NCBI RefSeq assembly: GCF_012530535.1
Contig: NZ_CP051299.1
Coordinates: forward strand, 1-64,000
Source of the DNA: Microcella flavibacter
GTDB lineage: Bacteria; Actinomycetota; Actinomycetes; Actinomycetales; Microbacteriaceae
DNA: 64,000 bases
Direction: 5' to 3'
Part shown: positions 1 through 64,000 of the stretch, in pieces
Numbering within the stretch: position 1 is the first letter of the stretch
How the letters are laid out: the number at the start of each line of letters is the position of its first letter
Notes under the pieces: model-generated
Seen by the model: only the letters and a program-made list of their open reading frames with translations
Database searches by the model: none
What the model was told of the DNA's origin: nothing
Position numbers and translations under genes: made by a program

Positions 1-100
1 ACCGACGAGCCGCGGTGAACCGTGCTGCCGCCGAGCGCATGACCGTTCCGGCACCACCGCAGATCCGCCCGTCCCCATCCCCGCAGCGAGGAGACCATCG

Positions 101-1516
101 ATGTCCGATGACGCCGATTCCACCGAGCTGCTCTGGCGATCGGTGAAGTCGACGCTCACCGCCGATGAGCGCATCACTCCGCAGCTGCACGGCTTCATCG
201 CCCTCGTCGAACCGCGCGGCGTCATGGCGGGCACCCTCTACCTCGAGGTGCCGAACGAGCTCACCCGCGGCATGCTCGAGCAGCGCATCCGGCTGCCCCT
301 GCTCTCGGCGCTCTCGACCGTCGCCGGCGAGACCGTGTCGAGCTTCGCGATCGTCGTCAACCCCGAGATCCAGCACGACGGCTTCGAGAGCGCGCCCGAG
401 GCGGTCGAGCCGCAGCAGGCCCCCTACATCGACCAGGCCTCCTCCCCGACGCCCGCGAACGTCAACGATCGGCGCAGCGACAGCCGCCTGAACCCGAAGT
501 ACAGCTTCGACAACTTCGTCATCGGCGGCTCGAACCGCTTCGCCCACGCCGCCGCGGTCGCCGTGGCGGAGGCGCCGGCCAAGGCGTACAACCCGCTCTT
601 CGTCTACGGCGAGTCCGGCTTGGGCAAGACCCACCTGCTGCACGCGATCGGCCACTACGCCGAGAGCCTGTACCCGGGCATCCGCGTGCGCTACGTGAGC
701 TCGGAGGAGTTCACCAACGACTTCATCAACTCGATCGCGAACAACCGGGCGAGCCTGTTCCAGTCGCGGTACCGCGAGATCGACATCCTGCTGATCGACG
801 ACATCCAGTTCCTGCAGGGCAAGGACTCCACGCAGGAGGCCTTCTTCCACACCTTCAACACGCTGCACGACCACAACAAGCAGGTCGTGATCACGAGCGA
901 CCTGCCGCCGAAGCACCTCACGGGCTTCGAGGACAGGATGCGCAGCCGCTTCGAGTGGGGCCTCATCACCGACGTGCAGGCGCCCGACCTCGAGACCCGC
1001 ATCGCGATCCTGCGCAAGAAGGCGCAGAACGACAAGCTGCAGGTGCGGGACGACGTGCTCGAGTACATCGCCTCGAAGGTGTCGAGCAACATCCGCGAGC
1101 TCGAGGGCACCCTCATCCGGGTGACGGCCTTCGCGAACCTCAACCGCACGCCCGTCGACATGCAGCTCGTGCAGACCGTGCTGAAAGACCTCATCACACT
1201 CGACGAGGACAACGTCATCGCGCCGGTCGACATCATCAATCACACCGCGGCCTACTTCAAGCTCACGGTCGACGACCTCTACGGGTCCTCCCGCTCGCAG
1301 GCGGTCGCCACGGCCCGGCAGATCGCGATGTACCTCTGCCGGGAGCTGACGAACCTGTCGCTGCCGAAGATCGGCCAGCTGTTCGGCAACCGCGATCACA
1401 CGACGGTGATGTACGCGAACAAGAAGATCAGCGAGCTCATGAAGGAGCGCCGCTCCATCTACAACCAGGTGACGGAGCTCACCAGCCGCATCAAGCAGAA
1501 CCACCGCTACAGCTGA
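101..1516 (+). CDS. dnaA: Chromosomal replication initiator protein DnaA
   Basis: DnaA binds DnaA boxes at oriC and melts the origin. The 471-residue protein has the expected layout: N-terminal domain I, a variable linker (about residues 90-130), the AAA+ domain with Walker [10 protein letters not shown] near residue 170 and Walker [10 protein letters not shown], and the C-terminal DNA-binding domain IV with the signature [14 protein letters not shown]. The linker is short compared with Streptomyces DnaA. The ATG follows a GAGGAG ribosome site with good spacing. The gene is followed by a strong hairpin and then oriC, and the dnaA-dnaN-recF order is the standard origin arrangement. Confidence 0.99.
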
Positions 1517-1559
1517 TTCAGCGGCTCCACATCCCCTTCTCCTGGCGCGATCCGGGATG

Positions 1560-1583
1560 CGGCCCGGGCTCACGCCCGGGCCG
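1560..1583 (+). terminator. Terminator hairpin after dnaA
   Basis: A perfect 10-bp stem, CGGCCCGGGC with GCCCGGGCCG, closes on the loop TCAC and is followed by TTTCGTC. It lies 44 bases after the dnaA stop. The T-run is weak, as is usual in high-GC actinobacteria. Confidence 0.75.
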
Positions 1584-1646
1584 TTTCGTCGCTCTCCCAC
1601 AGGTTCCTGCCAGGTTCAGGGGTGGTTTCGCACACTGTTGACAGCC

Positions 1647-1655
1647 TGTGGATAA
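1647..1655 (-). promoter_or_regulatory. DnaA box (perfect consensus)
   Basis: TGTGGATAA on the plus strand is the reverse complement of the consensus TTATCCACA. It lies in oriC. Confidence 0.85.
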
Positions 1656-1816
1656 CTGGGGATGACGGTGGTGACGGATTGTGGATTCAGGGCCTCGGCC
1701 TGTGGGGGAGCATCCCGATCGGCCGCCGACCATCCCCTTAACCTCGTGACCCTTCCCGAGACCTGTCCACAAATCACACGCGTGTGGTTTCCCGGTTTTC
1801 CCGGCTTTCCACCGAG

Positions 1817-1825
1817 TTATCCACA
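1817..1825 (+). promoter_or_regulatory. DnaA box (perfect consensus)
   Basis: TTATCCACA on the plus strand, followed after one base by the degenerate box TGTGCACAA in the opposite orientation. It lies in oriC. Confidence 0.85.
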
Positions 1826-1990
1826 CTGTGCACAACCGTTAATGCTGTTGCTCTTCGTTCTTCATTCAAGCTCGAGGGGATAACCCTGACGGGGTCGGCG
1901 AACGACACGTTCCCCCGTGGCCGCAGTGTGCCACTATGGGAACCCGCGCTCCACCGTGCGGATTTTCTTGTCATACCGAGAGGCAGCCGC

Positions 1991-3133
1991 GTGAAGTTCC
2001 AGGTCAATCGCGATGTGTTCGCCGATGCCGTGTCGTTCGCCGTCAAGCTGCTTCCCCAGCGCACCACCCTGCCGATCCTGAGCGGCGTGCTGCTGCGCGC
2101 CGAGGGCGACACCCTCACGCTCTCGAGCTTCGACTACGAGGTCTCGGCGCAGACCCAGGTCACGGCCGACATCGAGGAGGGCGGCACGGTGCTCGTCTCC
2201 GGCCGGCTGCTCAGCGACATCGCCTCTCGCCTGCCGAACGCCCCGGTGGAGTTCACCCGTGAGGAGAGCAAGATCGTCGTGCGCTGCGGCACCGCGCGCT
2301 TCACGCTCTCGATGATGCCGGTCGAGGAGTACCCCAGCCTTCCTGTCGTGGACGGCCCGAGCGGCGTGCTGCCCGGCGACTCCTTCGCCGACGCGGTCGG
2401 CCAGGTGGCCGTGGCCGCCTCGCGCGACGACGTGACCCCAGTCATCACCGGCGTGCAGCTCGAGATCGCCGACAACCGCCTGTCGCTCGTCGCGACCGAC
2501 CGCTATCGCGTCGCCGTCCGCGAGATCGACTGGGAGTCCTCGGCCGTGGCCGAGGGCGTCACGGCTCTCGTGCCCTCGCGCACCCTGTCCGAGATCGGCA
2601 AGATCTTCTCCCACACGACGCAGGTGACCGTCACGATCGTCTCCGGCGGCGACCGCGAGCTCATCGCGTTCTCCTCGGCCGAGAAGACCGTCACCTCGCT
2701 GCTCATCAAGGGCAACTTCCCGCCCGTGAAGCGGCTCTTCCCCGAGACGGTCGACAACTACGCGGTCATGAGCACCGCCGAGCTCATCGAGGCCACCCGC
2801 CGCGTCTCCCTCGTGCTCGAGCGCGACGCCGCTCTGCGCTACAGCTTCTCGGTCGACGGCCTGACCCTCGAGGCCCTCGGCAGCGAGAACGCGCAGGCCT
2901 CCGAGACGATCGACGCGCATCTCGTCGGCGTCGACACGGTCGTCTCCCTCAAGCCGCAGTTCCTCATCGACGGACTCGCCGCCGTGCACAGCGAGTTCGT
3001 GCGCATCTCGTTCACGAAGACCGACAACCCGAACAAGCCCGGGCCCGTGCTCATCACGAGCCAGTCGTCGAAGGACCAGCCCGGCGCCGACAACTACCGC
3101 TACCTGCTGCAGCCGAACCTGCTGCTGCGGTAG
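1991..3133 (+). CDS. dnaN: DNA polymerase III beta sliding clamp
   Basis: DnaN forms the ring clamp that holds DNA polymerase III on DNA and recruits repair proteins. From the GTG at 1991 the protein is 380 residues, the normal family length, and begins MKFQVNRDVFADAVSF, the usual N-terminus of actinobacterial clamps; a ribosome site (GAGAGGC) sits just upstream. Three repeated clamp domains are recognisable, for example TTLPILSGVLLRAEG in the first. A longer reading from 1784 would run through oriC and is not credible. recF follows after nine bases. In many Microbacteriaceae a gnd gene lies between dnaN and recF; it is absent here. Confidence 0.98.
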   Translation: MKFQVNRDVFADAVSFAVKLLPQRTTLPILSGVLLRAEGDTLTLSSFDYEVSAQTQVTADIEEGGTVLVSGRLLSDIASRLPNAPVEFTREESKIVVRCGTARFTLSMMPVEEYPSLPVVDGPSGVLPGDSFADAVGQVAVAASRDDVTPVITGVQLEIADNRLSLVATDRYRVAVREIDWESSAVAEGVTALVPSRTLSEIGKIFSHTTQVTVTIVSGGDRELIAFSSAEKTVTSLLIKGNFPPVKRLFPETVDNYAVMSTAELIEATRRVSLVLERDAALRYSFSVDGLTLEALGSENAQASETIDAHLVGVDTVVSLKPQFLIDGLAAVHSEFVRISFTKTDNPNKPGPVLITSQSSKDQPGADNYRYLLQPNLLLR

Positions 3134-3142
3134 CGCCCCCGC

Positions 3143-4477
3143 GTGCACGTCACCCACCTCTCGCTCGTCGACTTCCGCAACTACGGGCGGGCCGAAGTCG
3201 AGCTCGCCCCCGGAACCGTCCTGTTCGTCGGGCGCAACGGGCAGGGCAAGACCAACCTCGTCGAGGCGATCGGCTACGCGAGCACCGTCTCCTCGCACCG
3301 CGTTTCGACCGACCAGGCGCTCGTGCGCTTCGGCGCCGAGGCCGCGATCGTGCGCATGCGGGTGCAGCACGAGGACCGCGCGCTCGTCGTCGAGGTGCAG
3401 ATCAACCGCACCGGTGCCAACAAGGCGCAGGTGAACCGCGGTGCCATCCGCGTGCGCGAGCTGCCCCGGTACTTCTCGAGCGTGCTCTTCGCCCCCGAGG
3501 ATCTCGCGCTCGTGCGCGGCGAGCCCTCGGGTCGCCGCGCGTTCCTCGACACCCTCGTCGTGCAGCGCACCCCGCGCTTCGCCGGCGTCATGGCCGATTA
3601 CGACCGCGTGCTGCGGCAGCGCAACTCGCTGCTGAAGTCGGCGCGGGCATCGCGCATCCCGGCCGACGCGCTCACCACGCTCGACGTGTGGGACGACCGG
3701 CTCGTCGAGCTCGGCACCGAGCTCATGATCGCGCGGCACGAGCTCGTCTCCGCGCTGCGACCCTTCATCGGGCAGGCCTACCGCGCGGTCGCGGGCGATG
3801 ATCACGCGGTGCGCGTCGGGCTGCAGGTGTCGATCGACGGCGAGAGCGGCGTCCCCTCGTTCGATGAGGATGCCCCGCTCGAGGTCGATGTGGTGCGCGA
3901 GCGGTTCCGCGCCGCGGTCGCCGCCCGCCGGCGCGCCGAGCTGGATCGCGCGGTCACCCTCGTCGGCCCGCACCGCGACGACCTCGTGCTGGAGCTCAAC
4001 GGTCTGCCCGCCCGCGGCTACGCCAGCCACGGCGAGAGCTGGTCGTTCGCGCTCGCCCTCAAGCTCGCCTCCGCCCAGGTGCTGCGGGCCGAGGCCGTGG
4101 CCGGCGATCCGGTGCTCGTGCTCGACGACGTCTTCGCCGAGCTCGACGAGGGCCGGCGCGAGCGGCTCGCGGACGCGGTCGGCGACTTCGAGCAGGTGCT
4201 CATCACCGCGGCGGTCGGCGGCGATGTGCCGGCCCGGCTGCGCGCGACGACCGTGACGATCGCGGCGGGCGCCATCGTCGAGCCGGATGCCGCCCCGTCG
4301 GCCGCCACCGTGCCGGAGCCCGCGACGCCGCTCGCCGCCACCGTTCCCACAGGTGTGGATAACCCTGGGGAGAAGAGTGCGATAAACACATCCGACGATC
4401 AGCTTCCCGGCGCTGCGGATAGCGAGGCGGATTCGACACCGGTGACCGTGGCGGGCGACCCGGAGGGCCGGGAGTGA
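3143..4477 (+). CDS. recF: DNA replication and repair protein RecF
   Basis: RecF is an SMC-like ATPase that binds gapped DNA and helps load RecA. The Walker A motif VGRNGQGKTN lies near residue 30, the ABC signature region ASHGESWSFALALKLA near residue 300, and the Walker B LVLDDVFAELDEGRR near 325. The GTG start gives the standard MHVTHLSLVDFRNYG opening. The protein (444 residues) is longer than most RecF: after the conserved domain, about 75 residues rich in Ala, Pro, Thr and acidic residues follow. This tail is low complexity and its DNA contains a perfect DnaA box at 4354-4362. The stop overlaps the next gene. Confidence 0.97.
   Translation: MHVTHLSLVDFRNYGRAEVELAPGTVLFVGRNGQGKTNLVEAIGYASTVSSHRVSTDQALVRFGAEAAIVRMRVQHEDRALVVEVQINRTGANKAQVNRGAIRVRELPRYFSSVLFAPEDLALVRGEPSGRRAFLDTLVVQRTPRFAGVMADYDRVLRQRNSLLKSARASRIPADALTTLDVWDDRLVELGTELMIARHELVSALRPFIGQAYRAVAGDDHAVRVGLQVSIDGESGVPSFDEDAPLEVDVVRERFRAAVAARRRAELDRAVTLVGPHRDDLVLELNGLPARGYASHGESWSFALALKLASAQVLRAEAVAGDPVLVLDDVFAELDEGRRERLADAVGDFEQVLITAAVGGDVPARLRATTVTIAAGAIVEPDAAPSAATVPEPATPLAATVPTGVDNPGEKSAINTSDDQLPGAADSEADSTPVTVAGDPEGRE
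4354..4362 (-). promoter_or_regulatory. DnaA box inside the 3' end of recF
   Basis: TGTGGATAA, the reverse complement of TTATCCACA, lies within the low-complexity tail of recF. An AT-richer patch with GATAAACACA follows. It is a perfect box about 2.5 kb from oriC; whether DnaA uses it is unknown. Confidence 0.6.
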
Positions 4478-4986
4478 TGGCGCGGCGTCCGGACGGCGAG
4501 GACTCGGAGGCCTCGGCGGTGTACCAGCGCCTGCGCGGCATCTTCGGCGATCCGGCGCTGCGCTCGCGCGACGGGCGCAAGCGCGCGGCCGCGAAGCGCG
4601 ACCGCACCGATTCCGCCCCGTTCGGCGTCGGGCGTGATGCGTCGGGACTCGGCGACGTGCTCGAGGGGATGACCCGGCGCATGGGCTGGTTATCGCCGCT
4701 GGCGAAGGGCGAGCTGCTGCTCGACTGGCCCGACCTCGTCGGCCCCGACGTCGCCGCGCACTCCCAGCCCGTCGGCATCGAGGACGAGGTGCTCACGGTG
4801 CAGTGCGATTCGACGGCGTGGGCGACGCAGCTGCGGCTCATGCGGGCCGAGATCCTCACGACGATCCTGCGCCGCTATCCGGATGCGCAGGTGACGAGCA
4901 TCCGCTTCGACGGACCGGGCGCACCGAGCTGGAAGCGGGGCCCCCGATCGATTCCCGGTCGCGGCCCCAGAGACACGTACGGCTGA
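4477..4986 (+). CDS. DUF721 (DciA-like) protein
   Basis: This 169-residue protein belongs to the DUF721 family that follows recF in nearly all actinobacteria. Related DciA proteins interact with the replicative helicase; that role is inferred for this copy. The conserved core is the C-terminal half (LPLAKGELLLDWPDLVG-like segment, then the stretch ending QLRLMRAEILTTILRRYPDAQVTSIRF, residues about 65-145), with a basic variable N-terminus. The ATG at 4477 shares bases with the recF stop (TGATG), pointing to translational coupling; a GTG three bases earlier is also possible. Confidence 0.88.
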   Translation: MARRPDGEDSEASAVYQRLRGIFGDPALRSRDGRKRAAAKRDRTDSAPFGVGRDASGLGDVLEGMTRRMGWLSPLAKGELLLDWPDLVGPDVAAHSQPVGIEDEVLTVQCDSTAWATQLRLMRAEILTTILRRYPDAQVTSIRFDGPGAPSWKRGPRSIPGRGPRDTYG

Positions 4987-5064
4987 CGACGGCGAATCAC
5001 CCCGGGCGGGTGACGAAATCTCCCCAGAGAGCCGTTCTGACGCCGGTGAGGGCCCGTTTCTTGG

Positions 5065-5104
5065 TAGGATCGAACGGTCGTCGACGACCCCCGTTCGGGG
5101 TCGA
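5065..5104 (+). promoter_or_regulatory. Candidate gyrB promoter -10 and leader hairpin
   Basis: The 218-base gap before gyrB contains a -10-like TAGGAT (5065-5070) without a convincing -35, followed by a hairpin with stem CGACCCC/GGGGTCG (5085-5103) and loop CGTTC. A second small hairpin (CGACC/GGTCG) lies near 5142-5156. The leader may respond to supercoiling, as gyrase promoters often do, but this is inference. Confidence 0.35.
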
Positions 5105-5126
5105 CGGTCGGCCGCAGAGTCCCTGA

Positions 5127-7226
<2,100 letters not shown>

Positions 7227-7282
7227 TCGAGCATCCCGCCCCCACCCCCCATTTCTCCCCCTCCCGATTGAGGACGTGACAC

Positions 7283-9856
7283 ATGGCCGACGACATCACC
7301 GACGTCGACGACAGCACCAGCCCCGGCCCCGGCGGCAAGGTCAACCAGGTCGACCTGCAGCTCGAGATGCAGCGCTCGTACCTCGACTACGCGATGAGCG
7401 TCATCGTCGGGCGCGCGCTGCCCGACGTGCGCGACGGGCTCAAGCCCGTGCACCGCCGCGTGCTCTACGCGATGTTCGACGGCGGCTACCGGCCCGATAA
7501 GGCCTTCTCGAAGTGCTCGCGCGTCGTCGGCGACGTCATGGGCCAGTTCCACCCGCACGGCGACTCGGCGATCTACGACGCCCTCGTGCGCCTCGTGCAG
7601 CCGTGGAGCATGCGGTACCCGCTCGCCTCGGGCCAGGGCAACTTCGGCTCGCCGGGCAACGACGGCGCGGCCGCCCCCCGGTACACCGAGACCAAGATGG
7701 CTCCGCTCGCCATGGAGATGGTGCGGGACATCGAGGAGAACACGGTCGATTTCCAGGACAACTACGACGGCCGCACGCGCGAGCCGAGCATCCTGCCCTC
7801 CCGGTTCCCCAACCTGCTCGTCAACGGCTCCGTGGGCATCGCCGTCGGCATGGCCACGAACATCCCGCCGCACAACCTGCGCGAAGTGGCCTCGGCCGCG
7901 CTCTGGCACCTCGAGAACCCCGACGCCTCGCGCGAGGAGCTGCTCGACGCGACCCTGCAGCGCATCAAGGGGCCCGACTTCCCGACCGGCGCGCAGATCC
8001 TCGGCATCAAGGGCATCCAGGACGCCTACCGCACCGGCCGCGGCTCGATCACGATGCGCGCGGTGGTGACGGTCGAGGAGATCCAGAACCGCACCTGCCT
8101 CGTCATCACCGAGCTGCCGTACCAGGTGAACCCCGACAACCTCGCGATCAAGATCGCCGACCTCGTCAAGGAGGGCCGCCTCACCGGCATCGCCGACATC
8201 CGCGACGAGTCCTCGGGCCGCACCGGTCAGCGCCTCGTCATCGTGCTCAAGCGCGACGCCATCGCGAAGGTCGTGCTCAACAACCTCTACAAGCACACCC
8301 CGCTGCAGGACAACTTCGGCGCCAACATGCTCGCGATCGTCGACGGCGTGCCCCGCACTCTGCCGATCGACGGCTTCATCACGCTGTGGACGGCGCACCA
8401 GATCGAGGTCATCGTCCGGCGCACCCAGTACAGGCTCGACAAGGCCGAGGCGGACGCCCACATCCTGCGCGGCTACCTCAAGGCGCTGGATGCTCTCGAC
8501 GAGGTCATCGCCCTGATCCGCCGCTCGCCCACCGTCGAGGAGGCCCGCGACGGCCTGCAGGAGCTGCTCGACGTCGACGAGCTGCAGGCCAACGCCATCC
8601 TCAGCCTCCAGCTGCGCCGCCTCGCCGCCCTCGAGCGGCAGAAGATCCAGGAGCAGGCGGAGGAGCTCGAGCGGCTCATCGCCGACTACAAGGAGATCCT
8701 CGCCAGCCCCGAGCGCCAGCGCACCATCGTCTCCGACGAGCTCGGCGAGATCGTCGCCAAGTACGGCGACGACCGCCGCACCGAGATCATGTTCGGCTTC
8801 GACGGCGACATGAGCGTCGAGGACCTCATCCCCGAGGAGGAGATGGTCGTCACCGTCACCCGCGGCGGGTACATCAAGCGCACGCGCAGCGACAACTACC
8901 GCTCGCAGCACCGCGGCGGCAAGGGCGTCAAGGGCGCGCAGCTGCGGGCCGACGACGTCGTCGAGCACTTCTTCGTGACGACCACCCACCACTGGCTGCT
9001 GTTCCTCACCACCACCGGCCGGGTCTACCGGCTCAAGGCCTACGAGGTGCAGGAGGCCGGGCGCGACGCCCGCGGCCAGCACGTCGCCAACCTGCTCGCC
9101 CTGCAGCCGGGGGAGGAGATCGCGCAGATCCTCGACATCCGCGACTACTCCGCCGCGCCGTACCTCGTGCTCGCCACCCGCCGCGGCCTCGTCAAGAAGA
9201 CCGCGCTCACCGAGTACGACACCAACCGCACGGGCGGCATCATCGCCATCAACCTGCGCGAGGGCGACGAGCTCGTCTCGGCGATGCTCGTCGAGGACGA
9301 CAGCGACATCCTCCTCATCTCGCGCGGCGGCATGTCGGTGCGCTTCACCGCCGGCGACTCGGCCCTGCGCCCCATGGGCCGCTCCACCTCCGGCGTCATG
9401 GGCATGACCTTCCGCGGCGACGACCACCTGCTCTCCGCCTCCGTCGTGCACGACGGCGGATCGGTCTTCGTCGTCACCGAGGGCGGCTACGCCAAGCGCA
9501 CCGCCGTCGACCAGTACCGCGTGCAGGGCCGCGGCGGCCTCGGCATCAAGGTGGCCAAGCTGAACGACGACCGCGGCGGTCTCGCCGGCGGCATCATCGT
9601 CGGCGACGACGACGAGGTGCTCGTCGTGCTCGCCAGCGGCAAGGTCGTCCGCTCCGCCGTCTCCGAGGTGCCCGCCAAGGGCCGCGACACCATGGGCGTC
9701 GTCTTCGCGCGACTCGCCGAGGACGACCGCATCATCGCGATCGCGCGCAACAGCGAGCGGAACCTGGAAGAATCCGACACTGAACCGGTGGACGACCCGT
9801 CCGCCGTTGACGCCCCGGCGACCGACGCGGTCGACGAGGCCGGGAAGGACGCCTAA
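7283..9856 (+). CDS. gyrA: DNA gyrase subunit A
   Basis: GyrA cuts and rejoins DNA in the gyrase A2B2 complex. The 857-residue protein carries the catalytic tyrosine in [10 protein letters not shown] (Tyr134) and the quinolone-resistance region [12 protein letters not shown] with the sensitive residues Ser95 and Asp99. The C-terminal beta-pinwheel begins after about residue 505 and contains a GyrA-box-like QHRGGKG. The acidic tail is typical. The stop is immediately followed by the next gene's GTG, suggesting a gyrB-gyrA-DUF3566 transcript. No intein is present. Confidence 0.99.
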
Positions 9857-10264
9857 GTGAGTACCGTCGCCGAGAAGCTGCAGCGCAAGTCGCAGCGCTC
9901 CGTGCCCACCAAGCAGGTGCGCCTCAAGCTCGTGTACGTCGACTTCTGGTCGGCGGTGAAGCTCTCGTTCCTCCTCGCCGTCTGCGGTGCGGTCGTGCTG
10001 CTCGTCGCCACGTTCTTCGTCTGGGTCGTCATCTCGAGCGTGGGCGTCATCGGCGAGGCGCAGGAACTGCTGACGAGCATCCTCGGCGAGAGCGCCGCCA
10101 GCCTCACCTCGTTCCTCGCCCTGCCCCAGGTGATGCTCTTCGCCGGCGTCGTCGCCGTGCTCAACGTCGTCGGCGGCACCGCGCTCGGCGCCATCGGCGC
10201 GCTGCTGTACAACCTCAGCGTGCGCTTCACCGGCGGCCTGCTCGTCGGCTTCACCAACAACTGA
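9857..10264 (+). CDS. DUF3566 transmembrane protein
   Basis: A 135-residue membrane protein of the DUF3566 family, which sits right after gyrA in most actinobacteria. It has a basic cytoplasmic N-terminus (about 30 residues), a first membrane helix near residues 38-62 (LSFLLAVCGAVVLLVATFF) and a second near residues 90-115, with the family's conserved C-terminal NLSVRFTGGLLVGF. The function is unknown; the position at the origin and family members in Mycobacterium (the Rv0007 position) suggest a link to the cell envelope. The GTG start directly abuts the gyrA stop. Confidence 0.9.
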   Translation: MSTVAEKLQRKSQRSVPTKQVRLKLVYVDFWSAVKLSFLLAVCGAVVLLVATFFVWVVISSVGVIGEAQELLTSILGESAASLTSFLALPQVMLFAGVVAVLNVVGGTALGAIGALLYNLSVRFTGGLLVGFTNN

Positions 10265-10270
10265 TCGCAC

Positions 10271-10292
10271 CCTCGCCCGATTACGGGTGAGG
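10271..10292 (+). terminator. Possible terminator after the gyrase operon
   Basis: A hairpin of nine pairs (one G-T), CCTCGCCCG with CGGGTGAGG around the loop ATTA, starts seven bases after the stop of the DUF3566 gene. There is no T-run. Confidence 0.45.
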
Positions 10293-10325
10293 TGGCCGGG
10301 TCGTGTACAGTCGTCCTCGGTCCAC

Positions 10326-10399
10326 GGGGATATAGCTCAGGCGGTTAGAGCGCTTCGCTGATAACGAAGAGGTCCGAGGTTCAAGTCCTCGTATCCCCA
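10326..10399 (+). tRNA. tRNA-Ile (GAT)
   Basis: A complete cloverleaf folds: acceptor stem GGGGATA/TATCCCC with discriminator A, D-arm with GCTCAGGCGGTTAGAGC, anticodon stem CTTCG/CGAAG around the loop CTGATAA with anticodon GAT at 10360-10362, and T-arm CCGAG GTTCAAG TCCTCG-like. CCA is not encoded. A possible -10 (TACAGT, 10306-10311) lies upstream. tRNA-Ile and tRNA-Ala following gyrA is a frequent actinobacterial order. Confidence 0.97.
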
Positions 10400-10414
10400 C
10401 TGCATTTATTGTCC

Positions 10415-10475
10415 CGCCGCCGCTACTGCGGCGTGACGCTCGCTTCGCGTCACGAGCGCGGTCGCGACGCTCCGC
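10415..10475 (+). repeat. 61-bp repeat, copy 1, after tRNA-Ile
   Basis: This segment matches 10625-10685 at 57 of 61 positions. It contains two possible hairpins: CGCCGC with GCGGCG, and GACGC with GCGTC around TCGCTTC. Each copy begins 16 bases after the end of a tRNA gene. It may act in 3' processing or termination. Confidence 0.8.
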
Positions 10476-10536
10476 GTCCGACGTGAGTGTGCGAGCACCT
10501 GCACCGGCGCAGCAGCCTCTGTAGGGTGGGATGCAC

Positions 10537-10609
10537 GGGGCCTTAGCTCAATTGGTAGAGCGCCTGCTTTGCAAGCAGGAGGTCAGGAGTTCGATTCTCC
10601 TAGGCTCCA
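10537..10609 (+). tRNA. tRNA-Ala (TGC)
   Basis: The acceptor stem GGGGCCT/AGGCTCC, D-arm GCTCAATTGGTAGAGC, anticodon stem CCTGC/GCAGG with loop TTTGCAA (anticodon TGC at 10570-10572) and T-arm AGGAG TTCGATT CTCCT fold correctly. The discriminator is A and CCA is not encoded. Confidence 0.97.
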
Positions 10610-10624
10610 CGGTGTTTTCTGCCA

Positions 10625-10685
10625 CGCCGCCGCTTCTGCGGCGTGACGTTCGCTTCGCGTCATGAGCGCGGTCACGACGCTCCGC
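10625..10685 (+). repeat. 61-bp repeat, copy 2, after tRNA-Ala
   Basis: Second copy of the post-tRNA repeat, differing from 10415-10475 at four positions (A/T, C/T, C/T, G/A at offsets 11, 25, 39 and 50). The hairpin-forming parts are kept. The rest of the gap to 10798 shows no gene. Confidence 0.8.
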
Positions 10686-10798
10686 TCCGCCGGGGCCGGG
10701 ATGCTCGCATCCGGCTCGTCGGTGAGTCGGGAAGCTTCTCGTGCGGGCGGGTCGGGCTGATCCCTGCGCCGCGTTCGCGCCGGTTTCTCGTTAACGAG

Positions 10799-10824
10799 GA
10801 ACGGCGCCCCGGAGGGCGCCGTTC
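10799..10824 (-). terminator. Terminator hairpin after the membrane-protein gene at 10840-11430
   Basis: A perfect 10-bp stem GAACGGCGCC/GGCGCCGTTC (11 pairs with the next C-G) closes on a short GC loop. It lies 16 bases past the stop of the minus-strand gene, and could also stop plus-strand transcription from the tRNAs. Confidence 0.75.
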
Positions 10825-10839
10825 GGTGGTGCGAGGGGC

Positions 10840-11430
10840 TCAGACGGCGGGCGTGGGGCGCGCCGTCGTGGGGGCCTCGCCCGGCTCGGGCTCGTCCTCG
10901 ACCCAGAGGTCGTCGTCGGGGCGCAGCGTCTGCCAGGCCGCGTAGGCGATGCCGGCGACCGCGACGACGCCGAGACCGATGAGGATGAACGTGCCGGGCC
11001 CGTGCTTCGGCTTCACCTCGACGAGGCCCAGGCGCTGGCCGGCCTTCGTGGCGACCTCCTGGCTCGCGCGGGATGCCGTCTTGATGGCCTCGCGCAGGTG
11101 CTTGTCGCGGGCGACCTCGAGCGCGGCGAGCGCGGAGCCGACGGCCCCGGTCACGGCCGGCACGACGTCGTCGGTGAGGGTGTGCTTCGTGACGTGGCCG
11201 GCGTGGCGCACGGCGCCTACGGTCGAGTCGACGGCGGGGGCGAGGCGGCGGTCGTACGAGTCGCGGACCCGGGGTGCGACGTCCCGGCGGGCGACGTCGC
11301 CGACGGTGACGCCCGCGGAGCGGAGAACCTTCGCGGCGTGATCCAGAACCTCGCGCTGCTCACCCCAGACGTTCTCGGCGGCTCCCCGCAGCTTCTTCAA
11401 TTCGCGGCGGCGCTTGCGTGACAGTCCCAT
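10840..11430 (-). CDS. Single-pass membrane protein of unknown function
   Basis: I do not recognise the family. The 196-residue protein has a very basic N-terminus (MGLSRKRRRELKKLRG), a long amphipathic Ala/Val/Arg/Asp-rich region (residues about 20-140) with recurring V-x-R-D-x-x-P segments, one strong membrane helix (TFILIGLGVVAVAGIAYAAW, about residues 150-170) and an acidic, Pro/Thr-rich tail. The ATG at 11430 is chosen because GGAGG precedes it; the longer reading to 11496 lacks a ribosome site and would run into the cyclophilin upstream region. Similar proteins with helical repeats and a C-terminal anchor occur near ppiA in Microbacteriaceae, as far as I recall. Confidence 0.75.
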   Translation of the reverse strand: MGLSRKRRRELKKLRGAAENVWGEQREVLDHAAKVLRSAGVTVGDVARRDVAPRVRDSYDRRLAPAVDSTVGAVRHAGHVTKHTLTDDVVPAVTGAVGSALAALEVARDKHLREAIKTASRASQEVATKAGQRLGLVEVKPKHGPGTFILIGLGVVAVAGIAYAAWQTLRPDDDLWVEDEPEPGEAPTTARPTPAV

Positions 11431-11554
11431 GACGGTCCTCCAAAGGGTGGCGATCGGTGTCGCCCCCATCCTGGCACTGTCCCTGCTCGCACCCAACCCG
11501 CGAGGATCAGATGCTCAGGAAGCGCCAACGAGGCCCCGTGGGAGAATGGTAGCC

Positions 11555-12094
11555 ATGTCGATCCACACTGCAGTCGCGACCGTCCACACGACCCTCGGCG
11601 ACATCCGCATCAACCTGTTCGGGAACCACGCGCCCAAGACCGTCAAGAACTTCGTCGGCCTCGCCACGGGCACCATCGAGTGGACCCACCCCTCCACCGG
11701 GGAGAAGAGCACGAAGCCGCTCTACGACGGCGTGATCTTCCACCGCATCATCAAGGAGTTCATGATCCAGGGCGGCGACCCCCTCGGTCAGGGCATCGGC
11801 GGGCCGGGCTACGAGTTCGACGACGAGATCCACCCCGAGCTGCAGTTCTCCGAGCCCTACCTGCTCGCCATGGCCAACGCCGGCAAGCGCGGCGGCAAGG
11901 GCACCAACGGCTCGCAGTTCTTCATCTCGACCATCCCCACCCCGTGGCTGAACGGCAACCACACGATCTTCGGCGTCGTCGCCGACGACGAGTCGCGCAA
12001 GGTCGTCGACGCCATCGAGGCGACCCCGACCGACGGGCGCGACAAGCCGCTGACCGACGTCACCATCACGAGCATCGACGTCGTCGAGGTCTGA
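11555..12094 (+). CDS. ppiA: Peptidyl-prolyl cis-trans isomerase, cyclophilin type
   Basis: A cyclophilin that speeds proline isomerisation during protein folding. The 179-residue protein has the family signature around FHRIIKEFMIQGGDP, then MANAGKRGGKGTNGSQFFIS and the HTIFGVV active-site segment. There is no signal peptide, so it is cytoplasmic. The ATG at 11555 follows GGAGAA at good spacing; readings starting earlier only add non-conserved residues. The gene ends in TGATG-type overlap with the rhomboid gene, as in M. tuberculosis where ppiA also lies just after gyrA and the tRNAs. Confidence 0.95.
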   Translation: MSIHTAVATVHTTLGDIRINLFGNHAPKTVKNFVGLATGTIEWTHPSTGEKSTKPLYDGVIFHRIIKEFMIQGGDPLGQGIGGPGYEFDDEIHPELQFSEPYLLAMANAGKRGGKGTNGSQFFISTIPTPWLNGNHTIFGVVADDESRKVVDAIEATPTDGRDKPLTDVTITSIDVVEV

Positions 12095-12942
12095 TGACCC
12101 ACCCGGAGGAGGGCGGCGCGGCCGCCGCGGCAGGCCCCTCGGTCTGCTACCGGCACGCCGACCGCCCCTCCTTCGCGCGGTGCCAGCGCTGCGGCCGCAC
12201 GATCTGCGGCGAGTGCCAGACCCCGGCGGCGGTGGGGGTGCACTGCCCCGAGTGCACGGCCGCGGCACGAGCATCCGCCCCCCGCACCGCCTCGCCGATG
12301 GCCCGGGCCTTCCGCCGCGGCTCGAGCACGCCCGTCGTCACCTACTCGATCATCGCGGTGACCCTCGCGGTGTACGTGCTGCAGCTCATCAGCGGCGGCG
12401 TCGTCACCAACGCGCTCGGCTACGCACCGGTGCTGACGCTCGATCAGCCGTGGCGGATGCTCACCGCGGCCCTCGTGCACAGCCCCGGCTCGATCTTCCA
12501 CCTGCTGTTCAACATGTACGCCCTGTTCGTCCTGGGGCCGCTGGTGGAATCCTTCATCGGGCGAGCACGACTGCTGGCCGTCTACTTGCTGTCGGCGCTC
12601 GGCGGCTCGGTCGCCGTGCTCTACCTGGCGCCGGCCACCTTCGTGATCGGCGCTTCGGGCGCGATCTTCGGCCTGTTCGGAGCGTTCTTCGTCATCCAGC
12701 GGCGGCTGGGCGGCAGCAGCATCCAGTTCATCGTGCTCATCGGCCTCAACCTCGGGCTCGGCTTCATCGTGCCGAACGTCTCGTGGCAGGCGCACGTGGG
12801 CGGGCTCGCCGTCGGCGCTCTCCTCGCGCTCATCATGGTGCGCATGCGGCGGCCGGCGCAGCAGCGGCTGCAGGTCGGCCTCATCGCCGCCGCGGGCGCG
12901 CTGCTCATCGCGATGACAGTGCTGCGATTCGCGCTGCTGTAG
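12094..12942 (+). CDS. Rhomboid family intramembrane serine protease
   Basis: A 282-residue membrane protease. The N-terminus has a B-box-like zinc-binding stretch (Cys18, His21, Cys30, Cys33, Cys38, Cys41, His50, Cys51, Cys54), then six predicted membrane helices. The catalytic serine is in VIGASGAIFGLFGAFF (Ser188) and the histidine in WQAHVGGLAVGAL (His234); HLLFNMYALFVLG is the usual third conserved region. The start overlaps the ppiA stop by one base, so the two genes are likely co-translated. The substrate is unknown. Confidence 0.93.
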   Translation: MTHPEEGGAAAAAGPSVCYRHADRPSFARCQRCGRTICGECQTPAAVGVHCPECTAAARASAPRTASPMARAFRRGSSTPVVTYSIIAVTLAVYVLQLISGGVVTNALGYAPVLTLDQPWRMLTAALVHSPGSIFHLLFNMYALFVLGPLVESFIGRARLLAVYLLSALGGSVAVLYLAPATFVIGASGAIFGLFGAFFVIQRRLGGSSIQFIVLIGLNLGLGFIVPNVSWQAHVGGLAVGALLALIMVRMRRPAQQRLQVGLIAAAGALLIAMTVLRFALL

Positions 12943-12977
12943 CGCGCTGCGAGAGCTCTCCGGCATGGGACGAGGAG

Positions 12978-12986
12978 TTATCCACA
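12978..12986 (+). promoter_or_regulatory. DnaA box between the rhomboid gene and crgA
   Basis: A perfect TTATCCACA, followed 21 bases on by GGATAATC, a partial match in the opposite orientation. The 138-base gap separates two convergent genes, so it is not a promoter region. Use by DnaA is possible but unproven. Confidence 0.55.
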
Positions 12987-13080
12987 GGTGATTCCACACT
13001 GGGGATAATCACACCGGTGTTATTCGACCCCCTCTTCGGGGGGTGCGGCCGGGATGGCGGCAGGAGTGACGAGGGGTGGG

Positions 13081-13317
13081 TCAGCGCCAGCGGGTCGTCA
13101 TGAGGAAGCCGATGAACATGATGCCGAAGCCGACCATGATGTTCCAGGCGCCGAACTGCGGCACGGGCCACGAGGTGCCGCTGAGGTAGTAGACGATGAT
13201 CCACAGCAGCCCGACGAGCATGAAGCCGAACATCACCGGCTTGAACCAGACCGGGTTGAGGGCGTCCTTGCCGCTGGGCGTGCCGGCGCTGTCTAGGGTG
13301 CTCGTTCCTCGGGCCAT
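13081..13317 (-). CDS. crgA: Cell division protein CrgA
   Basis: CrgA is a small membrane protein that interacts with FtsZ and PBPs at the division site in actinobacteria. The 78-residue protein has the family pattern: a polar N-terminus, NPVWFKPVMFGFMLVGLLWIIVYY, the loop with SGTSWPVPQFGAWN and the second helix IMVGFGIMFIGFLMTTRWR. The ATG at 13317 gives the normal length. Its place beside the sortase and pknAB genes is the conserved one. The gene diverges from the sortase gene. Confidence 0.95.
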   Translation of the reverse strand: MARGTSTLDSAGTPSGKDALNPVWFKPVMFGFMLVGLLWIIVYYLSGTSWPVPQFGAWNIMVGFGIMFIGFLMTTRWR

Positions 13318-13383
13318 GGCGCCATTGTACCCGCGGTGCCGCTGAGCCGGAATGCGCTCGGGTGCGGCCATTACACTGTGGCC

Positions 13384-14190
13384 ATGACCGCCCCGACGAC
13401 CGCCCCCCGTCGCGCGCAGGTCCGCGCCCGGCGGCGGCGTCCCGTGGCGCATCGCCGCGCCTCCGTGCTGGGGGTGCTGGGCGAGCTGATCATGACCGCC
13501 GGGGTGATCGTGCTGCTCTTCCTCGGCTGGTACCTGTGGCTCGGCGACGTCATCGCCGGCTCGGCGCAGAACGAGGCGGGGCAGGAGCTGCGGGAGCAGT
13601 GGCAGGTCGACGAACCGCCCTCGACGGACGGCGGGCCGGTCGCCGGAACGCCGCAGGATCTCGCGATCGCGCCGGTGCTCGAGGAGCCCGGGGCCGTCGC
13701 TGATCGCTTCGGCACCATGCTGATCCCCCGATTCGGCGCCGACTACGTGCGCACGATCGCGCAGGGTGTCGAACTGCGCGCGGTGCTCAACGACGTCGAG
13801 ACCGGCATCGGCCACTACCCCGGCACGGCGATGCCCGGGGCGGTCGGCAACTTCGCCGTCGCCGCGCACCGGACGACCTACGGCGCGCCCTTCAACCGCA
13901 TCCTCGAACTGCGGGCCGACGACAGCATCTACATCGAGACCGAGGCCGGCTGGTATCAGTACGCGGTCCGCAGCTCGGAGATCGTGGCCCCGAGCGCGGT
14001 CGACGTGCTCGAGCCGGTACCCCGCCAGCCCGGCGCCGAACCCACGGAGCGCATCCTCACCATGACCACCTGCCACCCGCTCTTCTCGGCCGCCGAGCGC
14101 GCCATCGGATACGCCGTCATGACGGCCTGGTACCCGCGCGAGGGCGGCGCCCCCGCCGAGGTCATCGACAACGGCTCGGTGGGCGCCTGA
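13384..14190 (+). CDS. Class E-type sortase
   Basis: Sortases join surface proteins to the cell wall. The 268-residue protein has one N-terminal membrane helix (about residues 33-53) and a C-terminal sortase domain with the catalytic triad His162 (AAHRTTYG), Cys230 (LTMTTCHP) and Arg239 (SAAERAIGY). The TLTTC-like active site and the location between crgA and pabA match class E housekeeping sortases of high-GC actinobacteria. The ATG at 13384 is preferred over the extension to 13336. A small membrane protein overlaps its stop. Confidence 0.93.
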   Translation: MTAPTTAPRRAQVRARRRRPVAHRRASVLGVLGELIMTAGVIVLLFLGWYLWLGDVIAGSAQNEAGQELREQWQVDEPPSTDGGPVAGTPQDLAIAPVLEEPGAVADRFGTMLIPRFGADYVRTIAQGVELRAVLNDVETGIGHYPGTAMPGAVGNFAVAAHRTTYGAPFNRILELRADDSIYIETEAGWYQYAVRSSEIVAPSAVDVLEPVPRQPGAEPTERILTMTTCHPLFSAAERAIGYAVMTAWYPREGGAPAEVIDNGSVGA

Positions 14191-14351
14191 TGTACGCGGC
14201 GCTCTGGCGGGTGCTACCCGGCCCGGCGTGGGTGCGGGTGATCCTGCTGATCGTGCTCGCGGCGGCCGCGCTCGCGGCCCTGGTGACCTGGGTGTTCCCG
14301 TGGGCGGCCGACACCCTGCTCCCGCAGGACGTCACCGTGGGTGACCTCTAG
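14190..14351 (+). CDS. Small single-pass membrane protein (53 residues)
   Basis: The ATG overlaps the sortase stop (TGATG) and the frame stays open for 53 codons to TAG at 14349. The product starts MYAALWRVLPGPAWVRV, then a membrane helix of about 20 residues (ILLIVLAAAALAALVTWVFP) and a short tail PWAADTLLPQDVTVGDL. Small proteins of this kind occur between the sortase and pabA genes in many actinobacteria. The coupling with srtE and pabA is clear from overlaps on both sides. The function is unknown. Confidence 0.8.
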   Translation: MYAALWRVLPGPAWVRVILLIVLAAAALAALVTWVFPWAADTLLPQDVTVGDL

Positions 14352-15000
14352 CGTGCGCGTTCTCGTCATCGACAACTACGACAGCTTCGTCTACACCCTC
14401 GACGGCTACCTGCAGCAGCTCGGGGCGGAGACCACGGTGGTGCGCAACGACGTCGTCGAGGGGTCCGCATCGGCCGAGCTCATCGCCGAGTACGACGCGG
14501 TGCTCGTCTCGCCCGGCCCCGGCGCCCCTGCCGAGGCGGGCGTCTCTATCCCCGTCGTGCACTCCGCCATCGCGACCCGCACCCCGCTGCTCGGCGTCTG
14601 CCTCGGGCACCAGGCGATCGCCGAGGCGCTCGGTGCGACGGTCACCCACGCCGAGGAGCTCATGCACGGCAAGACCTCGCAGGTGCACCACGACGGCAGC
14701 ATGCTGTTCGCGGGCGTGCCCGAGCACTTCCGCGCGACGCGCTACCACTCGCTCGCCGTCGTCGACGGCACCGTTCCCGATGAGCTCGAGGTCACCGCGC
14801 GCACCGAGGGCGGCGTCATCATGGGCGTGCGGCACCGCGAGGCCCCCGTGCACGGCGTGCAGTTCCACCCCGAGTCGGTGCTCACCGAGGGCGGCTACCG
14901 GATGCTCGGCAACTGGCTCGCGGAGGCCGGCCTGTCCGAGGCCCGCGTCGCGGCCGAGGGCCTGAGCCCGCTGGTCTCGCTCGGCGCACGCCGCCCCTGA
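14341..15000 (+). CDS. pabA: Aminodeoxychorismate/anthranilate synthase glutamine amidotransferase subunit
   Basis: A class I glutamine amidotransferase that passes ammonia from glutamine to a chorismate-using partner, for folate or tryptophan synthesis. The 219-residue protein shows VLVIDNYDSFVYTLDGYL, the oxyanion segment SPGPGAP, the nucleophile elbow GVCLGHQAI and the His-Glu pair in VQFHPESVLT. The partner synthase subunit is not in the window. M. tuberculosis has trpG/pabA at the same place next to pknB. Start at GTG 14341 (overlapping the small gene) or GTG 14353; the first has a weak AGGA upstream. Confidence 0.93.
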   Translation: MTSSVRVLVIDNYDSFVYTLDGYLQQLGAETTVVRNDVVEGSASAELIAEYDAVLVSPGPGAPAEAGVSIPVVHSAIATRTPLLGVCLGHQAIAEALGATVTHAEELMHGKTSQVHHDGSMLFAGVPEHFRATRYHSLAVVDGTVPDELEVTARTEGGVIMGVRHREAPVHGVQFHPESVLTEGGYRMLGNWLAEAGLSEARVAAEGLSPLVSLGARRP

Positions 15001-15088
15001 GGCCGGAGCGCCCGCGCGCCGCGCGCATCCACCCCGCCCTCGGCGAGCCGGCCGGCGCGACCTCCCGGTCGAGCGCCGCCCGCCGCGC

Positions 15089-16798
15089 CTAGTTGGCGCA
15101 GTAGCGCAGCGTCACCGAGGAGCCCTGCGGCTGGTCGCCCGGCGGCAGCGACTGCCCCGTGACCCCGCCGCCCGAGCAGGAGAAGTCGCCCTCGGGGGTG
15201 ACCGTGAGCTGCAGCTGGGTGCTCAGCTGCGTGATGGCCTCGCCGACGGCGAGCCCGCGCACGTCGGGCACGGTGACGAGGCCGCTGGAGACGATGAGGT
15301 TGATGGTGCTGCCCTGCCGCAGCGAGGTGCCGCCGGCCGGGTCGCTGCGCACGACGACGTCCTGCGGCACGGTGGGGGAGTTCTCGGACGTCACCGTGCC
15401 GAGGACGAGGCCGCGGCTCTCGAGGGCGGCGCGCGCCGCGTCGAGCGTGATGTTGTTGACGCTCGGCACATCGGTGACGGGGGCGCCGGAGGAGATGACG
15501 ACGATGACGTCCTGCCCCGGCGAGACGGTGATGCCGCCGCTCGGATCGGTGCGCAGAACCTCCCCCTCGGGGACGTCGGCGTTCGGCTCGCGCGTCGGCG
15601 AGGCCTCGAGGTTCGCCTCGATGAGCTGCTGCTCGGCCGCCTCGTACTGCTCGCCCACGATGTCGGGCACGACGACGGAGAGGGCGTTCTCGAGGTTGTT
15701 GCGCTCGAGGGTGAAGGCCCAGAAGAGCACGGCGGCGACGACGACGGCGAGGACGGTGATGCCCGCCCAGACCCAGGCGACGGGCGGCCGCGGCTGCGTG
15801 CGGGTGCGGCGCTCGTCCTCGTCGACGCTCAGCTGGCGGATCGCGGCCTCGGTGCCCGCGGTGGCCTGCGGGTTGACGCCGAACAGGCTGGCCGTGGGGT
15901 CGGGGGAGGACAGGTCGCCGCGCTGCGGCGGCACCTGGCCGTCGGCGGCGGTCGCGACGTCGGCGCGGAAGTCGGCCGCGGTCTGGAAGCGCGAGAAGCG
16001 GTCCTTCGCCAGGGCGTGCAGCACGACCGAGTCGAGCGAGGGGGAGACCTGCGGGTTCAGCGCGCTCGGCGCGACGGGCGCCTCGCTCACGTGCTGGTAG
16101 GCGACGGCGACGGGGGACTCGCCGCGGAACGGGGCCCGCCCGGTGAGCATCTCGAACAGCACGACGCCGGTGGAGTAGAGGTCGCTGCGGGCGTCGACCG
16201 TCTCGCCGCGGGCCTGCTCGGGCGAGAAGTACTGGGCCGTGCCGAGGATGGTGCTGGTCTGCGCGACGGTGGCGGAGGAGTCGGAGATCGCCCGGGCGAT
16301 GCCGAAGTCCATCACCTTGACCTGCCCCGCGGGCGTGATCATGATGTTGCCCGGCTTGATGTCGCGGTGCACGACGCCGGCCCGGTGCGAGTACTCGAGC
16401 GCGGTGAGCACGCTCTCGATGATGCGGCAGGCCTCGGCGACGGGCAGTGGGCCCTCGGCGATGAGGTCCTTGAGCATGCGGCCGTCGACGTACTCCATGA
16501 CGATGTAGGGCACGACGGTCTCGTCGCCCGCGCCGTCGGTGCCGGTCTCCTCGCCCGCGTCGAAGACGCGCACGATCGTGGGATGCGCCATGCGCGCCGC
16601 GGCCTGGGCCTCCTGGCGGAACCGGGTGCGGAACACGGGGTCGCTCGCGAGGCTCGACTTCAGCAGCTTGACGGCGACGCGGCGGCCGAGCCGGGAGTCG
16701 GTGGCGGCGTGCACGTCGGACATGCCGCCGCGGCCGATCAGCTCGCCGAGCTGGTACCGGCCGGCCAGCAGTCGCTCGCTGTGCGCGACTCCGTCCAC
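15089..16798 (-). CDS. pknB: Ser/Thr protein kinase with PASTA repeats (PknB type)
   Basis: A receptor-like kinase that senses peptidoglycan precursors and controls growth and division. The 569-residue protein has a kinase domain (about residues 14-275) with the glycine loop IGRGGMSDVH, the lysine in VAVKLL, the catalytic HRDIKPGN and DFG (MDFGIARA). A single membrane helix lies near residue 345 and is followed by three extracellular PASTA repeats ending LRYCAN. The GTG start has GAGGAG upstream. It is the last gene of the fhaA-to-pknB operon, 78 bases after pknA. Confidence 0.96.
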   Translation of the reverse strand: MDGVAHSERLLAGRYQLGELIGRGGMSDVHAATDSRLGRRVAVKLLKSSLASDPVFRTRFRQEAQAAARMAHPTIVRVFDAGEETGTDGAGDETVVPYIVMEYVDGRMLKDLIAEGPLPVAEACRIIESVLTALEYSHRAGVVHRDIKPGNIMITPAGQVKVMDFGIARAISDSSATVAQTSTILGTAQYFSPEQARGETVDARSDLYSTGVVLFEMLTGRAPFRGESPVAVAYQHVSEAPVAPSALNPQVSPSLDSVVLHALAKDRFSRFQTAADFRADVATAADGQVPPQRGDLSSPDPTASLFGVNPQATAGTEAAIRQLSVDEDERRTRTQPRPPVAWVWAGITVLAVVVAAVLFWAFTLERNNLENALSVVVPDIVGEQYEAAEQQLIEANLEASPTREPNADVPEGEVLRTDPSGGITVSPGQDVIVVISSGAPVTDVPSVNNITLDAARAALESRGLVLGTVTSENSPTVPQDVVVRSDPAGGTSLRQGSTINLIVSSGLVTVPDVRGLAVGEAITQLSTQLQLTVTPEGDFSCSGGGVTGQSLPPGDQPQGSSVTLRYCAN

Positions 16799-16876
16799 TG
16801 TGCTCCTCGTGTTCTGCCGCCGACAGGTCGGGTTCGGCTGCGGTCAGTGTAGGTGTTCGGGGTGAAGGCCCGTCGG

Positions 16877-18625
16877 TTACGGCGCGGTGCCCTCCGCGGG
16901 CGGAGTGCTCGGCGACGGGGTCGGGGCGGGCTCGGCCGGCGCCGCGGTGATGGGCCGCGACAGCTCGGACGAGCGCTCGGACTGCAGGTCGCCGCAGATG
17001 GCCACGTAGCTGACGGCGAGCGTGCCGCTGTCGGCGAGGCGCACCGTCATCGACGTCGTCCCCGCGGGAACGGGGTTGCCCTGCGCGGGCGTGCCGCCCG
17101 TCGTCGTGAAGTTGTAGCCGCTGAGCGTGAAGCCGGCGGGGCAGCCGTTGTAGGCGGGCCAGCTCAGCACCACCTCGGTGCCGCCAGGGTAGGGCTCGCT
17201 GCCCGGCGTGATCGCGAGATCCTGCGGCGCGGACGGTGTCGGCACCTCGGTGTAGAAGGTCAGCGTCATGACCGTGCCCTCGGGCACGTTGCCGGCCTGC
17301 GGGCTGACCCGGTACGAGAGGCCGACCTGGCCCGCCTCGGGTGCCGCGTTGCCGTCGACGGCCTCGAAGCCGAGCCCGAGCTCGGTGGCCTTGGCCTGCG
17401 CCTGCTCGCGCGTGAGGTTGAGCCACTCCTCCTGCACGATCTCGACCGTGGTGACCTCGGGGCTGGGGGTGCTGCTGGGCGTCGAGGACACCGTGGGCGC
17501 CGCGCTGGTCGGCGCGGGCTCGGAGTCGTTCGGCGGGAAGAAGATCGCGATGAGCGCGCCGACGACGAGCACGACGAGCAGACCGATGAGCGCGATGAGC
17601 GGCCACGTCCACGGGGAGCGCTTGCGCTCGGGCTGCTCGTCGACCGCCGTCGCGGCGGCTGCGGCACCGGCACCCCCGGCGACGGCCCCCGCGGCGGTCA
17701 TCACCCGGGTGGCGTCGTCGTTGCCGGCTGTGGGCATGACGCGGGTGGCGTCAAGGGCCGCGGCTGCTCCGGCGATGGCGGGCACGATCGCGACGGCGCC
17801 GGCGACGTCGCCGCGGCGCAGGGCCTGCGCCGCGCGGGCGAAGTGCTGCGCCGAGGCAGGCCGGGCATCCGGCTTCTTCGCGATCGCCGAGAAGACGAGG
17901 TTGCGCACCGGCTCGGCCACCGTCACGGGCAGCTCGGGCGGGGCCTCGTTGATCTGAGCCATGGCGATGGCCACCTGCGACTCGCCCGTGAAGGGGCGGC
18001 GGCCGGCGAGGGCCTCGTAGGCGACGATGCCGAGCGAGTAGATGTCGGTCGAGGGCGATGCGGGATGCCCGCTCGCCTGCTCGGGAGACAGGTACTGCAC
18101 CGTGCCCATCACCTGACCGGTCGCGGTCAGCGGCACCTGATCGGCGATGCGCGCGATGCCGAAGTCGGTGATCTTGACGCGGCCGTCGGGCGTGAGCAGC
18201 AGGTTGCCCGGCTTGATGTCGCGGTGCACGAGGCCGGCCTGGTGGGCGGCGTGCAGGGCGCTCGCGGTCTGGGCGACGATGTCGAGCACCTGATCGGTGG
18301 AGAGCACGCGCTCGCGCTCGAGCACGGTCGACAGGGCCTCGCCGGGGACGAGCTCCATCACGAGGAAGGCGCTGCCCTCCTCCTCGCCGTAGTCGTAGAC
18401 GTTGGCGATGCCCTCGTGGTTGACGAGAGCGGCGTGCCGGGCCTCGGCGCGGAACCGCTCGAGGAAGCCCGGGTCGCCCAGGTACTCGTCCTTGAGGATC
18501 TTGATGGCGACGGTGCGCCCGATCACCAGATCGGTCGCCTGCCAGACCTCGCCCATGCCGCCGATGGCGATCCGGGAGAGCAGCTGGTACCGCCCACCGA
18601 AGGTGAGTCCGCTCGTGGGTCTCAT
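16877..18625 (-). CDS. pknA: Ser/Thr protein kinase (PknA position) with a PASTA-like and a fibronectin-like ectodomain
   Basis: The kinase domain (about residues 10-270) shows IAIGGMGEVW, VAIKIL, HRDIKPGN and TDFGIARI. After a disordered Ala/Thr-rich linker and one membrane helix (PLIALIGLLVVLVVGALIAIFF), the outside part contains one PASTA-like unit (VEIVQEEWLNLTREQAQAKA onward) and then a fibronectin type III-like stretch (APQDLAITPG to YVAICG), ending in a Pro/Thr/Ser tail. Mycobacterial PknA lacks such an ectodomain, so this protein may sense a different ligand. The ATG overlaps the pbpA stop by four bases. Confidence 0.94.
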   Translation of the reverse strand: MRPTSGLTFGGRYQLLSRIAIGGMGEVWQATDLVIGRTVAIKILKDEYLGDPGFLERFRAEARHAALVNHEGIANVYDYGEEEGSAFLVMELVPGEALSTVLERERVLSTDQVLDIVAQTASALHAAHQAGLVHRDIKPGNLLLTPDGRVKITDFGIARIADQVPLTATGQVMGTVQYLSPEQASGHPASPSTDIYSLGIVAYEALAGRRPFTGESQVAIAMAQINEAPPELPVTVAEPVRNLVFSAIAKKPDARPASAQHFARAAQALRRGDVAGAVAIVPAIAGAAAALDATRVMPTAGNDDATRVMTAAGAVAGGAGAAAAATAVDEQPERKRSPWTWPLIALIGLLVVLVVGALIAIFFPPNDSEPAPTSAAPTVSSTPSSTPSPEVTTVEIVQEEWLNLTREQAQAKATELGLGFEAVDGNAAPEAGQVGLSYRVSPQAGNVPEGTVMTLTFYTEVPTPSAPQDLAITPGSEPYPGGTEVVLSWPAYNGCPAGFTLSGYNFTTTGGTPAQGNPVPAGTTSMTVRLADSGTLAVSYVAICGDLQSERSSELSRPITAAPAEPAPTPSPSTPPAEGTAP

Positions 18626-20082
18626 CTGTTCAGCACCGCCTCAAGTACCTGCTTCGCGATCGGAGCCGCGAGCGAATTGCCGGATCCGGATTGTCCTTGC
18701 CCACCGCCGTCCTCCACCACGACGGCGATGGCGACCTGCGGGTCGTCCGCCGGGGCGAATCCGGTGAACCAGAGCGTGAAGGGCTCATCGGCGCCGTTCT
18801 CGGCGGTGCCCGTCTTACCGGCCACCTCGACGCCGTCTATTCTGGCATTACTCGCGGCGCCGTTCGGCCCCGAGACCCCGTCCACGAGCAGGCTCGTGAG
18901 CGTCGCCGCGGTGCCCCCGCTGATCGGCTGCCCGAGCAGCGTCGGCTGCGACTGCTCGATGGTCGAGAAATCGGGGGCCAGGATGCTCTCCACGAGCGTC
19001 GGCTGCATCAGGTTGCCCCCGTTCGCCACCGCCCCGGCCATCATCGCCACCTGCAGCGGTGTGACGCGCACGTCGAACTGGCCGAAGGACGAGAGCATCA
19101 GCTGCGCGTCGTCGAGGCCGGAGGGGAAGCTCGACGGGGTGGTCGCCATCGGGATGTCGTACGACTCGCCGAAGCCGAAGGCCTCGGCGTACTCCGCGAG
19201 GGTCTCCTCGCCCAGCTCGAGCCCGAGCTCGGCGAAGGGGATGTTGCAGCTGAGCCGTAGGGCGTCGGCGATCGTCACCGTCTCGCCCGGGCCGCAGGTG
19301 CCGCGGCTGGCGTTGGAGATGACGTTGGTCGACTGCGGCAGCTGCAGCGAGGCCGGGTTCGGGAACGCGTCGTCCGGTTCGAACTCGCCGCTGTCGATCG
19401 CGGCCGCCGTGACGAGCACCTTGAACACGGAGCCGGGGAAGTAGAGGTCCCCTCCGATGGCGCGGTTCTGCAAGGGGGCCGCGGGGTCGGCGATGAGGGC
19501 GTCGTACGACTGCAGCACGCTCGCGGTGTCGTGCGAAGCGAGCAGGTTCGGGTCGTAGCCCGGCGTCGACACCATGGCGAGGATCTCGCCGGTGGCGGGG
19601 TCGAGGGCCACGACGGATCCGGAGCGGTCGCCGAGGGCATCCCGCGCCGCCTGCTGCACGGTCGCGTCGATCGTCAGCTCGACGGATGCGCCGCGCGGGG
19701 GCTGGCCCGTGACGAGCGCGTTGAGCTGATCGAGGAACTGCTCGTCGGCCTGGCCGGCGAGGAACTCGTTGAGCGCGCCCTCGACGCCCGTGCTGCCCTG
19801 GTTGAGGGTGAAGTAGCCGGTGACGGCCGAGTACAGCTCGGGCTGCGGGTAGACCCGCAGGAACCGGTACTCGTCGTCGACCGGGGTCGACTCGGCGATC
19901 GCGACGCCGTCGACCAGGATCTGCCCGCGCTGGGCGGAGTAGCTGTCGAGCACGGCCCGGCGGTTGTTGGGGTTCGCGTCGAGCGACTCGACCGCGAAGA
20001 CCTGGATGACGCTCGTGGAGATGAAGAGGGCGAGGAACATCGTCAGGGCGACGACGCTCACGCGGCGCAGTTCTTTGTTCAT
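18622..20082 (-). CDS. pbpA: Penicillin-binding protein 2-like transpeptidase (PbpA)
   Basis: A class B PBP that cross-links peptidoglycan, working with the RodA/FtsW-type protein encoded just before it. The 486-residue protein has an N-terminal membrane anchor (VVALTMFLALFISTSVIQVF), a dimerisation region and the transpeptidase motifs SxxK (PGSVFKVL), SxN (LSCNIPF) and KTG (AGKTGTAENG). The start ATG shares its bases with the rodA stop (TGATG). The N-terminus MNKELRRVSVV is like mycobacterial PbpA. Confidence 0.96.
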   Translation of the reverse strand: MNKELRRVSVVALTMFLALFISTSVIQVFAVESLDANPNNRRAVLDSYSAQRGQILVDGVAIAESTPVDDEYRFLRVYPQPELYSAVTGYFTLNQGSTGVEGALNEFLAGQADEQFLDQLNALVTGQPPRGASVELTIDATVQQAARDALGDRSGSVVALDPATGEILAMVSTPGYDPNLLASHDTASVLQSYDALIADPAAPLQNRAIGGDLYFPGSVFKVLVTAAAIDSGEFEPDDAFPNPASLQLPQSTNVISNASRGTCGPGETVTIADALRLSCNIPFAELGLELGEETLAEYAEAFGFGESYDIPMATTPSSFPSGLDDAQLMLSSFGQFDVRVTPLQVAMMAGAVANGGNLMQPTLVESILAPDFSTIEQSQPTLLGQPISGGTAATLTSLLVDGVSGPNGAASNARIDGVEVAGKTGTAENGADEPFTLWFTGFAPADDPQVAIAVVVEDGGGQGQSGSGNSLAAPIAKQVLEAVLNR

Positions 20083-21539
20083 CAGTCGTCGACCACCAAT
20101 CGCGGCTGGTGGTGCACCGTGTCGGAGAGTCGCAGCAGGAGCGCGGCGATGATCCAGTTGGCGACGAGGGAGGAGCCGCCCGCCGCGAGGAAGGGCGTCG
20201 TGAGCCCGGTGAGGGGGATGACGCGGGTGACGCCGCCGATGACGATGAACACCTGCAGCACGATCACGAAGGAGAGGCCGACCGCGAGCAGCCGGCCGAA
20301 GTCGTCGGGGCCGTTGAAGCCGATGCGGAACCCGCGGGCGACGAGCAGCAGGTAGAGGCCGAGGATGGCGAAGAGGCCGACGAGCCCGAGCTCCTCACCG
20401 AGGGCCGTGATGATGTAGTCGCTCTCGGCGAGGGGGGTGAGGTCGGGGCGACCCTGGCCGAGGCCCGTGCCGATCAAGCCGCCGTTGGCCATGCCGAACA
20501 TGCCCTGCACGAGCTGGTAGCTGCCGCCGATGGCCTCGTAGATCTCGGGGTTGAACGAGTCGAGCCAGGCGGCGAAGCGGCCCTCGACGTAGGTGAGGGT
20601 GCGGCTGGCGATCGCCGCGCCGCCGAGGAACAGCCCGAGGCCGAGCAGCACCCAGCTGAGCCGGCCCGTCGCGATGTAGATCATCACGACGAAGAGGCCG
20701 AAGTAGAGCAGCGAGGTGCCGAGGTCGCGCTGGAAGATGAGCACGCCGAGCGAGGCCACCCAGATGATGAGGATGGGGCCGAGGTCGCGCGCGCGCGGCA
20801 GCTGCACCCCGAGCACGCGCCGGCCCACCATCGACAGCGAGTCGCGCGCCGTGACGAGGTAGCCGGCGAAGAAGATCGCGAGGGCGATCTTCGCGATCTC
20901 GCCGGGCTGGAAGGTGAAGCCCGCGACGGCGATCCAGAGGCGGGCGCCGTTGATGACGGTGCCGAGCCCCGGCACGAAGGGCAGCAGCAGCAGGGCGATA
21001 CCGACGGCCATCGCGACGTAGCGGTAGCGGGCGAGGGCGCGGTGGTTGCGCACGACGAGCAGCACGACGAGCGCGAGCACCATGGCGATGGCCATCCACA
21101 TCATCTGGCGCAGCCCCAGGCCGTCCCAGCCCTCGTAGCCGCGCGCGATGTCGATGCGGTAGATCATCGCGATGCCCAGCCCGTTGAGGGTCGTGATGAT
21201 CGGCAGGATGAAGGGGTCGGCATCCCGCGCCACGAAGCGCAGCGCGATGTGCATGACGAGCGCGAGGCCCGCGAGCCCGGCGCCGAAGCCGAGCACGGTG
21301 GCGTCGATCTCGCCGAGCGCGCCGAGCTGCACGAGCGCGATCGCGCCGGCGTTGATGACGGTCGCGAGCGCGAGCAGCAGCAGCTCGAGGTTGCGCAGGC
21401 GCGCGGGCTGCTTGATGGTCAGCACGATCGACTGCGTGAAGCTCAGACGCGGATCCTCGGCGGGCGCGCTGCGAGCGTCGCCGGGGGCGCCGGCGGTGAC
21501 GGGCGCCGTCATGGGCGCGGTGGGATCAGTCGGCGACAC
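20082..21539 (-). CDS. rodA: RodA/FtsW family peptidoglycan glycosyltransferase
   Basis: A SEDS polymerase that builds glycan strands from lipid II together with PbpA. The 485-residue protein has about twelve membrane helices; conserved SEDS features include GINGARLWI-like (here VINGARLWIAVAGFTFQPGEIAKIALAIF, partly), FQRDLGTSLLYFG and GLIGTGLGQGRP, with ESDYIITALGEELG near the C-terminus. It starts with GTG inside the end of pstP (14-base overlap). Confidence 0.95.
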   Translation of the reverse strand: MSPTDPTAPMTAPVTAGAPGDARSAPAEDPRLSFTQSIVLTIKQPARLRNLELLLLALATVINAGAIALVQLGALGEIDATVLGFGAGLAGLALVMHIALRFVARDADPFILPIITTLNGLGIAMIYRIDIARGYEGWDGLGLRQMMWMAIAMVLALVVLLVVRNHRALARYRYVAMAVGIALLLLPFVPGLGTVINGARLWIAVAGFTFQPGEIAKIALAIFFAGYLVTARDSLSMVGRRVLGVQLPRARDLGPILIIWVASLGVLIFQRDLGTSLLYFGLFVVMIYIATGRLSWVLLGLGLFLGGAAIASRTLTYVEGRFAAWLDSFNPEIYEAIGGSYQLVQGMFGMANGGLIGTGLGQGRPDLTPLAESDYIITALGEELGLVGLFAILGLYLLLVARGFRIGFNGPDDFGRLLAVGLSFVIVLQVFIVIGGVTRVIPLTGLTTPFLAAGGSSLVANWIIAALLLRLSDTVHHQPRLVVDD

Positions 21540-22764
21540 CCTGCAGCCTCTCGACGATGGAGAACGCGGCGGCGCGGTCGTCGGCGTTGATCGTCGCCTC
21601 GACGCTCTGCCGGCTGAACGGGGGCAGGCTCGAGACGGGCACGTCGCTCTCGAACTCGACGCTCGACAGCGGGATGGGGCCGATGCCCTGCTGCACGCCG
21701 CGGAACACGGCGACGTTGCCGTCGGAGACGCCGACGTAGTAGCGCGTCTGCGTCCACTGGTAGCCCGCGACGAGCGCGCCCACGATGATCGCGACGATGA
21801 GCGTGATGCCGACCGACCAGGTGATGCGGCGGCGGATGCGGCGGCGGCGGTCCTCGGCGATGAGCTCGCGCAGGAACTCCTCGGACTCGGGCTCGAAGTG
21901 CTCGTTCTCGGCGGGCGAGGCCGACTTGAGCGGGTGCAGCAGCAGGTCGGGCAGGCTGCGGCGGCGTACCGCTGCGCTCGTCTCGTAGGCGGGCGGCTTG
22001 CTGGCCGAGCCCACCATGAGGGGGCGGGATGCCGCGCTCGAGTCGTCCTCGTCGACCCCCACCACCACGACCGTGACGTTGTCGGGCGCCCCGTGGTCGA
22101 GGCTGTCGTCGATGAGCGTCTGCACCGCGTCCTCGGCGCTCGGAACGCTGCCGAGCACCTCGGCGATCTTCTCCTCGGTGACGTACCCGCTGAGGCCGTC
22201 GGAGCAGAGCAGCCAGCGGTCGCCGGGCCGGGTGTCGACGACCATCGTGTCGATCTCGGGCGTGATGTCGACGTCGCCGAGCACGCGCATGAGCACCGAG
22301 CGGCGCGGGTGCACCGCGGCCTCCTCCGGCGTGATGCGGCCGGAGTCGACGAGGCGCTGCACGAAGGTGTGGTCCTTGGTGATCTGCTCGAGCGAGCCGT
22401 CGCGCCAGCGGTAGATGCGCGAGTCGCCGATGTGCGCGATGACCATGCGGTCGCCGACGCGCACCATGCCGCTGACCGTCGTGCCCATGCCGGTGAGCTC
22501 GGGGTGCTCGAACACGGCCTCGGCGAGCTCCTGGTTGGCCTCGAGCAGCGCTTGCGCGAGCTCGCTCTCGGCGGCCTCGGGGCTCTCGAAGGCGTGGTCG
22601 GTGTGCGCGATGGCCTGGATGGCGAGGGCGCTCGCGACGTCGCCGCCCGCGTGGCCGCCCATCCCGTCGGCGACGACGAAGAGGTGGTCGCCGGCGTAGC
22701 CGGAATCCTGGTTGTTGGCCCGGATCTTGCCGACGTGCGAGGCGGCCGCGGTACGCGTCGTCAT
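21526..22764 (-). CDS. pstP: PP2C-type Ser/Thr protein phosphatase PstP
   Basis: The phosphatase that reverses PknA/PknB phosphorylation. Residues about 5-235 form the PP2C domain with VRANNQD-like IRANNQDSG, VVADGMGGHAGGDVAS, HIGDSRIYRW, LCSDGLSGYV and PDNVTVVVV. A basic linker follows, then a membrane helix (ITLIVAIIVGALVAGY, about residue 330) and a roughly 80-residue outside domain, as in mycobacterial PstP. ATG start, four bases after the fhaB stop. Confidence 0.96.
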   Translation of the reverse strand: MTTRTAAASHVGKIRANNQDSGYAGDHLFVVADGMGGHAGGDVASALAIQAIAHTDHAFESPEAAESELAQALLEANQELAEAVFEHPELTGMGTTVSGMVRVGDRMVIAHIGDSRIYRWRDGSLEQITKDHTFVQRLVDSGRITPEEAAVHPRRSVLMRVLGDVDITPEIDTMVVDTRPGDRWLLCSDGLSGYVTEEKIAEVLGSVPSAEDAVQTLIDDSLDHGAPDNVTVVVVGVDEDDSSAASRPLMVGSASKPPAYETSAAVRRRSLPDLLLHPLKSASPAENEHFEPESEEFLRELIAEDRRRRIRRRITWSVGITLIVAIIVGALVAGYQWTQTRYYVGVSDGNVAVFRGVQQGIGPIPLSSVEFESDVPVSSLPPFSRQSVEATINADDRAAAFSIVERLQGVAD

Positions 22765-22768
22765 AGGC

Positions 22769-23332
22769 CTACCGTCGCAGCTCGAACGTCGTCGTGCCGA
22801 TGCTGACGGGGGTGCCGGTGGGGACGGGGGTCGGGATGCTCACGCGCTTGCCGTCGAGGAAGGTGCCGTTCGTGGAATCCAGATCCTGGATCATCCACTT
22901 GTCGCCCCACAGCATGAGCCGCGCGTGATGGGTCGAGGTGTAGTCGTCGCGGATGACGAGGCCCGAGTCGGCCGAGCGGCCGATCGTGAGCTGCTCGTCG
23001 CCGAGCTCGAGCTCGATGCCCTCCTTCGCGCCGGAGGTGATGACGAGGCGGCGGGCGGGCGGACCTGCCGCCTCCGCGGCCGCCGCCGACGCGCGCGGTG
23101 CGGCGCTCATGGCCTCGGTGGGGGCGGAGGCGCTCGCCGGCACGGGGGCGGGCGCGGCCGCCGGGGCGGCGACCGGGACGGGGGCCGGGGTCGAGGGGGA
23201 GCCCTTCTCGGGCATCCGGCGCACCTTCTGGCCGAAGAGATCGCTGCGCAGGGCGTAGACGATGGAGAAGACGAAGGCCCACATCAGGATGAGGAACCCG
23301 ATCTGGAGGAGGAGGAGGGTCAGCCCGCTCAT
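22769..23332 (-). CDS. fhaB: FHA-domain protein FhaB (FipA type)
   Basis: A phosphothreonine-binding adaptor. The 187-residue protein has an N-terminal membrane helix (LLLLQIGFLILMWAFVFSIVY), an Ala/Pro-rich linker (residues 40-95) and a C-terminal FHA domain with IGRSADSGLVI, STHHARLML and DLDSTNGTFLDGKRV. Its ATG overlaps the fhaA stop by four bases (ATGA). In mycobacteria this protein is phosphorylated by PknA/PknB and acts in septation; the same is inferred here. Confidence 0.95.
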   Translation of the reverse strand: MSGLTLLLLQIGFLILMWAFVFSIVYALRSDLFGQKVRRMPEKGSPSTPAPVPVAAPAAAPAPVPASASAPTEAMSAAPRASAAAAEAAGPPARRLVITSGAKEGIELELGDEQLTIGRSADSGLVIRDDYTSTHHARLMLWGDKWMIQDLDSTNGTFLDGKRVSIPTPVPTGTPVSIGTTTFELRR

Positions 23333-24048
23333 CGTGCGCCCCCTCTGCCGTCGTCGCGGCCGCCCGACGCGGGCCGGCCCTTCTCGGCGCGGGCGAGCAC
23401 CCGGAAGAGGATGCGCGTACGACCGATCTCGATGACGCTATCGGGCGGGAGCGCCGCCTGGGTGAAGCGCTCACCGTTCAACAGCGAGCCGTTCGTCGAG
23501 CCGAGGTCGTTGACCTGGCCGCGCTCGCCGTTCCACAGGATCTCGATGTGCTTGCGGCTCGTGCCCGAGTCGTCGAGCGTGATGTCGGCGTCGGAGCCGC
23601 GCCCGATGACCGTGCGCGATCGGGTGATCGGGTGGCGGGTGCCGTCGATGTCGAGCACGGGCATCCACACCACGGAGCCCTTGACGCTCGCCGACTCGAC
23701 GCGCACGACGCCCTCGGAGAGCGAGGAGTCGTCGACGAGCGAGATGCGGATGCCGCCGGGGAAGGTGTAGCGCTGCGCGGCCGCGTGCTTCTGCACCAGC
23801 TCGGTGAGCTCGTCGATGAGCGTCTCGCCGAGCGAGGACATGCGCTGGAAGTCGGGAGAGGAGAGGCGCAGGGTCAGATCGTTCGGCGCCAGGATGCGGT
23901 CGCGCGAGACCACGGCGGCCTTCGTATCGAGCTCGCGCCGCAGCGCGGCCGAGAGCTCGACGGGCTGCACGCCGCTCTTGAACGTCCTGGCGAAGGCGCC
24001 GCCGACGGCGCGCTCGAGCCCGCGCTCGAAGCTGTCGAGAAGCCCCAT
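23329..24048 (-). CDS. fhaA: DUF3662 and FHA domain protein FhaA
   Basis: The first gene of the kinase operon. The 239-residue protein has the DUF3662 domain at the N-terminus (LLDSFERGLERAVGGAFART to about residue 125) and an FHA domain at the C-terminus (IGRGSDADITLDDSGTSRKH, then DLGSTNGSLLNGE). In mycobacteria FhaA binds phosphorylated MviN and restrains peptidoglycan synthesis. The linker between the domains is much shorter than in M. tuberculosis FhaA. AAGGAGGT, a full ribosome site, precedes the ATG. Confidence 0.95.
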   Translation of the reverse strand: MGLLDSFERGLERAVGGAFARTFKSGVQPVELSAALRRELDTKAAVVSRDRILAPNDLTLRLSSPDFQRMSSLGETLIDELTELVQKHAAAQRYTFPGGIRISLVDDSSLSEGVVRVESASVKGSVVWMPVLDIDGTRHPITRSRTVIGRGSDADITLDDSGTSRKHIEILWNGERGQVNDLGSTNGSLLNGERFTQAALPPDSVIEIGRTRILFRVLARAEKGRPASGGRDDGRGGAR

Positions 24049-24317
24049 GTCGCGACCTCCTTCAGCGATGGACTGCTTGAGAGGATAGTCGGATGCGCTG
24101 GCCGGTCGGGGTGCACCGAGGGCTCATGGGGGTCGGGATGCGCCGATTCGCAGGGCTCTCCAGGGGTCGAGCGGCGGCGTTCGGGGGCGCTCGCGAGGGG
24201 TCGCGGCGCCGGTCCGGGCGGGGCCGGCGGGGTGCGGCGGGCGGGCCCTGCCGGGTGCGGCGGGACGGTGCCGCTGTGCTAATCTCGCTGAGTTGTCGGG
24301 CGTTCTGCGCCCGATGC

Positions 24318-24404
24318 GCGCGAGTGGCGGAATTGGCAGACGCGCTGGCTTCAGGTGCCAGTGTTCGAAAGGACGTGGGGGTTCAAGTCCCCCCTCGCGC
24401 ACCA
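24318..24404 (+). tRNA. tRNA-Leu (CAG)
   Basis: The acceptor stem GCGCGAG/CTCGCGC, a D-arm, anticodon stem CTGGC/GCCAG with loop TTCAGGT (anticodon CAG at 24352-24354), a long variable arm and the T-arm GGGGG TTCAAGT CCCCC form a class II tRNA. The 3' CCA is encoded. A -10-like TAATCT lies at 24280-24285. The 269 bases between fhaA and this gene hold no other gene. A defence region begins right after it. Confidence 0.97.
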
Positions 24405-24439
24405 GGTCTCATGACCTCGGTGCCTCAGCTTCAGCAGGG

Positions 24440-24480
24440 CGGAACCGCTTCGATCGAGTGACTCGGTCGGGGCGGTTCCG
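24440..24480. terminator. Inverted repeat between tRNA-Leu and the AlbA_2 gene
   Basis: CGGAACCGC (24440-24448) pairs with GCGGTTCCG (24472-24480) across a 23-base loop. It lies between two convergent genes and could end transcription from both sides. The long loop makes this uncertain. Confidence 0.4.
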
Positions 24481-24514
24481 TCGTTCCGCGTCGGGCCCGC
24501 GAGCAGGTTGCGCT

Positions 24515-26179
24515 TCACGGTCGAACGTAGTGCGCGCCTCGGCGCTCTCCCCGCAGCTCGAGCTCGCCGGCATCGACCAGCCGGCGAAGGACCGCCCGCG
24601 CTTGCGGGGGGCTGAGTCGGCACAGCTCTGCTGCCTTCGAGCGCGTGATGGCGCCGAACTGCTCCACGTACGAGATCACCATCCGGTCCTGCTGCAGAGG
24701 ATCGGTGTCGCGAAGGCGCACGTACTCACTCGCTCGACTGGATCGGTAGAACGCCGCTGTCAGGTGGTATCGCCGGCTGCGGCCGTTCCCGCGCGGTTCC
24801 ACGATGCCGGCCTCGGACAAGCGGGTGAGTTCCTCCCGAATCCGTCCTTCCGGCAGGGCCAGGGCGCTATGGATCTCGGTGACGGTCGCATCATGCACGG
24901 CTTTGAGTTCGTGGAGTATCCGAAGGTGGGTGACCGACAACGGCGCGCCGTCAGCGTCATCGTGCTCGACGACGAACCGCACCATCTCGATATCGGCCGC
25001 ACTCGTCGGGATGGTGACGGACACGATCTTCTCGTTGGAGGCCGAGTAATCGGGCCCGTCCCTGCCGAGCCGAAGCAGTTGACCATAGATGTCGGGCACA
25101 CCACGCCCGTATCGGTCGACAAGACCTGCGCGCTTGAACGCCTCGGCGAGGATGACGCTTCTCGGTCGCGACTCGTCGAGGATGTTCGCCAGCGTGATGC
25201 CGGGAGGAAAGCCGCCAGGGCTGGACACTCTGAGCGCAGTCTCACTCAACTGCACCCGGATCGGGCCGAGCTCGGAGTAGTCCCGGTGGATGACGGCGTT
25301 GGATACGGCCTCGCGGACGACGCCGACGGGCAGTCGCGGAATACCGACGCGGTGAAGTCCGACCATCACCTCCTGCTCGGAGTTACGGACATCGAGAAGC
25401 TCCGCTATCCGCTGGACCGATGCGAGCAGGGGAGACAGCATCTGCTCGTTGAAGGAGAGGGCGCCTGCTCGCTCCTCCTGAAAGAGGATCTCTGCCGTCG
25501 GTACGTACTGGTGCAGGGCGTCAGCAGTGCCGAAGAGGAGGATCGCGCCCAGCGTCAGCTCGCCGGTCTCTGCGCGCAACAGTCGCAGTGCGCGGAGAAT
25601 CTCCTGGTCGCTGGACTCCGCGAGGCCGCGGTCTCCCTTGCCTGCGGCGCACAGTCGGCGAAACCGATCGAATTCGCGAGGGTCCAGGGCGGCCATCGAA
25701 GCGCCGCGTGCAGGAGCCTCGGCGTAGTCGCGTCCTTGCGCACTGAGACCGGCGGAGATGATCTCGTGCGGAAGGTAGGGCACGCATTCCGGCGCGCCGT
25801 CACTCCTGATCGACCGACGCTTGAACACACCGCCCTTGGTGCTCGTCGGACTCACCGCCTTCGGCACATCGATGACGATGACGTCCATCTCGTTGAGGCG
25901 CACGACCTCGACGAGGGTGGCGACGGGGGGTTCCGTCTTGTTGAGGATGTACGCGCTCAAGGATGCGGCATCGATGGGGGACCCTGAAGGCGACTCGGCT
26001 CCGCTGACCGTGCCATCGTCGTCGACCCCCAGGAGGAGGAATCCTCCGTCTGCGTTGGCGAGGCAAACGACGGCTTCGAAGATCGCCGAGTCGTCGAGCT
26101 GGCCCCTCTGGGCGCGCTTGAATTCGACGGTGAAGGTCTCACCGCCGTCGACGATGGACTGGAGCTCTTCCGGAGTCAT
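24515..26179 (-). CDS. AlbA_2/Schlafen-domain protein with GHKL-like and winged-helix domains
   Basis: A 554-residue protein of the type often mislabelled RecG-like helicase. The N-terminal AlbA_2 domain (about residues 1-140) shows TFTVEFKRAQ and AVVCLANADGGFLLLGVDDDG. The middle resembles the HATPase_c_4 region (EAVSNAVIHRDYSELGPIRV, then RVSSPGGFPPGIT). The C-terminus has two winged helices (VTEIHSALALPEGRIREEL and RSKAAELCRLSPPQARAVLRRL). Such proteins act as regulators or in phage defence and often neighbour type I restriction genes. It has its own AT-rich promoter region and lies downstream of hsdR. Whether it is an ATPase is not established; the GHKL glycine motif is incomplete. Confidence 0.8.
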   Translation of the reverse strand: MTPEELQSIVDGGETFTVEFKRAQRGQLDDSAIFEAVVCLANADGGFLLLGVDDDGTVSGAESPSGSPIDAASLSAYILNKTEPPVATLVEVVRLNEMDVIVIDVPKAVSPTSTKGGVFKRRSIRSDGAPECVPYLPHEIISAGLSAQGRDYAEAPARGASMAALDPREFDRFRRLCAAGKGDRGLAESSDQEILRALRLLRAETGELTLGAILLFGTADALHQYVPTAEILFQEERAGALSFNEQMLSPLLASVQRIAELLDVRNSEQEVMVGLHRVGIPRLPVGVVREAVSNAVIHRDYSELGPIRVQLSETALRVSSPGGFPPGITLANILDESRPRSVILAEAFKRAGLVDRYGRGVPDIYGQLLRLGRDGPDYSASNEKIVSVTIPTSAADIEMVRFVVEHDDADGAPLSVTHLRILHELKAVHDATVTEIHSALALPEGRIREELTRLSEAGIVEPRGNGRSRRYHLTAAFYRSSRASEYVRLRDTDPLQQDRMVISYVEQFGAITRSKAAELCRLSPPQARAVLRRLVDAGELELRGERRGAHYVRP

Positions 26180-26287
26180 CGTCTCATTCTAATTCATAAG
26201 TATGGTTATGGGAGTTGCCAGTGGCATCATGTTCATAAATGCTCATACATATGACGTGCTGCGAGCTCGGATCCCGCCGTACAGGGG
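26180..26287 (-). promoter_or_regulatory. AT-rich control region upstream of the AlbA_2 gene
   Basis: This 108-base gap after hsdR is much richer in A and T than its surroundings. It contains two copies of ATGYTCATA (26229-26237 and 26239-26247) spaced exactly ten bases apart, and the inverted repeat CATAA/TTATG (26195-26199 and 26206-26210). Their place just before the ATG at 26179 suggests operators, perhaps for the winged-helix protein itself. Confidence 0.5.
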
Positions 26288-29200
26288 TCACCGCTCCTCC
26301 GCGTACCGGGGCGCCATCGACTCCATCTGGTCCATGACGAGGCGGATCGCCTCCGGCTGCTTGTCCGGCGGATAGCCGTTCTTGACGAGCAGCCGCTTGA
26401 TGGATGCCCGCAGCTTCGCCCGCACGTCGTCGCGCACCGTCCAATCGGTGCGCACGTCGCGGCGCATCACCTCGACGAGGTCGCGCGCGATCTGGGCGAG
26501 CACGCCCTCGCCCTGCACCTGCACGGCCGATTCGTTCTGCGCGACCGCGTCGTAGAAGGCGAGCTCGTCGGAGTTCAGCGGCGGGGTGAACGACTCGCCC
26601 CGCGAGGCCTCGGTGCTGACCTCGTGCGCGAGTTCGACGAGCTGGGCGATGACCTCGGCCGAGGTGAGCTGCTGGTTCGTGTACTTCAGCATCAGCTCCC
26701 CGATGCGCTCGCTGAACGCCCGCTGGCGAACGACGTTGTTGCGCGCCGCGGTGGCCGACTCCTCGAGGAGCAGGGCGCGCAGCGCCTCGATCGCGAGCTG
26801 CGGGTTGGGCGACTGCTGCGCGGTGGCCACGAACGACGGGGTCAGGTCGGCGAGCGAGGGCTTGGGCATCCCGGCCGCGGTGTAGATGTCGACCACGTCG
26901 CGCGCCTCGGTCGACGTGTCGATGAGCGCCACCAGCAGGCGCTGCACCTCTTCGGGCACGGGTTCGCCGCGCGCCTGCCGATCGCGTGCGTCGTACTTGG
27001 CCATCCATACCCGCACCTCCTCGTAGAAGGCGATCTCGGGGCGCAGCGCCTCGACCTCCGGCGCCCGCGAGGTGAGCGCCCAGGCCCGTGCGAGCTGGCT
27101 CGACAGGCGGCGGTAGCGCGCTGCGAGGGTCTCGGGCCCGAGAGCGGGGTCGTTGGCGGGGCCGGGGGCGCGCAGGTGGTTGGTGGCTCCCGAGGCGGCG
27201 TTGAGGTAGGCCTTCGCGCCGCCGGCGTTCATGACGGCCTTCCAGTCGTAGCCGATCAGCAGTTCGCGCAGCCGGTCGATGAGCTCGAGGGTGAGCACGA
27301 CGGCCTCCTCGGTGCGCTTGCCGACGGGCTTCTCGTGCTGGTCGCGCACGGTGTACTCCGCGAGCGCCTTGGCGAGGTTGTCGACGAGCGGGGCGAAGGC
27401 CACCAGCAGCCCGTCGGCCTTGCCGCGGAAGGTGCGGTTGACGCGGGCGAGGGTCTGCATGAGCAGGGCGCCCTTGAGCGGGCGGTCGAGGTAGAGCGTG
27501 TGCAGCGGCGGTGCGTCGAAGCCGGTGAGCATCATGTCTTTCACGATGACGAGCTCGAGCTCGTCGTCCACGTCGCGCAGTCGGCTCTTGACGGTCTCGT
27601 TCTCGCTGGGCCGGCGCACGTGCTCGACGACGGGGGAGACGTCGGAGGGGGTGCCGGAGTAGACGACCTTGATGCGGCCACGGGCGAGGTCGTCGGAGTG
27701 CCAGCTGGGTTCGAGCTCGACGATCGCGTCGTAGAGGCGCGCGCAGATCTCGCGGGTGGCGCCGACGATGAGCGCCTTGCCCGGCCCCTCGATGAAGGGG
27801 CGCATGCGGGTGCGCCGCTCGTTCCAGTGGTCGACGATGTCGCGGGCGAGGGCGGCGATGCGCTCGGGGGCGCCGTACACGGCGTTGACGACGGCGACGG
27901 AGGCCTCGATGCGGGTGCGCTCGGCCTCGTCGAGCCCGAGGGTGGCCTCGTCGGCCGCCGTGTCGATGTCGTCGACGGTGACGCCGTCGGCGAGGGCGAC
28001 GGTGACGAGCCGCGGTTCGAAGTAGACGGGCACGGTGGCGCCGTCCTCGACCGCGCGGGTGAGGTCGTAGATGTCGATGTAGTCACCGAAGACCTCGCGG
28101 GTGTTGCGCTCGTCGAACGACACCGGCGTGCCGGTGAAGGCGATGAGGGTGGCGCGCGGCAGGGCGTCGCGCAGGTGCCGCGCGTAGCCGTCGAGGTCGT
28201 CGTAGTGGCTGCGATGCGCCTCGTCGACGATGACGATGATGTTGCGCCGGTCGCTGAGCAGGGGGTGGGCGGTGCCAGCCGCCTTCTCGGCGTCGGTGAG
28301 GCCGAACTTCTGCAGGGTGCTGAAGTAGATGCCTCCGGTGGTGCGGTTACCGAGCTCGTCGCGCAGCTCGCTGCGGCGCCGCACCTGCTGCGGCTTCTCG
28401 GGCAGCAGCAGGCTGCGTTCGAAGCCCTGGTAGAGCTGGCCGTCGAGCTCGGTGCGGTCGGTGATGACGACGATGGTCGGGTTGCGCAGCGCCGGGTGGC
28501 GGGCGACGAGGTTGGTGTAGAGCTCCATCTCCATCGACTTGCCGGAGCCCTGGGTGTGCCAGACGACTCCGGCCTTGCCGTTCGAGGCGACCGCCTGCAC
28601 GGTGCTGCCGACCGCGCGGCTCACGGCGAAGTACTGGTGCGGCTTGGCGATGCGCTTGGCGAGGGCACCGGCATCCGCATCGAAGGCGACGAAGTTGCGC
28701 ACCAGCTGCAGCATGCGCTCCTGGTTGTAGAGGCCGTAGAGGCTGTCTTCGAGCGCGGTGACGACGTCGCCGTCCTCGATACGGCCGCGCTCGACGGGGG
28801 CGCCGTCGTCGTCGACGTTCCACGGGGCGAAGTGGTTCAGCGGGGTGAAGGGGGTGCCGTAGAGCGTGTCCTCCGTGCCGTCGCTCGCGAGGGTGAAGGC
28901 GCAGAAGCGGAACGCGGTGGGGAACTCGCGCAGGTACGTCTGCAGCTGCGCGTGCGCGGCGGCGGCGCTGGTGCGCTCGGAGCCGGCCTTCTTCAGCTCG
29001 ATGATGCTCAGCGGCATGCCGTTGACGTAGAGCACGACGTCGAAGCGGCGGCTGTGCTCGCGGTCGCGCACGGTCACCTGGTTGACGGCGAGCCAGTCGT
29101 TCTCCTCGGGCAGGGCGCTGAGCACGCGCACGGTCGCATTGACCTCCTGCCCGTCGGCGTCGAGGTAGCTGAACCGGTATCCATCGGTGAGGATGCCGTG

Positions 29201-29461
29201 CACGCGGTGATTCTCGGTGATCGCGTCGGCGGATGCCGGGCTCGCGATCTCGGCCAGCGCCTGCTTGAGGTACTGCGCCGGCACGGCCGGGTTGAGACGC
29301 CGGAGCGCCTCGAGCAGCCGGGAGGGGATCAGCGGATCGGCCCACGACTCGCGCTGCCCGGAGCCGGGCGCGATCTGCTCACCCGTCGCGACCCGCCAGC
29401 CGAGCTCGCCGAGCGCCTCGAGCGTCAGGTTCTCCCAATCGGCCTCGCTGATGCCCGCCAT
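26288..29461 (-). CDS. hsdR: Type I restriction endonuclease subunit R
   Basis: HsdR moves DNA and cuts it in the R2M2S complex. From ATG 29461 the protein has 1057 residues, normal for the family. The nuclease PD-(D/E)xK site is Asp141 with Glu155-x-Lys157 (FDVVLYVNGMPLSIIELKK). The helicase core has Walker A WHTQGSGKSME (about residues 301-311) and the DEAH box IVDEAHRSHYD (413-416), followed by later helicase motifs and the C-terminal helical domain for HsdM binding. The ATG shares a base with the hsdS stop. An open frame extends 47 codons further into hsdS but has no support. All catalytic motifs look intact. Confidence 0.95.
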   Translation of the reverse strand: MAGISEADWENLTLEALGELGWRVATGEQIAPGSGQRESWADPLIPSRLLEALRRLNPAVPAQYLKQALAEIASPASADAITENHRVHGILTDGYRFSYLDADGQEVNATVRVLSALPEENDWLAVNQVTVRDREHSRRFDVVLYVNGMPLSIIELKKAGSERTSAAAAHAQLQTYLREFPTAFRFCAFTLASDGTEDTLYGTPFTPLNHFAPWNVDDDGAPVERGRIEDGDVVTALEDSLYGLYNQERMLQLVRNFVAFDADAGALAKRIAKPHQYFAVSRAVGSTVQAVASNGKAGVVWHTQGSGKSMEMELYTNLVARHPALRNPTIVVITDRTELDGQLYQGFERSLLLPEKPQQVRRRSELRDELGNRTTGGIYFSTLQKFGLTDAEKAAGTAHPLLSDRRNIIVIVDEAHRSHYDDLDGYARHLRDALPRATLIAFTGTPVSFDERNTREVFGDYIDIYDLTRAVEDGATVPVYFEPRLVTVALADGVTVDDIDTAADEATLGLDEAERTRIEASVAVVNAVYGAPERIAALARDIVDHWNERRTRMRPFIEGPGKALIVGATREICARLYDAIVELEPSWHSDDLARGRIKVVYSGTPSDVSPVVEHVRRPSENETVKSRLRDVDDELELVIVKDMMLTGFDAPPLHTLYLDRPLKGALLMQTLARVNRTFRGKADGLLVAFAPLVDNLAKALAEYTVRDQHEKPVGKRTEEAVVLTLELIDRLRELLIGYDWKAVMNAGGAKAYLNAASGATNHLRAPGPANDPALGPETLAARYRRLSSQLARAWALTSRAPEVEALRPEIAFYEEVRVWMAKYDARDRQARGEPVPEEVQRLLVALIDTSTEARDVVDIYTAAGMPKPSLADLTPSFVATAQQSPNPQLAIEALRALLLEESATAARNNVVRQRAFSERIGELMLKYTNQQLTSAEVIAQLVELAHEVSTEASRGESFTPPLNSDELAFYDAVAQNESAVQVQGEGVLAQIARDLVEVMRRDVRTDWTVRDDVRAKLRASIKRLLVKNGYPPDKQPEAIRLVMDQMESMAPRYAEER

Positions 29462-30683
29462 CAGAGCACCTCGCTCACGGCGCGCTCGGCGTCGCGGACG
29501 CGGAGCTTGCCGGACATAAGTTGCGGGAGGAGGGTGTCGCGGAGGGCGGCGAGTGCGTGGTTCTCCCTCATTCGTTCGAGGGAAGTGGCCAACTCGGCCC
29601 ATTTGCTGACCTCTCGGCGTTCCGCTTCTCGCAGCAATGGCACCTTCACTCCAGAGAGCAGTGCGGGAACGTCCAGGTTAGGCATTGCGGTGCCAGTACG
29701 GAAGCTTTGGAAATCCCCGGCATCCCAGGCGGCCAACATGGCGAACCACGCAGACGTTAGGTGTCTTTCTTGGCCGGGAAGAGCGACCAACCGCCGAACG
29801 AAATTGCTATACATAATTGGCAAATCGAAGCCCCTTCTGACCTCGGGCGTCACGAGCAAACTTGGCCCAAGTGAGCCAGAGCCCGCCGTCCAGATTTCGG
29901 TTGTCACACTTGCAATTCTTTTCCCAGCTTGGGCGAGGGAGACGAAACGCTCGGGAAGGTCCAACTGAGTGCCGGCCACGTAATCTTGCAGATCTCTACC
30001 TCGGAAGATGTGCACTTTTTCGGACAGTTTGGCAGAATAGTCCGCTTCGCCCCACACGCCTGAAAGGCCAGGTGCAACGACCTTCCGCAGCGGCACCTGC
30101 GCATTTCCGGCCAGCTTTAGGGCCCAGTTGGCTCGAGCGAAACGCAAAAGGTTCTTCTGAATTGCAACGTTCGCGGCGATCTTTTTGTCCAGTGCGTCCA
30201 ACACATCTGCAATCGCACGTTGCTCAACCAGCGACGGAGTGAGGTAGGAAAATGCTCCGATTGTGCGGCCGCTCAAATTTTGCTGCGCGGCTCCCGTAGC
30301 AAGTCCAACTGCGCGAGGGCGATCATTCAGAAGTGCATAAAAAAGCCATCGATAATCACAGACTTCTTCGTTTGCGATGAGTGCGCAAGAGGCTTGGTTG
30401 CATGCAGACGGTTCGGACAGAATGCCCAGGGCACCTACCGTCGCCCCATACATGGCCATGAGGACGGTGTTGGCTGGCAAAACTCGTGCGGCCGATTCTT
30501 GAACGGCTGCAGCGGTTATACGCTCCTCATACTCGGTCACGATGCCGTCTTTTAGCTCGCCAGTTTTGATCCACGGAATTGTTCCGTTCCGAAAGAATTC
30601 CGGCCGAGCGCGACTTGGCGTTCCGCCGCTTGTGACTTTTCGACATAGCTCGGAAACGCTCTTCATCTGCCAGGGCTCGTTAT

Positions 30684-30687
<4 letters not shown>
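29461..30687 (-). CDS. hsdS: Type I restriction-modification specificity subunit S
   Basis: HsdS decides which sequence the system methylates or cuts. The 408-residue protein has two target-recognition domains (about residues 1-160 and 205-370), each followed by a conserved helical spacer: LVEQRAIADVLDALDKKIAANVAIQKNLL in part, and REAERREVSKWAELATSLERMRENHALAALRD in part, then LLPQLMSGKLRVRDAE. Base use is unlike its neighbours: the line 30301-30360 has 27 G+C of 60, against 44 of 60 at 31021-31080 in hsdM. This suggests the recognition domains came from a lower-GC source. The ATG overlaps the hsdM stop by four bases. Confidence 0.94.
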
Positions 30688-32302
<1,615 letters not shown>

Positions 32303-32303
<1 letters not shown>

Positions 32304-34333
32304 CAGGGGGTTCCTCTCGTGGGGGGCGGTGCGTCGGGGGTGATGAGCTGAAGGGCGTCGCGGGCGAGGCCGTCGACGAGGGTGCGCTCGAGGTCGTCGA
32401 GACGGGCGAGGCGCTGCTGCGCCTCGGCCCGCTCGGCCTCGATCGCGTGCAGCACGGGGGTGAGGGCGGGCTTCTGCCGGGCATCCACCGATCGCAGCGG
32501 CCAGGCCCGCCACTCGATATCGGATGCTGCGCGCGCGCCGATGTCGGCGACGAGCGCCTCGGGCACGAGCTCGGCGTCGCCCTCGCCGGTGATGCGCAGC
32601 ACGCGGGCCGGAGCCAGCACCACCGCGAAGCCCTCGCGGTCGATCAGGGCCGCGGGCCGCGGCGAGGTGATGAAGACCACGTCGCCCGGCTCCGTGAACC
32701 GGGCGGAGGGGAACTCGGCCGCGACCCGGAGGCGGTCGACCGATCGCGTGCCGAGGCGGCTCGCATCGAGCACCTCGTCGGTGCCGATCACGGGCATGCG
32801 ACCGGAGTCGGCCGCGCGAGCCTCGACGATCGAGCCGAGCCGCGTGCCCGGCAGGCGGCGCAGGTGGCGGGCCGCGATGCGCTCGCCCACCGTCGACAGG
32901 CGCACGGGGGCGGCGCGGTCGGCGGATCGCGGGACCGGTCGATGCGGCAGGGGCAGGTCGAGCGCACCCGCGAGCTCCTCCACTCTCACGGCGAGCTCTG
33001 CCGGCGTGCGGCGAATGGGGCGCAGGGGCGAGCCGTTGTCGGAGCCCGCGACGAGCGACTCGGTGCTCGCGAGAAGTCGACGGGTAGGGGTCGGTCGCAC
33101 GAACCGGAAGGCGTGTGCCCGCAGTTCGGCGAGGCCACCGAGTGCGAAGGCCAGGTCGTTCGAGAGGTCGGCCTCGGCCGCCGGCTGCGTCAGGCCGGTC
33201 GAGAGGTCGGCGGTCATGATCCAGCGGTCGGCGAGCTCGACCCCGGTCGGGGCTGCACCGATCACCCAGAGGGCGAGATGTTGTCGAGGGGCCGTCGGGC
33301 GAAGGCCGCGGGGCAGGCGCACGATCGCCCGGACCCGCCCGGTGCGCAGCAGCCCCGCACGGATGCCATCGGGTTCCCGCGGGAGCGCGCCGTCGCAGAG
33401 CACCGACGCAGGGCCGACGACGACGGCCGTACCGGTCGGTGAAAGTCGCATCACCGCGTCGTCGAGCAGCGCCAGCTGATCGGTGAGGCCTGGCCTGCCG
33501 CGGGGAGCGCCCAGGACGAGAACCAGTAGTTCAGGTCGATCGGCGTGGAGCGCCGCACGGCTGTCGGGGACGACGTGAACGCCATGCACCCGCAGTCGAC
33601 GGCGAGCCAGGCGCGCGGTAGCGAGCTGCTCGGTCGTCGACCCGGCGTGGCCGATGAGGGCGACCTGGTCGTCGGCTTCGGCGACGGCCGCCGCGCGGAC
33701 GAGGATGTCGGCGGCTGCTCCCGACTGGTCGACCAGCAGCGGCGGGGAATCCGCGTGATCGACCCGGAGGCGCGACGAGACCGCGCGGACGATCGCGGCC
33801 CCGATCGCGGCCGCTGCGGGAGAGAGGCCCTTCGTGCCCGGACCCTCGCGAGTCGCGACCGCCCGCTCCATCGCGGCACTCTCCCCGAAAGACGCGTCGA
33901 CGAGCCCGTCGACGTAGCGCGCGAGATCAGCGTGCGCGCTGATCGCCTCGGTCTCGGTGAACAGGAAGTCGTCATCCGGGTCGGCGGCGTCCGCCGCGTC
34001 GAGCAGGGCGTCACGGGAGAGACCCGCGAGGGGCCGGCCCACCGCTGCCCGCAGTGCGATGAGCGCCGTCACACTGTCGGCGCTCGCCTGTGCCGGAACG
34101 TCGCGATGGGCGCCGAGGTCGGCGGACGCAGAACGATTGTTGCCGCGGCCCGTCGACTCGAGCCACTGCACGACGTCGTCCGCCGAGAAGCGCATCGTGC
34201 CGCCGTCGGCATCGACCGGCGCCGGGAACGGGAACGCCGAACCCTCGGATCGCGTCCTCCACACGGTCACGACGGGGCGCTCCACGCGGGCGAGCTGCGC
34301 GATCTGACTCATGGAGAGGAGCGCGGATGACAC
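32303..34333 (-). CDS. HTH, degenerate HsdM-like and HsdS-like fusion protein heading the hsd operon
   Basis: A 676-residue protein without an obvious catalytic role. Residues about 5-60 form a MerR/excisionase-like helix-turn-helix (MSQIAQLARVERPVVTVWRTR, partly, then MRFSADDVVQWLESTGRGN). Residues about 195-360 follow the HsdM fold but lack its active site: the AdoMet motif slot reads VDQSGAAADILV, the NPPF slot reads VLGAPRGRPG, while the later block RTGRVRAIVRLPRGL and HLALWVI is kept. Residues about 495-655 look like half an HsdS (GDVVFITSPRPA, then a coiled coil ending RTLVDGLARDAL). GTG start with AAGGAGAGGAG upstream; the stop is coupled to hsdM. It could be an operon regulator or a structural partner. 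Confidence 0.75.
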
Positions 34334-34383
34334 GGGCGGGCTCCTCTCCTTGTTGCGGCTTGCTGGTGCGGGTGAGTGCACGG

Positions 34384-34422
34384 TATCGCGTGGGTGAGGC
34401 ATTCGCCAGCAATCACGCGATA
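34384..34422. promoter_or_regulatory. Inverted repeat at the hsd operon promoter
   Basis: TATCGCGTG (34384-34392) and CACGCGATA (34414-34422) are perfect 9-bp arms, 21 bases apart, 51 bases before the GTG of the first hsd-operon gene. Read on the minus strand, a possible -35 (TTGCTG) lies between the arms 17 bases from GCGATA, the -10 region, so the repeat overlaps the promoter. The helix-turn-helix of the first gene product is a candidate ligand. Confidence 0.5.
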
Positions 34423-34529
34423 AGGGGGCTAATCACCTTGATGTTGCTGATGACACCGGCGGCTCTTCTAGCGTCGGCCTCTGCACCATTCCGCAGTCAC
34501 TCACTCGCATTCCCCACCTGGAGGACCCC

Positions 34530-35537
34530 ATGACCCACCCCGCCCCGCAAGCGACGGCGACCGATACCGGTCGACCTGCCGCCCGATCGTTCGTCATCAC
34601 GTGGCTGCTCGCGCTGCTGCTCGGCGCGGTCGGGGCTGATCGCTTCTACCTCGGCAAGATCGGTACCGGGCTTCTGAAACTGCTCACGTTCGGCGGCCTC
34701 GGCATCTGGGCTCTCGTCGACCTCATCCTGGTGCTCACCGGCAACCAGCGCGACAAGCAGAACCGGCCCCTCGAGGGCTACCGCGAGCGGCGGACACTGG
34801 CCTGGGCGGTGACCGGGGCCTTCCTGCTGATCGCCATCATCATCGGCGCTACCACGGGCGGCGGCAGAGACACCGATCCCGTGCCGGCCGCGGCACCTGC
34901 GACCGCGGAGGCGGAGCCGGTCGAGGAGCCGGAGGTGAGCGAGCCCGAGCCCGACCCGGCCCCCGAGCCGGCGGAACCGACAGTGCAGGACTGGGCGGAC
35001 GACAACTTCGGCGTATTCGATCCCATCACCCAGAGCGGCGCCGGCGACAGCATCATCGCCCTTCCCGCCGGAGTCACCGCGGGCGTCGTCACTGCCAGCC
35101 ATGACGGCGCGCGCAACTTCGTCCTCTCCGTGCTCGATGCCGGCAATCAGTCGACGGGCGATCTGCTCGTCAACACGATCGGCGCGTACACCGGCACCAC
35201 GGCCTACGGGCTCGCCTCGTTCGGCGAGGGCACCAGCATCCAGATCACGGCGGACGGATCGTGGTCGATCACGATCGCTCCGATGTCGGCCGCAGCGCCG
35301 ATCCCGGCAGCCGGCAGCGGGGACGGGGTGTTCCTGTACGAGGGCCCGGCGGGTGCCCTGGCGCTCACGCACGCCGGCGAGCGCAACTTCGTCGTGATCC
35401 AGGATTCGGCCCGGGACTTCGAGTTCGGTCTGCTCGTCAACGACATCGGGCCGTACACCGGCACGGTGCCGATGATGAGCGGCCCGTCGGTGATCACGAT
35501 CACCGCTGACGGCGCCTGGACGGCGGTCACCCCGTGA
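34530..35537 (+). CDS. TM2-domain membrane protein with two copies of an extracellular module
   Basis: The 335-residue protein begins with a TM2 domain (about residues 22-75): two membrane helices with GAVGADRFYLGKIGTGLLKL between them. A third helix (LAWAVTGAFLLIAIIIGATTG) and a Pro/Glu-rich linker lead to an outer region with two related units of about 70 residues. Unit one has the signatures GARNFVLSVLD, LLVNTIGAYTGT and ITADGSWSI; unit two has GERNFVVIQD, LLVNDIGPYTGT and ITADGAWTA. Internal duplication is clear. The role is unknown; the units resemble small beta-sandwich domains. GGAGGACC precedes the ATG. The next gene overlaps its stop. Confidence 0.85.
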   Translation: MTHPAPQATATDTGRPAARSFVITWLLALLLGAVGADRFYLGKIGTGLLKLLTFGGLGIWALVDLILVLTGNQRDKQNRPLEGYRERRTLAWAVTGAFLLIAIIIGATTGGGRDTDPVPAAAPATAEAEPVEEPEVSEPEPDPAPEPAEPTVQDWADDNFGVFDPITQSGAGDSIIALPAGVTAGVVTASHDGARNFVLSVLDAGNQSTGDLLVNTIGAYTGTTAYGLASFGEGTSIQITADGSWSITIAPMSAAAPIPAAGSGDGVFLYEGPAGALALTHAGERNFVVIQDSARDFEFGLLVNDIGPYTGTVPMMSGPSVITITADGAWTAVTP

Positions 35538-36055
35538 GCGGCGAACAGCACCCGGCCGGCTCCTCGCCCGAGAGTCCGTCCATCCCGGCCGGCCGGAGGG
35601 CGGCTGCGTCGCAGCGGACCATGATTATGGTCGCCAGTGCCCTCGCGGCTGCCGCGCTCGTCGGCATCATCGTTGTGGCGATCGCGGTCATGAGCGGAGG
35701 ATCGAAAGGTGACGAAGGTGAAGCCGCTGGGCCTGCCGCCGAGACGGCTCCCTCGCTGACCGTGCTCGAACAGGCCGTGCGCTCGTGCGCTCTCTCGACC
35801 ACCGACTCGGTCGTCGTGGGCGACGAGGGAATGACGGTCACTGTCGACGGTCGCGGGGACGAGGACCCGGACGGAGCATCGATCTCCGACACGTTCTGCC
35901 TGCTCGACGCCACTGAGGTCTCCACCGCGGCGATGGCGCAGATCGAGGGGACCACTTCGCTTCAAGGACGGCAGTCGGCCAGTTGGGGCGGTGTGGACGC
36001 GAGCTGGACGTACCATCCGGATAACGGGCTCGATCTCATCCTGACCGAACGGTGA
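35534..36055 (+). CDS. Single-pass membrane protein of unknown function
   Basis: I do not recognise the family. The 173-residue product has a polar N-terminus, one membrane helix (MVASALAAAALVGIIVVAIAVM, about residues 31-53, split here) and an outer domain with two cysteines (SCALSTTDS and DTFCLLD) that may form a disulfide. The GTG overlaps the stop of the TM2 gene by four bases, so the two are probably made together and may act together at the membrane. About 125 bases without a gene follow. Confidence 0.7.
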   Translation: MSGEQHPAGSSPESPSIPAGRRAAASQRTMIMVASALAAAALVGIIVVAIAVMSGGSKGDEGEAAGPAAETAPSLTVLEQAVRSCALSTTDSVVVGDEGMTVTVDGRGDEDPDGASISDTFCLLDATEVSTAAMAQIEGTTSLQGRQSASWGGVDASWTYHPDNGLDLILTER

Positions 36056-36181
36056 CCACAGGGGCGCGTTCATGCGAAGGTCGGGCCGACTCCCAGGCGC
36101 TGCTGGTCAACTCGGGGGAGCCGGCGGAGCCCCTCTCCCGCGCTCACCGCGCACCCCACACCGAGCATCCCGAGGAGAACC

Positions 36182-37243
36182 ATGCGCACCGTCACCGCCT
36201 ACGCCGCCCCGTCCGCCACCGAGCCCCTCGTCGAGACCACCATCGAGCGCCGCGACGTCGGGCCGAAGGACGTCATGATCGACATCGCGTACGCGGGGAT
36301 CTGCCACTCCGACATCCACACCGTGCGCGGCGAGTGGGGCGAGATCCAGTACCCGCAGGTCGTCGGGCACGAGATCGTCGGCACCGTCACCGAGGTCGGC
36401 TCGGAGGTCACGAAGCACCAGGTCGGCGACCTCGTCGGCGTCGGCTGCATGGTCAACTCGTGCCGCGAGTGCGAGTACTGCCTGCGCGGCGAGGAGCAGT
36501 ACTGCGCCGAGGGCAACATCGGCACCTACACGGGCGTCGACCCCGCCGACGGCACCATCACGCAGGGGGGCTACTCCCAGGCCATCGTCGTCACCGAGGA
36601 CTTCGTGCTGCGGGTGCCCGAGAACCTCGACGTCGCGAAGGTCGCCCCGCTGCTGTGCGCCGGCATCACCCTCTACTCGCCGCTGCACCACTGGAAGGCG
36701 GGTCCGGGCATGCGGGTCGCGATCGTCGGCCTCGGCGGGCTCGGGCACATGGGCGTGAAGATCGCCGCCGCGCTCGGCGCCGAGGTGACCGTGCTCTCGC
36801 AGACGACCTCGAAGAAGGACGACTCGATCCGCTTCGGCGCGAAGGCCCACTACGCGACGAGCGACCCCGAGACCTTCACGGAGCTCGCGAACTCCTTCGA
36901 CCTCATCATCAACACCGTCTCGGCGAAGGTCGACATGGGCGCCTACCTCGGCCTGCTCGCCGTCGACGGCACCCTCGTCAACGTCGGCGCCCCCTCCGAG
37001 CCCCTCGAGGTTCCGGCCTTCGCGCTCATCCCCGCGCGCCGCAGCTGGGCCGGCTCGGCCATCGGCGGCATCCGCGAGACGCAGGAGATGTTGGACTTCT
37101 GCGCCGAGCACGGCATCCTGCCCGAGACCGAGCTCATCCCGGCCGAGCAGATCAACGAGGCCTACGAGCGCGTGCTGCGCTCGGACGTGCGCTACCGCTT
37201 CGTCATCGACGCTGCGACCTTCTCGGAGCCGACCCCCGCGTAG
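36182..37243 (+). CDS. adhC: Zinc-dependent NADP alcohol dehydrogenase, AdhC/YahK-like
   Basis: A medium-chain dehydrogenase of the cinnamyl-alcohol type that reduces aldehydes. The catalytic zinc ligands are in [15 protein letters not shown] and the GHEIVG segment; the structural zinc ligands are in [20 protein letters not shown] (four Cys). The Rossmann motif is [14 protein letters not shown] near residue 180. It is close in sequence to mycobacterial AdhC, including [17 protein letters not shown] and [16 protein letters not shown]. Length (353) is normal. GAGGAG precedes the ATG. Confidence 0.93.
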
Positions 37244-37254
37244 GCTCGGGCACC

Positions 37255-37794
37255 ATGGCAGCCGGCGCAGTGGTCTACACGTTCACCGTGAACCTGGCCG
37301 ACGTCGACCGCGGCGTGTACGAGGAGCTGTCGCTGCGCGCCGCGCGGCACCCCTCCGAGACGGACGCCTACATGGTGACGCGCGTGCTCGCGTACTGCCT
37401 CGAGTACGTCGAGGGCATCCGGTTCAGCGAGGGCGTCTCCTCGACCGATGAGCCGGCCGTGCTCGTGCGCGACGCGACCGGGCGCCTCACCGACTGGATC
37501 GAGATCGGCGCCCCCGACGCGGCGCGGCTGCACCACGGCAGCAAGCTCGCCGACCGCACCGTCGTCTACACGCACCGCGACCCCGTCCGGGTGGCGAGCG
37601 TCTGGGCGGGCAAGAAGATCCACCAGGCCGAGCGCATCGTGCTGCGCAGCTTCGACCCCGGCTTCATCGACGGCGCCGTCGCTGCGCTCGAGCGCCGCAG
37701 CGCGATGACGCTCTCGGTCACCGAGGGCCAGCTCTACCTCGACCTCAACGGGGCGGCCCTGAGCTCGGCGCTGCACGAGCAGCCGGTGGGCTGA
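37255..37794 (+). CDS. YaeQ family protein
   Basis: A 179-residue protein of the YaeQ family, which has a PD-(D/E)xK nuclease-like fold but no proven activity. It opens VVYTFTVNLADVDRGVYEELSLRAARHPSET in the family manner and contains RVLAYCLEYVEGIRFSEG and WIEIGAPDAARLHHGSK. The ATG at 37255 comes 11 bases after the adhC stop. Its 3' end overlaps the convergent exporter gene by 50 bases, with both frames coding. Confidence 0.88.
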   Translation: MAAGAVVYTFTVNLADVDRGVYEELSLRAARHPSETDAYMVTRVLAYCLEYVEGIRFSEGVSSTDEPAVLVRDATGRLTDWIEIGAPDAARLHHGSKLADRTVVYTHRDPVRVASVWAGKKIHQAERIVLRSFDPGFIDGAVAALERRSAMTLSVTEGQLYLDLNGAALSSALHEQPVG

Positions 37795-38674
37795 GCGGCG
37801 CCCCCTCCGCCGGGCCGACGGCGTCGACCCGCAGGCCTCCGCGCTGGGCGGCCGCGCCGGCCGTGATGACGAGGGCGATGCCGACGAGCTGCAGGATGCC
37901 CGGCTGCTGCTGCAGCACGATCAGGCCGAGCAGCAGACCGAAGGCGGGCTCGAGCGCCAGGAGGGTGCCGAAGGCGGTCGCCGTCATGCGGCGCAGGGCC
38001 AGCATCTCGAGCGCGAAGGGCAGCACCGGCAGCAGCAGGGCGAGGCCGATCGCGAGCGGCAGGTGCTCGAGGCGCAGGTGGGGCAGCGCCTGCGGCACGC
38101 CGACGATCGCGGCGGTGACGGCGGCGACGGGGATGGTGAGGGTGAGGGCTCCGATGCCGTCGAAGCGGTCGCCGACCTTCTGCGTCAGCAGGATGTAGCA
38201 GCCCCAGCCGACGCCGGCGAGGGCGGCGAAGAGCACGCCGAGGGGATCGGTCGCCCCCGTCCACGGCTCGGTCATGAGCACGACCCCGCCGAGGGCCAGC
38301 GCGGGCCAGGCGAGCGCGGCGCGCGACGGGCTGCGGATCGCGGCGACCGCGAGCGGCCCGAGGAACTCGATCGCGACGGCGGTGCCGAGCGGGATGCGGT
38401 CGAGGGCGGCGAGGAAGAAGACGGTGAAGAGGCCCGTCGCGACGCCGAGGCCGAGGAGCGGGGCGACGTCGCTGCGGCGGACCCGCCGCAGCGGGGGGCG
38501 GGCGATCGCGAGGAGGATGAGCGCTCCGGCGGTGAGCCGCAGCCACGCCGCACCGGCAGGACCGACGTCGTCGATGAGGCCCGTGGAGAGGGCGGAGCCG
38601 AGCTGCACCGACATCATCGCGGTGACGGCGAGCATCCAGGCGGGGATGCGCGGGCGCGGGCGGGGCGCGGTCAC
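37745..38674 (-). CDS. EamA family (RhtA-like) transporter
   Basis: A drug/metabolite-superfamily exporter with ten predicted membrane helices in two EamA halves over 309 residues. Features include GSALSTGLIDDVGPAGAAWLRL in the first half (split family signature) and PLGTAVAIEFLGPLAVA, which resembles threonine/homoserine exporters. The ATG region overlaps the stop of the upstream XRE-cupin regulator by four bases, so the regulator probably controls this exporter. The C-terminal tail overlaps yaeQ. Confidence 0.88.
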   Translation of the reverse strand: MTAPRPRPRIPAWMLAVTAMMSVQLGSALSTGLIDDVGPAGAAWLRLTAGALILLAIARPPLRRVRRSDVAPLLGLGVATGLFTVFFLAALDRIPLGTAVAIEFLGPLAVAAIRSPSRAALAWPALALGGVVLMTEPWTGATDPLGVLFAALAGVGWGCYILLTQKVGDRFDGIGALTLTIPVAAVTAAIVGVPQALPHLRLEHLPLAIGLALLLPVLPFALEMLALRRMTATAFGTLLALEPAFGLLLGLIVLQQQPGILQLVGIALVITAGAAAQRGGLRVDAVGPAEGAPLSPPAARAAPSSGPPR

Positions 38675-39285
38675 GAGCGGGCGACGTGCGTCGTCGGGGT
38701 GCCGGGCTCGGCGGCGGGCCCCGCCGGTTCGAGCACCGTCATCGAGAAGGCCGCGGGCGCGTCGCCGGCGCAGGAGTAGACGTGCGGCTCGTCGCCGGCG
38801 AAGGCGATCGCGTCCCCCGCGGCGAGCTCGTGGCGCTCGTCGCCGACGGCGAGGACGACCGCGCCCTCGAGCACCTGCAGCAGCTCGCGGCAGCCGGGGC
38901 GGTGCGGGTCGCTCGCGAGCTGGTCGCCGGGCTGCATCGTCCAGTGCCAGAGCTCGTGGACGAGCGGACCCGGCGAGGTGGCGACGAGGACGCCGCGGCC
39001 GCCGTGCTCGCCCTGCCAGAGCAGCGCTCCGGTGCCGGCGCGGGTGATCTCGGCGGCGGCGCTGCGGGGCGGGGCGACGAGCTCGGGCAGCCCGATGCCG
39101 AGCGCGTCGCTGAGCCGCAGCAGGGTGGCGATGCTGGGGTTGGCCGCGCCCTGCTCGACGGTGACGAGCATCCGACGGCTGACGGTCGAGGCCTCGGCGA
39201 GCTGGTCGAGGGTCCAGTCGCGACGGCGGCGCTCCTCGCGCACGCGGGCGCCGATGGCGAGGGCGAGGTCGTCGGGGGCGGGCAT
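38671..39285 (-). CDS. XRE-type regulator with a cupin domain
   Basis: The N-terminal helix-turn-helix (about residues 8-63; RRRDWTLDQLAEASTVSRRM, LVTVEQGAANPSIATLLRLS) is followed by a C-terminal cupin (HRPGCRELLQVLEGAVVLAVG, ELAAGDAIAFAGDEPHVYS). Such proteins sense small molecules and often control a linked exporter or catabolic gene; here an EamA exporter follows with a four-base overlap. ATG at 39285 chosen as the natural start; a GTG three codons earlier is possible. Three GTGCA motifs lie directly upstream. Confidence 0.88.
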   Translation of the reverse strand: MPAPDDLALAIGARVREERRRRDWTLDQLAEASTVSRRMLVTVEQGAANPSIATLLRLSDALGIGLPELVAPPRSAAAEITRAGTGALLWQGEHGGRGVLVATSPGPLVHELWHWTMQPGDQLASDPHRPGCRELLQVLEGAVVLAVGDERHELAAGDAIAFAGDEPHVYSCAGDAPAAFSMTVLEPAGPAAEPGTPTTHVARS

Positions 39286-39288
39286 GGA

Positions 39289-39315
39289 GTGCACTCTACT
39301 GCACTATCGGTGCAC
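39289..39315 (-). promoter_or_regulatory. Three phased GTGCA motifs before the XRE-cupin gene
   Basis: AGTGCACT (palindrome, 39288-39295), CTGCAC (39299-39304) and GGTGCACC (palindrome, 39309-39316) have centres about 10.5 bases apart, one DNA turn. They begin three bases before the ATG at 39285. This fits an autoregulatory operator of the XRE protein. Confidence 0.5.
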
Positions 39316-39343
39316 CGTACGGGCGCGCGGGTGGACCGCCGGG

Positions 39344-39982
39344 TCAGATCAGGTCGCGAAGCGCCTGCTCGAGCGAGACGCCCTGCTCGCGAGCGCGCTG
39401 CTCGAGCCGCAGGCGTTGCGCGGGGGAGAGGGTGAGGGGTGCGGCGGGCGCGGCGGGCGCGTCGAAGAGGGTGGGGGCGCGCTCCGGCACGACGAGGGCG
39501 GGGGAGCCGGCGTGGGCGCCCCCGGGGAAGCCGGGGCCGGTCGGCACGGCGGTGCGGCGCTGGTAGGCCTCCGCCGCGGCCCGCGCGCGAGCATCCGCCG
39601 CCTCGTTGAGGGTGTGCCCCATGTGGCCCTTGACCCACTCGAAGCGGTAGCGGCGGCCCACGATCGCGGCGTCGAGCTCCTTCAGCAGGTCGAGGTTGAG
39701 CACCGGCTTGCCGTCGCCCTTGCGCCACCCCTTGCGCTTCCAGCCGGGCATCCACTGCGTGATGCAGTTGATGACGTACTGGCTGTCGCACAGGATGTGC
39801 AGGTCGTCGTCGACGTGCTCGGTCGCGCGGAACAGGTCGAGCACGGCCATGAGCTCGCCCTGATTGTTGGTGGCGTGGGGCCAGCCGCCGGCCGCCCACC
39901 GGTCGTCGTCGACGTACCAGGCCCAGCCCGCGGGGCCGGGGTTTCCGAGTGCTGAACCGTCGGCCGCTGCTGTGATCGTCAC
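39344..39982 (-). CDS. rnhA: Ribonuclease HI with C-terminal extension
   Basis: RNase HI cuts the RNA of RNA-DNA hybrids. From GTG 39982 the protein has 212 residues. The acidic residues are in place: Asp in AAADGSALGNPGPAGW, Glu in NNQGELMAVL, Asp in ILCDSQYVINC and Asp in NEAADARARAA; VKGHMGHTLN is the His loop. After residue about 145 a 65-residue extension rich in Pro and Ala ends with a helix LTLSPAQRLRLEQRAREQGV, unlike E. coli RNase HI. A much longer open frame upstream is a shadow of the Blh gene. Confidence 0.93.
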   Translation of the reverse strand: MTITAAADGSALGNPGPAGWAWYVDDDRWAAGGWPHATNNQGELMAVLDLFRATEHVDDDLHILCDSQYVINCITQWMPGWKRKGWRKGDGKPVLNLDLLKELDAAIVGRRYRFEWVKGHMGHTLNEAADARARAAAEAYQRRTAVPTGPGFPGGAHAGSPALVVPERAPTLFDAPAAPAAPLTLSPAQRLRLEQRAREQGVSLEQALRDLI

Positions 39983-39987
39983 CCGGT

Positions 39988-40944
39988 TCAGCGTAGTGAT
40001 CGAGCGGCGGCACGGTCGCCGAGGGCGACGAGCACCATGTGCGGCATCGTGAGGGCGGCGAGGCCGATGAACACGACCTGCAGCAGGCGGTCGTCGAGGG
40101 ATGCCCCGCCGCCGGTCGCCGTGAGGAACGCGAGCGCCCCGAGCACGGGCACGACCGTGTACGCGACCACGACGAGCGCGAGGGTGCGGCGCGGGGTCGC
40201 CGCCTCCTCGGCGAAGCCCTCGCGCAGGTGGCGCGCGCTGTGCAGGGTGCAGAAGTAGACGATGAAGAACATGAGCGGCGGCGCGAGCAGCCCGAGCGCG
40301 ATGGCCGCGACGAGCTCGAGGCCCTCGTGCGGGGCGCGGCGGGCGGCGATCGCGGCCACGACGACGACGGCGACGAGCAGCACCGGCCCGAGCACGGCCT
40401 GCACGGCGGCGATCTGGCGCGCGCCCTCGCCCGCGAGCACCGTGTAGAGGTCGGCCACGCCCCGCTCGTCGCGCAGGGCGGGCATGCTCAGCAGGGCGGC
40501 TCCGGCGAGGGTGCGCATGACGGGCCGGGCGACCCGGCCGCTGCCCCCGAGCCAGTCGCCGCCGAAGTGCACGGCCGAGATGAGCAGGAAGAGGGCGAGG
40601 CTCGGCACCGGCGCGAGCATCCACAGGCCGAGGACGGCCGCCGCGACCGCCGCGTACCCGAGGTTGAAGACGGCGAAGCCGACCGGCCCGCGCCAGTAGC
40701 CGAGGCGTCGGGCGATGAGCGGGTCGAGCGCGCCGTGCGGCAGGCCGAGCACCGCCGCGAGGATCGCGATGACGGCGATCTGCAGGGCGATCGGGGGCTC
40801 GGGCGCCGCGAGCAGGAAGGCGAGCGCGGTCGCGAGGGCGGCGAGCAGGAAGAAGAGCGTCTCGGGCGGGCGACGGGATGCTGCGGCCGGGGTCGCACCG
40901 GTCGGCCGGGTCGCCGCGCTCGCGCGGGGTGCCGCGAGCGTCAT
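39988..40944 (-). CDS. blh: Brp/Blh family beta-carotene 15,15'-dioxygenase
   Basis: This membrane enzyme cleaves beta-carotene into two retinals. The 318-residue protein has about eight membrane helices and the conserved histidine-bearing segments GLPHGALDPLIARRLG, SAVHFGGDWLG and FCTLHSARHLREGF that bind the iron. It overlaps the lycopene cyclase gene upstream by four bases. Together they make beta-carotene and then retinal, the chromophore of microbial rhodopsins. No rhodopsin gene is in the window. Confidence 0.9.
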   Translation of the reverse strand: MTLAAPRASAATRPTGATPAAASRRPPETLFFLLAALATALAFLLAAPEPPIALQIAVIAILAAVLGLPHGALDPLIARRLGYWRGPVGFAVFNLGYAAVAAAVLGLWMLAPVPSLALFLLISAVHFGGDWLGGSGRVARPVMRTLAGAALLSMPALRDERGVADLYTVLAGEGARQIAAVQAVLGPVLLVAVVVVAAIAARRAPHEGLELVAAIALGLLAPPLMFFIVYFCTLHSARHLREGFAEEAATPRRTLALVVVAYTVVPVLGALAFLTATGGGASLDDRLLQVVFIGLAALTMPHMVLVALGDRAAARSLR

Positions 40945-42317
40945 GCGCGGGCCGATTCCGGGTGCCGCGCGCGAGTCGACGTCGTCGGAGCGGCGCTCAC
41001 CCGCGGGGATTCGGCCGGACGGCGCCGCGCCAGCCGGGCCGCCGCACGCACGGCCGCCCGCTCCTCGGCGGCCTGCGCGACGAGCGCGCGGCGGCGGTCG
41101 GGGATCTCGGCGAGGAACGGCAGCTTCGGCAGCGCGAGGATGATGCGCGCGAGGTCGCCGGGCCGTGCCGCGTCGGTGAGGAACCGCATGAGGCTCGCGG
41201 CCGGCACGCCCGCCGCGAGCGCGGCGAAGTACTCGGGCGTGCGCTCGGGGCGCGCGCGCAGCGCCTGGAGGAAGATGCGGTCCATCTGGCGGCGCGCCCA
41301 GGGCTCGGGCGGGTGCGGGAGGGGCGGCTCGCCGCGCAGCAGCGCCGCGGCGCAGGCCTCAGCCCAGCGCTCGATGCGCTGGAACCCGTAGCCGGTGGCG
41401 TCGCGCAGCGCCCCGCCGGCGGCCCCGGCGCGGACGAGGCCGGGCGGGTCGGCGACGACGGGCTCGGCGGCGCCCGCCGGGTCGACCCGGCCCATGCGCA
41501 GGGTTCCGGCCTCCTCGCGCACGACGACGCCCCCGTCGGCGGGGGCGATGCCGAGCTCGGCGAGCCGGGCATCCCGTTCGGCGGCGAGGCGGGCCGCGGG
41601 CAGCGGGTGGGGGCTGAAGCGGGTCCACTCGACGAGCGCCGTCGTGGCCTCGAGCGGCAGCACGTAGGTGAAGCCGAAGCCGTCGGCGTCGGTGGTCATG
41701 CCCGTCATGAGGCCCGCGGTGCCGGTCGTCATGCCGAGCGCGGCGAGGTCGAGGCGGCCGCCGTGCTGCACCTCGCTGCCCGCGAAGCACTGGTAGAGCA
41801 GGGCGTCGGCGGCGCGCGGGCGCGTGTCGACGACCCAGCGGGCCGTGCTCGTGCCGTCATCGGTGCGGATGCGCAGGCCGCTGCCCGACCGCGCGACGAC
41901 CTCGTGCGCGTGCACGCCGAGCCGCAGCTCGACGGCCGGGCTCGCCTCGATGGCGGCGAGCGCGTGCGCGGCGACGTCGGCCGCGCGCAGCAGCTCGTAC
42001 CGCGTGCCGGCGCTGCGATGCGCGACGGCGTCGGAGGCCGGAGCGCCGTCTCGGTGCCAGCTCCAGGAATCCCACCGCGCGGCGACGAGCGGCGTGTGGT
42101 CGTGCTCGCCCGAGCTCCAGAAGCCCCAGCTGCGATCGTCGGTGTAGCGCTCGCGCGGCTCGATGACGACGACGCGCAGGGCGGTGCCGGCGGCCGCGAG
42201 GCGCCGGGCGAGCGCGAGGCCCGCGGCGCCGCCGCCGAGGATGGCGAGGTCGACGTCGTGCCCGTCGCTGATCGCGCGGCCGTCGCCGTCGTGCGCGGCG
42301 CGCGGCGATGCGGTCAC
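40941..42317 (-). CDS. crtY: Lycopene beta-cyclase, CrtY/CrtL type
   Basis: The enzyme closes the ends of lycopene to give beta-carotene. From GTG 42317 (GACGGAG upstream) the protein has 458 residues. The FAD/NAD-binding motif LAILGGGAAGLALARRL starts near residue 25, followed by VVIEPRERYTDDRSWGFW, typical of CrtY; VDTRP and GFGFTYVLPLEATTALVEWTRF (split) are later family blocks. Many Microbacteriaceae instead carry two-subunit CrtYe/Yf cyclases for C50 carotenoids, so this monomeric type is noteworthy. Probably co-transcribed with blh. Confidence 0.88.
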   Translation of the reverse strand: MTASPRAAHDGDGRAISDGHDVDLAILGGGAAGLALARRLAAAGTALRVVVIEPRERYTDDRSWGFWSSGEHDHTPLVAARWDSWSWHRDGAPASDAVAHRSAGTRYELLRAADVAAHALAAIEASPAVELRLGVHAHEVVARSGSGLRIRTDDGTSTARWVVDTRPRAADALLYQCFAGSEVQHGGRLDLAALGMTTGTAGLMTGMTTDADGFGFTYVLPLEATTALVEWTRFSPHPLPAARLAAERDARLAELGIAPADGGVVVREEAGTLRMGRVDPAGAAEPVVADPPGLVRAGAAGGALRDATGYGFQRIERWAEACAAALLRGEPPLPHPPEPWARRQMDRIFLQALRARPERTPEYFAALAAGVPAASLMRFLTDAARPGDLARIILALPKLPFLAEIPDRRRALVAQAAEERAAVRAAARLARRRPAESPRVSAAPTTSTRARHPESARA

Positions 42318-42465
42318 GGGCGGCTCCGTCCTCGGTTCGCGGCGCGTCTCGCGCCTCGTCACCCTGACCCGGCCGCCTGGTGCCCGCGAGGGAGACGGCC
42401 GCGCGTCGCCTGCTCGCCAGCCGTGCGTTGCCTGCGGATCTCCGCACATCCGACGCCCGACTAGC

Positions 42466-42482
42466 GTACCCCAGGGGGGTAT
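42466..42482. promoter_or_regulatory. CsoR-like copper operator
   Basis: GTACCCCAGGGGGGTAT is close to the palindromic CsoR operators (TACCCC-n-GGGGTA core) found before copper genes in actinobacteria. It lies 15 bases before the ATG of the HMA protein. No csoR gene is in the window. A -10-like TAGCGT (42462-42467) overlaps it. Confidence 0.65.
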
Positions 42483-42496
42483 GTCATGATGGAGGC

Positions 42497-42988
42497 ATGG
42501 ACACTCAGCAGAACCCTCCCCTCAACCTGCTCGGCGACACCTCGGCCTCCAGCGGCGGATGCTGCGGCGGTGGCGGCTGCGGCGACGGCGCGGCCGGCGC
42601 CGACACCCGCGGCACCGATGCGACCGCGACCGACTCGAGCACCGGCACCTACCGCGAGGCCGCCCCGCTCGCCGATACCATCACGGGCGCTCCCGACCCC
42701 GACACCGTGCGGCTCTCGAACGCGGGCGCGCAGCCGTCCGGCGTTTCCGGCATCGGCAACGGCACCGCGACGGCGACGATCACGCAGGAGTTCCTCGTCA
42801 CCGGCATGACCTGCGGCCACTGCGTCGCGAGCGTCACGGAGGAGGTCGGCGCCGTCGACGGCATCGCCGCCGTCGAGGTCGTGCTCAAGAAGGGCGGCGC
42901 CTCGCGCGTCACCGTCACCGCCCAGGCCCCCGTCGACGAGAGCGCCGTGCGCGCCGCCGTCGAGGAGGCCGGCTACCAGCTGGCCTGA
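42497..42988 (+). CDS. HMA-domain copper-binding protein with long N-terminal extension (CopZ-like)
   Basis: The C-terminal 70 residues form a heavy-metal-associated domain with the CxxC site GMTCGHCVASV, as in the copper chaperone CopZ. Unlike CopZ (about 70 residues) the protein has 163 residues, with an N-terminus rich in Gly, Asp and Thr that contains a cysteine cluster (GGCCGGGGCG). That cluster could bind extra copper. The gene precedes copA by five bases and lies behind a CsoR-like operator. GGAGG ends one base before the ATG, an unusually short spacing, so a leaderless or slightly different start is possible. Confidence 0.85.
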   Translation: MDTQQNPPLNLLGDTSASSGGCCGGGGCGDGAAGADTRGTDATATDSSTGTYREAAPLADTITGAPDPDTVRLSNAGAQPSGVSGIGNGTATATITQEFLVTGMTCGHCVASVTEEVGAVDGIAAVEVVLKKGGASRVTVTAQAPVDESAVRAAVEEAGYQLA

Positions 42989-42993
42989 GCACC

Positions 42994-45315
42994 ATGACCG
43001 ACACGCTCTCCGCCCCCGCCCCCGCCCCCGCCCCCGCCCCCGCCGTACCCGTGCAGCTCGAGCTGACGGGCATGACCTGCGCCTCGTGCGCCAACCGCAT
43101 CGAACGCGGGCTCAACAAGGTGCCCGGGGTCGAGGCGAGCGTGAACTACGCGACCGAGAAGGCGACGGTGCGATCCGTGGCCGACGGTGAGCCGGTCGAC
43201 GTGGATGCCCTGCTCGCCGCCGTGCAGAAGGCCGGGTACTCGGCGAGCCTCGTCGTCCCGCGCGAGGCGAGCGCAGCATCCCCCCGCTCTGCCGATGCCA
43301 CCGTGCCGGAGCGCGACGAGCTCGCCCCGCTGCGCCGGCGTCTGCTCATCTCGCTCGTGCTGACCGTGCCCGTAGTGGCGCTGTCGATGATCCCGGCGCT
43401 GCAGTTCACCTACTGGCAGTGGCTCGTGCTGACCCTCGCCGCGCCGGTCGCGGTGTGGGGGGCGTGGCCGTTCCACCGGGCGGCGGCCGTGAACGCACGG
43501 CACGGCAACGCGACGATGGACACGCTCATCTCGGTGGGCGTCGCAGCGGCGTTCCTCTGGTCGCTGTACGCGCTGTTCCTCGGCGGGGCCGGCACGGCCG
43601 GCATGACGATGACGCTGCAGCTCTTCGGCACGCCCGGCTCGGGCGCGCACGAGATCTACCTCGAGGTCGCCGCGGCGGTGACGGTGTTCATCCTCGCCGG
43701 GCGCTACCTCGAGGCGCGGGCGAAGCGCGAGTCGGGTGCGGCGATGAACGCGCTGCTCGACCTCGCGGCGCGCGATGCGATCGTGCTGCGGGACGGCGTC
43801 GAGATCTCGGTGCCCGTCGAGCAGCTGCAGGTCAACGACCGCTTCATCGTGCGCCCCGGCTCGACCGTCGCCACCGACGGCGTCGTCATCGAGGGGGAGA
43901 CCTCGCTCGACGCCTCGCTGCTGACGGGCGAGTCGCTGCCCGTCGATGTCGAGATGGATTCGCGCGTCACCGGCGGCACCGTCAACGTCGGCGGCGGACG
44001 GCTCGTCGTCGAGGCCTCGCGCGTCGGCGCCGACACCGAGCTCGCCCGCCTCGCGCGGCTCGTCGAGGAGGCGCAGACCGGCAAGGCCCGCGTGCAGCGG
44101 CTCGCCGACCGGGTCTCGGGCGTCTTCGTGCCCGTCGTCATCCTGCTCTCGCTCGGCACCCTCGTCGGCTGGCTGCTGCTCGGCGGAACGGCCGAGCAGG
44201 CCTTCACCGCCGCCGTCGCGACGCTCATCATCGCCTGCCCCTGCGCGCTCGGCCTCGCGACGCCGACCGCGCTGCTCGTCGGCACGGGGCGCGGCTCGCA
44301 GCTGGGCATCCTCATCAAGGGCCCGCAGGTGCTCGAGCAGACCCGCCGCATCGACACCATCGTGCTCGACAAGACGGGCACGATCACGAGCGGGGCGATG
44401 TCGGTCACGGCCGTCTCGCCCGCGGCGGGCTCCGATCTCGACGCGGATGCCCTGCTCGCGCTCGCCGCGGCCGCCGAGCACGGCAGCGAGCACCCGCTGG
44501 GCCGCGCGGTCGTCGAGCACGCCGCCGCGCAGGGTCTCGCCCTGCCGCCCGTATCGGGCTTCACCGCGCACGCCGGCGCGGGCGTCTCGGCCGAGGTCGA
44601 CGGGCACGCCGTGGCGATCGGACGCCCGGCCTGGCTGGCCGAGCAGTGGGCGATCGCGGTTCCGGATGCCGCTGCCGCCGACCTCGCCGCGCACGAGTCG
44701 CGCGGCGCGACGCCCATCGCCGTGGCCGTCGACGGCTCCTTCGCCGGGCTCGTCGTGCTCGCCGACACCGTGAAGGCCTCGGCGGCGCTCGCGATGGAGC
44801 GGTTCCGGGCCCTGGGCCTCACGCCGATGATCGTGACGGGCGACAACGCCGGAGCGGCCGCGGCCGTGGCCGCCGAGGTCGGGATCTCGGCCGACGCCGT
44901 GCGCGCATCCGTCACCCCCAGCGGCAAGCTCGACGTGATCCGCGCCCTGCAGGCCGAGGGCCGCGTCGTCGCGATGGTCGGCGACGGCGTCAACGACGCG
45001 GCGGCGCTCGCCGCGGCCGACCTCGGCATCGCCATGGGCGGCGGCACCGACGCGGCCATGGCGGCGAGCGATCTGACGATCGTCTCGGGCGACCTGCTCG
45101 TCGTCGCCGACGGCATCCGCCTCGCCCGCCGCACGCTGCGCACGATCGTCGGCAACCTGTTCTGGGCCTTCGGTTACAACGTCGCGGCGATCCCGGTGGC
45201 GATGCTCGGCCTGCTCAACCCGCTGCTCGCGGGGCTCGCGATGGCGCTGTCGAGCGTCTTCGTGGTGACGAACTCGCTGCGGCTGCGCGGGTTCCGGGCG
45301 CTGCCGCGGCCGTAG
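42994..45315 (+). CDS. copA: Copper-transporting P-type ATPase
   Basis: A P1B-type ATPase that pumps Cu(I) out of the cell. The 773-residue protein starts with an Ala-Pro repeat (residues about 7-17), one HMA domain (LTGMTCASCANRIERGL) and eight membrane helices. The transport motif is CPC (IIACPCALGLATPTALL), the phosphorylated Asp is in VLDKTGTIT, the TGES is in LLTGESLPVD, the HP motif in GSEHPLG, and the hinge is GDGVNDAAALAAADLG. The operator upstream implies copper control. The final membrane helix has NVAAIPVAMLGLLNPLLAGLAM, typical of Cu ATPases, broken here for length. Confidence 0.95.
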   Translation: MTDTLSAPAPAPAPAPAVPVQLELTGMTCASCANRIERGLNKVPGVEASVNYATEKATVRSVADGEPVDVDALLAAVQKAGYSASLVVPREASAASPRSADATVPERDELAPLRRRLLISLVLTVPVVALSMIPALQFTYWQWLVLTLAAPVAVWGAWPFHRAAAVNARHGNATMDTLISVGVAAAFLWSLYALFLGGAGTAGMTMTLQLFGTPGSGAHEIYLEVAAAVTVFILAGRYLEARAKRESGAAMNALLDLAARDAIVLRDGVEISVPVEQLQVNDRFIVRPGSTVATDGVVIEGETSLDASLLTGESLPVDVEMDSRVTGGTVNVGGGRLVVEASRVGADTELARLARLVEEAQTGKARVQRLADRVSGVFVPVVILLSLGTLVGWLLLGGTAEQAFTAAVATLIIACPCALGLATPTALLVGTGRGSQLGILIKGPQVLEQTRRIDTIVLDKTGTITSGAMSVTAVSPAAGSDLDADALLALAAAAEHGSEHPLGRAVVEHAAAQGLALPPVSGFTAHAGAGVSAEVDGHAVAIGRPAWLAEQWAIAVPDAAAADLAAHESRGATPIAVAVDGSFAGLVVLADTVKASAALAMERFRALGLTPMIVTGDNAGAAAAVAAEVGISADAVRASVTPSGKLDVIRALQAEGRVVAMVGDGVNDAAALAAADLGIAMGGGTDAAMAASDLTIVSGDLLVVADGIRLARRTLRTIVGNLFWAFGYNVAAIPVAMLGLLNPLLAGLAMALSSVFVVTNSLRLRGFRALPRP

Positions 45316-45355
45316 GGCTCGGAGCGCTGGTCAGCGAGGCGAGGCGAGGAGTCGG

Positions 45356-45826
45356 CTACGCCGGCGCGGTCCGACGTACGAGGGCGCCCGCGGCGGTGAG
45401 CAGCAGCGCGGGAGCGGCGGCCCACACGAGGCCGAGGGCGAGCGCGAGCAGCGGCCAGCCGCCGATGTCGGCGGCGCGCATCGGCGCGTCGCCGAGCGAG
45501 AGCGCCGCGCAGGCGATCCAGAGCGCGCTCGCGGCGCCCGCGACGGCGGCGCACCCCGCGACGGGGCCGCGCGCGTTGCCGAGCTCGGGGGCCGAGCGCG
45601 CGCCGAGCACGGTGGCGACACCGATGATCGCGGCCACGGCGGCGACGATCCCGCTGCCCGCGGCGAGCACGAGCGCGGGCGCCGTCGCGCTGACGCCGTT
45701 CGCCGACCACTGCACGGCGATGCTCGTCGGCAGCCGGGGCAGCCAGAGCGCCGCCGTGACGGCGATCGCGGCGAGGGGTGCGACCAGCGCAAGCAGTGCG
45801 AGCGCGCGGAGGACCCGGATGATCAT
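45356..45826 (-). CDS. Small integral membrane protein, possible DUF1648-like
   Basis: The 156-residue protein has four predicted membrane helices: residues about 8-28, 50-72, 82-110 and 122-150. The segment LPRLPTSIAVQWSANGVSATAP between helices one and two resembles the DUF1648 motif (P-x-HW-x-x-G) of SdpI-like immunity proteins, but the family match is uncertain. It is convergent with copA and not clearly linked to its neighbours. Confidence 0.65.
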   Translation of the reverse strand: MIIRVLRALALLALVAPLAAIAVTAALWLPRLPTSIAVQWSANGVSATAPALVLAAGSGIVAAVAAIIGVATVLGARSAPELGNARGPVAGCAAVAGAASALWIACAALSLGDAPMRAADIGGWPLLALALGLVWAAAPALLLTAAGALVRRTAPA

Positions 45827-45909
45827 GCGGCGACTCTAGTCGAGGATCCGTCGGGTCGTTTCGCATGCCGGCGCGACGTCGCGCGGGGCGGGGCCCGTGA
45901 TGCCGGAGC

Positions 45910-47109
45910 TCAGGCCGTGGGGGAGGCGCAGGGGTCGGCCTCGGGCGCGAAGCGCAACCAGCCCGGCAGCTCGCGCGTGAAGGCGGCGAGCGTGTCGTCG
46001 TCGCGGGCGATCGTCCAGTCGACGTCGGCGCCGACCTCGACCTCGAACTTGTTCCACTCGAACCAGTTGATCATCGCCAGCGCGGGGAAGCGGCTCGCAG
46101 TCTCGGCGCTCAGCACCTGGCTCCACCAGGAGCGCTTGACCTGCAGGGCGAGCTCGGGCGGAGCATCCGCCGTCACGAAGGCCGCCGTCTCGGGGATCGC
46201 CAGCGGCTTGCCCGCCTGCTCCGCGTACTACGCGTAGAAGTCGGGCAGGGCGCTGTCGTCACCGCCGAGGCCGTCGTACTCGCCGACCAGCTGCTCGGCG
46301 AACTTCGTCGGCTCGGCGATCTCGTTCTCGCCCCAGGGATGCACCGATCCCCAGTGGTAGAGCGACATGCCGACCCAGTCGACGACGTCATCGCCCGGGT
46401 AGTACGGCGCGTAGGGGTCGTCGCCCATCGACAGCAGTCCGTCGTCGTCGGTGTCGAGGAGGCGGAACGGCAGCTCGGTGAGCGTGGTCTCGAACTTGCC
46501 GCCCGCGAAGGGGTAGCCGCCGCCGTAGTTCGGCGCCCACATCATGGTGGTGCCGGGGGCGCCCTCGTCGAGCGCGGCGGCGAGCATGCGGAACGAGGCC
46601 ACGTAGGCGGTGGGCTGCTGCCCCCAGGGGTACCACGAGCCGTTCATCTCGTGCGCGTACCGCACGGTGATGGGCACACCGGTCGCCGAGATCTCGTGCA
46701 GCAGCGCGGCCAGGTCGTCGGCGACGACGGGGGTCACCGCGGCCAGGCCGTCGTGCGGCTCGAGCGTCAGCAGCAGGGACGAGTGCTCGCCCCGGGCCTG
46801 CTGCGCCGCGAGCACGAGGTTCGTGCGGTTCTCCTCGGTGAGCGGCAGCTCGGCGAACACCACGGCGACCGCCGGCGTCTCGCCGAGCACCCCCGACAGC
46901 TCGGCCAGGGTCTCGGTGCCCCAGTCGAGGTTGACGCCGAACAGCACGCCCTCGGCGGGGACGAGCGATGCCGCGTCGGCGGGGCAGCGCGCCTCGGCGG
47001 TCGCCGCTCCCGAGCCCTCGGAGGTACTGCACGCGCCGAGCGCCGTCACGAGGGCGCCGACCGCGAGCGCGGCGAGCGCACGGGTCCGGAAGCCGGGGCG
47101 GAGTGACAC
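45910..47109 (-). pseudogene. GH26-like lipoprotein gene interrupted by an in-frame amber codon
   Basis: A lipoprotein signal (lipobox LGAC, Cys27) is followed by a glycoside hydrolase family 26-like domain: FGVNLDWG, LLLTLEPHDG, VRYAHEMNGSWYPWG (acid/base Glu154) and MMWAPNYGGG. A TAG at 46228-46230 stops the frame after 293 codons. The same frame continues at once with YAEQAGKPLAIPETAAFV, WWSQVLSAETA and INWFEWNKFEVE to a stop at 45910, 106 codons later. The second catalytic Glu (in AIPETA) lies after the stop, so the truncated product should be inactive. One base change (TAG to TAC/TAT) would restore it. A sequencing error is possible. Confidence 0.85.
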
Positions 47110-47195
47110 CGGGCGAGGCTACGGGGCGATCGCGGGGTGCGGATAGACCCCCGATAGCGGGGGGGTACTGCCGCGCCCGCCCGCGATGCGGCGCG

Positions 47196-47300
47196 TGCGG
47201 TGCCGTGCGGTGCCGTGCGGTGCTGTGCGGTGCCGCGTCCTGCCGCGTCCTGCCGTGCCGTGCCGTGCCGTGCCCTGCCGTGATGTGCCGTGCCGCCGCG
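47196..47300. repeat. Tandem 5/10-base repeats (TGCGG TGCCG)
   Basis: About ten units of ten bases follow one another, beginning with TGCGGTGCCG copies and changing to CGTCCTGCCG and TGCCGTGCCG. The pentamer TGCCG recurs throughout. It lies upstream of the broken lipoprotein gene, in the 434-base gap 47110-47543, where I see no gene. Confidence 0.85.
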
Positions 47301-47331
47301 AGCGTCGCCCACGCGAACGGTGGCCGTGACG

Positions 47332-47386
47332 CTTCCACAATCACGGAGCGGGTGAGCAGCCTTCACTCGTTCCGCGATTGTGGAAG
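47332..47386. repeat. CTTCCAC inverted repeat, copy 1
   Basis: CTTCCACAATC (47332-47342) pairs with GATTGTGGAAG (47376-47386); after one mismatch three more pairs (CGG/CCG) extend the stem inward. The loop is about 25 bases. A related element with the same outer CTTCCAC/GTGGAAG is at 54059-54117. It could be a REP-like or miniature mobile element. Confidence 0.7.
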
Positions 47387-47543
47387 GCGGCAGGTGTGGT
47401 GTCGTTTCTCCTGCAGAACGCGCGCTGCCGGCGTTCGGCACTGCGGCCCCGCGCGGTCGCGGCGCGGAGATGCAGGAGTTCGCGCACGCCCGGCTCTCGA
47501 GGAGCGTCGCGCGGGCGGGACGGGCGGGCGACGCCGCGGCCGG

Positions 47544-49343
47544 CTACGGCCGCGCCCGTACGCGCGGCGTCGGCAGGGCGACCGGGGCGCCGGGGAGGCG
47601 CAGGGCTCCGCTCGCCGAGGCCGGCACCACGGGCGACAGCGGGGCGACGGCCGGCACGGGCGCGTAGGCGGCGCCGAGCGCGGGACGAGCATCCACGTCG
47701 CCGCGGTTCGGCCACATCGCGACCGCGCGCTCCGCCTGGGCGGTGATCGTCAGCGAGGGGTTCACGCCGAGGTTCGCCGAGACGGCCGCGCCGTCGAGCA
47801 CGTGCAGCCCGGGGTGCCCGAAGACGCGGTGGTAGGCGTCGATCACCCCCGTCGACGGCGAGGCGCCGATCGGGCACCCGCCGAGGAAGTGCGCCGTCAT
47901 CGGCACGTTCACGACCTCGCTGAGGCCCGACTGCGGGAACCCGCGCATGTGCGTCGCCATGAGGGCGTAGGCGCGGTTCGCGAGCGGGATCCAGCTCGGG
48001 TTCGGCTCGCCATGACCCTGCGACGACCGCAGCCGGAACCGCCCGAACGCGCCGCGCTCGCCGCGCACCGTGATCGAGTTGTCGCGGCTCTGCATGACGA
48101 GGCCGACGACGGTGCGGCGGGACCAGCTGCCGATGCCGACGAGCAGCGAGGCGACCCGGCCGGGGTGCCGCACGAGCTGCCCGATCCAGCGCAGCCAGCG
48201 CGGACCGCGCCCGTCGCCGTCGACCATCAGGGTCGCGAGCAGCGCCATCGCGTTCGAGCCGTGCCCGTAGCGGCAGGGCTCGAGGTGGGTGTGCTCGTCG
48301 AGGTGCACCGAGCTCGTGATCGCGACGCCGCGCGTGAAGTCGACGCCGCGCGCGTGCGACAGGGCGGTGGATGCTCCGCCGAGCGACTCCGAATTGGTGC
48401 GGGTCAGCTCCCCCAGCCTCGGCGACAGCCCCGGCAGATGCCCATCGAGGCGCATCCGGTGCAGCAGCTGCTGGGTGCCCCAGGCGCCGGCGGCGAGGAC
48501 GACCTCGTCGGCCGTCCAGGTCTGCTCGGTGCGGCGCCCGCGCCCCGTCGCCCGCGTGGTCACGACGTACCCGCCATCGGATCGCGGCTCGAGCCGCACC
48601 ACCGTCGTCAGGGCGTGCACGGTGGCGCCGGCCCGCTCGGCGAGGGGCAGGTAGTTCTTCACGAGGGTGTTCTTCGCGTTGTGCCGGCAGCCCGTCATGC
48701 ACTCGCCGCACTGCAGGCAGCCGGCACGGTCGGGCCCCGCGCCGCCGAAGTACGGGTCGGGAGCGACGACGCCCGGCCCGGCGCCGAAGTGCACGCCCAC
48801 CGGCGTCAGCCGAAAACTGTCGGAGACCCCGAGGTCGCGCGCGACCGCCCGCATGATCGCGTCGGCGGGCGTCTCCGTCGGGTTCTCGACCACGCCGAGC
48901 ATGCGGCTCGCCTGGTCGTAGTACGGGTCGAGCTCGGCCTTCCAGTCGGCGATGCCGGCCCACTGCGGGTCGCGGTAGAAGGCGTCCGAGGCCGGGCGGT
49001 AGAGCGTGTTGGCGTAGACGAGCGAGCCGCCCCCGACGCCCGCGCCGGCGAGCACGAGCACGTCGTCGAGCAGGTGGATGCGCTGGATGCCCGTGAGGCC
49101 GAGGCGCGGCGCCCAGAGGAAGCTGCGCAGGTTCCAGCTGGTGCGGGCGTGCTCGGCGTCCGCGAAGCGGCGGCCCGCCTCGAGCACCGCGACGCGGTAG
49201 CCCTTCTCGGCGAGGCGCAGTGCGGCCACCGAGCCGCCGAAGCCCGAGCCGATGACGAGCACGTCGTGGTGGCGCGGGCCGGCGGCGGTCGGGGTGGCGC
49301 CGACCGGTGCGGCGGCGGCGTCCGGGGTGCGTGCGCGGAGCAT
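47544..49343 (-). CDS. GMC-type FAD oxidoreductase, ChoD-like
   Basis: A flavin alcohol/sterol oxidase-like protein of 599 residues. The FAD motif is VLVIGSGFGGSVAALRLAEKG near residue 28 (shortened: VIGSGFGGSVAALRL), with VLEAGRRF after it. GGGSLVYANTLY is the second FAD contact. The cysteine-rich CLQCGECMTGCRHNAKNTL matches mycobacterial ChoD-type proteins and may bind a metal or cluster. Near the C-terminus AHFLGGCPIG and VSANLGVNPSLTI give the catalytic His/Asn region. The gene is two bases after the aldehyde dehydrogenase, so alcohol-to-aldehyde-to-acid oxidation is a plausible joint role. A hairpin GCGGCCG/CGGCCGC spans its stop codon. Confidence 0.88.
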   Translation of the reverse strand: MLRARTPDAAAAPVGATPTAAGPRHHDVLVIGSGFGGSVAALRLAEKGYRVAVLEAGRRFADAEHARTSWNLRSFLWAPRLGLTGIQRIHLLDDVLVLAGAGVGGGSLVYANTLYRPASDAFYRDPQWAGIADWKAELDPYYDQASRMLGVVENPTETPADAIMRAVARDLGVSDSFRLTPVGVHFGAGPGVVAPDPYFGGAGPDRAGCLQCGECMTGCRHNAKNTLVKNYLPLAERAGATVHALTTVVRLEPRSDGGYVVTTRATGRGRRTEQTWTADEVVLAAGAWGTQQLLHRMRLDGHLPGLSPRLGELTRTNSESLGGASTALSHARGVDFTRGVAITSSVHLDEHTHLEPCRYGHGSNAMALLATLMVDGDGRGPRWLRWIGQLVRHPGRVASLLVGIGSWSRRTVVGLVMQSRDNSITVRGERGAFGRFRLRSSQGHGEPNPSWIPLANRAYALMATHMRGFPQSGLSEVVNVPMTAHFLGGCPIGASPSTGVIDAYHRVFGHPGLHVLDGAAVSANLGVNPSLTITAQAERAVAMWPNRGDVDARPALGAAYAPVPAVAPLSPVVPASASGALRLPGAPVALPTPRVRARP

Positions 49344-49345
49344 CC

Positions 49346-51067
49346 CTACCCCCTCAGGTAGCGGGCGATCGTGGCGAGCCCGGCGGGCAGCGCGGTGAGG
49401 TCGTCCCGGCCCGCGAAGCGCGTGAGGGCCTCAGCGGTGCGGTGGGCGGTGGCGTTGCGCACGTCCCACAGCGGCGTCGGGCGGGCGCGCCACGGGCCGT
49501 GGCCGACCGTGCGCTCGACGTGGGCGGGGTCGAGCAGCAGCGCGTTGTGCACGATGCCGATGCCGCTGCCGACGTCGTCGAGGGCGTGGCCGGGGAATGC
49601 GCCCCAGGTGCCGGCCGGCATGCCGAAGATCGGCCCGACCCAGCTGTTGACGCCGACCGTGCCGTAGCGCAGCGCGGCGATCGCGGTCTCGAGCGCGGGG
49701 CCGAGGGCGCGCTGCGTGCGCGGGTGCACGACGACGCCGGCGCTGAGCGTTCCGGCGAGGCGGTCGTTGGCGAAGGCGACCGCGGCGTCGAGGAACGCCG
49801 CCGGCTCGGCCGAGCCCGGCAGGCGCACGACGCCGAGCACGGGGCCGAAGACCTCGGTCGTGAACAGCGGCTCGTCGGCGTCGGCGCTGACGAGGTGGTC
49901 GACGAGGGCGCGCGGCGCGGCGGGGTCGCCGCCGAGCGCGAGGGCATCGGGATGCCCCTCCACCGCCGCCCGTCGCCGCTCGGCCGCGCCCGGGTAGTAG
50001 GCGGGCCGCGCGGGCGCGAGCGCGAGCTGCCCGCGCAGCGCCGCGACGAGCGCGTCGGCCTGGGGCCAGGCGGCCGGCAGCACGACGAGCTGGGTGGCGA
50101 TGCAGTTGAAGCCGGAGTTGTGCAGCCGCTGCGTGGCGAGCGCCCGCGCCACCTCGGTGAGCTCGGCGCTCGACCACGGCCGCGCGTCGGGCACGACGAT
50201 CGCGGGGCCGACGCCGCCGAGTTCGCTCGTGATGGGCTTCTCGAGCAGCGGGGTGCCGGCGGCTCGGCGGGCATCGCCCTGCTCGCCCGGACCCCAGACG
50301 ATCGCGTCGTGCGTGGCGCGCGAGCCGGTGATGTGCACGTGGTCGACCTCGGCCGCGGCGATGAGCGCGGCGCCGACCTCGTCGTCGCCCTCGATGATGC
50401 GCAGCACGTCGGCGTCGATGAAGGGGGCGAAGGCCCGGCGCATGGCGTCGCCGACGGCGGCGTTGACGGGGTTGAGCTTGACGATCGCCGCACTCGCCTC
50501 CTGGTACAGCGCGGTGAGCACGTCGAGGGCCGGGATGCCCGTGATGTTGCCGGCGCCGAGCACGAGGGTCACCCGGGGCGCGCGGTCGGGGTCGCGCAGG
50601 GCGCGGGCGACCCCGGCACGGGCATCCTCGATGCTCACCCCCGGCCGCAGCCAGACCTCGGCGCGGTAGCCGGCGAGCACGGCGTCCTTCGGCAGCAGCG
50701 GGAACGCGCGCACGGCCAGCCGGTCGCCCGGCGCGCGCCGAACCCGCCGGTCGGGCAGCGGCTGCTCGCCCCGCTCGAGCGCGGCGAGCGTCGCCTCGAG
50801 GGCCGCGGTCGCGCCGATGACGGCGTAGGGGCCGCTCGTCCACTCCTCGCCCGCCGCGGGGGCATCGGTCGGGATGCCCTTCACCGCGCAGGCGGCGGCG
50901 ACCCAGTCGGGGGCGGCCGCGAGGGTCGTCGCGCGCACCTCGGCGAGCAGGGCGCGCTTCGCCGCGAGGGGCATGCGCCGCCAGCGCTCGGCGCCGGAGC
51001 GCAGGGCGACGAGGTCGGCGCCGAGGTGGGCGGCGCGGTCGGTCGCGGACGCGGGCGTCGCGGGCAC
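49346..51067 (-). CDS. Aldehyde dehydrogenase family protein
   Basis: From GTG 51067, with GAGGAGGAG just upstream, the protein has 573 residues, longer than the usual 480-500. The NAD-binding region is around VTLVLGAGNITGIPALDVL, the catalytic Glu lies near LEKPITSELGG, and the nucleophile Cys in LHNSGFNCIATQLVVLP. The substrate is unknown; the nonstandard length and the LEKPITSELGG form suggest a divergent branch. It is the first gene of a minus-strand pair with the GMC oxidoreductase and diverges from the phenolic-lipid-like operon, from which it may take a substrate. A much longer open frame past 51067 is a shadow. Confidence 0.85.
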   Translation of the reverse strand: MPATPASATDRAAHLGADLVALRSGAERWRRMPLAAKRALLAEVRATTLAAAPDWVAAACAVKGIPTDAPAAGEEWTSGPYAVIGATAALEATLAALERGEQPLPDRRVRRAPGDRLAVRAFPLLPKDAVLAGYRAEVWLRPGVSIEDARAGVARALRDPDRAPRVTLVLGAGNITGIPALDVLTALYQEASAAIVKLNPVNAAVGDAMRRAFAPFIDADVLRIIEGDDEVGAALIAAAEVDHVHITGSRATHDAIVWGPGEQGDARRAAGTPLLEKPITSELGGVGPAIVVPDARPWSSAELTEVARALATQRLHNSGFNCIATQLVVLPAAWPQADALVAALRGQLALAPARPAYYPGAAERRRAAVEGHPDALALGGDPAAPRALVDHLVSADADEPLFTTEVFGPVLGVVRLPGSAEPAAFLDAAVAFANDRLAGTLSAGVVVHPRTQRALGPALETAIAALRYGTVGVNSWVGPIFGMPAGTWGAFPGHALDDVGSGIGIVHNALLLDPAHVERTVGHGPWRARPTPLWDVRNATAHRTAEALTRFAGRDDLTALPAGLATIARYLRG

Positions 51068-51175
51068 GGGCTCCTCCTCGAGCGGTCGGCGGGCCGGGCG
51101 CGGGGGCTCCGGCAGTCTGACTGTACGCCGCACGCGCCCGGGTTCCGAACCAGCGTGCTGTGCCAGGATCCACGC

Positions 51176-52249
51176 ATGTCCCGCATCCTCGCCGTCGCCC
51201 CCGCGCTGCCGGATCACGCGCACGCGCAGGCCGAGATCACGGGGATGCTCGCCGACCGCCTCGCCGACGAACCGGCCGCGCGGGCGGTGCTGCAGCGGGT
51301 TCATGCCGCGAGCGGCATCAGTACCCGGCACCTCGCCCTGCCCCTGGAGCAGTACGCGGGCCTCGACGGCTTCGGCGAGACGAACGCGCTCTTCGTCGAG
51401 CACGCGCTGCCGCTCGCCGAGCGGGCGGTGACCGCGGCGCTCGCCGAGGCCGGGCTCGCGGTCGACGACGTCGACCACCTCTTCTTCACCACCGTCACGG
51501 GCGTGCAGGCGCCCTCGCTCGACGCGCTGCTGGCGACGAGCATGGGCTTCCGCGACGACCTGCGGCGCATTCCGAGCTTCGGGCTCGGCTGCGTCGCCGG
51601 AGCCGCCGGGCTCGCCCGCGTCCACGACTACCTCGCCGGGCATCCCACCGGCGTCGCCCTGCTCGTGAGCGTCGAGCTGTGCTCCCTCACCCTGCAGTGG
51701 GACGACCGCTCGATGGCGAACGTCGTCGGCACCGGCATCTTCGGCGACGGGGCCGCGGCGGTCGTGATGGTGGGGGAGGAGCATCCCCTCGCCATCGGCG
51801 CACGCGCGGCCGGCCGAGCGGTGCCGCGCGTCGTCGCGAGCCGCAGCGCCCTGTACCCCGACAGCGCCGAGATGATCGGCTGGCGGGTCGGCAGCCACGG
51901 GTTCTCGCTCATGCTCGCGGCCGGGGTTCCGGCGCTCATCGACGGCAACTTCGCCGGCGGGGTGGATGCGCTGCTGGCCTCGCAGGGCCTCGAGCGGGCG
52001 GACGTCGACGAGTGGATCGCGCACCCCGGCGGCCCCCGCATCCTCGAATCGTTCTCCGCCGCGCTCGACCTCGCGCCCGGCGCCCTCGCCGCCGCGTGGG
52101 AGACCATGGACCGCGTGGGCAACCTCTCCTCCGCCGCCGTGCTGCACGTGCTCGCCGCTGTCGGCGACCGGCCGACCGGCACGCGCGCGCTGCTGTTCGC
52201 GCTCGGCCCGGGCGTGACCGCCGAGCTCGTGCTGCTGGAGTGGTCGTGA
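51176..52249 (+). CDS. Type III polyketide synthase
   Basis: A chalcone-synthase-like enzyme that extends acyl-CoA starters with malonyl-CoA to make pyrones or resorcinols. The 357-residue protein has the nucleophile Cys139 in SFGLGCVAGAAGL, catalytic His283 (WIAHPGGPRILE) and Asn316 (RVGNLSSAAVLHVL). Two short genes follow with overlapping stops and starts: a methyltransferase and a flavin hydroxylase. This order is that of srsABC in Streptomyces griseus, which makes methylated phenolic lipids. The start has no strong ribosome site; GGATC precedes ATG. Confidence 0.93.
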   Translation: MSRILAVAPALPDHAHAQAEITGMLADRLADEPAARAVLQRVHAASGISTRHLALPLEQYAGLDGFGETNALFVEHALPLAERAVTAALAEAGLAVDDVDHLFFTTVTGVQAPSLDALLATSMGFRDDLRRIPSFGLGCVAGAAGLARVHDYLAGHPTGVALLVSVELCSLTLQWDDRSMANVVGTGIFGDGAAAVVMVGEEHPLAIGARAAGRAVPRVVASRSALYPDSAEMIGWRVGSHGFSLMLAAGVPALIDGNFAGGVDALLASQGLERADVDEWIAHPGGPRILESFSAALDLAPGALAAAWETMDRVGNLSSAAVLHVLAAVGDRPTGTRALLFALGPGVTAELVLLEWS

Positions 52250-52791
52250 GCGCACTGCTGTACGGCCTCTTCGTGCTCGCGACGGGGGTCGAGCGGCTCG
52301 TCGAGCTCGTCATCTCGAAGCGGCACGCGGCGCTCGCCTTCGCGCGCGGCGGGGTCGAGCACGGTCGGGCGCACTTCCCGTTCATGGTGGTGCTGCACAC
52401 GGGCCTGCTCGTGGCGTGCGTCGCCGAGGTGGTGCTGCTCGACCGCCCGTTCATCGGCGCGCTCGGCTGGCCGATGCTCGTCGTCGCGCTGTTCTGCCAG
52501 GCGGGCCGCTACTGGGTGATCGCCTCGCTCGGCGAGCAGTGGAACACCCGCGTCATCGTCGTGCCGGGCGCCGGCCGCGTCACCCGCGGGCCGTACCGCT
52601 TCGCCTGGCTGCGGCACCCCAACTACTGGATCGTCGCGATCGAGGGCATCGCCCTGCCGCTCGTGCACTCGGCGTGGATCACGGCTCTCGTCTTCACCGT
52701 GCTCAACGCCGTGCTGCTGCTCGGGTTCCGCATCCCGATCGAGAATCGGGCGCTGCGGGCGCTGCAGGCCTCCGGCAGCGCGGGGGCGTGA
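52246..52791 (+). CDS. Isoprenylcysteine carboxyl methyltransferase-like protein (SrsB-like)
   Basis: A 181-residue membrane methyltransferase with four to five helices. The AdoMet-binding C-terminal region shows RYWVIASLGEQWNTRVIVVPG, RGPYRFAWLRHPNYWIV and FRIPIENRALR, the ICMT family pattern. In srs-type operons this enzyme methylates the resorcinol oxygen. The GTG overlaps the polyketide-synthase stop by four bases, and its own stop overlaps the next start, so the three proteins should be made in step. Confidence 0.9.
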   Translation: MSALLYGLFVLATGVERLVELVISKRHAALAFARGGVEHGRAHFPFMVVLHTGLLVACVAEVVLLDRPFIGALGWPMLVVALFCQAGRYWVIASLGEQWNTRVIVVPGAGRVTRGPYRFAWLRHPNYWIVAIEGIALPLVHSAWITALVFTVLNAVLLLGFRIPIENRALRALQASGSAGA

Positions 52792-53840
52792 CCGTGCGCG
52801 TCGCGATCGTGGGCGGCGGGCCGGTGGGGCTCGCGACGGCGATCGGGGCGCGGCTGGCGGGGCTCTCGCCGGTGATCTTCGAGGCGCGCTCCGGCCCCAT
52901 CGACAAGGCGTGCGGCGAGGGCCTCATGCCGGGGGCGATGGCGGCGCTGCGGCGGTTGGGCGTGGAGCCTGCGGGCAGCCCCATCCGGGGCATCCGGTAT
53001 CAGGATGCCCGCCGCGCGGTCGAGCACCGCTACGGGCCCGGCGTCGAGGGCCGGGGGGTGCGTCGGCTCGTGCTGCACGCGGCGCTGCTCGATCGCGCGG
53101 CCGAGCTCGGGGTGCCGCGGCGCGCGGTGCGCGTCGACGGGTTCACGTCGGATGCCTCGGGTGTCGTGGTTGCGGGCGAACGCTTCGACGCCCTGGTCGG
53201 AGCGGACGGGCTGCACTCGCGCGTGCGAGCGGCCGCCGGGCTCGACCGGGCGTCCGCTGCCGACGCGGAGGATCGCGCGCTCGGCGCGGACGGGCGCCGC
53301 TTCGGCCTGCGCCAGCACTTCGCGGTCGCTCCGTGGTCGGATCTCGTCGAGGTCACCTATCTCGACGATGTCGAGCTCTACGTCACCCCGGTCGACGAGG
53401 GAACGGTGGGCGTCGCGGTGCTCGGTCGGCGTCCGCTCGTGCTCGCGGACGCGATCGCGCGGGTGCCGGCGCTCGCGGAGCGGCTCGAGGGTGCCGCGCC
53501 GGCGTCGGAGCCGCGGGCGGCGGGCGCGCTGCGCCAGCGCTCGCGCGTGCGCACCGCGGGGCGCGTGGCGCTCGTCGGCGACGCCTCCGGCTACGTCGAC
53601 GCGCTCACCGGCGAGGGTCTGCGCGTGGGGCTCGCGCAGTCCGAGCAGCTGGTCGCCGCGCTCGCCGCGGGAGCCCTGCCCGCCTACGAGCGCGCGTGGT
53701 CGCGGTCCACCCGCGACTTCCGGATGCTCACCGCGGGCCTCCTCGCCGCCGCGACCTCCCCGGCCCGCGGCCTCATCGTTCCGGCGGCTGCCGCGATGCC
53801 GCGCGTCTTCGGCGCGGTCGTGGACCGCTTGGCGCGCTGA
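52788..53840 (+). CDS. FAD-dependent hydroxylase (SrsC-like)
   Basis: A 350-residue flavoprotein with VAIVGGGPVGLATAIGARLAG at the N-terminus (Rossmann GxGxxG), LVGADGLHSRVRAAAG, and GRVALVGDASGYVDALTGEGL, the FAD-contact motif of geranylgeranyl-reductase and p-hydroxybenzoate-hydroxylase relatives. In the srs pathway the partner hydroxylates the alkylresorcinol ring. The overlap with the methyltransferase gene supports this role, but a quinone- or isoprenoid-reductase function cannot be excluded. Confidence 0.88.
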   Translation: MTVRVAIVGGGPVGLATAIGARLAGLSPVIFEARSGPIDKACGEGLMPGAMAALRRLGVEPAGSPIRGIRYQDARRAVEHRYGPGVEGRGVRRLVLHAALLDRAAELGVPRRAVRVDGFTSDASGVVVAGERFDALVGADGLHSRVRAAAGLDRASAADAEDRALGADGRRFGLRQHFAVAPWSDLVEVTYLDDVELYVTPVDEGTVGVAVLGRRPLVLADAIARVPALAERLEGAAPASEPRAAGALRQRSRVRTAGRVALVGDASGYVDALTGEGLRVGLAQSEQLVAALAAGALPAYERAWSRSTRDFRMLTAGLLAAATSPARGLIVPAAAAMPRVFGAVVDRLAR

Positions 53841-53966
53841 GCGCGCCAACGCTCCCGCCCGCGTCCGCCCCGTCCGCTCGCGTCCGCGCGCCTGACCCCG
53901 CCGGCTCCCGGCCCTCGCGCGTCCCCGCCCGCACCGCGCCGCCCCGCCCGCGCGCCGGCACGCTCG

Positions 53967-54014
53967 TCCGCTGGCCCGCCCATCCGCTGGCCCGCCCGTC
54001 CGCTGGCCCGCCCG
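53967..54014. repeat. Three tandem 16-bp repeats
   Basis: TCCGCTGGCCCGCCCR occurs three times in a row (53967-53982, 53983-53998, 53999-54014) with only the last base changing. It is part of the 507-base gene-free stretch 53841-54347. Confidence 0.85.
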
Positions 54015-54058
54015 CCCGATCACCCCGCCCTGAGGGGATCGGCAATCTCCTCTGCGCT

Positions 54059-54117
54059 CCTTCCACTCTGCAGGAAGAAGACGCGCATTGCTCGCATAGT
54101 GCCTGCAGAGTGGAAGG
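54059..54117. repeat. CTTCCAC inverted repeat, copy 2 (perfect 16-bp arms)
   Basis: CCTTCCACTCTGCAGG (54059-54074) and CCTGCAGAGTGGAAGG (54102-54117) are perfect arms around a 27-base loop. The outer bases match the repeat at 47332-47386. It lies in a spacer that separates the phenolic-lipid-like operon from the convergent HAD gene, so it could end transcription on both strands. Confidence 0.8.
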
Positions 54118-54179
54118 GCCGCGGACGGAGAACACGGATCCCGCGCGGACGGCGGGTTCGACCGGGATGCGGTGTCGCC

Positions 54180-54227
54180 GCGAGCTGCGGAGGACGCGAG
54201 CTGCGGTGGACGCGAGATGCCGGGGAC
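54180..54227. repeat. Three tandem 16-bp repeats, degenerate
   Basis: GCGAGCTGCGGAGGAC, GCGAGCTGCGGTGGAC and GCGAGATGCCGGGGAC follow one another (54180-54195, 54196-54211, 54212-54227). The unit length equals that at 53967-54014 but the sequence differs. The rest of the spacer up to 54347 is purine-rich and holds no gene that I can see. Confidence 0.75.
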
Positions 54228-54347
54228 GGAGTTGCGGGAAGGAGGGGAGCAGGGAGACGGCCGGCGCAGACCGCGCGGCGGGTGCGGGTCTCGCGGCGGG
54301 TGCCGAGAGCCCGCGCAGAGCGGCGGACGGCGCGAGCCGCCCGCGGA

Positions 54348-55052
54348 CTACTCGAGGCCGAGCATCCCCGCCAGTTCGTCGACGGAGTGCGCGACGGCCG
54401 CGGCGTGCGCGTGCTCCTCGGGCGTTCCGTAGCCCCAGGTGACGGCGATCGTCGGCACACCGTGCGCGGCCGCGCCCTCGATGTCGTGCACGCGGTCGCC
54501 GACCATGACGACGTTCGACAGGTCGACGCCGAGCGCGTCGAGGCGGCGCAGCGCCTCCTCCACGACGTCGGCCTTCGCGCTGCGGGTCTCGTCGGCCGAG
54601 GCTCCCGTGATGACGGTGAAGGACGTCGCCAGGCTGACGTGCTCGAGCATGAGCGTCGCCGGCACCTCCGGCTTCGACGTCGCGAGCGACAGCGGGATGC
54701 CCGCCGCGGCGATGCGCTGCACGAGCGGACCCATGCCCTCGTAGATCGTCGCGTCGTAGGCCCCCTCGTCGAGGTACTTCTCGCGGTAGATCGCCAGCGC
54801 GCGCTCGGAGGTCTCGGCGTCGAGCCCCGCCAGGAGCGCGAAGGACTCCATGATGGGCGGGCCCACCCAGCGCATGAGCGACTCCTGCGGCGGCACGGGC
54901 ATGCCGAGCTTGCGGTACGTGTGCGCGAGGGTCGCCGTGATGCCCGGAGCGGAGTCGAGGATCGTGCCGTCGAGGTCGAGCAGGATCGCCGAGAACGGCG
55001 GGCGCGGAGCGGGCAGGGCGGCGGCGGGCACGGCCGCGGTGTCGGAAGTCAT
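54348..55052 (-). CDS. HAD family hydrolase, phosphoglycolate phosphatase-like
   Basis: The 234-residue protein has the haloacid-dehalogenase motifs: ILLDLDGTILDSAPG (nucleophile Asp), SLATSKPEVPA (motif II) and VMVGDRVHDIEGAAAHG (acidic motif), with a helical cap between. WVGPPIMESFALL is typical of the Gph subgroup. The probable substrate is a small phosphate ester such as phosphoglycolate. ATG 55052 is preferred; the longer reading to 55085 adds only an Arg-rich stretch. Confidence 0.9.
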   Translation of the reverse strand: MTSDTAAVPAAALPAPRPPFSAILLDLDGTILDSAPGITATLAHTYRKLGMPVPPQESLMRWVGPPIMESFALLAGLDAETSERALAIYREKYLDEGAYDATIYEGMGPLVQRIAAAGIPLSLATSKPEVPATLMLEHVSLATSFTVITGASADETRSAKADVVEEALRRLDALGVDLSNVVMVGDRVHDIEGAAAHGVPTIAVTWGYGTPEEHAHAAAVAHSVDELAGMLGLE

Positions 55053-55128
55053 CGCTCGAAGCCTACGGGCGCGCGCGCCGAGCATCCTGACGCCGCCGCC
55101 GGCACGACGGACGACGGCGCAGTCCCGC

Positions 55129-55824
55129 TCAGAAGAGCCGGGGCACCCCGTCGTCGAGCCCGCGCATCGCGTCGTAGTCGAGCAGCAGGCAGCGGATGCC
55201 GCGATCCTCGGCCAGGGTGCGCGCCTGCGGCGTGATCTCCTGCGCGGCGAACACGCCCGAGACGGGGGCGAGCAGCGGGTCGCGGTTCATGAGCTCGAGG
55301 TAGCGCGTCAGCTGCTCCACGCCGTCGATGCCGCCGCGGCGCTTGATCTCGACGGCGAGGGATGCTCCGCGCGCGTCGCGGGCGAGGATGTCGACCGGCC
55401 CGATCGCCGTGAAGTACTCGCGGCGCACGAGCGTCGTGCCCTCGCCGAGCAGCGCGATCTGCTCGGCCAGCAGCTTCTGCAGGTGCGCCTCGACGCCGTC
55501 CTTCTGCAGACCCGGATCGAGCCCCAGCTCGTGCGCCGTCTCGTGCACGACCTCGTGGATCGACACCACGAGCAGGTCGGCGGTCTTCGCGTGCGTCACC
55601 CGCCACAGCTCGGTGACGCCGGCCGCGCGCTGATCGTCATCGGGCTCGTGCACCGTGAGTGTGCACGGCGGGCTCATCCAGTTCAGCGGCTTGTACGAGC
55701 CGCCGTCGCTGTGCACGAGCAGGCTGCCGTCGTTCTTGTGGATGAGCAGGCGCGTCGCGAGCGGCAGGTGCGCACTCAGCCGCCCGGCGTAATCGACGGA
55801 ACACTTGGCTATGACGAGGCGCAC
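55129..55824 (-). CDS. nucS: Mismatch-specific endonuclease NucS (EndoMS)
   Basis: NucS carries out mutation-avoiding mismatch repair in actinobacteria, which lack MutS/MutL. The 231-residue protein has the N-terminal DNA-binding domain ([21 protein letters not shown]) and a C-terminal RecB-like nuclease with Asp145, Glu159 and Lys161 ([18 protein letters not shown]). The C-terminus [10 protein letters not shown] is the clamp-binding end, consistent with action with DnaN. Normal family length. Confidence 0.96.
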
Positions 55825-55861
55825 GAGGGTCGAGTCTAAGCGCGGGCGTCGCGGCCGGCGA

Positions 55862-56680
55862 TCAGGCCCAGAGCCCCGGCCGGTGCTCCTCCGCGACGCT
55901 GCCGCCGCCGTCGACGACGATGAGCTGCCCCGTCACGTAGGCGGCGCCGGGCGAGGCCAGCCACGCGATCGCACTCGCCACCTCGTCGGGCGTGCCGCTG
56001 CGGCCGAGCGGGGTGAGCGCGCCCTCGACCGCCTCCTGCTCCAACTGCGAGGCCGTGGCGATCCACCCGGGGGCGACCGCGTTGACGGTGATGCCGTGCC
56101 GCGCCTCGTCGACGGCGAGCGCGCGGGTGAAGCCGAGCATCCCCGCCTTCGCCGTCGCGTAGCCGAGGTCGTCGCGGGCCGCCTGCACCGCGCCCGTCGT
56201 CGACGCCACCGAGACGATGCGGCCCCCGCCGCGCTCGCGCATGCCGGCCACGACCCCGCGCGTCACGAGGAACACGCTCGTCAGGTTCACGTCGACCGCG
56301 CTGCGCCACTCCGCGACCGTCATGCCGATGTCGCCGCGCGGCATCTGCTCGCCGACGGAGACCATGCCCGCGTTGTTGACGAGCACGTCGATCGGGCCGA
56401 CCGCCTCGTGCACCGCGGCCAGGGCGGCGCTCGCCGCGGCCTCGGTCTCGAGGCGCGCGACCACGCCCACCGCGTCGAAGCCGAGCGCGCGCAGCTCGTC
56501 GACCCGCGCGTCGATGCGGTCGGTCGTCGCCGTCATCGCGACGCGGGCACCCCGGCGGGCCAGCGCGCGGGCCGTGGCGAAGCCGATTCCGTCGGCCGAT
56601 CCGCACCCGGTGACGAGGGCCGTGCGGCCCGTGAGGTCGAGATCGGCCGGCAGGGGCGGCGGGGCGGGGAGCGCGGTCAT
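55862..56680 (-). CDS. Short-chain dehydrogenase/reductase
   Basis: A 272-residue classical SDR. The cofactor motif is [17 protein letters not shown] near residue 24, an unusual variant with an extra loop; NNAG, the catalytic Ser in VSVASTTGA, and YATAKAG (Tyr-x3-Lys) are in place. It ends with [12 protein letters not shown]. The gene starts nine bases after the MFS transporter stop, so they form an operon, divergent from the LacI regulator. A role in the metabolism of a transported sugar or small molecule is likely, but the substrate is unknown. Confidence 0.88.
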
Positions 56681-56689
56681 GCGCTCAGG

Positions 56690-57967
56690 CTACGGGCGGG
56701 CATCCTCATCGATGGATGCCCGTGCCGGAGCCGGCTCGGACGCCCGAGCGCCCGCCCCCGCCGCCGCACCCCGCTCGCGCGCCGCCCCGGAGGCGATGGC
56801 GGCGACGAGGATGAGCACCAGCACGATCCAGAGGGCGTTGAGCAGGCCGATCTGCTCGCCGAGGAACCCGATGACGGGCGGGCCGACGAGGAAGGCGAAG
56901 TAGCCGACGGTCGCGACGGCGGCGACGGAGGCGGCGGCCTTCGCGGGGTCGTCGGCCGCGGCCGACATGCCGACGGGGAAGCCGAGCGAGGAGCCGAGGC
57001 CCCAGGCGAAGATGCCGATCGCCGCGATGATCGGCTGGTCGACGGTGATGAGCACGGCGAGGCCGGCGGCGGCGAGGATCGCCGAGCCGCGCAGCACCGG
57101 CACGCGGCCGAAGCGGTCGAGGATCCAGACGCCGGCGATGCGGCCGATCGTCATGGCGGTGGCGAAGATGCCGAAGGCGAGGGCGCCGGTGGCCTCGTCG
57201 ACGCCGCGGCCGTCGACGACGGCGAGGGCGAGCCAGTCGTTGGCCGAGCCCTCAGCGAAGGCCATGCCGAGCACGATGAGGCCGATGAGCAGGATGCGCG
57301 GCTCGCGCCAGATCGCCAGCCGGTCGCGGAACGTCGACGTCGAGCCCGAGGCGTTCTCGGTCTCGAGCCCTGCGAGCACCGCCTCGCGCGGCAGGAACCG
57401 CACGACGACGAGCGTCGCGACGAGCAGCAGCACGGCCATCGCCGCGGCGTGCACGTCGATGCCGACACCGAGGTCGGCGACGCCCGCCGCGATGGAGGCG
57501 CCGATGATGGTGCCGAAGCTCCAGGAGGCGTGGAACCAGGGCATGATCGAGCGGCCCTGGCGCTGCTCGACGCCCGCGCCCTCGAGGTTCATGGCGACGT
57601 CGGTGATGCCCGTGGCGGCGCCGAAGAACATCAGGGTGACGAAGACCATCGCGAACGAGCCGACGGTCTGCGCGCCGATGCCGATGAGCGCGAGGCCGAT
57701 CGAGGTCGTGATGAGGCCGATGAGGATGACCCGCCGCGTGCCGATGCGCGCGATGACGTGGCTGCTCGACAGCAGGCCGAGGATCGAGCCGATCGCCATG
57801 CCGAGGATGAGCAGCCCGAACTGGTCGGTGCGCACCTCGAGCGCGTCGCGGATCGCCGGCGTGCGCGCCACCCAGGTCGCCATCGTCATGCCGTTGAGCG
57901 CGAAGACGACGAACACCGCCGCGCGCCACGGGGCGAGGGCGGGGAGAGTGGCGGGGGCGGCGGTCAC
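56690..57967 (-). CDS. MFS transporter
   Basis: A 425-residue major facilitator protein with twelve predicted helices. It resembles the FucP/YbjJ-like group: NGMTMATWVARTPAIRDALEV, a central loop at about residues 200-225 and FAWGLGSSLGFPVGMSAAA late in the second half. It is transcribed away from the LacI-type regulator, with a perfect palindrome in the gap, and is probably repressed by it. The substrate is not known. Confidence 0.88.
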   Translation of the reverse strand: MTAAPATLPALAPWRAAVFVVFALNGMTMATWVARTPAIRDALEVRTDQFGLLILGMAIGSILGLLSSSHVIARIGTRRVILIGLITTSIGLALIGIGAQTVGSFAMVFVTLMFFGAATGITDVAMNLEGAGVEQRQGRSIMPWFHASWSFGTIIGASIAAGVADLGVGIDVHAAAMAVLLLVATLVVVRFLPREAVLAGLETENASGSTSTFRDRLAIWREPRILLIGLIVLGMAFAEGSANDWLALAVVDGRGVDEATGALAFGIFATAMTIGRIAGVWILDRFGRVPVLRGSAILAAAGLAVLITVDQPIIAAIGIFAWGLGSSLGFPVGMSAAADDPAKAAASVAAVATVGYFAFLVGPPVIGFLGEQIGLLNALWIVLVLILVAAIASGAARERGAAAGAGARASEPAPARASIDEDARP

Positions 57968-58057
57968 GTCGGGCCCTTTCGGGAATGCGCCCGGGACGGG
58001 CGGGGCGGAGCGGGGAGAAGGCGGGGAAGCGACGAGGAGGATGCGGTGAGCATCCCG

Positions 58058-58073
58058 ATCGAATCGATTCGAT
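58058..58073. promoter_or_regulatory. LacI-family operator between the MFS and lacI-type genes
   Basis: ATCGAATCGATTCGAT is a perfect 16-bp palindrome with a central CG, the form recognised by LacI-family proteins. It lies 27 bases before the regulator ATG and 90 bases before the divergent MFS start, where it could control both. Confidence 0.8.
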
Positions 58074-58100
58074 GCCGCGGTTCGACTACGCTAACAGCCC

Positions 58101-59177
58101 ATGGCGACCCCGGCAAACAGTGCAGACGAGGGCGCTCGACCGACCCTCGCCCAGGTCGCCGCGCGCGCCGGCGTGAGCGCCTCGACCGCGTCGCTCGCCT
58201 TCAGCGGCGCCGGCCCCGTCGCCGAGGAGACCAAGCAGCGCGTGCTCGCCGCCGCCCGCGAGCTCGACTACGGCGGCCCCGACCCGCGCGCCCGCAGCCT
58301 GCGCACCGGCCGCAGCGGCATCATCGCCGTCGTCATGGAGGACCGCATCCGCGACGCCTTCCGCGACCCCATGGTCGTCACCATGCTCGACGGCATCGCC
58401 GACGAGATCGGCGCCGCCGGATACAGCCTCCTCCTGCTCACCGACAGCCTCGAGCGCCAGCAGGGCGGCCTCCGCGACGCCCCGATGGATGCCGCTCTCC
58501 TGCTCGGCTGCAGCACCGACCTCGACCCCGCCGTCGCCGTGCTGAGCCGCCGCCAGGTGCCGCTCATCGGCGTCGAGGCGCAGGCGCGCGAGGGGATGCA
58601 CCTCGTCGATGTCGAGAACCGTGCGGGCATGCGCGCGGGAGCGCAGCACCTGCACGATCTGGGTCACCGGCGCGTGGGCATCCTGACCCTGCCGATGGAC
58701 CGCCCGCACACCCGCGGCGCCCTCACCGCCGACTGGGAGACGTCGAGCGTCGCCTACACGGGGCGCGAGCGGCTCGCCGGCGTGCGCGACGTGTTCCCCG
58801 ACGCCCCCGCCGTCGTCGCCGCGGGCAGCCTGCCCGAGGAGGGGGCGCTCGCGGCGCGCGCCCTGCTCGACGCGCACCCCGACCTCACGGCGATCGTCGG
58901 GCAGAGCGACCTCATCGCGCTCGGCGCGATCCAGGCGGCGGAGGAGCGCGGCATGAGCGTTCCCGGCGACCTGAGCGTGCTCGGCTTCGACGGCGCCCGC
59001 ATCGACGGCCTCACCGAGCGGCGGCTCACGACGATCGTGCAGCCCAGCCAGGAGAAGGGGCGCACGGCGGCGCGCATGGCGCTCGCGGCGCTCGCCGGGG
59101 AGCCCGTCGAGGACGTCGTGTTCGCGGTCGAGCTGCGGCTCGGCGACACGACGGCGCCGCCCGCCGACCGCGCCTGA
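58101..59177 (+). CDS. LacI family transcriptional regulator
   Basis: A 358-residue repressor. The helix-turn-helix (PTLAQVAARAGVSASTASLA, about residues 14-40) and hinge (VLAAARELDYGGPD) are followed by a periplasmic-binding-like sensor domain ending with VLGFDGARIDGLTERRLTTIVQP. The operator palindrome just upstream and the divergent MFS-SDR operon suggest it controls uptake and metabolism of one compound. The effector is unknown. Confidence 0.92.
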   Translation: MATPANSADEGARPTLAQVAARAGVSASTASLAFSGAGPVAEETKQRVLAAARELDYGGPDPRARSLRTGRSGIIAVVMEDRIRDAFRDPMVVTMLDGIADEIGAAGYSLLLLTDSLERQQGGLRDAPMDAALLLGCSTDLDPAVAVLSRRQVPLIGVEAQAREGMHLVDVENRAGMRAGAQHLHDLGHRRVGILTLPMDRPHTRGALTADWETSSVAYTGRERLAGVRDVFPDAPAVVAAGSLPEEGALAARALLDAHPDLTAIVGQSDLIALGAIQAAEERGMSVPGDLSVLGFDGARIDGLTERRLTTIVQPSQEKGRTAARMALAALAGEPVEDVVFAVELRLGDTTAPPADRA

Positions 59178-59254
59178 ACCCGCCCGGCGCGGTCGGGGCG
59201 GAGCATCCCGGGCATACACTCGCCCCGCCCTTGCTCCCGCGGATCGGACCACTC

Positions 59255-60256
59255 ATGACCCTCATCGACAGCGCCGTCTACGTCGACGGCAAGCGCGTCA
59301 GCATGACCGCCGACCTCGACGAGACCTACGAGCTCACCCGCGCCCACGGCGGCATCGCCTGGATCGGCCTCTACCGCCCGACCCTCGACGAGCTGCAGTC
59401 GGTGGCCGCCGAGTTCGACCTGCACGAGCTGGCCGTCGAGGATGCCCTCAAGGGCCGTCAGCGGTCGAAGCTCGAGCGCTTCGGCACGACTCTCTTCCTC
59501 GCGCTGCGCCCAGCCCGCTACATCGATGCCACCGAGACGGTCGAGTTCGGAGAGCTGCTGGTCTTCGTCGGCCCCGACTTCGTCGTCACCGTGCGCCACG
59601 CCGAGTCGCCCGACCTGCGCCGCGTGCGCGAGCGCCTCGAGGCCGAGCCCGCGCTGCTCGCCCTCGGCCCCGAGGCCATCCTCTACGCGCTGCTCGACGA
59701 GGTCGTCGACGAGTACGAGCCGGTCGTGGCCGGCCTCGAGAACGACATCGACGAGATCGAGGATCAGCTCTTCGGGGCGAGCGACGACGACGCGCTCACC
59801 CGCCGCATCTACGACCTCTCGAGCGAGGTCATTGCCTTCCAGCGCGCTGTGCAGCCGCTCGCCGGCATCATCGACGCGCTGCTCAAGGGCGGCGAGCGCT
59901 CCGGCGTCGACGTGCAGCTGCAGCGCCGGCTGCGCGACGTGCTCGACCACGTGCACCGGGCCTCCGAGCGCGCCGACTCGTTCCGCGCGCTCCTCGACAA
60001 CGCGCTGCAGGTGCAGTCGACGCTCGTCACCCGGCGCATGACCGTGGTGAGCGTCGAGCAGAACGAGCAGATCAAGCGCATCACCTCGTGGGCGGCCATC
60101 CTGTTCGCCCCGACCCTCATCGGCACCGTCTACGGCATGAACTTCCGCTTCATGCCCGAGCTCGACTGGCCGCTCGGCTACCCCCTCGCCCTGCTGCTGA
60201 TGCTGCTCATGGGGGTCGGCCTCTACGTCGCCTTCACGGCCAAGCGCTGGCTGTGA
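59255..60256 (+). CDS. corA: CorA family divalent cation transporter
   Basis: A 333-residue CorA-type magnesium/cobalt channel. The cytoplasmic N-terminal domain (WIGLYRPTLDELQSVAAEF, AVEDALKGRQRSKLERFG) is followed by a long helix and two C-terminal membrane helices with the selectivity signature YGMNFRFMPELDWPLGYP between them. ATG at 59255; a long open reading upstream is a shadow of other genes. Whether it prefers Mg or another ion cannot be read from the sequence. Confidence 0.94.
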   Translation: MTLIDSAVYVDGKRVSMTADLDETYELTRAHGGIAWIGLYRPTLDELQSVAAEFDLHELAVEDALKGRQRSKLERFGTTLFLALRPARYIDATETVEFGELLVFVGPDFVVTVRHAESPDLRRVRERLEAEPALLALGPEAILYALLDEVVDEYEPVVAGLENDIDEIEDQLFGASDDDALTRRIYDLSSEVIAFQRAVQPLAGIIDALLKGGERSGVDVQLQRRLRDVLDHVHRASERADSFRALLDNALQVQSTLVTRRMTVVSVEQNEQIKRITSWAAILFAPTLIGTVYGMNFRFMPELDWPLGYPLALLLMLLMGVGLYVAFTAKRWL

Positions 60257-60357
60257 ATCCTGCCAGCCTGAACGGCGCCTCCACGCCGGCGCTCTGAGCC
60301 TGGCGGCCGCGCGCGCACCCTGCCACCGTGGAAGACCCCCGATGGAAGGAGCACGAG

Positions 60358-60522
60358 ATGAACGACAAGGCTCAGCACAAGGGCGAGGAGCTCGTCGGCA
60401 AGGCCAAGGAGGGCCTCGGCAAGGTCACCGGCAACGAGCGCCTCGAGGCCGAGGGTCACGCCGACCAGTCGAAGGCCAACGTCAAGCAGGCCGGCGACGA
60501 CGTGAAGGACGCCTTCAAGTAG
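60358..60522 (+). CDS. CsbD family stress protein
   Basis: The 54-residue product MNDKAQHKGEELVGKAKEGL and following belongs to the CsbD family of small hydrophilic proteins, rich in Lys, Glu, Gly and Ala and often induced in general stress. AAGGAG seven bases upstream supports the ATG at 60358 over the earlier GTG at 60328. It is a free-standing gene; 101 bases without a gene precede it. Confidence 0.9.
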   Translation: MNDKAQHKGEELVGKAKEGLGKVTGNERLEAEGHADQSKANVKQAGDDVKDAFK

Positions 60523-60543
60523 TCCCCGCGCCACCCCGCACCA

Positions 60544-61857
60544 TCAGCGCGCGGCACCCGTGATCATCCACGCGGTGCCGCGCGCTCGTGCGCTCAGGGT
60601 CGCCGCCCGGGCTCCGAGGTAGACGAGCGCGAAGGCCGCCAGCAGGCCGAGCAGCCCGAAGCCCGGCACGAGCGCGAGCACCGCCAGGTACACGAACAGG
60701 TTCAGGATGCCCGTCACCGCGAGGTAGCGCCCGTCGCCCGCCCCGATGAGCACGCCGTCGAGCACGAAGACCAGCGCGGCGAGCGGCAGGCCGAGCGCGA
60801 GCACGACGAGGGCGGCGGGCAGGGCATCCCGCACCGCCGCATCGGAGGTCATGACGACGCTGAGCGGCACCGCGAGCGCCAGCAGCACGAGCGCGAGGCC
60901 CGCGCCGACCACGACGCCCCACCCCACGAGCCGCCGGGTCGTCGCACGCACCCGCGGCACCTCGGCCGCCCCCAGCGCGTGCCCGACGAGCGTCTGCCCC
61001 GCGATCGCGAGGGCGTCGAGCACGAGCGCGAGCAGGCTGTAGACGGCGAACCAGACGTGGGCGGCGGCGAGCTCGACCGTGCCGAGGCCCGTCGCGACGG
61101 CGACGGTGACGACGAGCGCGATGCGCAGCGAGAGCGTGCGCACGAAGAGCCAGGAGCCGGCGGTCGCGGCCGCGCGCAGTCCGGCGAGGCCCGGGCGCAG
61201 CGCCGCTTCCTCGCGCCGGGCGGCCTTCACGACGACGGAGACGAGAGCGATCGCCATGCCCCACTGCGCGATGACGGTGCCGAGCGCCGAGCCGGCCACG
61301 CCGAGGCTCGCCCCGTAGATGAGGACGGCGTTGAGCAGGATGTTCGCGCCGAAGCCGACGACCGCGACGAGCAACGGCGTGCGCACGTCCTGCAGGCCGC
61401 GCAGCACCCCGGTCGCCGCGAGCACGAGCAGCATGCCCGGCACGCCCCACCACGAGATCGTGAGGTAGGTGAGCGCCTCGGCCTCGACCGGCCCGCTCGC
61501 CCCGAACGCCGCGATGACCGGCGTCGAGAGCGGCAGCATCACCGCGAGCAGCAGCGCGCCCAGACCGAGTCCGAGCCACAGCCCGTCGACGCCGGCTGAC
61601 AGCGCGCCGCGCCGATCGTCGGCCCCGAGCCGCCGCGCGACGAGGGGGGTCGTCGCGTAGGCGAGGAACACGAGCAGCCCGATCGCCGTCTGCAGCACCG
61701 TCGCCGCGAGGCCGAGCCCGGCGAGCGGGGCCGCGCCGAGGTGCCCGACCATGGCCGTGTCGGTGAGCACGAAGAGCGGCTCGGCGACGAGCGCCCCGAG
61801 CGAGGGCACCGCGAGCGCGGCGATCTCGCGATCGAGGGTACGGAGGGCGAGGGGCAC
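60544..61857 (-). CDS. MATE family efflux transporter (DinF type)
   Basis: A 437-residue exporter with twelve predicted helices. It opens LDREIAALAVPSLGALVAEPLFVLTDTAMVGHLG (split here), the MATE/DinF pattern, and has a second matching half after about residue 220. Such pumps exchange cations for drugs or metabolites. The gene converges on csbD and diverges from the ArsR-type regulator. Confidence 0.92.
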   Translation of the reverse strand: MPLALRTLDREIAALAVPSLGALVAEPLFVLTDTAMVGHLGAAPLAGLGLAATVLQTAIGLLVFLAYATTPLVARRLGADDRRGALSAGVDGLWLGLGLGALLLAVMLPLSTPVIAAFGASGPVEAEALTYLTISWWGVPGMLLVLAATGVLRGLQDVRTPLLVAVVGFGANILLNAVLIYGASLGVAGSALGTVIAQWGMAIALVSVVVKAARREEAALRPGLAGLRAAATAGSWLFVRTLSLRIALVVTVAVATGLGTVELAAAHVWFAVYSLLALVLDALAIAGQTLVGHALGAAEVPRVRATTRRLVGWGVVVGAGLALVLLALAVPLSVVMTSDAAVRDALPAALVVLALGLPLAALVFVLDGVLIGAGDGRYLAVTGILNLFVYLAVLALVPGFGLLGLLAAFALVYLGARAATLSARARGTAWMITGAAR

Positions 61858-61904
61858 GGCACCACGCTACGACCGCGACGCGGTGCTCACCTGCGCAGCC
61901 TTAG

Positions 61905-61926
61905 TATCTACGTATGCACGCAGATG
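61905..61926 (+). promoter_or_regulatory. Operator-like repeat over the start of the ArsR-type gene
   Basis: TATCTACGT (61905-61913) and ACGCAGATG (61918-61926) form an imperfect palindrome (7 of 9 pairs) around ATGC. It covers the start codon. A -10-like TAGTAT at 61903-61907 region lies just upstream, so the mRNA may start at or near the ATG (leaderless). Confidence 0.4.
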
Positions 61927-62264
61927 CGCACAACCATCAGCACGACCCCGGGTCCGAGCTCGTCGACGTCGTCGCGGAGCTGTTCGGCCTGCTCGCCGAC
62001 CCGACGCGCGTCCGCATCATCCTCGCTCTCACGCAGGGCGAGCTCTCTGTCGGCGCGCTCGCCGATGCCGTCGACCGCGCTCCCGCGGCGGTCTCCCAGC
62101 ACCTCGCGAAGCTGCGGCTCGCTCGGCTCGTGGTGGCCCGCCAGGAGGGCACGCGCGCCGTGTACCGCCTCCGCGATGAGCACGCGGCCCGGCTCGTCGC
62201 CGAGGCGATCCGCGAGGCCGAGCACGCCGTCACCGACGTCCCCGGCCACCACGGAGCGCGCTAG
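61914..62264 (+). CDS. ArsR/SmtB family regulator, probable metal sensor
   Basis: The 116-residue protein has the winged helix LSVGALADAVDRAPAAVSQHLAKLRLARLV (about residues 45-75, split). Histidines cluster at both ends: MHADAHNHQHD at the start and EHAVTDVPGHHGAR at the end, as in the Ni/Co sensors NmtR and KmtR. Metal sensing is therefore likely. It is transcribed together with the following MFS gene, whose ATG directly abuts the stop. Confidence 0.88.
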   Translation: MHADAHNHQHDPGSELVDVVAELFGLLADPTRVRIILALTQGELSVGALADAVDRAPAAVSQHLAKLRLARLVVARQEGTRAVYRLRDEHAARLVAEAIREAEHAVTDVPGHHGAR

Positions 62265-63554
62265 ATGCTGTCCGTGCTCCGCGACCGCCGCTTCGCCGCC
62301 CTCTTCGGCTCGCAGGTCTCCTCCCTCGTCGGCACGGGCGTGCTCACGGTCGCGCTCGCCCTGCTCGCGGTGCGGCTCGAGGGCGACGAGGCCGGGCGCA
62401 TCCTCGGCATCGCCCTGACGATCCGCATCGCGGCCTACGTGCTCGTCTCGCCGATCGCGAGCGCGCTGCTCGCGGGCCGCTCGAGCCGGGGCATCCTGCT
62501 CGCCGCCGACGCCGCGCGCCTGCTCGTCGCCGGCGGTCTCGTCCTCGCCACCGAGGCCTGGCACATCTACCTCGCCATCGTGCTGCTGCAGTCGGCCTCG
62601 GCGGTCTTCACGCCCACGTACCAGGCCGTCATCCCCGAGGTGCTGGCCGACGAGCGCGACTACACCGCCGCGCAGTCGCTCTCACGGCTCGCGTACGACC
62701 TCGAGTCGCTGCTGAGCCCCGTCATCGCCGCCCTGCTCGTGCTCGTGCTGCCGGCGCAGGCGCTCTTCGCGGTCACCGCGGCGGGGTTCCTGCTGTCGGG
62801 CGTCGGCGTGCTGCTCTCCCGCATCGACATCACCGCGGGCGGCAGCGCCGAGCCGTTCCGCGGGCGCCTCACCCGCGGGCTGCGGCTGCTCGCCCGCACG
62901 CCCGCGCTGCGGTTCCTCGCCGTGCTCGACGCGGCCACCGCGGCGGTGTACGCCACCGTGCTCGTCTCCACCGTCGTGCTGCTGCTCGACGCGGGCGTCG
63001 CCGACGCGTCGGATCCGTCGGCGCCGCTCGCGGTGGCGCTCGTGCTGTTCGGGGCGGGCTCGATCGTCGTCGCCCTGCTGCTGCCGCGCATCCTCACCCG
63101 CATCGCCGACCGCGCGCTCATGGCGGCCGGTGCGGCGCTCGCCGCGGCCGCCCTCGCCGCGACGGCCGCGCTCGCGATCGCCGATGCGCTCTCCCTCCTC
63201 GCGCTGGGCGCGCTGTGGATCCTGCTCGGCGCCGCCACCTCGGCGATCAGCACGCCGAGCGCGCGGCTCATCCGCCGGGATGCGGTCGAGGCCGACCGGC
63301 CGGCGGTCTTCGCCGCGCGCTTCTCGACCTCGCACGCCTGGTACCTGCTGATGTACCCGACCGCGGGGCTCGTCGGGGCGGCTGCCGGCCCGGGCGCCGC
63401 CACCGCCGCACTCGCCGCGCTCTGCCTGCTCGCCCTCGCCGCGGCGCTCGCGCTCGGGCGGCCCGCGCGCGCGGCCGACGATCCGGCCGCCGATCCTGCG
63501 GCCGGGGTCGAGCGCGGCCGCCCGTCCCCGGCCGCCCCCAAGGTCGAGGGCTAG
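62265..63554 (+). CDS. MFS transporter, probable exporter
   Basis: A 429-residue twelve-helix transporter that starts MLSVLRDRRFAALFGSQVSSLVGTG (split), the pattern of MFS_3/enterobactin-exporter-like proteins. The ATG directly follows the stop of the ArsR-type regulator, so a metal-induced efflux role is plausible. The C-terminal tail is Ala/Pro-rich and poorly conserved. Confidence 0.88.
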   Translation: MLSVLRDRRFAALFGSQVSSLVGTGVLTVALALLAVRLEGDEAGRILGIALTIRIAAYVLVSPIASALLAGRSSRGILLAADAARLLVAGGLVLATEAWHIYLAIVLLQSASAVFTPTYQAVIPEVLADERDYTAAQSLSRLAYDLESLLSPVIAALLVLVLPAQALFAVTAAGFLLSGVGVLLSRIDITAGGSAEPFRGRLTRGLRLLARTPALRFLAVLDAATAAVYATVLVSTVVLLLDAGVADASDPSAPLAVALVLFGAGSIVVALLLPRILTRIADRALMAAGAALAAAALAATAALAIADALSLLALGALWILLGAATSAISTPSARLIRRDAVEADRPAVFAARFSTSHAWYLLMYPTAGLVGAAAGPGAATAALAALCLLALAAALALGRPARAADDPAADPAAGVERGRPSPAAPKVEG

Positions 63555-63563
63555 GCTCGCCCG

Positions 63564-64000
63564 GTGACCGACGCGCTGACGAGCGGCATCTCCGCCGACG
63601 AACTCGACCCCGCCATCCGCCCGCAGGACGACCTGTTCCGGCACGTCAACGGCCGGTGGATGGCCCGCACGCCCGTACCCGCCGACAAGGCGCGCTACGG
63701 CTCCTTCATGGTGCTGGCCGAGGAGGCCGAGAAGGCCGTGCGCACCATCATCGAGGAGGCCCAGGGCGCCCAGCCCGGCACCCTCGAGCGCAAGGTCGGC
63801 GACCTCTACGCGAGCTTCATGGACGAGGACCGCATCGAGGCGCTCGGCGCGGCCCCGCTCGAGCCGATGTTCGGCGAGATCGACGACATCGCCGATCGGG
63901 ATGCCCTGCTCACGACCCTCGGCCGCCTCGAGCGCCGCGGCGCCCGCGGGTTCACCGCCCTCTACGTCGACAACGACCCGGGCGACCCCGAGCGCTACCT
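63564..64000 (+). CDS. M13 family zinc metallopeptidase, N-terminal part
   Basis: An open frame from GTG 63564 runs to the window end without a stop. The first 145 residues match the M13 (neprilysin/PepO) N-terminus: IRPQDDLFRHVNGRWMARTPVPADKARYGSF (split), then the helical region with KVGDLYASFMDEDRIEALG. The zinc motif HExxH lies beyond the window. No signal peptide is seen, so it is likely cytoplasmic, like the mycobacterial Zmp1. Confidence 0.9.
   Translation, partial: MTDALTSGISADELDPAIRPQDDLFRHVNGRWMARTPVPADKARYGSFMVLAEEAEKAVRTIIEEAQGAQPGTLERKVGDLYASFMDEDRIEALGAAPLEPMFGEIDDIADRDALLTTLGRLERRGARGFTALYVDNDPGDPERY

Follow-up and report, generated by a model that had tools for sequence, protein, structure and literature searches.

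Gene X and its operon

The window, by which we mean the whole 64,000-nucleotide stretch of DNA analysed here (positions 1 to 64,000 of contig NZ_CP051299.1 of Microcella flavibacter), carries a type I restriction operon on its reverse strand, preceded by a gene that we call X (32303..34333). Gene X runs from a GTG start codon at 34333 to a TGA stop at 32305-32303 and encodes a protein of 676 aa. Its stop shares an A with the ATG of hsdM (30684..32303), the two reading together as TGATG. The start of hsdS (29461..30687) overlaps the hsdM stop, and hsdR (26288..29461) was taken to begin with the ATG that overlaps the stop codon of hsdS. The final gene of the probable operon, also on the reverse strand, is an SLFN_AlbA_2 gene (24515..26179); genes of this kind vary in position, lying either after hsdR or between hsdS and hsdR (window; L008, 12506-14269). 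On the forward strand, facing X, are a divergent gene (34530..35537, type W, membrane-protein-like by eye) and a second one (35534..36055, type V).

The X product joins three parts, all encoded on the reverse strand: an N-terminal helix-turn-helix (HTH) region (residues 1-66, 34136..34333), an HsdM-like fold lacking the catalytic motifs (residues 77-433, 33035..34105) with a relic of methyltransferase motif I (residues 199-211, 33701..33739), and a half HsdS made of a TRD and a long C-terminal helix (residues 476-666, 32336..32908). Both this composition and the overlap of the X stop with the hsdM start had been reported in the preliminary description and are confirmed here. Within the X family the HTH has the highest mean pairwise identity of all parts (0.53, versus 0.40 for the TRD). 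A longer reading frame starting from an ATG at 34402 was considered and is disfavoured, because the predicted promoter (see below) would place the start of transcription downstream of that codon.

A methyltransferase fold without catalytic motifs

The AdoMet motif I DPxCG is absent from X, where motif I is degenerate, and the segment following motif IV is deleted. Across 106 X homologues (103 proteins distinct at 99%), NPPY or NPPF was found in none within the region aligned to residues 150-330; motif IV is lost in 105, and the single exception has SPPW. The HsdM proteins of X loci have both motifs intact in 82 of 82 cases (DPxxGxG and NPPF/Y), as does that of the window (DPCCGSG and NPPF). 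Here and below, some of the loci counted are related to one another, and one contig appears twice, as L007 and as L074.

A comparison covering the families on the VIA-align list shows an HsdM fold in X. By sequence the relation to HsdM was found through an intermediate family: X scores 11.3 bits against HsdM / N6_Mtase (PF02384), below the Pfam cut-off of 20.4, and a direct profile comparison with HsdM, for which the HsdM set used was very uniform, gave a probability of 1.5%. X is, however, co-linear in all three parts with a family of solitary HTH-N6_Mtase-half-HsdS proteins (HHalign 99.9%, E 4.6e-33, 608 columns, covering columns 7-676; HsdR control, 0.1%). Searches with X returned no match in the PDB sequences up to E 10 and none in NCBIfam, and scans of IMG/VR with X and with A2 yielded no relatives.

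These solitary proteins, for which we know of no published name, share the architecture of X over its whole length (examples are L128 from Nocardia, L132 from Pseudofrankia, L130, L137-L141 and L159). Unlike X, they mostly retain an intact motif I and carry NPPY, NPPF, HPPF, HPPY or DPPW as motif IV, besides worn forms. In the four loci examined over a longer stretch (L128, L130, L131, L132), they have no hsdM as a neighbour. By its sequence X descends from a solitary HTH-N6-methylase-half-HsdS enzyme and has lost the catalytic motifs. The earlier view of X as a pseudo-methyltransferase with an HsdM-like fold is borne out by the motif counts, the fold comparison and this whole-length homology to a methylase family; neither a homologue with NPPY/NPPF in the aligned region nor a fold unrelated to HsdM, either of which would have spoken against it, was found. 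In L137-L141 and L159, motif IV is altered (four HPPF/HPPY, one YPPT and one DPPA), and these solitary proteins are possibly regulators too.

A conserved palindrome upstream of X

Two 7-mers stand out in the 300 bases upstream of 86 X genes, GATAACC (in 65) and CTGATAA (in 61), compared with about 1.5 in shuffled sequences. Together they form one palindrome, GATAA-N6-TTATC, with the extended consensus CTGATAA-S6-TTATCAG (also written CTGATAA-N6-TTATCAG). Its core is exact upstream of 78 of the 86 genes, has one mismatch in seven, the window included, and is absent in L085; spacers of 2-5 and 7-12 bases between GATAA and TTATC gave no exact match in any of the 86. Among 78 of these upstream regions that are at most 90% alike, 71 have the exact core and six have it with one mismatch. 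With further loci added, and up to two core mismatches allowed, this putative operator is found at 105 of 106 X genes. In the window it occupies 34417..34436 and reads GC GATAA GGGGGC TAATC AC on the forward strand, the one core mismatch lying in one arm. CTAATC, a first guess at the motif, was not borne out.

The 80 scanned loci, 1.585 Mb in total, contain 82 exact sites. Of these, 75 precede X (in L030 and L047 the copy of X is broken or partial) and seven lie elsewhere. Four of the latter lie ~71-121 bp before detached genes, namely hsdR in L035, L051 and L056 and hsdM in L086. A site precedes detached hsdM or hsdR genes in six of 12 cases altogether, four exact and two with a mismatch. Where hsdR lies more than 2.4 kb beyond hsdS (11 loci), it is preceded by an exact site in three, by a one-mismatch site in two and by none in six; where the distance is ~0.8-2.2 kb (19 loci), no site was found before hsdR. 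L086 holds two near-identical operator-promoter copies (16041 and 18617), one before hsdM and the other 2.6 kb upstream.

The palindrome is accompanied by predicted promoters at a fixed distance. A TAnnnT -10 element occurs on the X side at an offset of 46-51 from the operator, mostly 48-50, in 79 of 85 loci (shuffles: mean 5.4, maximum 12), and a mirror-image element is present on the divergent side in 48 of 85, with an offset peak at 50. In the window these are the predicted -10 TACCGT of the X-hsd promoter (34380..34385, reverse strand, offset 49) and TAGCGT of the divergent promoter (34469..34474, forward strand, offset 50). No conserved -35 was found. Most loci in a sample of the order have the same layout of operator and -10. 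At detached hsd genes, inspection by eye shows TAnnnT at 49-51 for four of the six sites, L051 and L056 being the two without it.

Linkage to hsdM and distribution

A scan of one genome per species returned 137 relatives, of which 80 were kept (L016-L095). In 75 of these, hsdM follows X directly on the same strand, at a distance, measured by profile match, ranging from a 16-base overlap to 104 bases. In the remainder the contig ends at X (L048, L074), X is truncated with no hsdM following (L028, L046), or hsdM lies 6.9 kb away (L086); none of the 80 loci showed an intact free-standing X. The tight coupling to hsdM proposed from the window therefore extends to the family.

All 80 loci are labelled as Actinomycetota or actinobacterial genera except L050 (Sporosarcina), whose G+C content of 64% suggests a mislabelled or contaminated record. 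X is also present in five plasmid records and in one record labelled bacteriophage, MT835479 (L015); the latter carries X-hsdM-hsdS-hsdR and probably represents an island of bacterial origin within a fecal assembly. An even sample of the order (347 genomes, 105 genera) has the candidate regulator in 26 genera. Thirty HsdM loci in these genomes are at least 60% identical to the HsdM of the window, and a pairwise search that scored only top candidates placed X beside 28 of them. A profile search added one more (G358) and left G616 as the sole X-less HsdM of the clade; the separation of X and hsdM is ~0.45 kb in G510 and ~0.75 kb in G358. Upstream of 15 HsdM loci at 51-56% identity, a profile search detected no X within ~4 kb (2.5 kb in one, where the contig ends). 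X thus belongs with a single HsdM clade. Within 99 near relatives, a full X is present in only two others, two further rows being short partial matches, and the island is therefore patchily distributed.

A candidate regulator of a type I restriction operon

We suggest that X is very probably a dedicated pseudo-enzyme transcription regulator of its own type I restriction operon, because nearly all of the relatives examined have the same palindrome just upstream. A DNA-binding controller, suggested to sense assembly of the complex, was one of two roles put forward in the preliminary description; the controller role now gains support from the conserved operator, which was absent from that account. 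We infer that X, as a dimer, would bind CTGATAA-N6-TTATCAG between the X-hsd and divergent promoters. Bound X would set the expression of X-hsdM-hsdS-hsdR and would also control those detached hsdM or hsdR genes that have the same site. A likely benefit would be that restriction is postponed or adjusted after transfer of the island to another cell. Counting against regulation by X are L085, where X lacks a site, the six of 11 loci in which a distant hsdR has none before it, the two sites at detached genes that lack the -10 at 49-51, and the mismatch in the operator of the window itself.

As for the direction of control, activation is slightly favoured, ahead of repression or a dual switch like that of C proteins, since the spacing is fixed, the expected transcription start would lie ~52 bases downstream of the operator centre, and a conserved -35 is lacking. 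In these bacteria -35 elements are perhaps usually weak, which weakens the argument. C proteins at their upstream site offer a parallel for activation (PMC12707154).

The palindrome may be read either by the HTH, which is the most conserved part, or by the TRD, as a half-HsdS dimer fits the spacing. Such a dimer should read a palindrome interrupted by six bases. A tentative extension, which we think rather unlikely, is that the operator was once the target recognised by the ancestral enzyme, in which case TGATAA-N6-TTATCA would still be read by a dimer of half-HsdS TRDs in the manner of a type I methylase, methylation would have been lost, and the HTH would contact DNA or polymerase. A comparison of operator variants with X residues by mutual information, which phylogeny confounds, singled out no domain. 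On the tentative extension above, an entire methylase-specificity chain of type I would have become a transcription factor that, from one central site, drives both its own restriction operon and a divergent envelope-protein gene.

The second role suggested earlier was that of a dead subunit entering the M2S complex and altering its specificity or activity. The HsdM fold, the half HsdS and the tight coupling to hsdM would all suit such a subunit; we nevertheless consider it improbable, as an operator before X and some detached hsd genes is unexpected for a mere subunit. Exchange of specificity in particular is disfavoured because the TRD of X is conserved while the HsdS TRDs of the same operons diverge (mean identity 0.69 versus 0.20-0.22 in 18 close loci, picked by identity). 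It is possible that X has a double role as subunit and regulator.

It is quite improbable that a different regulator, encoded by the host, recognises the palindrome and that X serves the operon in some other way. In favour of such a host factor, the binding of X to the palindrome is something we infer, a factor present only alongside X could bind the site, and the operator sequence also turns up where X does not: of the order genomes, 24 of the 29 with X contain an exact site, as do 65 of the 318 that lack X, about twice the 33 of 318 that contain a reversed control pattern. The genome of the window has five sites with at most one mismatch, one of them at X. Against this, the site adjoins X in nearly all loci, and among 96 near relatives that have no full X, just 12 contain an exact site anywhere. 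It is also missing beside sixteen related hsdM genes that lack X: no site with at most one mismatch was found in 16 kb around the HsdM of G616, nor upstream of the 15 X-less HsdM at 51-56% identity. Ten loci of HTH-N6 relatives likewise contain no site at up to that number of mismatches. That X still works as a methyltransferase, with unusual motifs, is highly improbable; the motif I relics, the HPPF and DPPW variants of the related family and the one SPPW are outweighed by the loss of motif IV in all X but that one, the deletion after it and the degeneration of motif I.

Comparison with known systems

The preliminary claim that no control layer on a type I system has been described was wrong: HsdC and RptR are both known, and neither, as far as the cited accounts describe them, is a pseudo-methyltransferase. 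HsdC of Mycoplasma gallisepticum, a regulator of a type I hsd operon (PMC5282649), is an HTH controller encoded in the operon, as X would be, and it attaches to conserved repeats in the promoter of that operon, where X has a conserved putative operator. In the portions of that report cited here, HsdC differs in being a small C-protein homologue that uses direct repeats, (GTGTTAN5)2, and has no methyltransferase-like part. RptR, a type I regulator with 54 of 117 homologues linked to type I systems (PMC12255303), is like X encoded at the head of a type I island and has palindromic sites in the promoter. It is unlike X in being a small helical homodimer with TAGCTA sites, a proven repressor and described across Gammaproteobacteria. 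X thus has in common with restriction controllers that it is encoded with and before its presumed target genes and has a conserved operator at its own promoter; with 676 aa in three parts, it is not a mere HTH as the small controllers are.

M.SsoII, an HTH-methyltransferase that represses its own gene (PMC3978073), offers the other parallel. M.SsoII and M.Ecl18kI have an N-terminal HTH on a DNA methyltransferase, as in X, and are described in the sections cited as controlling, through a site in the promoter, the restriction system to which they belong (PMC3978073, PMC3874152). In X, the sequence shows the fusion of an HTH to a methyltransferase fold and a conserved putative operator, and X may act on its own system in a comparable way. 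These proteins, however, are active m5C methyltransferases of type II systems, whereas X has lost its motifs and is of type I descent. X would therefore join the role of HsdC and RptR as type I regulators with the HTH-methyltransferase form of M.SsoII, in a type I chain devoid of motifs. In the open-access literature we found no description of a regulator built from a dead type I M-S chain; what proved relevant there concerned HsdC, RptR and SsoII-type proteins, besides reviews. What appears to be new here is the operator palindrome, the fixed -10 spacing and the dead M-S chain as a candidate type I regulator. X would be a clear example of a pseudo-enzyme that has probably become the regulator of the enzyme class from which it came, and the question is directly testable with the putative operator and predicted promoters already located. 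The operator can also serve to trace the regulon, among whose members there may be membrane-protein genes not yet linked to restriction systems.

Genes on the divergent side

Divergent genes face the operator in many loci (for example L010, L011, L037, L038, L041 and L068) and may be part of the island. A coiled-coil, membrane-protein-like gene (type U) lies within 2.7 kb in 46 of 87 loci, 38 of these matches being strong. Type W genes occupy the divergent position in the window, L015, L039, L067 and L077, and another family of ~480 aa (by eye) does so in L008, L060, L064, L073, L083, L084, L089 and L093. In Cryobacterium loci, C-termini resembling type V by eye adjoin X. Elsewhere in the genome of the window (C1:519000-533000, L134) lies another type I system that includes a pair of hsdM-like genes, the first with NPPY and the second with NPKW.
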